Below, one piece after another: positions 1 to 29,073 of a stretch of DNA of 29,073 nt; positions within the stretch are counted from its first letter, which is position 1; each line of letters opens with the position of its first letter. The DNA comes from a virus, in IMG/VR virus record IMGVR_UViG_3300027746_000077, positions 1 to 29,073 of that record; one strand, written 5' to 3'. Under the pieces are notes generated by a model. That model was not told where the DNA came from, made no database searches, and saw only the letters and a list, made by a program, of their open reading frames with translations. The position numbers and the translations under genes are program-made.

Positions 1-1172
1 TCGTCCTTGATAACAAAGTTCTGCGTGTCAACTAACACAGGTGTCATTGTAGCGTCATCACCAATTATGAAGACGTCATTTGAACGACAAAGCGTTTGTA
101 ACAATTCAAACTCACCAACGCTAATCCAGTCGCTATTTATTTGCAGTCCTTTCGTTGTTGTAACGTATCTGTCCGTTGTTCCTCTATCCCAAGCATTAAA
201 AGTAAACGATGCCGTGTTGTAACTTCCAACTACTTTTTGGTATTGCTTACGATCGTAGTTGAACGACAACTCACTTTTCTTCGTGAAGTTAAAGTAATCA
301 GTCCCACCGCAAGTATTCGTCCAACCCAAACGCACATTGTCAAAGCGACAATCGTCAGCGACAATGTAAAAACAATATACGCGTGAATAAGGGGTGTAAA
401 TAGGTAGTGCAATCGGTGTACCTGCTTGTATCGTGTAGTATTTGACATTGGTAAAGTCTGCTCCGTCATTGATTAAATTTTGTGGATATGCACCCAAACG
501 ATTAACCGAATTAGTATCTGTAAACAAAGTGTAATTAGTTTGCTCAATTAACGTATTGCTGTTGTCGTATGTTGACACAAATAAATCTGTTGCATCGTTG
601 TCAACTAAAAGTCCGTTGTTGCTTAATGAATACAACTGTCCAAAGTCAGCTAATCGTGTTGGTATGTACACCCAATCGGTCGACAAACCTCTTGCTGGTG
701 CTTCACTCCATTTGTGTGTGTCTGTTGTGCGTTCGCTTAATAAGTATTTGTTTATACCGTTTAGCCCATAGCGTCCGTTTGGGTTCGGTTTGTAACCGTC
801 GCTTACTTGGTATTCAGCGAGGAAAGCGTAAACATCATCAATGTCAGCCATACCGCTACCGCTAACGGTGAATACTCCGTCAACTAACCATCCTTCTTTT
901 ATAGTGCATGAGATAAATGCAACACTTGAATACTCGTGATTTATTCCTTCGTTAGATGCGCCTGCATCGTGTTGTAGTTGCTCACGGAATATCGGTGCTA
1001 AATCCAACATTCCTTTGTTCGAAGCGTTAGGTTGTACGTTGACTTGGAAGCTACCGAAGTCGAACACGAAACGAAAGCCTGCGTTGGCTACGTTGTCGCT
1101 CGATGCGACAAGCATCAATCTTTGTCCGACTGGAGTGTATTGGTAAGGTTGGTCTTCTATTGTAATTGCCAT
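1..1172 (-). CDS. Tail structural protein, 3' end missing at window edge
   Basis: An open frame starts at the ATG at 1172 (MAITIEDQPYQYTPVGQRL) and runs without a stop to the window edge, giving 390 residues. The start lies 9 bases after the stop of the upstream gene and follows an A/T-rich leader without a Shine-Dalgarno sequence. The opening 'MAITI..QPY.YTPVGQ' and the motif 'RLGWTNTCGGTDYFNF' near residue 290 resemble a tail-associated protein I recall from Bacteroidetes phages, usually somewhat over 400 residues, so only a short C-terminal piece should be missing. It follows the gp10-like gene and precedes, across the window edge, another large tail protein. The function is not established; a distal tail or baseplate role is inferred from position. 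Confidence 0.75.
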   Translation of the reverse strand, partial: MAITIEDQPYQYTPVGQRLMLVASSDNVANAGFRFVFDFGSFQVNVQPNASNKGMLDLAPIFREQLQHDAGASNEGINHEYSSVAFISCTIKEGWLVDGVFTVSGSGMADIDDVYAFLAEYQVSDGYKPNPNGRYGLNGINKYLLSERTTDTHKWSEAPARGLSTDWVYIPTRLADFGQLYSLSNNGLLVDNDATDLFVSTYDNSNTLIEQTNYTLFTDTNSVNRLGAYPQNLINDGADFTNVKYYTIQAGTPIALPIYTPYSRVYCFYIVADDCRFDNVRLGWTNTCGGTDYFNFTKKSELSFNYDRKQYQKVVGSYNTASFTFNAWDRGTTDRYVTTTKGLQINSDWISVGEFELLQTLCRSNDVFIIGDDATMTPVLVDTQNFVIKD

Positions 1173-1181
1173 TGTATTTTT

Positions 1182-1715
1182 TTATATGTCGTTTAATCCT
1201 TCTAAACTTGCTCCAAAATCTTTACCGTAAGCATCTGTAATTTTGGCTTTGTATTCGTCCCAAATGTTATCCATCGCATAATCAAATGCGTGCCACCCCT
1301 TGATTCCTTCTTTGCCTATCTTGCGAGCAATCAAAAAAGCGACTTGTCTTTTAAGTGCTTCCGTTGGTTTCTGAAACTTACCGCTTTGTTTGTCGCGTAA
1401 CTTAATCGGCTTAATTCGCATCCAGTCAAGTATCGCGTCAATGGGCGGTTGCTTTCCTGCCTTCCTTCCGTTCTCACGCGCAAGGAAATACTGCGATGCC
1501 TTGCCTTTTGCGTAGATTGAAATGTTGATGTTTTGCCCTTTGATTTGCAACCTATACTTCAACGACTTTTCGAGCGTACCACTTGCTACCGCGTTGGTGT
1601 AGTTCTTACCTACCTTCCGCTTAAGACGATAGTCGGACTGCATTAACTCCACAAAGCGTTTAGCCATATCGTTCACCACAGCGAAGAAGTTTGGTGCGCT
1701 CTGTTCGTTAGCCAT
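1182..1715 (-). CDS. HK97 gp10-like tail completion / head-tail joining protein
   Basis: This 177-residue basic protein carries the pattern typical of HK97 gp10-like proteins: an 'ENGRKAGKQPPIDAILDW' block (residues 81-98) in which an aromatic, Gly and Arg/Lys-rich turn precedes a Pro-Pro-x-Asp-x-Ile helix. It is followed by 'AFLIARKIGKEGIKG' (about 125-139). Members of the family act at the head-tail interface or terminate the tail tube. It sits between small gene 1724-1930 and the partial tail gene at 1-1172, in the leftward late operon. The assignment rests on motif recognition; a neck or tail role is likely, the exact step is not. Confidence 0.6.
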   Translation of the reverse strand: MANEQSAPNFFAVVNDMAKRFVELMQSDYRLKRKVGKNYTNAVASGTLEKSLKYRLQIKGQNINISIYAKGKASQYFLARENGRKAGKQPPIDAILDWMRIKPIKLRDKQSGKFQKPTEALKRQVAFLIARKIGKEGIKGWHAFDYAMDNIWDEYKAKITDAYGKDFGASLEGLNDI

Positions 1716-1723
1716 TTGTTTGT

Positions 1724-1930
1724 TTATTTATATAGCTCAGTTATCCAATCTTCTATGTTTTCAAAAGATTGACCTTCAATAGTTATGCTTGTGTCAAAAA
1801 AGGTTTCTCCAAAATTTGTAGGGATATGACATTGCGTTTCAGACAGTATTTCAGGAGTTCCCTCTGCTATTGTGTAAGTCATAGGTAAACCGTCTAATTG
1901 AAAAGAGTTGTTGTTTTTAGTTATATTCAT
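1724..1930 (-). CDS. Small hypothetical late protein
   Basis: This 68-residue acidic protein has no family I recognise. Its ATG overlaps the stop of the tail-fibre gene (ATGA), the usual sign of translational coupling, and only 8 bases separate its stop from the next start. It has no cysteine pair or membrane segment and is low in basic residues. Its position directly after the fibre gene would suit a small fibre-assembly or structural accessory protein, but nothing in the sequence proves that. Confidence 0.6.
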   Translation of the reverse strand: MNITKNNNSFQLDGLPMTYTIAEGTPEILSETQCHIPTNFGETFFDTSITIEGQSFENIEDWITELYK

Positions 1931-3672
1931 CGTGAGTAATTTACTGTTACAGAATGCAGTATACCTGATTGATTAATACCTATACATAGGTAAGGAAATC
2001 CTAAAGGGTTATTAAGTGTAGCTACTGTGCTAAAGGTGCGAAGTGATAAGTCATTACTATTATCAAACGGATCTAATGCCATTAAAACATAGCTTGCTAC
2101 TGCGTTCCTCGTTAAAATAAATGTTTTTTCAACACATATACTATCAAGACCTGCTGCGAAATTTACTGGTGTTATATCAAAAAAGCCCATAGCAAGAGCA
2201 CCACTCAAACTTACTGAAGAAGGTGATGCGTAAAATCTAAATCTTGTATTAGACGTACCTTGTGTAGCTTGAAATATAGCACTAGCTTTCATTATATTAC
2301 CCGTAGTACTACTAGCTGTTTGAACTAATGGATAAGGACTACCAAATAAAAAAGTAATTCCAGTTCCTGCAGCTGCTTTATAAGTATTAATAATGGTAGG
2401 AGCTTGATAAACCTCAACTCCACTACGACCTCCTACTACTATATCTCCACTACCAAGCAACGAAGTTGAGTTAATAGTTTTTATATTAGTACCACTTACG
2501 AGTGTAGGTTGAACTGCTACATCCCCGCTACCTAAAAGAGTCGTGCTATTAACTGTCTTAATATTTGTGCCGCTTACAAGAGCTGCCTGCTTATTGTTGA
2601 AAGTGTTAAAGTTAGTTGAAGTCAAATAACCATTAACTGATGTTGTAGCAGCAGCCATACTGATAGCAGGTGTTGCTCCACCTGATGATACAACAGGAGC
2701 AGTTCCTGTTACTGATGTTACACCGCCTGCTACTACTAAATCACCACTACCTAAAACGGAAGATCCGTTGATAGTCTTAATGTTTGTTCCGCTAACAAGT
2801 TCAGCCTGCTTGCCGTTGAACGTAGTCCAATCAGTAGAACTCAAAGCACCTCTATTAGCTGCTGAAGCAGTTGGTAGGTTGAAGGTGTGTGTGCTTGTCG
2901 CAGACGAGATACCGAAGTCTGTTCCTGTTGTTCCCGTTGCGAAGTTCTGTACCTGTGCCGTTAAGCCATTTAACGCAGTCAATCCCGTTGAGAATGTAGT
3001 TATTACTTGACCAAGATGACTGTTCTCAGTATGGAGTTTAATCGTCCTTCCTGAGTTGTTGACGTAGATTCTAACCGCTAATCTATCGGTTAAAGCTAAC
3101 GTCGTTTGTGGTACTGCTATCGCGCTAACGTAAAGGTCAGTTACTGTTCCGTTCGTTATACCTTCAGGAGTAGCCGAGTTAGACGCTATTAAAGACAATG
3201 TCGTTCCGTTCCATTTATACAACTCGATATAAAATGAAGGAGTGCCACCTGAACTTGATGCGCTGAAGTACGTTTCAAAGTTCCAATTTCCTGCTGGTAT
3301 CTCTAACAAGTTTGGAACATTAGCGTCTGTGATGAAAGATTGAATGTAGCCATTCGTTGCAATCGTGAAATCTGTTCCTCCACCTATGATTGGTGTTCTG
3401 TCCATTTCTCTAAAAGCAACACCGCCAAATGTACCTTGTGATACCGAACCATTCAAATAGAATGACAATGATCCACCGCCACCCGTTGACGCAGGAAAGT
3501 TGGCAAGGCTTCCATCACCTCTCACATATTGCGATACTGTTCCTGTTGGATCGTCAAATTTAGCGTCTAATGCGTTTTGCAAGTCGGTCTGACTGGATAG
3601 CGTTCCTGTAATTGAACCCCACGTTATCGAAGCAGCAGCAGGTGTTGCCTTGATATATAAATTGTTTATCAT
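1927..3672 (-). CDS. Tail fibre / receptor-binding-type structural protein with internal repeats
   Basis: The protein has 581 residues and is rich in Ser, Thr, Gly and Asn. Residues 21-60 contain 'LQNALDAKFDDPTGTVSQYV', a fibre-shaft pattern common in Bacteroidetes phages. A Gly-rich linker (64-68) leads to a beta-rich region (70-230). Residues 276-413 hold repeats with 'LSSTDWTTFNGKQ' and three copies of 'LVSGTNIKTxNxxxLLGSGD'. The C-terminal 170 residues are non-repetitive and could be the receptor-binding head. It starts inside the end of the 342-residue tail gene (TGA/ATG overlap). Receptor binding is inferred; no enzymatic motif is visible. Confidence 0.75.
   Translation of the reverse strand: MINNLYIKATPAAASITWGSITGTLSSQTDLQNALDAKFDDPTGTVSQYVRGDGSLANFPASTGGGGSLSFYLNGSVSQGTFGGVAFREMDRTPIIGGGTDFTIATNGYIQSFITDANVPNLLEIPAGNWNFETYFSASSSGGTPSFYIELYKWNGTTLSLIASNSATPEGITNGTVTDLYVSAIAVPQTTLALTDRLAVRIYVNNSGRTIKLHTENSHLGQVITTFSTGLTALNGLTAQVQNFATGTTGTDFGISSATSTHTFNLPTASAANRGALSSTDWTTFNGKQAELVSGTNIKTINGSSVLGSGDLVVAGGVTSVTGTAPVVSSGGATPAISMAAATTSVNGYLTSTNFNTFNNKQAALVSGTNIKTVNSTTLLGSGDVAVQPTLVSGTNIKTINSTSLLGSGDIVVGGRSGVEVYQAPTIINTYKAAAGTGITFLFGSPYPLVQTASSTTGNIMKASAIFQATQGTSNTRFRFYASPSSVSLSGALAMGFFDITPVNFAAGLDSICVEKTFILTRNAVASYVLMALDPFDNSNDLSLRTFSTVATLNNPLGFPYLCIGINQSGILHSVTVNYSR
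2434..2847 (-). repeat. Amino-acid repeats in the fibre gene
   Basis: This region encodes residues 276-413 of the fibre. Two units of about 38 residues pair a 'YL/LS-ST-x-(W/F)-x-TFNxKQ' helix with 'LVSGTNIKT(I/V)N...LGSGD'. A third partial unit carries only the second half. The unit boundaries are conserved at protein level and only partly at DNA level, so the duplication is old. Confidence 0.8.
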
Positions 3673-4697
3673 AATTGTGTAATGTTTAAGTTTACTACTG
3701 ATGCGATTGACGATGTTATTAGAAGATCGTCACCTAAGGCAATCGAAGTTCCAAAAGTATAAGCACTTCCGTTCTTGGTTATTGTTATTGTCGGTGCGTT
3801 CTGTACGTTTGTTACGCTATCAATACTACACGAGTATGGCGCAATAAATATAGCTGATTGATAATCTAAGAAATCTACTGTCCACATAAATGTAAATGAA
3901 GGTTTGTTGTCTAAGTCGTCATAATCGTTTGAGAAACCAACCGCGCTAATGCTTGTAATGTCAGCCTTCAAAAGTATTTCTTCTTCTAATGCGTCAATGG
4001 CTGCTTCGATGTCGATTATCGTTTGACAATCTCCAATAGTTTCGCATGTCAAACCGATGTTGTCAGTAGTCAAATACCAACCGCGTACCCCTGCTCCGTT
4101 CGTTCCATAGTAATAGTTCGGTAAAGGTGCTGCTTCGTCGTTGACAAGACTAACGTTTCCGTTCTCGTCGCGTGTAATACTATCAATGAAGGTCAAGATT
4201 GAACTTGGTCCACCGCTTCCACTTTCAAAAAAGTCGTTCCACTCCGCAGGTATGCTGCACGCGTCCCAATAGTAAGGGACAAGTAAATCTAAACTAATTG
4301 TCCAACCTGTCAGCGTATGTTGAAATTCTTCAAGGAATGGTTCAAGACTTACATTCTGCACGGTAATCAAATCACCAAACAATACACGGTGGTTTGTAAT
4401 CTCAGCAACTAAGTCTTCTGCAATTCGTTGAAGGTCGGAAAGAACTTCGCGCTGGTACTCAGGTTTATCTTCTTTGTCGCGTGGAAGGTCAGCAAGGACA
4501 ATCTGAAAACTAAACGTCTTCATACCTTTCGCGTAAGTAACGTTTGAAGGTACAACGTGCATGAATGGATATTCACCAAACTTCTCTAAGTCAGATACTT
4601 CAATCTGTCCGTGAGAGAATCTTTTAAGAATAAAGTGTCCAGACGCAAATGCGTGGAATCTATCTATGAGCGCGTTGTAGCTTTGTACGTTCGACAT
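3669..4697 (-). CDS. Tail protein with C-terminal module shared with the large tail protein
   Basis: The first 145 residues form a compact domain ('FHAFASGHFILKRFSHGQIEVSDLEKF' region, then 'GWTISLDLLVPYYWD') of a type I associate with Bacteroidetes phage tail proteins; the exact role is unknown. A linker (150-265) contains a short helix 'IEAAIDALEEEILLK' (230-244). Residues 268-342 align without gaps to the last 75 residues of the protein at 26799-29073. The gene starts inside the frameshifted end of the chaperone gene (stop at 4660), which supports coupled translation. Its stop overlaps the fibre start. Position suggests a tail terminator, baseplate or fibre-adaptor role. Confidence 0.65.
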   Translation of the reverse strand: MSNVQSYNALIDRFHAFASGHFILKRFSHGQIEVSDLEKFGEYPFMHVVPSNVTYAKGMKTFSFQIVLADLPRDKEDKPEYQREVLSDLQRIAEDLVAEITNHRVLFGDLITVQNVSLEPFLEEFQHTLTGWTISLDLLVPYYWDACSIPAEWNDFFESGSGGPSSILTFIDSITRDENGNVSLVNDEAAPLPNYYYGTNGAGVRGWYLTTDNIGLTCETIGDCQTIIDIEAAIDALEEEILLKADITSISAVGFSNDYDDLDNKPSFTFMWTVDFLDYQSAIFIAPYSCSIDSVTNVQNAPTITITKNGSAYTFGTSIALGDDLLITSSIASVVNLNITQL

Positions 4698-5420
4698 AAT
4701 TGTAGTCTATTAGGTAAGTCATATATGTAAATATCTCCCAAGCACTTTTTTCCGTAATTGAATCTAATTTAGTTATGTCACGTCCACATGCTTCCATAAA
4801 AAGATGATACCAACCGTAGCGACCAAGCACTTGGTTTAGGTTGTCTCTGTCTTCAATTGCTCCGTCAGTTCCTGTGTCAACTTCTTCACCTCGTTCTCCA
4901 AATAGTCGAGCGAAGTGTTGCTTAGTTCGTTGAGCAAAGTCGAAAAAAAAAGCATCGCACCGTTGAATTGTTCGAGCGTCATCTGCTCAACGTAGCCTTC
5001 AACGAGTTCTCTATTTGCTTTGCCGTGTGGAACGATTGTGTACTTCGAACCCACGCGCTTGTCTATTGGTCTGTAAAGCGTTCCCATAATCTTGACCATG
5101 TTCTCTCCAACGTTAGCAGCCCACGTTGAAATGTCAGCGTACTCACCCATACTGATAGAGTATAGGTCAGGGATAAACCCGAAGTCCTTGTCTTTGATAG
5201 TTATCGTTTCAAAGAACTTTGCTGATTCATTTAACAACGTTCCTTCAAACGCTGCGAGTAATGTCGGCAAGTGTTGGAAGGGAATCTGTTCCGCCTGTTC
5301 TTTCAGTAGGTTACTGATGCTAACCAACTTGTCGATGTCGTTCTTCGCGCTGTGGTAGTCAACGTATTGCTTGACGCTTATGCTTGAATAGTCAGCTGGT
5401 ATTGATACTTTTATACTCAT
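4660..5420 (-). CDS. Tail assembly chaperone, -1 frameshift fusion product (gpGT-like)
   Basis: Residues 1-159 come from the frame starting at 5420. The ribosome then slips back one base on the T9 run (plus strand A9 at 4943-4951, slippery U UUU UUU) and reads 94 further codons to TAG at 4660-4662. The predicted fusion has 253 residues. The extension contains 'LNQVLGRYGWYHLFMEACGR', followed by 'DITKLDSITEKSAWEIFTYM', a helical protein-like sequence with a Trp-Tyr / Gly-Asp-Ile pattern familiar from Bacteroidetes phage tail genes. It fills the 138 bases that would otherwise be non-coding between 4698 and 4835. If the true run were 10 Ts, this would be one ordinary gene. Confidence 0.72.
4836..5420 (-). 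CDS. Tail assembly chaperone, unshifted product
   Basis: This 194-residue protein has a helical N-terminus ('KQYVDYHSAKNDIDKLVSIS'), then a beta-rich stretch including 'FIPDLYSISMGEYADISTW' and 'LYRPIDKRVGSKYTIVPHG', and ends in a Lys/Glu-rich helix. This layout matches Bacteroidetes phage proteins I regard as equivalents of lambda gpG tail chaperones. The codons at 4952-4944 read CTT TTT TTT. In the -1 frame the message stays open for 94 more codons, so this is the short form of a frameshifting pair. Family identity is inferred from the frameshift and the position upstream of tail genes. Confidence 0.7.
   Translation of the reverse strand: MSIKVSIPADYSSISVKQYVDYHSAKNDIDKLVSISNLLKEQAEQIPFQHLPTLLAAFEGTLLNESAKFFETITIKDKDFGFIPDLYSISMGEYADISTWAANVGENMVKIMGTLYRPIDKRVGSKYTIVPHGKANRELVEGYVEQMTLEQFNGAMLFFSTLLNELSNTSLDYLENEVKKLTQELTEQLKTETT
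4942..4952 (-). other. Programmed -1 frameshift slippery site (U9)
   Basis: The minus strand reads C TTT TTT TTT C with zero-frame codons CTT TTT TTT TCG. Both P- and A-site tRNAs can re-pair perfectly after a one-base slip, which gives TTC GAC as the next codons. I did not identify a clear downstream pseudoknot by eye. Confidence 0.7.
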
Positions 5421-5438
5421 TTATTCGTATTTATTCGT

Positions 5439-5594
5439 TTAAGATCCGCAATACAAACACCCTTCGTCGTCGTCGTCTATCGTGTTCGCTTCGTTATGCA
5501 CCCTGATTGCTTCCATTTCAACCTGCTCTTTCGTCCACTCTGGGTGAAAGGCTGAGATTTGAGATTTGAGAAAGTTTAATTTGTTATCGCTCAT
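5439..5594 (-). CDS. Small hypothetical protein (51 aa) with C-terminal CxxC
   Basis: The start ATG (5594) overlaps the TGA of the HAD gene (ATGA). The protein begins MSDNKLNFLKSQISAF and contains 'HPEWTKEQVEMEAIRVHNE'. An Asp-rich run then leads to a final 'CLYCGS'. A single CxxC could bind metal as a dimer or be redox active; neither can be decided. It ends 18 bases before the chaperone start. It looks real because of the overlap and its coding-like composition. Confidence 0.6.
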   Translation of the reverse strand: MSDNKLNFLKSQISAFHPEWTKEQVEMEAIRVHNEANTIDDDDEGCLYCGS

Positions 5595-5947
5595 GATTTG
5601 TAGTTTACAAGTGTTGCGTCTATGCCTTTATCTTTTAACTCATTCACAACGTCAGGGTTATTGTCGTAGTGTCTACGGATGCGGTTGCTTACGATGAAGT
5701 CAATCTTTGCGCTGTTGCTTCCTGTCAGCTTCACTCGGTTGTGTGAGATGCCTAACTCGTCCGCTACTTCGTAAACTGCTTTGCTTAGTCGTGGACTTCG
5801 AGCGGTAACTATGTAGACCATATACCCCTTTGAGATGAATCGTTTAGCGAGTGCTTTGCCTTGTGGAGTAGAAAGAGTACCGTCAAAATCAAACGAGATA
5901 CGTTCTTGCGCGTTTAGGTTGCGTCTAATCTTATCTAAATAGTTCAT
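5591..5947 (-). CDS. HAD-superfamily phosphatase-like protein
   Basis: The protein has 118 residues. Motif I is 'SFDFDGTLS' with nucleophile D20 and acid/base D22 followed by T24. Motif II is the Thr in 'VYIVTARS' (T48). A Lys near residue 81 and 'YDNNPDV' (94-100) occupy the places of motifs III and IV. The length fits capless HAD enzymes of the NLI/polynucleotide-phosphatase type found in phages. Both ends overlap neighbouring small genes by ATGA. The substrate is unknown; nucleotide or nucleic-acid end phosphate is a reasonable guess. It is an odd enzyme to find between terminase and tail genes. Confidence 0.7.
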   Translation of the reverse strand: MNYLDKIRRNLNAQERISFDFDGTLSTPQGKALAKRFISKGYMVYIVTARSPRLSKAVYEVADELGISHNRVKLTGSNSAKIDFIVSNRIRRHYDNNPDVVNELKDKGIDATLVNYKS

Positions 5948-6087
5948 TTGTTATCTTTGTATGTTGCGATACAAACCGCATAACGTTGAGTTGAATCTGT
6001 GTATTCAGCAACCATCTTTTCGTCGCTCATACAACGAACAATAAATTCGTCTTTTGGTTCTGTGGGTGTTGGTATTGGTATAGGCAT
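5944..6087 (-). CDS. Small conserved phage protein (47 aa)
   Basis: It starts MPIPIPTPTEPKDEFIVRCM and continues 'SDEKMVAEYTDSTQRYAVCI'. I recognise the pattern 'F..RCM.D..M..EYPD..QR.AVC' from small phage proteins and from the N-termini of some phage head-maturation proteins; its molecular function is unknown to me. Its TGA overlaps the ATG of the HAD gene, so the two are probably translated together. Confidence 0.65.
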   Translation of the reverse strand: MPIPIPTPTEPKDEFIVRCMSDEKMVAEYTDSTQRYAVCIATYKDNK

Positions 6088-6089
6088 AG

Positions 6090-6359
6090 TTACAATTTGT
6101 CGTTTATTATTATTTGCACAGGTGCTTCACTATCTCCTGCGTGAACCGTTCTCGCTTGTTTAGGTTTGAAGTATTCGAGCATCATCAAGTAATTGTGCAA
6201 GTAATCTTCGTCATCCATTGAATGAAGAACAGTCATAGCACGTTCAGCACCTTGCGTCACGACGTACTCACCAAGTTGATGCCACATTATTGTCCGTTCG
6301 TTTTGTGAACCGACAGGTCTGCCCTTTGGATTGTTTGTTTTGCCTTTTGGTAACCCCAT
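6090..6359 (-). CDS. Small conserved phage protein with GRPxGSxN N-terminus
   Basis: This 89-residue protein opens with 'KTNNPKGRPVGSQNERT', an AT-hook-like basic turn typical of the N-terminus of small DNA-packaging-associated proteins (DUF5681-like). A helical region 'LGEYVVTQGAERAMTVL' and 'YLMMLEYFKPKQARTV' follow. I have seen this architecture beside terminase genes in Bacteroidetes phages. DNA binding linked to packaging is a reasonable inference, as the terminase small subunit lies about 600 bases upstream in the same operon. Confidence 0.6.
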   Translation of the reverse strand: MGLPKGKTNNPKGRPVGSQNERTIMWHQLGEYVVTQGAERAMTVLHSMDDEDYLHNYLMMLEYFKPKQARTVHAGDSEAPVQIIINDKL

Positions 6360-6403
6360 CTTTTTCTAAACTTTTGATGTTTACTAAAATGTAAATATAA
6401 GAA

Positions 6404-6640
6404 CTACCCCAATTTACTTTTGTAATGGTTAATAAGTTGTTCCATTCTGCTATCATAGTATTTCGAGAACGTCTTGAAGCCGTCGTTGTCTTGTTCGAAT
6501 AGTCTGAATAGAACACCTCTCAATCTTTGTGAGGGCTTCTTTAACGTATCTTCAAGTTCACTCTTTAATGATTCTACTGCGTCTAATTCTTCGCGTTTAA
6601 AGTCCTGTGATAGCTTGAATCTGACTAACAGTATCTTCAC
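6404..6640 (-). pseudogene. Truncated duplicate of the gene at 7358-7711
   Basis: From 'DFKREELDAVESLKSELEDT' to the C-terminus this frame matches residues 50-117 of the 117-residue protein at 7358-7711 closely (REELDAVESLKSELEDTLKK identical). The first 12 residues, from a GTG at 6640, are unrelated and overlap the end of the 38-residue frame at 6597-6713. The N-terminal half of the parent gene is therefore missing. It may be a remnant, or still be expressed from the GTG as a C-terminal-domain protein; the intact frame and conservative substitutions allow the latter. Confidence 0.55.
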
Positions 6641-6713
6641 CAGCAGCCATGAAGTCTACATAAGTTCCGAGCGTTTGGTCGCTGTACTTAGTGCTTATTA
6701 TTTTATCACTCAT
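6597..6713 (-). CDS. 38-aa protein resembling the N-terminus of the tail chaperone (fragment)
   Basis: It starts MSDKIISTKYSDQTLGTYVD and ends '..SQIQAITGL'. It follows the profile of the first 40 residues of the chaperone at 4836-5420 ('IPADYSSISVKQYVDYHSAK..IDKLVSISNLL'): YS, YVD and a spaced Ile/Leu pattern align without gaps. The ATG has a rare Shine-Dalgarno-like GGAGG 6 bases upstream and overlaps the stop of 6706-6957. It stops where similarity to the gene at 7358-7711 begins, so it looks like the truncated start of a lost chaperone-like gene. Confidence 0.4.
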   Translation of the reverse strand: MSDKIISTKYSDQTLGTYVDFMAAGEDTVSQIQAITGL

Positions 6714-6957
6714 CTTGACCTCCGTAAGTTTCGTTGTAGTATTGTTCTGCCTTTTCACTTTGACATGACGCAAACGGTTGACCTGCAATATGAGAATTTA
6801 ATAACTGATCTTTCTCTATTTGCTTGGCTTGGTTATAAAATTCATCTAACATTCCTTGAGTTATTCTAATATCACCAAGACCTAAATGGTAATTATGATT
6901 GTGAGCAAGTTGTCTTAATTCTTCCATAAACCATTCAACCGCAGTTTGTTTACTCAT
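6706..6957 (-). CDS. Small phage protein, paralogue of 13043-13300
   Basis: The 83-residue protein begins 'MSKQTAVEWFMEELRQLAHN', has a central 'FYNQAKQIEKDQ' and ends 'YYNETYGGQDE'. The same three blocks occur in the 85-residue protein at 13043-13300, on the other strand and in the early unit. This Q-T-A-x-(E/D)-W ... QAK-x-(M/I)-EK ... YNETYG layout is common in small proteins of Flavobacterium-type phages; no function is known to me. Its start overlaps the stop of the terminase small subunit. Confidence 0.7.
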   Translation of the reverse strand: MSKQTAVEWFMEELRQLAHNHNYHLGLGDIRITQGMLDEFYNQAKQIEKDQLLNSHIAGQPFASCQSEKAEQYYNETYGGQDE

Positions 6958-7361
6958 ATGTTTGTACCATCAATAGTTATGTTAATGCTCTTTATCTCAG
7001 TGCTCAGCTCTTGCCTTTCGATATACCCTCGTTGCTTGCCCTGAGTCTTAAGGTAGAATATCACTGCTGATGTGTTAGGTGCATCCTTAATCGTTACTAC
7101 CTCACCATCATGAGTTAATGCTTGGCGCTCTGCTCCCTCCATCAGCTTGCGTAACTGCTCCTCTGCAAAGTCTAAAGCTACATTCTTAAGTGAGTCTACT
7201 GCTGCCTTGTATTCAGAATCATCATTCATCCAATCGTAATGAGTCTGCCTATGTATTCCAATATCCTCAGCTGACTTAGTTACGTTGCCTAAGTTCTTTG
7301 TAAGTGCCTCATACATAGCAGCTTTTTTTATGGTAAGACTTTGTAAGTTCTCCTCACTCAT
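6954..7361 (-). CDS. terS: Terminase small subunit
   Basis: The protein has 135 residues. Residues 10-55 form a helix-turn-helix DNA-binding region ('KAAMYEALTKNLGNVTKSAE', then 'IGIHRQTHYDWMNDD'). 'ALDFAEEQLRKLMEG' is an oligomerisation-type helix, and the late block 'AVIFYLKTQGKQRGYIERQE' (98-117) is characteristic of Bacteroidetes-phage terminase small subunits. It would recognise the packaging site and recruit the large subunit encoded at 14748-16058 on the other strand. It overlaps both neighbours by 4 bases. The separation from terL is unusual. Confidence 0.8.
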   Translation of the reverse strand: MSEENLQSLTIKKAAMYEALTKNLGNVTKSAEDIGIHRQTHYDWMNDDSEYKAAVDSLKNVALDFAEEQLRKLMEGAERQALTHDGEVVTIKDAPNTSAVIFYLKTQGKQRGYIERQELSTEIKSINITIDGTNI

Positions 7362-7711
7362 GCTAACTTATTCTTGAAATGTGTTATTAACTGCTCCATC
7401 TTACTATCATAGTATTTAGCAAATGTAGTAAATCCTTCGTTATCAGCCTCATAAACTCTAAACATTATACCTCTTAATCTTTGTGATGGCTTCTTAAGTG
7501 TATCTTCTAACTCTGATTTAAGTGACTCAACAGCATCTAACTCTTCTCTTCTGAAGCTCTCATCTTTAAAAGCAAGATATCCGAACTGATTAGCTATTGT
7601 AAATAGTTCACTTGCTTGATTAGGTGTAAGTTCATTTGTTCCAAACGTCAGTTTAAGTGTTTTGTCCTTTCTTGTTGTTACTGCTTCTAATTGTGCTGGT
7701 ATGATAATCAT
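7358..7711 (-). CDS. Hypothetical protein, parent of the fragment at 6404-6640
   Basis: This 117-residue protein is the first gene after the non-coding gap and overlaps the terminase small subunit start by 4 bases. The N-terminal half ('KTLKLTFGTNELTPNQASEL') looks like a beta-sheet plus helix. The C-terminal half contains 'KKPSQRLRGIMFRVYEADNE' and ends in a basic helix 'DSKMEQLITHFKNKLA'. A similar C-terminal pattern occurs in small Bacteroidetes phage proteins; the function is unknown. A role with the terminase is suggested only by adjacency. Confidence 0.65.
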   Translation of the reverse strand: MIIIPAQLEAVTTRKDKTLKLTFGTNELTPNQASELFTIANQFGYLAFKDESFRREELDAVESLKSELEDTLKKPSQRLRGIMFRVYEADNEGFTTFAKYYDSKMEQLITHFKNKLA

Positions 7712-7950
7712 TTTATGTCATTAAATTTATAGTATGTCACTAAATATGCAAAGAAAAGAAAAGAACAAAGAAAACGTGTAAGCACTTTAAAGAAAGAACA
7801 AAAGAAAAAGCTCCCCCAAAAAGATTACTCTCGCCCTTAAAAGGGCAGTTGCACGATCCAAGCATTGATGTATTGCAAGTGTAGTCATTGGTTACTTCGC
7901 TTTGACTTACGAAGGCGGTTTGTGTTCTTATCCAGTTTGTTTCATTTAGT

Positions 7951-8004
7951 TCAAAAAAATAACCCCCAATTGTTTCTAGCCGCCAAGCAAAAACAAAAGG
8001 GGGT
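7951..8004 (-). terminator. Candidate terminator after the sigma-factor operon
   Basis: Read leftward, ACCCCC...GGGGGT forms an imperfect stem-loop that is followed directly by TTATTTTTTTG. This suits rho-independent termination of transcripts coming from 9403-8075. The loop is long (about 20 bases) and contains part of a second inverted repeat, so alternative folding is possible. Confidence 0.45.
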
Positions 8005-8026
8005 AATAAGTTATTACTTGGCTATA

Positions 8027-8034
8027 CAAATATA
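8027..8034 (-). promoter_or_regulatory. Possible leftward -7 element TATATTTG
   Basis: The minus strand carries TATATTTG, a full match to the Bacteroidetes -7 consensus TAnnTTTG. Upstream TTTG boxes lie 12 and 25 bases away, outside the usual spacing, and the candidate terminator lies just downstream. It is weak as a vegetative promoter. Confidence 0.25.
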
Positions 8035-8074
8035 CGTTCGTTGATTCAAAGGTTGCCTTCAAAGTTTTAAGTTT

Positions 8075-8515
8075 CTAATTGTTCAAATCAACATCGACGT
8101 CCTTCATCGATTCAAGAAACGTGTTGATGTCTTTCTTCACGCAAGGCGGACACGTTGAACGCTCATTGAACGCTCCTGTTGCTTTGTCTTTATACGAGTA
8201 AAAGCGAAGCATATCTTTTTGCTCCAAACGTCCCTGCGCTTTCATATCGAGCAAGAATCGTTTGAACTCTATTTGTTCCTCAACTGAAAGAACACCGTCC
8301 CATTTAGATGCAGGACAAGAAGCGAACGCGAGTTTTGCCTTGACTGGCATGACGCAACCGCATAACTTAATTGACTTGCGACGGAATAGAACTTCGGTTT
8401 CTACTTCGTCACCTACTATTAAAGTTCCGCACGACTGCGTTGAAGATTCGAAGAATTTGCAAGCACGACAAATGTCTAACCTGCGTTTGTACTCATTGTG
8501 TTTTGCGAATAACAT
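8075..8515 (-). CDS. Cysteine-rich, probably zinc-binding phage protein
   Basis: The protein has 146 residues and eight cysteines in spaced pairs: C16-x2-C19, C29, C52-x-C54, C67, and C122-x2-C125. The block 'RLDICRACKFFESSTQSCG' followed by 'KLCGCVMPVKAKLAFASCP' is one I know from small proteins in Bacteroidetes phage genomes; its function is not established. The spacing suggests one or two zinc sites. Its start overlaps the end of the sigma-factor gene by 23 bases, so the pair is probably co-translated and a transcription-related role is possible. Confidence 0.65.
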   Translation of the reverse strand: MLFAKHNEYKRRLDICRACKFFESSTQSCGTLIVGDEVETEVLFRRKSIKLCGCVMPVKAKLAFASCPASKWDGVLSVEEQIEFKRFLLDMKAQGRLEQKDMLRFYSYKDKATGAFNERSTCPPCVKKDINTFLESMKDVDVDLNN

Positions 8516-8996
8516 TTGCTCTTATTTTTTGTTTGATATTATCAATGGTTCGATAAAGGAAGGGGGTAGGTATTCCCGTCTGTTTAGATAGTTCACGATA
8601 GGTAAAATCTTCAAGTATGTATTCCTGAAAGATTAACCGTTCAAACTCGCTCAGTCGACTAATTAGAATGTCCAGTTGCTCGTTTGTCATTCGTGCGCCT
8701 AACCAAGTCTTGTCAACTTCGTGAGCGTAGTCTTTAAAGTCGCGTCGGTTTCTGTTCCACGCTATCGTCTGTTTGTAGAATGGCGACGTTGGACTGTTAA
8801 CTGACAAATACATAACGCGAATAAGATAGAACTCAAAGTCGCCTGTATCAATTAATTTCTCAATGTGTTTACTACCAAACATAGAAAGCAAAGAGTCGTG
8901 CAAAAGATCCTCGTAAAATGGTTCTTTACGAGCAATGCTGTATGCTAACTCTTTGAAGTGCTTATACCGCCCTTCTATGTAATGGTCAAGTTTCAC
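8493..8996 (-). CDS. Sigma-70-family RNA polymerase sigma-like factor
   Basis: The protein has 167 residues, the size of a minimal two-domain sigma factor. Residues 14-60 ('HFKELAYSIARKEPFYEDLL' then 'HDSLLSMF') resemble region 2, with the 'YEDLLHDSLL' helix seen in ECF-like and phage sigma factors. Residues 112-158 resemble region 4: 'LSEFERLIFQEYILEDFTYR', then 'ELSKQTGIP', a helix-turn-helix. It lies between the VRR-NUC gene and the Cys-rich gene, just upstream of the late leftward operon. It probably redirects host RNA polymerase to late promoters; the target promoter is not identified. Confidence 0.7.
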   Translation of the reverse strand: MKLDHYIEGRYKHFKELAYSIARKEPFYEDLLHDSLLSMFGSKHIEKLIDTGDFEFYLIRVMYLSVNSPTSPFYKQTIAWNRNRRDFKDYAHEVDKTWLGARMTNEQLDILISRLSEFERLIFQEYILEDFTYRELSKQTGIPTPFLYRTIDNIKQKIRANVIRKTQ

Positions 8997-9403
8997 TCAT
9001 TAAAGTATTCGTCTATTATCTTAATTGCTTCCTCGCTACCTTTACAAATATAAGACGCATAGCCTCTGTTTCTTAATTGTTCTTGCCATGACTTCTGCTC
9101 AGGCGACGCAACACCCCCTTTCTCTTTCTTCATCTCAATGGCAAGACCGAAGAACGATCCGCGTGGTTCGTAAATAAAGAGGTCGGGAAACCCTTTCACA
9201 TATCCAGTACGTTTCATCTTGATCGCTTGCAAGTAACTTGTCCTCATTCCGCCCGCTGAAGCACAATAAAGCGCGTCTGGTTGTGATAAACGTAGGTACT
9301 TTATTACTATTTCTTGTTGATTCGCTTCGCTTTCAGGTGCAATTTTACGCTTTACAATACTTTTTTTGTAACTTTTTTTATATGTCTTAACGTTCATTTT
9401 CAA
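8993..9403 (-). CDS. VRR-NUC domain nuclease
   Basis: The protein has 136 residues: a Lys-rich N-terminal tail (1-20), then a complete VRR-NUC fold of the PD-(D/E)xK type. Active-site candidates are E26 in the first helix, D74 in 'GFPDLFIYEP', and E90-x-K92 in 'LAIEMKKEKG'. The Q103 region 'SPEQKSWQEQL' and 'GYASYICKGSEEAIKII' complete the pattern. Such small phage enzymes are often structure-specific nucleases. It is the first gene of the leftward unit, diverging from the early unit, which suggests early or middle expression and a role in DNA replication, recombination or processing. Confidence 0.85.
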   Translation of the reverse strand: MKMNVKTYKKSYKKSIVKRKIAPESEANQQEIVIKYLRLSQPDALYCASAGGMRTSYLQAIKMKRTGYVKGFPDLFIYEPRGSFFGLAIEMKKEKGGVASPEQKSWQEQLRNRGYASYICKGSEEAIKIIDEYFNE

Positions 9404-9515
9404 TCATTTACAAATTATTTTCAATTTATTTTCAGTTTGAGTGTTGGATATTACAAAAGTTAGCATAGATTTGTACTCAACAAACAAACACAATCAAAGA
9501 TAAACAAAAACAACT
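9404..9515. promoter_or_regulatory. Divergent control region between the leftward and rightward units
   Basis: These 112 A/T-rich bases separate the nuclease gene from the rightward early genes. A strong rightward promoter lies at 9444-9473. The leftward side has A/T-rich tracts and an imperfect ATAATTTG, but I cannot place a convincing leftward promoter. I found no operator palindrome by eye. Confidence 0.5.
9444..9473 (+). promoter_or_regulatory. Bacteroidetes-type early promoter
   Basis: TTG at 9444-9446 and TAGATTTG at 9466-9473 are separated by 19 bases. This matches the -33 TTG / -7 TAnnTTTG consensus of Bacteroidetes primary sigma factor. The first rightward start codon lies 43 bases downstream after an A-rich leader. 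It would be read by host polymerase immediately after infection. Confidence 0.7.
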
Positions 9516-9629
9516 ATGAAAAAACAACTACTCTACATCGCGATACTATTCGCAGGAATGTTAATCGCAGGAACGATTGACGAACAAACAAGACAACTAG
9601 AACAAACCCCAAACCACACAACAAAATGA
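9516..9629 (+). CDS. Small membrane peptide (37 aa)
   Basis: It begins MKKQLLYIAILFAGMLIAGT: two lysines then a hydrophobic helix, followed by a polar Gln/Thr-rich tail. It is the first gene after the early promoter, and its TGA overlaps the next ATG (AATGA). It could be an inner-membrane early peptide, for example for host takeover or superinfection exclusion, but the function is unknown. Confidence 0.55.
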   Translation: MKKQLLYIAILFAGMLIAGTIDEQTRQLEQTPNHTTK

Positions 9630-9796
9630 AAGTAGAATTAATCGAAGAAGTAAAGTACAACGAAACAATTTATTGGGTTAAAGTTGACGGACTTTACGTT
9701 GCAAACAAAAAGACATACGAAGAAGCCAAAGAAGAATTTGATAAGGCTGCTACGTTTATTCCAACAATAACAATCTTAGAAACAAAAGAAATCTAA
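9626..9796 (+). CDS. Small hypothetical early protein (56 aa)
   Basis: It starts MKVELIEEVKYNETIYWVKV and continues 'DGLYVANKKTYEEAKEEFDK', ending 'TITILETKEI'. The pattern of two beta-strands ('YWVKVDGLYV'), an acidic helix and a further strand is typical of tiny Bacteroidetes phage proteins of unknown function. Start and stop are coupled to the preceding gene. Confidence 0.65.
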   Translation: MKVELIEEVKYNETIYWVKVDGLYVANKKTYEEAKEEFDKAATFIPTITILETKEI

Positions 9797-9809
9797 AATC
9801 AAAAACAAA

Positions 9810-10034
9810 ATGAACAATGAAAACAAATGCAAAACTCCACTTCTATTTCCAGAAGACATCAATGAAATTCAAGAAGCTATTATTGTCGCCCAAAATTATT
9901 GGGGTGATAAGAGAAATGGAACATTGGATTGGGATTCGTATTGTGCGTTCCGAATTGACAAACTTGAACGAGTATTCAAGCACCTTGTTACAACGCATTG
10001 GAAAGAACTACCAAGCCCAACAAAAGAAATCTAA
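9810..10034 (+). CDS. Small hypothetical early protein (74 aa)
   Basis: The protein has a helical centre: 'EDINEIQEAIIVAQNYWGDK', then 'LDWDSYCAFRIDKLERVFKH'. The A-rich leader 'AATCAAAAACAAAATG' fits this host group. I chose this frame over an overlapping +1 frame (from 9817) because only this one has coherent helices and balanced composition. The C-terminus may be affected by a frameshift, since the other frame stays open to 10170. Function unknown. Confidence 0.55.
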   Translation: MNNENKCKTPLLFPEDINEIQEAIIVAQNYWGDKRNGTLDWDSYCAFRIDKLERVFKHLVTTHWKELPSPTKEI

Positions 10035-10182
10035 CTTTGTTTGCGTTTCTTCGTCAGCGTCTGCTTACAACCTAACTCACAATGAGATAAGCGCCAACAT
10101 TGAGAAACATCAAAAACTTTCAGAAGCACGTTGGAACGACAACTTAATTGAATACATTTGTAACCACTAAAATCAAATAACT

Positions 10183-10473
10183 ATGTACTGTCCTAAAATC
10201 ACTTACTGCTTTAGCGACGAAGATATCTCTGCGCTGAACGAAAGAATCAAAGCCATTGCAAACAATTACAACGACGACCAAACAGGTTGGTTCGAAGTAG
10301 ACCAAGAACAAAACCTCGTGTTCATCGATGACCTCGACAATATGTACACAATCAGTTTGCGCGGTCGCTTCTGGAAGAACGACGATCCTGAGTTCGACTT
10401 GGACTACGTCACGTTAGAAAAGGACGGTGTTTCGTTTAGCTTCGACGTAAACATTTTCGACGATCATATCTAA
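10183..10473 (+). CDS. Acidic hypothetical early protein (96 aa)
   Basis: It starts MYCPKITYCFSDEDISALNE and contains 'YNDDQTGWFEVDQEQNLVFI' and a C-terminal beta-rich acidic tail 'FSFDVNIFDDHI'. The net charge is strongly negative, as in DNA-mimic or inhibitor proteins, but many small phage proteins are acidic and no family is recognised. The start follows the leader CTAAAATCAAATAACTATG. Its stop overlaps the next ATG (TAATG). Confidence 0.65.
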   Translation: MYCPKITYCFSDEDISALNERIKAIANNYNDDQTGWFEVDQEQNLVFIDDLDNMYTISLRGRFWKNDDPEFDLDYVTLEKDGVSFSFDVNIFDDHI

Positions 10474-11267
10474 TGGGTTATTTCAAACGCATCAACGAAC
10501 AGTCTGACCTTCACGAAAGTCAGGAAAGACACATTCAAGCCGATTACGAACTGGCTATAAAGTTCGAAGAATACTTAAATCAATTCAATAACAACAAAAT
10601 AAACAACAACAACATGAGCATCATTGCACAACAAACAAACAACGGCAGCGGTGGACAAATAGTCCCTGCTGGAACACACGTAGCACGCTGCTACCAAATC
10701 ATTCACATCGGCACTATTGTCGACACCTTTCAAGGTGAGGAGAAGCTGGTAAACAAAGTTCGCTTGGTATTCGAACTGCCTCTCGAATTAGCCGACTTCG
10801 GTAAAGGTGAACAACCATTTTCAATCGGTCGTGACTTTACTCTTTCAATGCACGAAAAGAGCGGATTGAGAGCGTTCGTTCAGGGTTGGTTAGGCAAAGC
10901 ATTTAGCGACGCAGAAGCTAACAAATTCGATATCGCAACGCTGTTAGGTAAGGAAGGAATGGTTAACGTCATGCACCGCACCGCAAACACAGGCAGAACA
11001 TACGCAGATATCAAAAGTGCTTCGCCACTTGTCAAGGGAATGATTTGCCCACCATTGGTTAACTCTGCTTTCCTTTTGGACTACGACAGCGAAGACTTTG
11101 ACCTTCGATTCAAGATGTTACCAGAGTGGTTGCAGAACAAGGTCAGCACATCTGCTGAATTTAGCAACCGATTAGACCGCGCTGCGGATCAGATGAACAA
11201 GGCGAAACAGATGCTTGAAAAAAGCGGTTTAGTTTCTACTGACGAAACAGACGATATGCCATTCTAA
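10473..11267 (+). CDS. DUF669-like putative single-stranded DNA-binding protein
   Basis: The frame has 264 codons. From the internal ATG at 10614 (MSIIAQQTNNGSGGQIVPAG) it matches a familiar Bacteroidetes-phage protein: 'HVARCYQIIHIGTI', then 'FSIGRDFTLSMHEKSGLRAF', 'GWLGKAFSDAEA', 'FDIATLLGKEGMVNV' and an acidic tip 'DETDDMPF', as in single-strand-binding proteins. The first 47 codons (from 10473) are unlike that family and end in an Asn-rich run that looks like an A-rich leader. Either a small upstream gene has lost its stop, or translation starts at 10614. It probably coats DNA in replication or recombination. Confidence 0.7.
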   Translation: MGYFKRINEQSDLHESQERHIQADYELAIKFEEYLNQFNNNKINNNNMSIIAQQTNNGSGGQIVPAGTHVARCYQIIHIGTIVDTFQGEEKLVNKVRLVFELPLELADFGKGEQPFSIGRDFTLSMHEKSGLRAFVQGWLGKAFSDAEANKFDIATLLGKEGMVNVMHRTANTGRTYADIKSASPLVKGMICPPLVNSAFLLDYDSEDFDLRFKMLPEWLQNKVSTSAEFSNRLDRAADQMNKAKQMLEKSGLVSTDETDDMPF

Positions 11268-11274
11268 ATAATAC

Positions 11275-11305
11275 GAGAGGGTTGAAATATACCCTCTCTA
11301 ATTTT
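11275..11305 (+). terminator. Hairpin after the DUF669-like gene
   Basis: GAGAGGGT-TGAAATAT-ACCCTCTC gives a perfect 8-bp stem, followed by TAATTTTAAC. It lies 8 bases after the stop codon at 11267. The U-tract is modest, so it may attenuate rather than stop transcription and so set a higher level for the upstream single-strand-binding-type protein. Confidence 0.6.
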
Positions 11306-11330
11306 AACTTAATAAATCAAAACCAACAAA

Positions 11331-11633
11331 ATGAAAAAATTAGTAACACTTGAAAAGAGAATCACTCAAATGCTGACAAACAACAGTTCATTAAGAACTA
11401 ACAACAGAAAACTTTGTCTTGCTATTTGGAAAAAGGAAGCAAAAGAAAAAAAACTTGACTCTCCATTTTTTGTAGATTTTGTAGAAAATTATGGACGCGG
11501 TTCATTGACAAACGCTGACAATATCACACGTATCGCACGATTGGTCAAGCAATACAATCCAGAGTTACGCGGAACGAATGACAAAGACAACAAGAAGAAA
11601 GCGCAACTAATCAAACCACTATTAAAGAAATGA
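11331..11633 (+). CDS. Basic hypothetical early protein (100 aa)
   Basis: It is rich in Lys, Arg and Asn. 'LEKRITQMLTNNSSLRTNNR' followed by 'KLCLAIWKKEAKEKKLDSPF' and a 'NADNITRIARLVKQYNPELR' helix resembles the winged-helix or HTH-like early proteins of Bacteroidetes phages ('LR.s...L...iw...g' pattern). DNA binding is plausible from charge and helix layout but unproven. Its stop overlaps the next start (AATGA). Confidence 0.6.
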   Translation: MKKLVTLEKRITQMLTNNSSLRTNNRKLCLAIWKKEAKEKKLDSPFFVDFVENYGRGSLTNADNITRIARLVKQYNPELRGTNDKDNKKKAQLIKPLLKK

Positions 11634-11869
11634 ACAAGCAAATCTATTCAACTCCCTTTGGTCGCTTAGTCAAGATTAACTTCAAGACGCTGACTAACTT
11701 CAAAGCAGCGTTACGCATCAGCGATCCAACGGCACGTCTTTACGTCGCACACCCAGAGCGAATGAGAATCAAAGACTTCAACAACATTTGCTTACACACA
11801 GGATTGTCACGCGAAGAAGTATTCAGCACCTTTACACCTACCAAACTAATCAACGAAGAAAATGACTAA
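11630..11869 (+). CDS. Small putative HTH-type protein (79 aa)
   Basis: The order of helices in 'FKAALRISDPTARLYVAHPE' and 'IKDFNNICLHTGLSREEVFS' suggests a Cro/CI-like helix-turn-helix, with 'LHTGLSREEVF' in the place of the final recognition/stabilising helices. It is coupled at both ends by short overlaps. It could regulate the early unit. The assignment comes from pattern, not a strong family signature. Confidence 0.5.
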   Translation: MNKQIYSTPFGRLVKINFKTLTNFKAALRISDPTARLYVAHPERMRIKDFNNICLHTGLSREEVFSTFTPTKLINEEND

Positions 11870-12395
11870 CGAACAGATAAGAAACGAAGTCCTTGACATG
11901 ATACCATTCAGACACATGGAACGCTTCGAGTTATTGTGGACGATGATTACTCCACGCTACGAAAGATTAACGAGTGAACAAATTGAAATGCAAAAGCAAA
12001 TGGAAAACGAACGAGATATGTTTTGGTCGGCTCTGGAAGATGTGACGTGTTCAGTCTTGGGAGTTCCTTCACAGGCATTGTATAAGACAACAAGGAAACG
12101 TGAGATAGTAACCGCACGACAAATTATATTCTTTATCATTCGTCCTTGTTACGTTCTCTCACTTCAAAACGTAGGTGACCGATACAAGAAAGACCACGCT
12201 ACTATTCTGCACGGAATTAAACAAGCAAGCGCACAGGTTGAGTGGGATAAATACTACCGAGCCAACGTGGAAAGAATTTGTTTTATACTAAATGAAATGG
12301 GTTATGCTAAACCAATGACTTTTTTTACTAAATTTGTCGAACACGTTGAGCATCAAAAGACACTCAGCGCAAAAAGAAAATCTAAAATCAAATAA
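11862..12395 (+). CDS. DnaA domain IV-like DNA-binding protein
   Basis: The protein has 177 residues. Residues 58-125 reproduce the DnaA C-terminal domain: 'LEDVTCSVLGVPSQALYK', 'RKREIVTARQIIFFI' (basic loop plus helix), 'SLQNVGDRYKKDHATILHGI', where 'DHAT' equals the 'DHST' signature that contacts DnaA boxes. There is no AAA+ ATPase domain. Helical arms flank the domain. It probably recognises a phage origin or competes for host DnaA sites; such orphan domains occur in phage replication modules. It overlaps the preceding gene by 8 bases. Confidence 0.75.
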   Translation: MTNEQIRNEVLDMIPFRHMERFELLWTMITPRYERLTSEQIEMQKQMENERDMFWSALEDVTCSVLGVPSQALYKTTRKREIVTARQIIFFIIRPCYVLSLQNVGDRYKKDHATILHGIKQASAQVEWDKYYRANVERICFILNEMGYAKPMTFFTKFVEHVEHQKTLSAKRKSKIK

Positions 12396-12403
12396 CTAAA
12401 ACA

Positions 12404-12607
12404 ATGAAAAGTGAACTAATTTTTTGTCCTAACTGCGAAAGCAAAGAACTTGGAGAACGAGTTGATGAAGTATTGCGCGACCAACAGCTTGAAGATTGGG
12501 ACACCGCATACGAACACGTCGACGACGAAGGTGAAATTAAAACGTGTTTCGATTGTCAAGAATGGGACGACGCAGACGACGACGCAAAAGGCGAAGGGTG
12601 GGATTAA
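12404..12607 (+). CDS. Small acidic zinc-ribbon-like protein (67 aa)
   Basis: Two CxxC pairs (C8-x2-C11 in 'FCPNCES' and C48-x2-C51 in 'TCFDCQEW') frame an acidic middle, the classic arrangement of a short zinc ribbon. The C-terminus is almost entirely Asp, Glu, Lys and Gly. Zinc binding is likely. Partner and role are unknown. Confidence 0.65.
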   Translation: MKSELIFCPNCESKELGERVDEVLRDQQLEDWDTAYEHVDDEGEIKTCFDCQEWDDADDDAKGEGWD

Positions 12608-12619
12608 ATAAAAACTAAA

Positions 12620-12763
12620 ATGATGGAAACAATAGGTAGTGTTTTATTATGTATGCTAATGTGCATATCCATATTCTTTCTAATCTACATTGCTGTATGG
12701 ACTCCTAAACAGAAGATGAAAGGTCATGCAGGTAGAGGTAAATGTAAATGTTGTAAAAACTAA
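12620..12763 (+). CDS. Small single-pass membrane protein with Cys-rich tail (47 aa)
   Basis: It begins MMETIGSVLLCMLMCISIFF, giving one hydrophobic helix (about 5-27), then a basic tail ending 'GRGKCKCCKN'. The frame is coupled by position to its neighbours (12 bases after the previous stop, 5 before the next start). Base composition is more A/T-rich than the genes before it. Function unknown; it may act with the next membrane protein. Confidence 0.5.
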   Translation: MMETIGSVLLCMLMCISIFFLIYIAVWTPKQKMKGHAGRGKCKCCKN

Positions 12764-12768
12764 AAGTT

Positions 12769-13029
12769 ATGAAAAAATTTAAAGAAGCCTTATTACTATT
12801 TTGTATTCAAATAGTAAGCTACTCACTACTTTGTATAAATTATAGAGCAGTAGCTAACACAGACTACCACGAAGCAGCTGTAACTGATTTTATGTTAGCT
12901 TCACTCTCGTTTTTTATCATTAGAAAAATTGCAAGAAGTGAAGATGCATTGCATCAATGGGTTGGTTATGTATTAGGATCGGTATGCGGAAGCTACTTAG
13001 GAATATATTCATCAACCTTATTAAACTAA
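12769..13029 (+). CDS. Small multi-pass membrane protein (86 aa)
   Basis: Three hydrophobic segments are visible: about 5-24, 38-55 ('FMLASLSFFIIRKIA') and 63-80 ('WVGYVLGSVCGSYLGI'). The motif 'INYRAVANTDYHEAAVTDF' plus 'SEDALHQWVGYVLGS' is one I have seen repeatedly in Bacteroidetes phages, where it is annotated only as hypothetical. It is not beside the lysis genes, so a holin role is less likely than an early membrane function. Confidence 0.65.
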   Translation: MKKFKEALLLFCIQIVSYSLLCINYRAVANTDYHEAAVTDFMLASLSFFIIRKIARSEDALHQWVGYVLGSVCGSYLGIYSSTLLN

Positions 13030-13042
13030 AAACTAAATAACT

Positions 13043-13300
13043 ATGGAAAAGAAACAAACTGCATTAGATTGGTATATTGAACAAAATTTTAATAACATAG
13101 TTCAGCGTGAAACACAACAAATATCACAAAATGAATATGTTATAGCTTATAATAATTTACTTAACCAAGCCAAGCAAATGGAGAAGGAGCAGATGAAAGA
13201 AGCTGCTTTAGATAATGTTACGACCAATGAAAAATTAAGAAAAATATTTGAAATTCAATTTGAAGATTTTTACAACGAAACTTACGGAGGAACAAAATGA
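13043..13300 (+). CDS. Small phage protein, paralogue of 6706-6957
   Basis: The 85-residue protein reads 'MEKKQTALDWYIEQNFNNIV', then 'LLNQAKQMEKEQMKEAA' and a final 'FYNETYGGTK'. It shares the same three blocks with the leftward protein at 6706-6957. The last codons contain GGAGG, positioned 6-7 bases before the next ATG, an unusual Shine-Dalgarno-like site for this phage. The gene is visibly A/T-rich compared with the genes after 13300. Function unknown. Confidence 0.7.
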   Translation: MEKKQTALDWYIEQNFNNIVQRETQQISQNEYVIAYNNLLNQAKQMEKEQMKEAALDNVTTNEKLRKIFEIQFEDFYNETYGGTK

Positions 13301-13719
13301 TGCTAATACTACAACTAAAATATCGAATCGTTCAGCTTGAAGCTGCGATGCAAGAGCAGGAACAAAAGATAAATGATATTCTTATTCGCTTGTCCGTTCC
13401 AACCGCTCCAACGCTAATAGCAAAAGAAAAGAAGTCGCCATTCGTCAAACCAACGGTTGTTGAAATATACGATTACGCCTGCGAAAAACTAAACGACAAA
13501 GACGCGCTTGCATTTACCGAGAAATTTCATGCACATTATGAGGCGAACGGTTGGAAGGTCGGACGCAATCAAATGAAAGACTGGAAAGCTGCCGTGCGTA
13601 AATGGGACTTGTCTACATTCGTAACAACAAACCAAAACACTAAAATCAAAAATGGAAAATTCGATTCCGATGCTGCGCAACGCATCTACAACGACGCTCA
13701 CAACTACACAAAGGGTTGA
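13297..13719 (+). CDS. Putative replication-accessory protein with DnaT-like/HTH domain
   Basis: A coiled coil (about 4-30, 'YRIVQLEAAMQEQEQKIND') is followed by a domain (48-104) with 'KPTVVEIYDYACEKLNDKDA', 'FHAHYEANGWKVGRNQMKDW' and 'KAAVRKWD'. The 'YE(S/A)(N/K)GWK(V/I)G(K/R)N.MKDWKAAVR.W' block is well known in Bacteroidetes phage proteins next to replication genes. A role in primosome or helicase loading is inferred from position. ATGATG allows a start at 13297 or 13300. Confidence 0.6.
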   Translation: MMLILQLKYRIVQLEAAMQEQEQKINDILIRLSVPTAPTLIAKEKKSPFVKPTVVEIYDYACEKLNDKDALAFTEKFHAHYEANGWKVGRNQMKDWKAAVRKWDLSTFVTTNQNTKIKNGKFDSDAAQRIYNDAHNYTKG

Positions 13720-14407
13720 TCGTGCGGAACGCGAAAGCGCGTTTGTTGCCGATTACGAACTACCTGCATTTGTCAAACTTTGCTCGAAGGTCTGCGCTAT
13801 GTACGGCATCGCGCTTCCAGAAGCGCAACTATTGCAAATGTTGCATGAGTTCATAGGAAAACACTTTCGTTGGGTTACTTTTGAACACTTCAACTTAGCT
13901 TTTGAATTGAACGCTGCGAATGAACTGTCAAAGAAAACCGAACACTTTGGAGCATTGAGCGTGTCGTTCATTGGTGACGTGTTGACGCACTACAAACCAC
14001 ACCGCGATAAAGCGAATCTACAAATACAGCGTGAAATCGCAGAATCAAAAGAAGAACAAAACAAACAATTAAAAGAAAAAGAAATGGCGATAAACGACGA
14101 TAGCTGGAGAAGAATGTTTGCGGAAGACTTGCACAACTTCAAGAAAGGAAAGTATACAGTTATCGAGATTCGCGCGGTGTCTTTGATGCGTTGGCTCGAA
14201 GAAAGCAAGATAATAAACGCTGACACCTTCACCGAAGAAGAATACCGCCTGTGCAAAGAAAACGCGAAGAAGAACATTTACTTCGAACAACAACTCGTTC
14301 AATCAATGGTTGAGCGAATGAGCGACAGGAAACGCCAGCTACTCAAAGAATCAATTCGTTTCGAAGGTATGCGTGAGTTGTACAAATTATACTTGTCAAA
14401 GCAATGA
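13652..14407 (+). CDS. Putative replication-associated protein (251 aa)
   Basis: It starts at the ATG at 13652, inside the end of the preceding gene, with a 68-base overlap in a different frame. The next usable ATG would remove much of the conserved-looking 'AFVADYELPAFVKLCSKVCA' region. The protein is mostly helical; 'LHEFIGKHFRWVTFEHFNLA' resembles conserved proteins found before terL in Bacteroidetes phages. A charged central helix (130-150) may be a coiled coil. No catalytic motif is visible. Involvement in replication initiation is a guess from context. Confidence 0.6.
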   Translation: MENSIPMLRNASTTTLTTTQRVDRAERESAFVADYELPAFVKLCSKVCAMYGIALPEAQLLQMLHEFIGKHFRWVTFEHFNLAFELNAANELSKKTEHFGALSVSFIGDVLTHYKPHRDKANLQIQREIAESKEEQNKQLKEKEMAINDDSWRRMFAEDLHNFKKGKYTVIEIRAVSLMRWLEESKIINADTFTEEEYRLCKENAKKNIYFEQQLVQSMVERMSDRKRQLLKESIRFEGMRELYKLYLSKQ

Positions 14408-14751
14408 GCCAGTTCACATTTAACGAACAAGGTGTTTGCGAGAATCCTATTTTGAAAACTTACAAATGTATTAAGGGTTATGAAGCGCAGGTCAACACCG
14501 CTATTGTTCAGAACGGAAATTGGAGTTATTCAATTAGGTTTCAAAGCAAGGATCAAGGTTGGTCGCAGCCTTTACTTTACCACGCTAAACATTGCGTTTA
14601 CGAAACGAAAAGCGAAGCGTTCAATGCTGGTCTTGAATTGCTTCTGCATCAAGTAAAGCAAAACAACGACGCGAAGAAATATGATAGCATTGTTGAAATA
14701 CTTCAAGACGAACTTTGTCCTGTGGTTGAAAATCAATTATCTCTATTTTGA
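14404..14751 (+). CDS. Conserved phage hypothetical protein (115 aa)
   Basis: It has an N-terminal beta-rich portion ('YEAQVNTAIVQNGNWSYSIR', 'FQSKDQGWSQPLLY') and a helical C-terminus ending 'PVVENQLSLF'. It overlaps the preceding gene by ATGA. Its TGA overlaps the TTG start of terL, so it sets the translation of the terminase. The terminal 'QLSLF' resembles the QLxLF consensus for binding the beta sliding clamp; this is suggestive only. Function otherwise unknown. Confidence 0.6.
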   Translation: MSQFTFNEQGVCENPILKTYKCIKGYEAQVNTAIVQNGNWSYSIRFQSKDQGWSQPLLYHAKHCVYETKSEAFNAGLELLLHQVKQNNDAKKYDSIVEILQDELCPVVENQLSLF

Positions 14752-16058
14752 CACCTTACAAACCAAACTACCTACCGCGTCAAGTTGAAGCGTTGAACTA
14801 CCTTAACACAGATAGCATCGTTGAACAATTGTTATACGGTGGCGCGGCAGGGGGTGGCAAGACGAAGTTTGGTTGTATGTGGCAGATACAACGCCGTTTG
14901 AAGTACGCAGGGACACGTTCGCTTATTGGACGTAGCAAATTAGATACGCTTAAAAAGACGACCTTAAACACGTTCTTTGAAACTGCTGAGGAATTTGGAT
15001 TGATAGCAAACAAACACTACACCTTCAACGGACAATCCAACGTGATTAAGTTCTTTAATGGAAGCGAAATTGTTTTGAAAGACTTGTTCGCTTACCCTTC
15101 GGACGTTAACTTCAACAGTCTTGGTTCGTTAGAAATTACAGACTACTTTATTGACGAATGTTCCGAAGTAACCGAAAAGGCGGTGAGCATTGTTCACTCC
15201 AGATGTCGTTTTAAGTTGAATGAATACAATCTTATTCCGAAAGGTTTTTTGTCCTGCAATCCGTCGAAGGGTTGGTTGTATAACGAGTTCTATATTAAGA
15301 ACAACAGAAACGAATTGCCTTCACACCGCGCGTTTGTGCAAGCGTTACCGCAAGACAATCCGTTCTTACCTGTGGCTTACATTGAATCTCTTAGACGACT
15401 TCCTGAGTATGACCGCAAACGTCTGCTCGAAGGCAACTGGGAGTTCGACGACGACAGCGACAAGTTGTTTCAAACGGAGAACTTACTGAGAATGTTCCGC
15501 AACGAAGTAATCAATGAAGGCAAGAAGTACATAACAGCCGATATTGCGCGTTTCGGGAAGGATAGAACGATTATCTGCGTTTGGGAAGGGCTAACTATCA
15601 TCGATATAATTGAACTTAATAGAGCAGCATTGGACGAAGTCGTTAACCGCATACGCGTCGTAACAAATACACATAACATTTTGTTACAAGATGTCGTCTG
15701 CGACGAGGACGGTGTTGGCGGTGGAGTGGTTGATTTTCTTAAATGTCGAGGGTTTGTCAACGGATCTAAACCGAAGCACCCACAATATCAAAACTTAAAG
15801 AGCGAATGTTACTACAAACTTGCTCAGTACGTTGAAGAAAACAAGGTAACGATTTTATCCAGTACGCGCAAAGAACAAATCATTCGCGAACTTGAAATGA
15901 TTAAACGACACCGCGCAGACGTGGACGGTAAACTTATGGTAACTCCGAAGGACGTTATTAAGAACCGCGAAGGTATTTCGCCTGACGTTGCAGACGCTAT
16001 AATGATGCGAATGTACTTCGAACTCAATCCAAGTTATGGACAATATGTTGTCGGATAA
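14748..16058 (+). CDS. terL: Terminase large subunit
   Basis: The protein has 436 residues. The N-terminal ATPase has Walker A 'YGGAAGGGKT' (30-39) and Walker B 'DYFIDECSE' with D136-E137. The C-terminal RNase H-like nuclease has D265 in 'ITADIARFGKD', D321 in 'VVCDEDGVGGG' and D416 in 'SPDVADAIMM'. It cuts concatemers and pumps DNA into proheads through the portal (19641-21326). Translation must start at TTG 14748, because the first in-frame ATG lies after Walker A. The TTGA overlap couples it to the preceding gene. Its terS partner is encoded at 6954-7361 on the other strand. Confidence 0.92.
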   Translation: MTPYKPNYLPRQVEALNYLNTDSIVEQLLYGGAAGGGKTKFGCMWQIQRRLKYAGTRSLIGRSKLDTLKKTTLNTFFETAEEFGLIANKHYTFNGQSNVIKFFNGSEIVLKDLFAYPSDVNFNSLGSLEITDYFIDECSEVTEKAVSIVHSRCRFKLNEYNLIPKGFLSCNPSKGWLYNEFYIKNNRNELPSHRAFVQALPQDNPFLPVAYIESLRRLPEYDRKRLLEGNWEFDDDSDKLFQTENLLRMFRNEVINEGKKYITADIARFGKDRTIICVWEGLTIIDIIELNRAALDEVVNRIRVVTNTHNILLQDVVCDEDGVGGGVVDFLKCRGFVNGSKPKHPQYQNLKSECYYKLAQYVEENKVTILSSTRKEQIIRELEMIKRHRADVDGKLMVTPKDVIKNREGISPDVADAIMMRMYFELNPSYGQYVVG

Positions 16059-16110
16059 TTCACCGAACTTTTCACCGAACTTTTCACCGAACTTGTGTAA
16101 TTTAGCATAA
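16045..16110 (+). CDS. Possible tiny overlapping ORF with SPNF repeats (21 aa)
   Basis: An ATG inside the last codons of terL opens a frame reading MLSDNSPNFSPNFSPNLCNL. Its TAA overlaps the ATG of the next gene (TAATG). The repeat at 16059-16094 supplies three SPN(F/L) units. It may act only as a coupling device between terL and the next gene, or be accidental. Confidence 0.25.
   Translation: MLSDNSPNFSPNFSPNLCNLA
16059..16094 (+). repeat. Three perfect 12-bp tandem repeats
   Basis: TTCACCGAACTT occurs three times without a break, starting one base after the terL stop codon. It lies between terL and the next start (16110). It could be a protein-binding iteron or simply a replication-slippage expansion. 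Confidence 0.9.
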
Positions 16111-16334
16111 TGAAAAACATACCACTTTACGAAACGCTCAAAATGACATACGACAGAGAGCGCGAAATCGTTAATTCAATAGCAACCTACTTTCAACAAG
16201 GAAAGATTCTCGGAGATATACTTCTGGAACTTTCACAACGCAAAGACTTAAACGCAAAAGAGAAAATCTATTTAGCTTTAATGATAGGTTCAATGATGAC
16301 TAAACCAAACGAAGATGGCAGAGAGCAAAACTAA
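16110..16334 (+). CDS. Small helical hypothetical protein (74 aa)
   Basis: It starts MKNIPLYETLKMTYDREREI and is almost entirely helical ('GKILGDILLELSQRKDLNAK', 'EKIYLALMIGSMM'). It resembles no family I can name. Its end overlaps the ribbon-helix-helix gene by 20 bases. The pair could form a regulatory or toxin-antitoxin-like unit, but no toxin features are visible. Confidence 0.6.
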   Translation: MKNIPLYETLKMTYDREREIVNSIATYFQQGKILGDILLELSQRKDLNAKEKIYLALMIGSMMTKPNEDGREQN

Positions 16335-16491
16335 GAAAGGTATCTGCGTGTACTTGCACAAAGACCTATGGAATGAGATTGACGAGAAGCGCGGAGAGAA
16401 CAGTCGCAACACTTTCCTAAGCGAAGCTATCCAGTTCTCAATGAAGTTTTATATTCCCGAATCTAAAGTAAAATTGACAGAACAAAAGTAG
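16315..16491 (+). CDS. Ribbon-helix-helix DNA-binding protein (58 aa)
   Basis: It starts MAESKTKKGICVYLHKDLWN. A short strand ('KGICVYLH') followed by two helices ('DLWNEIDEKRGE' and 'NTFLSEAIQFSMKF') with the 'NSRNTFLSEAI' turn matches CopG/Arc-type ribbon-helix-helix repressors. It is the last rightward gene and its final 29 bases overlap the end of the convergent spanin-like gene. It could repress early genes or, if fused to host signals, act in maintenance; the operator is not known. Confidence 0.6.
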   Translation: MAESKTKKGICVYLHKDLWNEIDEKRGENSRNTFLSEAIQFSMKFYIPESKVKLTEQK

Positions 16492-17038
16492 AAAGAATAG
16501 CGACAGACGAAGTAACAACTAAAGCGTGGTTTCTGCGCTTTTTTTGTTTCTCCAATTTCTTTTTATCAGCATTCAAAGTGTTTATTTCTTCGGTCAATAT
16601 GTTTTCCTTCTGTTCATAAGCAACCACCACTTCTTGTAAGTTGTCAATCTTTTGTTCTTCGATGTTAATTTGTTTCTTCAGGTTGTTAATTACCAATGAA
16701 TCGGAAGCAATAACGCTATCGCAAGAGTTCACCAAATGGATAACATCCACAATAGTAATAGTATCTCGAATAATAATAGCAGAACGAGTTCTTTGATAGG
16801 TGGTTTTGGCTGTAAGTTGAGCATCTTCATAGGTTCGAAGTTGTTTGTAAAGTTCAATCTGTTCTGTAAGTAAGCGGTCATACTCGCCAGCGTTGTAGTT
16901 TATGATGCTATCTTGCTTTTGTACGTTTTCTTGTACGTTTTTTTTACGCGTACAACCCCACCAATTCCAACACAACACCAACCAAAGAATCGATGTTCCA
17001 ATAAATAGCAGCAACGCTGCGAGTATATTTCTATTCAT
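16463..17038 (-). CDS. Membrane-anchored coiled-coil protein, candidate spanin
   Basis: The protein has 191 residues. A hydrophobic N-terminus (5-24) is followed by Cys residues at 23 and 29. A non-canonical lipobox 'WWGC' ends at C29. Residues 112-168 form a coiled coil ('INIEEQKIDNLQEVVVAYEQ'). A second hydrophobic helix closes the protein (171-191). N-terminal lipid or TM anchor, periplasmic coil and C-terminal TM is the layout of u-spanins, which fuse the two membranes at lysis. It is the last leftward gene, in the lysis cluster. A different envelope protein is possible. Confidence 0.45.
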   Translation of the reverse strand: MNRNILAALLLFIGTSILWLVLCWNWWGCTRKKNVQENVQKQDSIINYNAGEYDRLLTEQIELYKQLRTYEDAQLTAKTTYQRTRSAIIIRDTITIVDVIHLVNSCDSVIASDSLVINNLKKQINIEEQKIDNLQEVVVAYEQKENILTEEINTLNADKKKLEKQKKRRNHALVVTSSVAILSTFVLSILL

Positions 17039-18036
17039 AAGATTTGTCCTTCGTGTATTCTTAAATTCTTTACGCTGTAATTTCCGTTTGTTCCTTTCTC
17101 TACTATTGCGAAGCCGTGATTATACTTCGAATAAGGGTTGTAGTCAGGACTTAATTCAGATAAGCAACCAACACCCCAACAAGTGATAAACTTGCCGTTA
17201 GCGTCCCTTTCGTTGTGTTCTGCTGTCTGGTGATGATGTCCGCAAAGCGCACTTACCTTCGTTTTCATAAACAACCCACGCGCTACGTTAACAGACGGAA
17301 GAAATTGCTTGCCGAATTCGTGACCGTGAAAAATAGACAACTTACCGATATTCAATTTGCTCTTGCCGTCAATCCAAGTGATGTTGTGTTTATCTAAATG
17401 ACACAATGAAGCAAAGTCGAACGCGTCAATGTCAAACAACTCAGGCGCTTTTACTCTCATATAACGCCAGTAACGTTCTTCGTGGTTGCCTTCCTTATAA
17501 TAGATGTGAGCCGTTGGAAATTGTTTGCGTAACGTGTCTACAAATTGACGCATTGCATACAACTCGTCTTTGAATTTTCTCTTACGTGGATCTTTGACAA
17601 AGTCGCTAATCATATGACAGTCTAATGCGTCACCATTTAGAATAACCGCGTCGCACCCTTGACGAACACCTTCGTTAATTGCAACAGTCAACGCTTCGTT
17701 GTCTTGATACGGAATGTGAACGTCGCAAAGAATCAAAAACTTCGTTCCCTTAACCTCAACGTGTCTGCGCTTTTTAGCATACGACTTCGGAAGGGCAAAT
17801 GGGTTGAGTGGTCGTGGTTTTGCTTCAAACAATGACTTGTCCGTTGTTCTCTTTCTTTCAAGGTTACCATGCTTACCACGAATAGTGCGGATAAAGTCAC
17901 GCGCGTGTTCTTCTGTTGTGTAAACTTCGGGATATTCTGCAAACAATTTCTTCGCAAGAGTGAGCGAAGGAGCGTCTTTGAATTTAGAACAAACTTCCTC
18001 AGCTATTAATCTCGCTGGTGTTTTCGGTGTTGCCAT
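17035..18036 (-). CDS. Calcineurin-like metallophosphoesterase
   Basis: From the ATG at 18036 the protein has 333 residues; an upstream start at 18063 would increase the overlap with the holin-like gene. All metallophosphoesterase motifs are present: 'LCDVHIP' (D105, H107), 'NGDALD' (G135-D136), 'GNHEE' (185-188 region), 'FHGHEFG', and 'CGHHHQ'. The first 60 residues form a helical N-terminal domain ('LTLAKKLFAEYPEVYTTEEH'). The enzyme would hydrolyse phosphodiesters or phosphomonoesters, probably nucleic acid or nucleotide; the substrate is unknown. Its place inside the lysis cluster is unusual. Confidence 0.8.
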   Translation of the reverse strand: MATPKTPARLIAEEVCSKFKDAPSLTLAKKLFAEYPEVYTTEEHARDFIRTIRGKHGNLERKRTTDKSLFEAKPRPLNPFALPKSYAKKRRHVEVKGTKFLILCDVHIPYQDNEALTVAINEGVRQGCDAVILNGDALDCHMISDFVKDPRKRKFKDELYAMRQFVDTLRKQFPTAHIYYKEGNHEERYWRYMRVKAPELFDIDAFDFASLCHLDKHNITWIDGKSKLNIGKLSIFHGHEFGKQFLPSVNVARGLFMKTKVSALCGHHHQTAEHNERDANGKFITCWGVGCLSELSPDYNPYSKYNHGFAIVEKGTNGNYSVKNLRIHEGQIL

Positions 18037-18253
18037 TCTTTGCTTGTTTTGTGAATCTCTCAATTACAGTACCACCAAACAAACCTGCGGTCAACAATGC
18101 TAATGTGTCAAACATTGCAATGGGACAAACGTAGGTTGTAAAAGTCGCAACATAAGTGAAAGCAATTAGGTTAATTGTAACAAATATAGCAACAATTCGT
18201 TTCGAACTAACTTTTGAACACGAACTTAACAAAGATATTAACCATTCTTTCAT
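17999..18253 (-). CDS. Putative holin (two transmembrane segments)
   Basis: This 84-residue protein has hydrophobic helices at about 20-42 and 44-62 and a polar, charged C-terminus. Two-TM small proteins beside a lysozyme are typical class II-like holins. It overlaps the XhlA-like gene upstream by 4 bases and the phosphoesterase gene downstream. It has no specific holin family motif that I can recall, so the assignment rests on topology and the adjacent lysis genes. Confidence 0.55.
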   Translation of the reverse strand: MKEWLISLLSSCSKVSSKRIVAIFVTINLIAFTYVATFTTYVCPIAMFDTLALLTAGLFGGTVIERFTKQAKNGNTENTSEINS

Positions 18254-18498
18254 ATTAGACGCAGGACAAGTTGAACAATAAGACCACCAACGACACCAGC
18301 AGCAGTTGCAATACCACTAAAACGAGCGACTTGTAAACGTTGGTTTTGAATATACTTGTCGTGTTTTTGAACCTTACTCACAAGACCTTCGATTTTCATT
18401 TCGTCATCACCAATAAGAACGTGATAAATGCGGTCTATCTTCTTATTCATATTCTGCAATTCCTCGTGTATCAAAGCTATCTCGTTTTCGGTATTCAT
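18250..18498 (-). CDS. XhlA-like membrane protein of the lysis cassette
   Basis: The start at 18498 (MNTENEIALIHEELQNMNKK, 82 residues) lies one base after the lysozyme stop. An alternative start at 18549 would run into the lysozyme gene. Residues 5-55 form an amphipathic coiled coil; 60-82 are a C-terminal TM ('SGIATAAGVVGGLIVQLVLR'). This is the layout of haemolysin XhlA-type proteins, which work with a holin. A spanin-like or antiholin role is also possible. Confidence 0.55.
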   Translation of the reverse strand: MNTENEIALIHEELQNMNKKIDRIYHVLIGDDEMKIEGLVSKVQKHDKYIQNQRLQVARFSGIATAAGVVGGLIVQLVLRLI

Positions 18499-18499
18499 G

Positions 18500-18943
18500 T
18501 CATTTGAAGTATAGTTGTATTTCTGCCTCTCTGCGTGTAACCAAACCATTTAAGACTTTACCACCGCCCTTGTTCCAAAGTTTGAAAGAATCTGCAATCG
18601 TTGGATCTTGTGGATTGATATTTAATTTCTTAAACACCGAAGAACGTTTAAAGCCACCCGTACCAATGTTGTACGCAAGTGAAACACAAGCACTGAATTG
18701 ATTGTCGTTCAGTGGTTGTAAAATGAATGGTGCAATGGTTACCGCAAATTGGTCTATGATAAACTTCGCTAATTCATCTGCACGTTGTTGTGTGATTACA
18801 TCACCATCTTTAACTTTTGTGCCGTCTTCGTAGAAAGTGTTTCCGAAACCAATCGTCCATATACCCGAAGGGCAGCGGTAACTTTTCAATCTACAACCTT
18901 CAAAACGCTTTATTAGAGCGTATCCTTCTGCGTTAACTTTCAT
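18500..18943 (-). CDS. GH24 phage lysozyme (endolysin)
   Basis: The protein has 147 residues and no signal peptide. The GH24 catalytic pattern E-x8-(D/C)-x5-T is present: E15 in 'FEGCRLKSY', C24, and T30 in 'SGIWTIGFGNT'. C24 in place of Asp is the variant seen in the P21 lysozyme group. The remaining motifs ('NDNQFSACVSLAYNIG', 'GLVTRREAE') fit. It hydrolyses the muramic acid-GlcNAc bond of peptidoglycan. Without an export signal it needs the holin. Its start overlaps a 38-residue basic gene. Confidence 0.92.
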   Translation of the reverse strand: MKVNAEGYALIKRFEGCRLKSYRCPSGIWTIGFGNTFYEDGTKVKDGDVITQQRADELAKFIIDQFAVTIAPFILQPLNDNQFSACVSLAYNIGTGGFKRSSVFKKLNINPQDPTIADSFKLWNKGGGKVLNGLVTRREAEIQLYFK

Positions 18944-19049
18944 TCACCAATCTTTTTATTTGTTTCTCTTTTCGAATTAAATACTTACGGAATTTCTCCT
19001 CGTAAATCTTTTGCTTAACCATGTCCTTTTTGCGTCCCCTTGTAGCCAT
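18933..19049 (-). CDS. Small basic protein (38 aa)
   Basis: It starts MATRGRKKDMVKQKIYEEKF and ends 'KEKQIKRLVNES'; nearly half of the residues are charged and mostly basic. Its final 11 bases overlap the lysozyme start. It lies 15 bases after the connector gene. Such tiny basic proteins often precede lysis genes in Bacteroidetes phages; the function is unknown, possibly nucleic-acid binding. Confidence 0.5.
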   Translation of the reverse strand: MATRGRKKDMVKQKIYEEKFRKYLIRKEKQIKRLVNES

Positions 19050-19064
19050 GTGTTTTGTTATTCG

Positions 19065-19637
19065 TTATCTAAACCATCCTAAACCTGGTCTTCTATATTC
19101 GTATGGACTTCTATCACGTCCAGAACTAATCTCAAAAGCGTTAGACGGATAAACATTTGTCTGTGACCAAATTTGGTTTGTTGTGTTTGTCATATACTCA
19201 GGAAAGTCGCTAGAGTTATGACATAAATAATCAACCATTCTTTGTGTGTAAAACATCGCTTGTTGTCTTGCTTGATCGCGGTAGTTTTGCAAGTCTGTTT
19301 GTGAGATAGGTTGAGTGTCTTCGCTTGTGCGAATTACTAAACTTCCATTGTCCGTTTTAACGTACAAATGCGGCAATACTTCGTACATCGTCCACCACAT
19401 TATCATGCGACGCAAGTAATTGTCCAGAAGGGTTGCGTATGCGCCTGCAATGTCATCGTTTACCACGTCTTCTTTGATACGGTTGTACAAATCAGTTCCT
19501 AAATACAACTGTGCATACTTGTCCTGAGACAAATATATTGCAGGATATAGAAGCAACGGATCAACCGAACCGTTAATCCATGTATATTTCTTGATGTAGT
19601 TTTCGTCAATGAGTAGAACTTCGGGTTGTAGTGCCAT
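19065..19637 (-). CDS. Head-tail connector-like structural protein
   Basis: This 190-residue protein has the helical pattern 'INGSVDPLLLYPAIYLSQDK', 'LGTDLYNRIKEDVV' and 'YATLLDNYLRRMIMWWTMYE', which I associate with the DUF6712-type head-closure/connector proteins of Bacteroidetes phages. The C-terminus ends with Arg/Tyr-rich 'RSPYEYRRPGLGWF'. It lies directly after the portal gene, fitting attachment under the portal ring. Function is inferred from family resemblance and position. Confidence 0.6.
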   Translation of the reverse strand: MALQPEVLLIDENYIKKYTWINGSVDPLLLYPAIYLSQDKYAQLYLGTDLYNRIKEDVVNDDIAGAYATLLDNYLRRMIMWWTMYEVLPHLYVKTDNGSLVIRTSEDTQPISQTDLQNYRDQARQQAMFYTQRMVDYLCHNSSDFPEYMTNTTNQIWSQTNVYPSNAFEISSGRDRSPYEYRRPGLGWFR

Positions 19638-19640
19638 TTT

Positions 19641-21326
19641 TTAAGAGTATTTAAGTGAACCTCGTGTTGGTGTGTTAATTGGCGCAACACCTTCTGCGCC
19701 TTTTTGTGGTACGAAAGGGTTGTTACCTACGCGCTTATCGTTATTTAATCCGTCGTTAGGAAGTACACGACCTTTTGAATCTCTTTTACGAATGTAAATT
19801 TGACGCTTCCAAAAGTGATGACAAAACGCACCACCTTTCCAAATAAATATATTGTATGTTGAACTGCCTTCTGGTGCAAACTCTCCGTTTATTCCTGCGT
19901 CACTCATGTCCTGAATATCTTCAAAACGAAATGATAAACCCGATTGTGATAGGTCAACCATTTCTTGACAAAACTCACGACTATTTTCGCTTAAGTTTTG
20001 AGAGTAAGCGTAACGCAATTTATAAAGTCCTGTATCTCCAAAAGCAGACCTTTCGTCAGCGTTTGCGTAATTGCGAACACTCATGTAGTCTTGTCTGAAA
20101 TTAGCTTCGTTTTCGGGTTCTGTTACATCTTCTTCACTAAGCAACTCCCACTCGTCTAAATCGACTAATTCAGCTTTCTCTTTTAGCGCGTTAATCCAAA
20201 GGCGACCTTGTTCGTCTGAAAAGTCATTCTCAGCAGCAACTACTTTTTTTTTTAATTCAGCAGTTTGAACCGTTGGTTGAACAACAACTACTTCGTCGAA
20301 TACGCTGTTCATTGTGATAGTTAAATCACTTCCAAGAATAGGCGCGAATGTGTTTGTGATGATTCTTTGGTATGGCTTGATAACTTGGTTGTTGAATATC
20401 TCCATACCAACCAACATTTCATCTTTGTTACTTCCGAATCCTGTTGTATCTCTAATTCCGTGAATCAACGGCGACACAACACGGTGTCCTACCATGATTT
20501 GCTTCGCTGTTTCTTCTGATAAAAATTGATATTGCTTGTCTGCGTCACTAAGTGGAAACGATTCGATTTGTGGAGCGCGTGTAGGATCTTCGTTGAACGT
20601 CATTAAGAACTTTCCTGCGTTACTTGCACCGCTCAATCTTGTTTCCCACTCACGACGTATTGCCTCGCGTTCTTCTTTCTGCGGTATTCCGTTTAAGAAG
20701 TTAATAATGAACGAAGGAAATAAACCATTCAAGATATTGTTGACGTGGTATAGTCCCATTTGATAAGACAACTCAACGTAGTTTAACGCTCCGAAGTAAT
20801 CAGGCTTTGCGTAGTACGAACTTCCTGCCATCATTCCGTGAGCGTAGATAACTTGTCGCGGTTGTTCTTCCGCTTGTGAAGGATTGAATGCAGGAATGAA
20901 CTCAGGCTTTCCTTTTTTGCTGCGTGAGTTTGCCCAATCTTTTGAGTACCAAATGCCTGTGATGTCATCTTCTTCTTTGTCGTAAGCTAAACGACAATTC
21001 TCAAAAGGTAAGTGGTTGATTTTAACAACGCGTGTGAAGTCCATTGACCAAATCACTTCGGCAACAAATGCACCTTGTAACTTTAAGTCGAACGCAATAC
21101 CTTGCAAAGCGTTGTCAAGAATAGTTCCTGTACCTTGTCCTTCAATCATATACGCAATTGAGTTTGTCAATGCGTTGTGAATAGGACTGTTATAATAAAG
21201 CGTGATTAGGTGTTGTGGAAATAAGTTGTTGTAACCGTAGTCAATCCAACCTGCACGATTGTCTTTTTCAACCGCTTCAACTGGCTGATACATTGATAGG
21301 TTTATTGCTTGAATGTTATTTTCCAT
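19641..21326 (-). CDS. Portal protein
   Basis: From the ATG at 21326 (MENNIQAINLSMYQPVEAVE) the protein has 561 residues. This start is one base after the preceding stop; an upstream GTG is in frame but would overlap. Portal-type features include 'YNNLFPQHLITLYYNSPIHN', 'LPFENCRLAYDKEEDDITGI', 'YFGALNYVELSYQMGLYHVN' and the thumb-like 'HRVVSPLIHGIRD'. The length fits a portal core plus a C-terminal extension (400-561). The portal forms the dodecameric DNA entry vertex and docks the terminase. Confidence 0.8.
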   Translation of the reverse strand: MENNIQAINLSMYQPVEAVEKDNRAGWIDYGYNNLFPQHLITLYYNSPIHNALTNSIAYMIEGQGTGTILDNALQGIAFDLKLQGAFVAEVIWSMDFTRVVKINHLPFENCRLAYDKEEDDITGIWYSKDWANSRSKKGKPEFIPAFNPSQAEEQPRQVIYAHGMMAGSSYYAKPDYFGALNYVELSYQMGLYHVNNILNGLFPSFIINFLNGIPQKEEREAIRREWETRLSGASNAGKFLMTFNEDPTRAPQIESFPLSDADKQYQFLSEETAKQIMVGHRVVSPLIHGIRDTTGFGSNKDEMLVGMEIFNNQVIKPYQRIITNTFAPILGSDLTITMNSVFDEVVVVQPTVQTAELKKKVVAAENDFSDEQGRLWINALKEKAELVDLDEWELLSEEDVTEPENEANFRQDYMSVRNYANADERSAFGDTGLYKLRYAYSQNLSENSREFCQEMVDLSQSGLSFRFEDIQDMSDAGINGEFAPEGSSTYNIFIWKGGAFCHHFWKRQIYIRKRDSKGRVLPNDGLNNDKRVGNNPFVPQKGAEGVAPINTPTRGSLKYS

Positions 21327-21327
21327 A

Positions 21328-21711
21328 TTATGCACCTGTATATATTACGTCAACGGGAATCGTTGGCGAAGAAACGTCGAAGTAAATTGTTCCGTCTTGA
21401 AGAATCATTGAACCACGTTCAACAAGTCCAACAACGGAAGCGTTTGTCGGATCTAAATTGCTGTTGCTGTTTTGTCCGTACACATCGTACTTGTATTTAC
21501 CAGCGTCAACAAGACCAACTGTTGTCAAACGTATTTTAGTAACACGTTCATTTTCGTTTATTACGGTAACGACCTGAGCAAGTTGTTCACCTGTCATTTC
21601 GTAAGTCATAACAAGTAGGTAGTGTGTAAAGGCTACATTGAAATAGGCACGTCCTTCGTCTAACGAAAGCCACGCGTCTTGATTCGCTGTATTTGTGTTT
21701 AGGTAAACCAT
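21328..21711 (-). CDS. Structural protein, probably head-associated
   Basis: The 127-residue protein begins 'MVYLNTNTANQDAWLSLDEG' and is mostly beta-structured ('VVTVINENERVTKIRLTTVG', 'YKYDVYGQNSNSNLDP'). I know this type from Bacteroidetes phages next to portal and capsid genes, where it is annotated as hypothetical or structural. It is separated from the upstream gene by a strong hairpin. A head-decoration or joining role is possible. Confidence 0.55.
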   Translation of the reverse strand: MVYLNTNTANQDAWLSLDEGRAYFNVAFTHYLLVMTYEMTGEQLAQVVTVINENERVTKIRLTTVGLVDAGKYKYDVYGQNSNSNLDPTNASVVGLVERGSMILQDGTIYFDVSSPTIPVDVIYTGA

Positions 21712-21740
21712 TCTAACTGTTCCTTTACGTTAAAATTACA

Positions 21741-21780
21741 ACACGTAGGGACGTTTTGTCCCTATGTGTGTAAAAGTTTT
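21741..21780 (+). terminator. Strong hairpin, best oriented as a rightward terminator
   Basis: ACACGTAGGGAC-GTTTT-GTCCCTATGTGT forms a 12-bp stem. On the rightward RNA the single non-Watson-Crick position is a G-U pair, followed by TAAAAGTTTTTTTA. On the leftward RNA the same position is a C-A mismatch and the downstream tract is only TGTAATTTT. It may act in both directions between late genes. Confidence 0.5.
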
Positions 21781-21781
21781 T

Positions 21782-22300
21782 TTAGTCTGTTATAATTACA
21801 GAAGGAGCGTCAGCTAATTTATAAGCACGCTTTGGAGTTTCGTGTGTGAAAGCCAAAGTGTATCCGTTAGCGTCACCAAGTGCCGTTCCTGTTGCTGCTG
21901 TTCCTGTTGAAAGGTCAGCACCATTTTCAATACCTATCGCCCACCAATTGTTGTTGGTATCTTGAACAAATACAATAACACGAACAGTAGCTACATTTTG
22001 CAATTCAAGACGCTTTGGAGCGCTTAATTTTTGCATCATAATGTTTACCGTCTGCGTGTAAAAAATAGTACCTGCATCGCGATTAAAATTGATTGTTTCT
22101 TCGAAAGAACCTGTTTGAGTAGGTAGTTCGTAAGTGTAAACTTCATTTTCATTATTTACAACAATTGAAGTTATAACTTCAGTTCCTACTTCATATACGA
22201 TTGAATCGATATTTGTTTTATCTAACAAAACGATTTGCTTAATTCCACCGATGCCGTCTTTGCAATCGAGTGTAAATCCTGTGCTTAATTCACATGCCAT
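21782..22300 (-). CDS. Structural protein, candidate tail tube
   Basis: The protein has 172 residues. 'LSTGFTLDCKDGIGGIKQIV', 'YELPTQTGSFEETINFNRDA' and 'GTIFYTQTVNIMMQKLSAPK' form a conserved pattern from Bacteroidetes phages, with alternating strands as in tail-tube-fold proteins. It follows the major capsid gene and is bracketed by hairpins, consistent with a gene expressed at high level. Tail tube is a guess; a head protein is also possible. Confidence 0.55.
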   Translation of the reverse strand: MACELSTGFTLDCKDGIGGIKQIVLLDKTNIDSIVYEVGTEVITSIVVNNENEVYTYELPTQTGSFEETINFNRDAGTIFYTQTVNIMMQKLSAPKRLELQNVATVRVIVFVQDTNNNWWAIGIENGADLSTGTAATGTALGDANGYTLAFTHETPKRAYKLADAPSVIITD

Positions 22301-22320
22301 ATTTGTATGTTTTTATTAGC

Positions 22321-22354
22321 ACAAAAGAGGGGTGGTTTTTATGCCACCACCTCT
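22321..22354 (-). terminator. Terminator after the major capsid gene
   Basis: Leftward, AGAGGTGGTGG-CATAAAAA-CCACCCCTCT folds into a G/C-rich stem with one bulge, followed by TTTTGTG. It lies just downstream of the capsid stop codon (22381). It probably gives partial termination, which would raise capsid mRNA relative to downstream genes. Confidence 0.65.
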
Positions 22355-22380
22355 ATTATGCAAGGGTTAGAATGGTCTGA

Positions 22381-23289
22381 TTATGCGTTGTAGTAAGCGA
22401 TTTCGTTTCCGATACCGAACTGAACACCAGCGAAGAAAGAAGCAGCAAAACGTACGTTGTCAGAAAGGTCATACTGATACATATCCAAAAGAGCAACGTT
22501 ATTCCATTGATCCATCAAGTTAGTACCAAACCAAAGGTTTGACTTTTGTGCAAATACCATAGTATCATCTGACATACCTGGACACTCGATAATATCATAC
22601 TGTCCGTTCCAAGTCATCTTAACTGCTTCTCCTTGATACAAGTAGTAACCTGTTCCAAGAGCAAGAATAGCGTTACGATAAGCCTCAGCAACGTTAGAAG
22701 AAATCATGATAATTGGCTTCTCAGTAGCACGACGAACGCGAACTGGTAAAGCAGCAACTAACAATTTAATTTTAGCAATTACGTTAGCCTCTGTGATAGC
22801 AACAGGCGTTGCAACAGCATTAACACCACTTCCACCTGCAGAGAATAATGTTTCAAATCCATCATACTCACCAGTTGTAGCGTTAACTCCTTGCCACATT
22901 ACACGCTCGTTGTTAGCTGCAATACCAGCCATCATATTAGCTATGATTGCATCAGCTAAAGAAGCGTGCAATTGTCCATCTTGTTCTGACTTAGCTTCCC
23001 AATCTTTCAAGAAATCATTCTTACAAAGTTGACGTTGAACTTGGAATTTTTCCAAAGTCAAAATACGCTCACTTAATGCAACTGTTCCAAGTGGAGTAAA
23101 GTCACAAGTAGGTGCTTCGAAAGTAATGTTGTCAACTAATTTACGAACAACTTGTTTGTACTCAATGTTCTCTTTGAATGTAACTGCAGCCAAAGACTCG
23201 TTACTTAAAAACGCAGCACGGATATATCCTGCAGCTGCTGTACCAGCAAATGTTGAGCTGATAGGGTTTGGTGATAATGTAGTAGCCAT
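22381..23289 (-). CDS. Major capsid protein (HK97 fold)
   Basis: The protein has 302 residues. 'EYKQVVRKLVDNITFEAPTC', then 'LTLEKFQVQRQLCKNDFLKD', a central 'KPIIMISSNVAEAYRNAI' and the C-terminal 'YQYDLSDNVRFAASFFAGVQ' fit the HK97-fold major capsid proteins of Bacteroidetes phages. The low positive charge and Ala-rich composition are typical. It follows the scaffold-like gene and the protease two genes upstream. The leader is purely A/T. A strong terminator follows. Confidence 0.85.
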   Translation of the reverse strand: MATTLSPNPISSTFAGTAAAGYIRAAFLSNESLAAVTFKENIEYKQVVRKLVDNITFEAPTCDFTPLGTVALSERILTLEKFQVQRQLCKNDFLKDWEAKSEQDGQLHASLADAIIANMMAGIAANNERVMWQGVNATTGEYDGFETLFSAGGSGVNAVATPVAITEANVIAKIKLLVAALPVRVRRATEKPIIMISSNVAEAYRNAILALGTGYYLYQGEAVKMTWNGQYDIIECPGMSDDTMVFAQKSNLWFGTNLMDQWNNVALLDMYQYDLSDNVRFAASFFAGVQFGIGNEIAYYNA

Positions 23290-23308
23290 TTTTTATTATT
23301 TATTTTTT

Positions 23309-23878
23309 TTATTTATTTAGATGAAATACAAAACGCTCCTCAGCATTCATCTTATGATAAGACTTTGTAGGTACGTTGTTTTTTGCTTGCTTTACTTCTT
23401 TGATTGAAGTAGCGGCAGGCTGCGCGCTTAATTTTGTTACTTCAGAAGAAAGATTCTCGTTCGCTTTTTTAGCGTCAGCAAGTTCGCTTTCTAACTTAGC
23501 AACCAACGACAAAAGTCCTTCAACCTCTGCGCTTAGTGATTCAGTAGCTTGTTCTTCAGCTACAACCTCAACAGGTGCAACTTCCGCTTCTGGTGCTTCT
23601 TCAGCAGCATCAGCAATTTCTTCAACAAGACCTCCTGTAACAGTTACAACAAGACCTTCTGCTGTTGTGTATTCACCGTCCATTAACGCGACCTCGTTGC
23701 CGTCCATGTCTTTAGCGAATGCACGAACACCAACTGCCCAAGCGTCGCTGTCTGAGTAGATACTCGTTCCGTCTGCAAGAATCGCCTCAACCATTTGTTT
23801 AACCTCAACTACTTCTTCAGCAGATAGGCTAACATTGTGTTTTGCGAATAGTGCATTTACTTTTTCTCGTAAATTCAT
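23309..23878 (-). CDS. Scaffold-like protein preceding the capsid gene
   Basis: The ATG at 23878 (MNLREKVNALFAKHNVSLSA, 189 residues) is preferred over an upstream start at 23950, which adds an unrelated hydrophobic piece. The middle is Ala/Glu/Val-rich and low in complexity (about 95-125). Residues 117-150 form a coiled coil ('LLSLVAKLESELADAKKANE'). The C-terminus is basic. This acidic-helical then basic layout directly before the major capsid gene is typical of scaffold or delta-domain proteins, which are removed by the protease during head maturation. Confidence 0.7.
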   Translation of the reverse strand: MNLREKVNALFAKHNVSLSAEEVVEVKQMVEAILADGTSIYSDSDAWAVGVRAFAKDMDGNEVALMDGEYTTAEGLVVTVTGGLVEEIADAAEEAPEAEVAPVEVVAEEQATESLSAEVEGLLSLVAKLESELADAKKANENLSSEVTKLSAQPAATSIKEVKQAKNNVPTKSYHKMNAEERFVFHLNK

Positions 23879-23975
23879 ATAAGTATTTATTAAATGTTTA
23901 GTAGCTAAATAGAAAAACTCGTATATTTGTTTCACAATTCGGCTTTTCATAGGTTGATTTTGATTTTTAGGTTTG

Positions 23976-24006
23976 ACGAGGGGAGTAGTTACCCCTCGTT
24001 TTTTTT
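23976..24006 (+). terminator. Perfect hairpin with T8 run, rightward orientation
   Basis: ACGAGGGG-AGTAGTTA-CCCCTCGT is a perfect 8-bp stem followed by an eight-T run, a textbook terminator on the rightward strand. No rightward gene leads to it. On the leftward RNA the run is an A tract before the stem. It may stop antisense transcription or work in both directions by A-U stem extension. Confidence 0.55.
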
Positions 24007-24181
24007 AACCTAAATTGTCAAGTATTGTGTTTAGCGTCTTCATTTCGTCCTCTGTCAATCCATAAGACTTGAACCCCATTTTACCGCTCTCGTTTGTTAT
24101 CTTGGTGAGTGCGTTGAGAAACAGGGTAGCATCGTCGTTGAATAGTTCGACCTTTAAGAACCCCCCTGCTTCGATGTTCAT
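24005..24181 (-). CDS. Small hypothetical late protein (58 aa)
   Basis: It starts MNIEAGGFLKVELFNDDATL and continues 'FLNALTKITNESGKMGFKSY', ending 'DEMKTLNTILDNLG'. Its ATG is immediately after the protease stop. The frame is coding-like, with helical ends. No family is recognised. It may be a head-assembly cofactor. Confidence 0.55.
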   Translation of the reverse strand: MNIEAGGFLKVELFNDDATLFLNALTKITNESGKMGFKSYGLTEDEMKTLNTILDNLG

Positions 24182-24769
24182 TTAGTCCTCTTTCAAAAGG
24201 TCGTTTAATTCTTCAAGGATGGCTGCAAATTCTTCGTGTTCGCTTAAATACATTTCTTTCTCAACGGTAAAGTTTCCTTCGATTGAGAAACCCAACACTT
24301 CTTTGTTTTGAATCTGTTGTTTCACTTCGTCGTTCTCCACCTTCATGCAACCAAACCACGTTCCTTCTGGAAGGTCAAACCCGAAGTTTTTCGACTTGTC
24401 GTTCTCGCCTTCGATTATCCATGTTTCAACCAACGACACCCCTTCAACAACTTTTGCGTGTTCAACCGTTGCGTTGTTTGTCATGTTTTGTTTTAGATAG
24501 TTGTAAGCAATAGCGCGAATAGTGTCCTTCGAATACTTAACGTAGTATTCTTCTTCGGTCTTGTCGTCACGTCGGTAAATTAGTTGGTCGGGAATCAATA
24601 ACGCTCCGTAAAGAAGTCCTCTGAAATCTTCTTTGAACTTTACCGTGTGTTGTTCGCTTAACGCTACGAAATCAACTCCAATAGCAGGTTGTTCTACTAC
24701 GGAAATGGCGAACACTCCGAGCAAACCCTCGTCGTCCACTCCGTATTCAATTACTTTAATTTTTTTCAT
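24182..24769 (-). CDS. XkdF-like prohead protease
   Basis: The protein has 195 residues. The pattern of phage XkdF serine proteases is visible: H104 in 'ATVEHAKVVEGVSLVETW', 'FDLPEGTWFGCMKVEND' (131-147) and S162 in 'GFSIEGNF'. These give the expected His and Ser of the catalytic centre. The enzyme would cleave the scaffold and capsid precursors. It lies upstream of scaffold and capsid genes, as in other phages. The C-terminus ends in acidic residues. Confidence 0.8.
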   Translation of the reverse strand: MKKIKVIEYGVDDEGLLGVFAISVVEQPAIGVDFVALSEQHTVKFKEDFRGLLYGALLIPDQLIYRRDDKTEEEYYVKYSKDTIRAIAYNYLKQNMTNNATVEHAKVVEGVSLVETWIIEGENDKSKNFGFDLPEGTWFGCMKVENDEVKQQIQNKEVLGFSIEGNFTVEKEMYLSEHEEFAAILEELNDLLKED

Positions 24770-24772
24770 TTT

Positions 24773-26599
24773 TTATCCTCCAAGTTTAGATTGATTTTGA
24801 ATTAATTGTTGTGCTTCTAAATTGCTGCTCACTTGCGTTCCAACGACGTATGCCTGAAGCGGTGGTTGTTGTTGGTTGGGTTGGTTGCCGACAAAGGCAA
24901 AGTTCGCAGGTGAAGGAGCGTTTGTTCCGTTATCTCCGCCACTGCCTGCGCTCATATTTGTTCCAGAAGGTGGTGTTGCTGCTCCGTATTCCGTCTTTGC
25001 AATCTTTATAACGTTAGCTAATCCCATTGCACCAACGATTGACGCTTGAATAATACGAGCCGTTGTTGAAGGCATTGTCTTGTCGTTTAACGCTCTATTT
25101 ATACCGCCATAAGTATCGATTACAGCGGACGCGTAGTTCAATGCTTTTTGAATCTGAAATTGTTTCTTAGACTGTTGTTGCCCTTTCTTTGTAAACGCTT
25201 CGTTTAATGCTGTTAAAGCGTCTAATCCAGAACTTGCAATGTCTAATCTTTGCAACATTTGAAGCCTTTGTTTTTCGGCTAATTCTTTTGCATTTGCTTC
25301 TTGCGCTTTTTTAAGTTTTTCTTCTTGGGAAAGAATTGTATTTACAACAATTTCATTAAATTCAATTTTCTTAAGACCTAAAGACTGAACTTCTTGAAAT
25401 TGTGTTTTTGCTCTTTTTGTATCTTGTTTATCTTTTTCTAATCTTTTTAAGTCCTCAACAGTTGTTTCGGTAGCAATTGCAAGTTTAGCATTGCGAATAA
25501 TTTGTTCTTCTTCTAAAAGTTTGTTTAATTCTGCTTGAAGTTGTTTTTTTCTATTTTCTTGAAGAATTTCAAATTTTGTTTGTTTATCTCGTTGAGAAAA
25601 ATTTTGTCTTGCGTCAGTTAGTATTTTTATGTCAGTTACACGTTGAGCATCTAATGAGGCTTTAATCTCTGTTTGCTTTTGAGAAATAACCGCAAGTTGT
25701 TGCGCTCTTAAATTTTCAAATTCAGCAATTGCTTTTTCTCTTTCTTGTTGTTCTTTATATCCTGCAATAGTTAACTCTCTGGCTTTTTCAATTCCTTTTA
25801 ATCTATCCGCTTCGCCTTTGTTAGTTATTCCGCTTAACAAGTTACGCATCTCAATTAACTTGTTCTCTTTTTCACGAATTATATTAATGTCGCCAGTTGT
25901 TCTTGCGATTGCAAGTTCGTTCTCTGCAACTGTTATATTATTTCGTGCTTTCTCCTTTTCAAGTTCAAGCGTCTTAAAACTTTCTCCGTATAACGTTTTT
26001 TCTTTGTTAATACGAGCGTCTAAAATTTGATTTTGTTTGTCTAAAACAACATTTCCTTCTTCAAGTTTTTTAACCTTTTCTGCCGTTCCATTTATTAAAT
26101 CACCAATTTCTTTGTAGTAAACAATCATGGCAGCTAATGCTCCTGCTGCTAAAAAGAAAGGATTAGCAAGTACAGCCTTTCCAAGATTTGCAAGTCCTTT
26201 TGTAAGACCACCAACTTCTTCTCTTAATGTCTTAAAATCAATACGACCAACTGCCGCACCCATTCCACTCAACGCTTGTCCTGCGCCTTTTAAGTCAAGC
26301 GACATAAGACGTGAACCAAACAAACCAACATTGTTAGAAAGACCTTCGAAAGCGTTACCTGCGTTAGCACTAATCTCAGCACCTAAGTCGGAAATGTTGT
26401 CCTTTAATTCGGCTGCTCTTTTTGAAGCTACTTTGAACGCTTCGCTGGTTTGATCCATCGTGAGCAACTGATTATTCAGCGCACGAAGTTCTGCCTTTGC
26501 ACTTGTAAATCCTTTCGCTGTATTTTCTGCCGCTTCACTCGTCTTATTAAGGACGGTGACCGCGTTGGTGGTTACAACTAAATCTATTGTGTTTGCCAT
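24773..26599 (-). CDS. Tape measure protein
   Basis: The 608-residue protein begins with helices rich in Ala, Thr and Lys ('KTSEAAENTAKGFTSAKAEL'). A hydrophobic segment lies at about 140-165 ('ANPFFLAAGALAAMIVYYKE'). Long charged coiled coils follow (190-460), then a Gly/Ser/Gln-rich end. These are hallmarks of tail tape measure proteins, which set tail length and help DNA ejection. At about 1.5 angstroms per residue the length would imply a tail near 90 nm. It stands directly before the protease gene, an unusual order. It ends 3 bases before that gene. Confidence 0.75.
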   Translation of the reverse strand: MANTIDLVVTTNAVTVLNKTSEAAENTAKGFTSAKAELRALNNQLLTMDQTSEAFKVASKRAAELKDNISDLGAEISANAGNAFEGLSNNVGLFGSRLMSLDLKGAGQALSGMGAAVGRIDFKTLREEVGGLTKGLANLGKAVLANPFFLAAGALAAMIVYYKEIGDLINGTAEKVKKLEEGNVVLDKQNQILDARINKEKTLYGESFKTLELEKEKARNNITVAENELAIARTTGDINIIREKENKLIEMRNLLSGITNKGEADRLKGIEKARELTIAGYKEQQEREKAIAEFENLRAQQLAVISQKQTEIKASLDAQRVTDIKILTDARQNFSQRDKQTKFEILQENRKKQLQAELNKLLEEEQIIRNAKLAIATETTVEDLKRLEKDKQDTKRAKTQFQEVQSLGLKKIEFNEIVVNTILSQEEKLKKAQEANAKELAEKQRLQMLQRLDIASSGLDALTALNEAFTKKGQQQSKKQFQIQKALNYASAVIDTYGGINRALNDKTMPSTTARIIQASIVGAMGLANVIKIAKTEYGAATPPSGTNMSAGSGGDNGTNAPSPANFAFVGNQPNQQQPPLQAYVVGTQVSSNLEAQQLIQNQSKLGG

Positions 26600-26802
26600 T
26601 ATGAGAGTAGTTTATATAAAATAAATATCCAAATGGCTACGTTTACGGAAATGCGTGTCACTTTCCAAGCGTAGTGCTTCCACATTTCCAACTTACGTTT
26701 GCCGTTAGCAATACGTCCGAACTCGCTTTGACTTTTTATGTTCAACTTAATGAACTCTAAACAAGCGACCATAGCACCTGATTTATTTTCCATGTTTATC
26801 AT
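26599..26802 (-). CDS. Small membrane protein before the tape measure gene
   Basis: The 67-residue protein has a basic first half and one hydrophobic segment at the C-terminus ('NVAIWIFILYKLLS'). Its start overlaps the stop of the large tail protein (ATGA); a second ATG lies 9 bases on. It overlaps the tape measure start by one base. Its place is that of small chaperone/membrane proteins in tail operons; function unknown. Confidence 0.55.
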   Translation of the reverse strand: MINMENKSGAMVACLEFIKLNIKSQSEFGRIANGKRKLEMWKHYAWKVTRISVNVAIWIFILYKLLS

Positions 26803-29073
26803 GCTCGTTCTATTATTGCGTTAACAACAGATGCGGTGTTTGCGGTGAAAACAATAGCACTTCCAATACCTATGTTAGTGCCTAATGTGTAAGGACTGCC
26901 GTCGTCAGTAATTGTTATGACAGGACTATTCTTTACGTTGTCAATTTTGTTGATTATTAAGCTATAAGGTGCGAAAACGGTTACGCTTAAACTGCTCATG
27001 AAGTCAATAGTCCACGTTATTGTGTTGTCGTTTTCACTATCAATCTTCCAGTTGCTTCCGTCACTTACCAAAGTAATTACACTTCCAGTTGTTTTCATTA
27101 CATACGTCACCGCACTTTCAATCTTTTGACCTGTGTATGCGTAAAGCGTTGCGCCATAATCGTCACTTACTAACTTGATACTGATTATCGTGCCGCGTGT
27201 TGTTTGTGCGGACGGAAGGTAAACGTCAATATCTGCTGCTAAGTCAGTAAGTAAAATAGTTCTGTCAAAATTCGTTACGACATAGTCTGTGCTTACTGAC
27301 CTAACTGGTTGACTAATCGCACCGCTGAAGTTAACAGGCGCACCGAATCGTGTTGGTGCTAACGAAGGTACTTGTTGAGTGATGAAGGAACGTGTTCCGT
27401 TGTTTGGCTGTGAGAAACAATCGTTCTTTGCAGAGTTCCAGTTGTAGCCAAAACGAAGACAACAATCTTGCGTTACTACCGCAGGATCTCCGTTCGGTGT
27501 TTCCCAATTTAACGATTGGTCAAGGTTAGCCGATACAGGTACAATATCGCAATCGTTGTTGATGTCGAGAACGCGAATAAGTTTGACCTTCGTCATATCT
27601 TGCTCACCTACCACATAACCGCTAATTTCTAACACTCTCCACCAAGAATCTATTATCCAAATCTTGTCTGAAAATTGAAACGTAAATATGTCGTTAAGCG
27701 TTAAGGCAAACATACCCTCTAAGATGCGTGCTTGTCCGTCGAATAGTTCACGGTAATAGTTTCTCCAATAACGATTGTAAAGGTTGTTGTATGGATTAGC
27801 AACGATTGTGTGAATAGGTACTTCGGGAGCAAAGTTCAAGTCGCTATCTGACACCGTTGCGTTCATTGTCGAGTAGTTGTTTAGACACTTCACAGCCGTT
27901 TGAATTACGTCACCGCTTACCTCATCGTACATATTTACAAAGAAGTCAGCAAAGTAGTAAAGTATGCGCGGTTTCGGTTGTACGAATTGACCTTCTGCGT
28001 TGGTGAAAACAGGAACAACTACGTCCGTGTTTTGTACAGGTGCAGAAGGTGTAGACGCGAATGACAATTCAACCTTTTCTTCGCCAGTTGCGAACTCGTT
28101 AATTACTTCAAAATCTGATTCCGTTACTTCATATCTTCCGTAGATGCGTCCATTGTCTTTGTAGACTGAATTATAATAGTCACCGTCTTCGGTGTATGTA
28201 AAACTAAACTTCGCCTTTTGCAAGTCGGTTGTTGGCGAGTACATGATGTCTTTTGACAAGTCAAGTTTCTGCGACCAATCGAGCGTGTTACCGCTTGCGA
28301 TATACTCAACCATTGGTTCTATTCGAAGCGTGTTTGGTAGCGTCTTGTCGGCAACGAAGACAAGGTTGAACATCTTTTGAATCGACGTCATGAAATCAAT
28401 TTGCTTCATATCTGGAGCGTTGAATTCCATTAAACAAGTATCTCCCGTCAATGATGTTCCAACGCTTACAAGTTCAACTCCTGTTCCTGTGTAATCATTT
28501 GCTCCGTTACCTACAAATTCAATATCAAATGTTGAAGTGTTATAAACTCCACTAACACCTTCGATTTTTATTTTCAAAGTATCTCCTGCGTTTAACAAAA
28601 GAGTGACTGTATTGTCTTTTAAAAAAGTGTGTGAATATAAATTTGAATTGTCTACAAAATTGCTAAATGTAGAATCTATAAATACATCGTTGACGTAATA
28701 GAAATAACTCAAAATTAAATCAGTTACATAGTTGCTTCCTGAAGAAGTTGCCGTTCCATTTGCCCAAATTCGAAAAGTAAATTGACCGCTAAAAGGCGCT
28801 GTATAAATTCCACCGCTCCAATCATTTTCAGCGTCTTCATATTCGGTTAATGGCAAGTATAGATTTTTAATGTTATTTGTTGGTGTAAATGTAAACGTTT
28901 GATTTGTTGCGTAAGCTAACGTACTCGCAACGTCATTTAAGCCCAAAGCACTATTCAAATACTGACCATTCACAAAAGGAACGTAAATATGGTCTAAGAT
29001 TGTTGAAAGATAATCACTTGTATATTGAATACCTGCATCGTTCATTATTTGATTAAACAAATAGTCAGCGCGT
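26799..29073 (-). CDS. Large tail (baseplate/host-contact) protein, 5' end missing
   Basis: The frame is open to the right edge (RADYLFNQIMNDAG at 29072 downward), so no start is visible; at least 757 residues. 'DYLFNQIMNDAG' and 'IYVPFVNGQYL' are known to me from the middle of roughly 1000-residue Bacteroidetes phage tail proteins, so about 200 residues may be missing. Residues equivalent to 27300-27700 include aromatic-rich 'YNRYWRNYYRELFDG'. The last 75 residues (26802-27026) match the C-terminus of the protein at 3669-4697. Likely at the tail tip; the role is inferred. Confidence 0.7.
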   Translation of the reverse strand, partial: RADYLFNQIMNDAGIQYTSDYLSTILDHIYVPFVNGQYLNSALGLNDVASTLAYATNQTFTFTPTNNIKNLYLPLTEYEDAENDWSGGIYTAPFSGQFTFRIWANGTATSSGSNYVTDLILSYFYYVNDVFIDSTFSNFVDNSNLYSHTFLKDNTVTLLLNAGDTLKIKIEGVSGVYNTSTFDIEFVGNGANDYTGTGVELVSVGTSLTGDTCLMEFNAPDMKQIDFMTSIQKMFNLVFVADKTLPNTLRIEPMVEYIASGNTLDWSQKLDLSKDIMYSPTTDLQKAKFSFTYTEDGDYYNSVYKDNGRIYGRYEVTESDFEVINEFATGEEKVELSFASTPSAPVQNTDVVVPVFTNAEGQFVQPKPRILYYFADFFVNMYDEVSGDVIQTAVKCLNNYSTMNATVSDSDLNFAPEVPIHTIVANPYNNLYNRYWRNYYRELFDGQARILEGMFALTLNDIFTFQFSDKIWIIDSWWRVLEISGYVVGEQDMTKVKLIRVLDINNDCDIVPVSANLDQSLNWETPNGDPAVVTQDCCLRFGYNWNSAKNDCFSQPNNGTRSFITQQVPSLAPTRFGAPVNFSGAISQPVRSVSTDYVVTNFDRTILLTDLAADIDVYLPSAQTTRGTIISIKLVSDDYGATLYAYTGQKIESAVTYVMKTTGSVITLVSDGSNWKIDSENDNTITWTIDFMSSLSVTVFAPYSLIINKIDNVKNSPVITITDDGSPYTLGTNIGIGSAIVFTANTASVVNAIIERA

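Follow-up and report, generated by a model that had tools for sequence, protein, structure and literature searches.

What is the role of a small domain that ends two otherwise unrelated tail proteins of a single phage? This question is raised by a 29,073-base virus record (G000; the whole stretch of DNA analysed here, hereafter the window) that encodes a portal protein and, by inspection, terminase, capsid, lysozyme and tape-measure-like genes. Two of its minus-strand genes, which we call A (3669-4697) and B (26799-29073), share a C-terminal module. We read this module as a jelly-roll-like, exchangeable adhesion knob that would be carried both by A, a probable terminator-fibre fusion at the neck, and by B at the tail tip, and we put the probability of this reading at roughly 0.57.

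The initial annotation had aligned the C-terminal 75 residues of A (3672-3896) without gaps to those of B, and we find both its coordinates and its count of identical positions (34/75) to be exact. The BLOSUM62 local score between the two modules is 181, compared with a maximum of 58 among 2000 shuffled pairs, and a search with A's module as query recovers the B copy in the same genome (E = 4.5e-19). Whole-protein BLASTP aligns residues 262-336 of A with residues 673-747 of B (70.1 bits, E = 3e-17) and returns no further significant match, in agreement with the claim that the remainder of the two proteins is unrelated. The homologous unit comprises some 72-73 residues, with copy 1 (3672-3890, minus strand) forming the C-terminal tip of A and copy 2 (26802-27020, minus strand) that of B, each as 73 residues up to the stop. 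At the DNA level the copies are merely 52% identical over 240 bases, which indicates that they are old and do not stem from a recent duplication. Rough dN/dS estimates, for which dS is near 1, are ~0.08 for both module copies vs. 0.21 for the core of B and 0.11 for the terminator.

Across viral contigs, searches returned 4 loci with A's module as query, 12 with B's module and 49 with a profile of both, in partly overlapping sets; the module is present in ~45 viral contigs besides the window. Two scans of prokaryote genome contigs yielded no copy, nor did annotated phages, with the sole exception of a weak match to SH1 VP9; neither Pfam nor NCBIfam yielded a match to it, and curated carbohydrate-binding (CBM) models from these two collections matched neither A nor B. 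In 33 of 33 distinct intact copies, 0 or 1 residues separate the module from the stop, and the carriers are of at least three kinds: A-type proteins, B-type proteins and separate fibre genes whose bodies differ. Contig L006 carries the module twice, in one case on a protein of 218 aa. The initial annotation's view of a terminal domain on unrelated tail proteins is supported, and the domain is a discrete one, while its description as mobile stands only in part: C-termini have acquired and shed the module and relatives bear other tips, but a tree of the 33 copies groups them by carrier type, with two between-carrier moves being enough, which argues for an old paralogue pair and not for a fast-jumping unit. 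In sum, the module defines a tip family that lacks annotation, has a clear boundary, occurs on at least three types of carrier and has a fold predicted with high confidence.

The window and contig L003 each hold two module copies per genome. Other contigs combine the carriers differently, with the module on B but not on A (L017), on B alongside a short A (L029), or on a separate fibre but not on B (five loci), and we rejected obligate pairing of modules because such contigs exist.

Predicted alone (AF2, 11 sequences), the module forms a compact all-beta domain with a pLDDT of 95.8, bearing out the beta-rich character proposed earlier. Its structural matches in the PDB are beta sandwiches of many functions whose scores are tightly grouped between Z 5 and 7 (best Z 7.1), including nucleoplasmin, the CENP-C cupin, a collagen-binding domain, CBM6 and the orbivirus VP7 top domain; the CBM6 and collagen-binding domains score Z 5 to 6.7 and are interspersed with numerous other sandwiches. 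As these matches are weak and mixed in function, we name no function for the module from its fold. Solved structures contained no significant sequence match. In a viral structure library only one match is strong, to a protein of an uncultured phage at 88% identity; the weaker matches are largely phage proteins, several of them named tail fibre or collagen repeat, together with Mtd_N-type proteins. A separate comparison of a carrier, the L020 fibre, with the N-terminal Mtd_N domain gave E = 2.1e-5 at 24.8 bits, below the cut-off of 26.3. Among PHROG families, the module matched phrog_16614 (VP9 of SH1 and HCIV-1) at E values of 1.7e-4 to 3.5e-4, in 2 of 17 members, and hhalign of the module profile against VP9 gave a probability of 10%. 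Since VP9 of SH1 relatives is a penton protein with a single jelly-roll beta-barrel (PMC6414509), this weak match agrees with a jelly-roll module.

Where the module would sit on the particle depends on its carriers, and the initial annotation missed that A has a predicted terminator fold, which changes the expected site. The N-terminal ~148 residues of A (4254-4697, minus strand) are assigned a tail-terminator (gpU-like) fold by AF2, Foldseek and VIA-align. Modelled from 16 homologues, the first 157 residues reach a pLDDT of 74.7; Foldseek gives a best E of 3.1e-5 with top rows that are almost all tail terminators or neck proteins, the best PDB matches being lambda gpU, T5 p142, Mu, P74-26 and other tail terminators; and VIA-align superposes 128 residues on a terminator at an rmsd of 2.9 Å (Z 12.4). 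A stand-alone 139-aa homologue of this domain is gp41 of phage P12024S (E = 1.5e-8), and 109 loci have one terminator ORF each. Between the terminator domain and the module lies a linker (3891-4253, minus strand) with a heptad-like stretch, IIDIEAAIDALEEEILLKAD, by inspection a probable coiled coil, and a fibre motif, GFSNDYDDLDNKP. Linker matches to PF22756 (E = 0.07) and phrog_4414 (E = 0.21) were judged to be chance. The T5 protein p143, which had been expected in the neck, was found at the tail tip and not at the capsid-tail interface (PMC11784142), so that the place of a gene in the genome says little about where its product sits in the virion; the neck site suggested for A comes from its terminator fold and not from gene order.

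Loci fetched with the module carry it by construction, which makes frequencies among them meaningless, and our frequencies for A come mainly from a separate search with the terminator domain, which returned 80 loci. The 62 distinct long A proteins have total lengths of 345 to 1273 aa and at least six kinds of tip, and among the 51 of them comparable over the first 150 residues the mean identity there is 93%, a combination of conserved terminator anchor and variable outer end that would be in keeping with receptor-binding fibres. Our module is present on only 3 of the 62. The commonest alternative tip, of type GFLPPRMTTTQKNAIASPAAGLVVYDTTLGKLCVRGASAWETITS, occurs on 24 of the 62 (L064, L067, L089 and others).

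More distantly related phages encode the terminator as a separate ORF of 151 to 222 codons. A module-tipped fibre ORF comes after this short terminator in 23 of 24 loci (all fetched with the module), and does so directly in all cases except one. The long A protein of L003 is 68% identical to separate fibre genes over 388 aa overall, with shafts 72-88% identical but modules merely 48-58% identical, from which it appears that shaft and tip are exchanged separately. Extra shaft residues lie between linker and module in L003 and L004; those in L003 number ~290 and are absent from A of the window, and the BLASTP alignment of the two proteins is interrupted between L003 residues 278 and 562. Given the short separate terminator followed by a module-tipped fibre in other phages, A is best read, from sequences and models, as a terminator-fibre fusion with a separately exchanged shaft and tip, which may have arisen when the terminator gene was joined to the fibre gene lying immediately behind it in these relatives. 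We found no description of such a fusion in the literature searched.

Adjoining A is a gene for a 581-aa fibre (1927-3672, minus strand) that ends in a different, longer C-terminal tip and lacks the module. Over 271 aa its body shares 79% identity with that of an L005 fibre which does end in the module, and this pairing of the same body with another tip suggests tip exchange at this gene as well.

B (minus strand) is truncated at its 5' end by the contig end at 29073; the intact homologue in L003 has 961 aa. The domain just before the module (27021-27281, minus strand; YLPSA..LVSDGSNW) is the last domain in most homologues. The module is present in 10 of the 52 distinct B homologues whose 3' ends are intact, and the other 42 stop just before it or end otherwise, so that on B it is a clean terminal add-on; in L005, B has a different C-terminal domain instead. 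The N-terminus of the intact L003 homologue matches gp45 of Nonlabens phage P12024S (E = 3e-5), and the P12024S protein is annotated with a carbohydrate-binding-associated BACON domain. B is probably a tail-tip or adhesion protein, its placement at the tail tip being suggested by the tape-measure-like gene that adjoins it.

With gp45 as a B-type relative from a phage of a Flavobacteriia host, the window phage plausibly infects the same host class; a 12 kb stretch of the window had no match in the annotated phage set. Genes are cut at both contig ends (1-1172 and 26799-29073). Joining the ends yields an in-frame ORF of 1148 aa, which we regard as an artefact since L003 has two separate genes there, with versions longer by ~20 and ~200 codons. 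The contig probably represents an almost complete genome that is circularly permuted and ~0.7 kb short. Elsewhere in the window, minus-strand ORFs at 6404-6640 and 7358-7711 share a near-identical C-terminal part of ~65 residues (REELDAVESLKSELEDTLKKPSQRLRG...), a within-genome duplication, and ORFs at 6706-6957 and 13043-13300, on opposite strands, have similar ends (YNETYGG) and starts (ALDWYIEQ / AVEWFMEE) and are possibly paralogues.

Beyond what was observed or computed (the homology, the fold prediction, the strict C-terminal position, the alternative tips, and the split vs. fused genes), we infer a virion site, a trimeric state and host-surface binding for the module. It would cap the outer end of fibre-like tail proteins as a host-surface-binding knob. 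A would then form a short fibre that springs from the tail terminator near the neck, made of a terminator fold, a linker with a probable coiled coil, and the knob, and B, a large tail protein, would carry a second knob at the tail tip. The features that lead us to this reading are the conserved anchor, the variable shaft, the swapped tips, the strict C-terminal position and the dispensability of the module on B, whose absence from most B homologues is as expected of an accessory binder. The BACON domain annotated on the P12024S relative of B and the binding modules known from 936 phages speak for it as well. Counted against it are the unusual conservation of the module, host-range tips being often variable, and its lack of a Pfam or NCBIfam match, its weak and mixed PDB matches and its absence from annotated phages.

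The same conservation suits the main rival, a foldon-like C-terminal cap that trimerises, registers the fibre chains and protects their end with no ligand of its own; strong purifying selection, small size, a high-confidence prediction, and a place that is always last, preceded by shaft repeats and a likely coiled coil, are all in its favour. Close homologues of B, however, end one domain earlier with no replacement, so that B evidently folds without the module, and most A fibres have other tips, which leaves the cap a rather unlikely explanation. Two copies per genome in the window and L003, and a fibre gene directly adjoining A, could also be explained if the module were a docking plug through which A and B offer the same attachment site to one common phage partner, such as the neighbouring fibre. 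The unpaired copies in other contigs weaken this idea, and no common partner gene was identified; we hold it to be distinctly improbable. Two copies in one genome might, finally, be a trivial leftover of recent duplication or gene conversion with no function, but the low DNA identity and the purifying selection on both copies contradict this, and across contigs the copies on A-type carriers group apart from those on B-type carriers, so that we give this explanation almost no weight.

The adhesion knob, which we prefer over these alternatives, invites a broader proposal that we offer only tentatively, as possible but short of probable: in a widespread aquatic, probably Flavobacteriia-infecting clade, a host-range fibre would be rooted in the neck terminator as part of a single polypeptide, and some members would grip the cell at both tail ends via the same knob. 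Judged from sequences and predicted structures, the module may be a new tip family among modular adhesion domains, with an unusual carrier in the putative tail-terminator-fibre fusion, and the tail terminator becomes a candidate new anchor for phage fibres. If this is true, the neck would be the seat of host range in a common group of uncultured aquatic phages, and the tips that nature has swapped onto an anchor of 93% constancy could be used directly to relate tip type to host.

Among known systems, VP9 of SH1 and HCIV-1, a single jelly-roll beta-barrel, gives the module a weak sequence match, and nothing beyond a shared common fold can be claimed; SH1 is a tailless archaeal virus, and hhalign lends no support to homology. 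Tail terminators (lambda gpU, T5 p142, Mu, P74-26 and the pyocin R2 collar) share the fold of A's ~140 N-terminal residues, which likewise occur as one such ORF per locus, but in the A group a fibre of ~200 to 1100 residues follows in the same polypeptide; larger terminators with extra domains, e.g., for the sheath, are mentioned in a paper on T5 (PMC11784142). Trimeric fibres with interchangeable tips, and the mosaicism of receptor-binding and neck-passage proteins (PMC10684548), show the same arrangement of conserved N-terminal anchor with variable shaft and tip, and a tip common to otherwise unrelated proteins, although our tip family has no Pfam or NCBIfam entry. The nearest precedent comes from the 936 lactococcal siphophages, whose neck, tail and Dit proteins bear carbohydrate-binding modules as 'decorations'; host binding was observed for one such module of the tail and for one of the neck, and the NPS fibres terminate in trimeric binding modules (PMC6669499). 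At the neck of these phages the carrier is a neck passage protein, distinct from the tail terminator, and host binding has been shown for their BppA-like and other modules, to which ours has no such sequence match. Like the phages described here, however, they place accessory modules on several virion proteins at the neck and tail tip (NPS, MTP-TpeX, evolved Dit), and these modules are present or absent between close relatives (PMC6669499).

Follow-up and report, generated by a model that had tools for sequence, protein, structure and literature searches.

The window, the whole stretch of DNA analysed, is a 29,073-bp IMG/VR virus record. The gene under study, the slip gene, is located on its minus strand. 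The zero-frame ORF (4836–5420, minus strand) begins with ATG at 5420, stops at 4836 and encodes a product of 194 aa, a putative chaperone-like N-terminal product and gpG analogue, member of phrog_32199 (unknown function). The slip run consists of nine T's at 4951–4943 (minus strand; U9 in the mRNA) and is read in the zero frame as CTT TTT TTT TCG (4952–4941). The −1 frame continues through the run uninterrupted and terminates at TAG (4662–4660). The extension (4660–4944, minus strand) comprises 94 codons and a stop; it is a putative T-domain analogue and belongs to phrog_38404 in relatives. Joined at the run, the two frames give a 253-aa fusion, the last 94 residues of which are derived from the −1 frame. 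Positions 4836–4942 (minus strand), 3' of the run, are dual-coding. The run is enclosed in a 19-nt block, TGCTTTTTTTTTCGACTTT (4936–4954, minus strand), unchanged in 83 close relatives; no other stretch of the gene that is strictly invariant in these 83 sequences exceeds 8 nt.

The next gene (3669–4697, minus strand; phrog_30964) begins at 4697, so that the gap is filled by the extension, the end of which overlaps the next gene by 38 nt (4660–4697, minus strand). The N-terminal part of its product is related to that of the slip-gene follower in 345 of 345 testable relatives. By size and gene order it is putatively tail terminator-like. The first-pass annotation had placed the zero-frame stop, the slip site and the end of the −1 frame at these positions, and had described the extension as filling the gap and ending within the start of the next gene; coordinates and frames are all correct.

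Three further similarities in the window were recognized by eye. The predicted structural proteins encoded at 3669–4697 and 26799–29072 (both minus strand) resemble each other over their last 75 or so residues (WTVDFLDYQSAIFIAPYSCSIDSVTNVQNAPTITITKNGSAYTFGTSIALGDDLL, WTIDFMSSLSVTVFAPYSLIINKIDNVKNSPVITITDDGSPYTLGTNIGIGSAIVF), which would fit a common C-terminal domain. Two very similar coding segments (REELDAVESLKSELEDTLKKPSQRLRG) are present at 7358–7711 and at about 6404–6600 (both minus strand), which suggests that a segment was duplicated recently and that one copy was truncated. Small proteins encoded on opposite strands, at 6706–6957 (minus) and 13043–13300 (plus), have a similar start and the common ending YNETYGG; they are possible paralogues. 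The portal gene carries another slippage-prone site, a run of ten A's on its coding strand (20244–20253); the other two frames soon close there, so a recoding product is not evident.

The two frames among relatives

Relatives were retrieved by tblastn with each half separately. In the close relatives the site is C-T9-C, in the same phase and with the extension at −1, in all 84 distinct sequences. One of them, L135, has an intact run and an extension that stops early, and is either a sequencing error or a defective copy. Walking outward through IMG/VR gave a wider family of 376 distinct loci with both halves, Nonlabens phages P12024L and P12024S included. The halves occupy separate frames, offset by −1, in 376 of 376 loci, and no single-frame fused version is present among them. 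The programmed −1 recoding to a gpG/gpGT-like pair claimed in the first-pass annotation is strongly supported. Loss of the −1 frame in related genomes, which would have counted against recoding, is not what the comparison gives: both frames are kept throughout, and the T run in all 84 close relatives. No other run of more than six T's occurs in the same genes (230 genes).

The family searches used peptide patterns, several of which (GWYH, GFIP, HKAMAV, GEYVD) lie away from the slip; such searching may in principle be biased toward the FF motif at the slip. Relatives are almost wholly metagenome contigs. Host range is inferred from the single isolated pair, on Nonlabens. No homologue was found in GTDB bacterial genome contigs, and hence no host or prophage link is available from that source. 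P12024L and P12024S are the only isolated-phage relatives found and also the only annotated ones. Their site, ATA CTT TTT TTT TAT (C-T9-A), is identical to that of the window gene in run and phase. The homologous pair (genes 40/41 of P12024L, 38/39 of P12024S; 26–29% identity) likewise has a −1 extension, carrying GWYHxF. Unlike here, the record annotates two hypothetical proteins and does not mention recoding.

The extension-only coding part has a pN/pS of 0.021 in the −1 frame (83 sequences). Substitutions sit at the third base of that frame; reading in the zero phase gives 3.1. By this substitution pattern the extension is a real protein under strong purifying selection, and the protein-like character first ascribed to the −1 sequence is confirmed both by the ratio and by homologues.

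RNA polymerase or ribosome at the run

Slippage of the ribosome or of RNA polymerase leads to the same 253-aa protein, and constraints that discriminate between the two were therefore sought. To judge by the sequences compared, RNA-polymerase slippage at U9 is probably the main route to the two products. The majority mRNA would be U9 and would give the 194-aa product. On the nine A's of the template RNA polymerase would slip, producing a minority mRNA with an extra U (U10), ordinary translation of which would give the 253-aa product. Two proteins would be made in a set ratio from one gene. Small amounts of U8 and U11 mRNA would be expected as well, with products ending in RLCSTN. In a related clade U9 would be replaced by a ribosomal signal (A_AAU_UUU with a long-range stem), the fusion remaining unchanged.

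A hallmark of transcriptional slippage, an uninterrupted run of about nine T's of conserved length at the frame junction, is found in 361 of 361 U-run loci and in three phases. The run is T9 in 341 loci and T10 in 20; runs of 7, 8 or 11 T's are absent from all 361. Ribosomal tandem slippage requires just seven, T_TTT_TTT or T_TTT_TTC. The codon phase of the run is 1 in 347 loci, 0 in nine (four clusters at 60% identity) and 2 in five (three clusters). T losses at one edge of the run accompany gains at the opposite edge, as in the shifted runs GGT TTT TTT TTG (L174), AAT TTT TTT TTT CAT (L266), AGT TTT TTT TTT CGT (L480) and TTT TTT TTT CTG (L481). A T-to-C change in the third position of the second TTT codon would alter no residue in either frame and would produce UUUUUUC. 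It is observed in none of 252 T9 loci (55 clusters at 60% identity), while TTC makes up 28% of Phe codons in those genes; the chance of this is about 2e-8 with clusters taken as independent, a figure to be read only loosely, since the clusters share ancestry. RNA structure is not found up- or downstream of U9 in 52 representatives, nor downstream of the run in 132 loci (mean z about +0.2). The by-eye failure of the first-pass annotation to find a stimulatory pseudoknot is thus borne out. An upstream hairpin able to aid polymerase slippage was also sought around U9 and not found.

Nine A's or T's are a length that gives efficient slippage of bacterial RNA polymerase, and both Thermus dnaX and Shigella mxiE exploit slippage on A or U runs (PMC5009743, PMC1088944). 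A literature search of incomplete coverage returned no report of transcriptional slippage in a tail chaperone.

Ribosomal −1 frameshifting, in which the P- and A-site tRNA-Phe slip back on U_UUU_UUU within U9, is possible, if somewhat unlikely. All U9 and U10 loci contain the heptamer in phase; the two machines could therefore both slip there, and the main product would be identical. The literature describes the known frameshifts of tail chaperone genes as ribosomal (PMC5009743), and UUUUUUC is the heptanucleotide reported for chaperone gene 17.5 of SPP1 (PMC6316719). A sister clade, that of L217, has A_AAU_UUU and a downstream stem, a standard ribosomal signal, demonstrating that the slip-gene family has access to the ribosomal route. 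Against the polymerase, two of the run's bases are additionally constrained by hydrophobic residues encoded in one or other frame, and lengthening of the run could increase ribosomal slippage as well. Ribosomal slippage nevertheless leaves unexplained the absence of 7- or 8-T runs, the missing doubly synonymous T to C change in the 252 loci and the lack of a stimulatory structure at U9 loci. In E. coli, moreover, U_UUU_UUU shifts less readily than A_AAA_AAG (PMC5009743). The tandem ribosomal slippage assumed at first is disfavoured by the conservation of run length, the absence of UUUUUUC and the absence of RNA structure, which together favour transcriptional slippage.

The T run is absent from 15 loci (L217, L251, L332–L344). 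At the same codons these read NNA AAT TTT ATW TAY, which contains the canonical −1 heptamer A_AAU_UUU. In a midpoint-rooted tree they group as one clade (support 0.945), nested among U9 loci. The first arm of a long-range stem starts 3–4 nt past the heptamer, with its partner about 80 nt later (UACCGUUUAGGAA with UUUCUAAACGGUG). The stem comprises 13 pairs (99.4% of cells paired). Over the 100 nt that follow the site, z is below −1.9 in 15 of 15 loci; the best-stem score is about 6 sd above shuffles, vs −0.1 in U9 loci. Covariation is modest, with two pairs altered in both arms (one of these goes from C-G to U-A in L341), since eleven pairs are invariant in this narrow clade. Stimulatory RNA structure, which commonly but not always accompanies a −1 ribosomal frameshifting signal, is present only in the A_AAU_UUU clade, the mean z of U9 loci being near 0. 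A stem with the heptamer and none with the U run is what one expects if the heptamer is ribosomal and the U run is not. As heptamer and stem occur in one nested clade, the family appears, from its sequences, to have changed mechanism once. The evidence leans slightly toward a widespread family of aquatic phage tail chaperones in which polymerase slippage at U9 or U10 sets the ratio and one lineage has switched, at the same codon, to ribosomal A_AAU_UUU with a 13-pair stem.

Three other explanations were weighed and set aside. Translation of the extension as a second protein from its own start, by coupling or re-initiation, would agree with GenBank, where the P12024L/S extension is given as a separate ORF from an internal ATG; it is highly improbable. 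The conserved FFLxFRxR block begins at the slip, 5' of any ATG. An ATG in the frame of the extension at or before the slip is found in just 2 of 356 loci, and 212 of 356 are devoid of ATG, GTG or TTG in that frame ahead of the GWY motif. The extension is, as far as its sequence tells, without a usable start codon of its own. Phase variation, in which changes in the length of the DNA run toggle the long form, has very little probability: T9 is prone to replication slippage, but the frame relation is constant in the 361 loci, T10 being offset by codon phase or flanking codons. Least probable of all is an indel from sequencing or assembly, or a broken gene, the true gene being one continuous frame; homopolymers invite sequencing errors, and the record is a virus contig from IMG/VR, yet this reading is, on the sequences compared, already refuted, the run and frame relation being identical in 376 distinct loci from many metagenomes and two separately sequenced isolates, with no fused version and with purifying selection on both frames.

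Putative function and known systems

The zero-frame product is modelled with pLDDT 90.7 as mainly helical, with few short strands and a long C-terminal helix. The extension is modelled as helical with lower confidence (79.2). The beta-rich chaperone proposed in the first-pass annotation is wrong in this respect. No match was found in PDB fold searches for the zero-frame ORF or the extension. Absence of a fold match says nothing certain. Pfam gives no credible match for the products of the slip gene. Both phrog_32199 (zero half) and phrog_38404 (relatives of the extension) are PHROGs without assigned function, and neighbours of the slip gene also fall in PHROGs of unknown function. The 'tail protein' phrog_166 is matched weakly by 9 of 55 zero-frame relatives; BFVD gives one weak 'tail assembly chaperone' match (E 0.22).

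A small terminator-like gene is directly downstream in 345 of 345 testable loci. A gp10-like gene, so named by inference from size and order, follows the slip gene and the terminator-like gene in 250 of 317 loci. The large terminase (TerL) gene is upstream of the slip gene in 205 of 303 loci, shortly upstream in many relatives. In the window TerL (14748–16058) is distant from the slip gene and encoded on the plus strand, which indicates that gene order has been rearranged in this lineage. Gp10 of Flavobacterium phage 6H (L346, 10040–10927, minus strand), a weak fold relative with T_TTT_TTC near its end, was read by hand and left out, because the −1 frame entered at the heptamer meets a stop codon immediately. 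Its product ends in RCFFYSTR at T_TTT_TTC; the 305 nt beyond the gene are unannotated, and a −1 frame is open farther along.

Architecture and synteny, rather than homology, make a tail assembly chaperone pair the likely and most parsimonious interpretation. The function claimed at first stays putative and is not supported as such, neither sequence nor PDB fold matching a known chaperone. By analogy with lambda gpG/gpGT, the short form would coat the tape measure protein and the long form would recruit the tail tube protein.

Lambda gpG/gpGT, HK97 and SPP1 17.5/17.5* are similar in having a small gene of the structural module with −1 recoding near its 3' end, giving a short product and a minor, C-terminally extended one. 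They differ in the slip sequence (GGGAAAG or UUUUUUC there, U9 or U10 here), in that the slip gene here precedes a terminator-like gene, in the lack of a sequence or PDB-fold match and, probably, in the use of polymerase slippage here. In dnaX equivalent products are obtained from a nine-nucleotide homopolymer by transcriptional slippage in Thermus thermophilus (PMC1088944) and from a heptamer with structure by ribosomal frameshifting in E. coli (PMC5009743). The dnaX run is of A's and recoding gives the shorter product, whereas that of the slip gene is of U's and gives the longer; in the slip gene, both routes would be found inside one phage gene family. In Shigella mxiE and spa13 an extra mRNA nucleotide joins two overlapping ORFs into a longer product, and the spa13 extension ends within the next gene, as here; those are non-phage genes of type III secretion, without homology to the slip gene.

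In the records examined, the 253-aa product and the extension within it (phrog_32199 with phrog_38404) are split and unnamed, so many annotations of aquatic phages would be corrected. Tail chaperone recoding is a textbook example of ribosomal frameshifting. Should polymerase slippage govern the ratio here, an equivalent pair of products would have evolved by means of a different machine, and a single family would supply natural pairs (U9 vs A_AAU_UUU with stem) for testing the use of each route.
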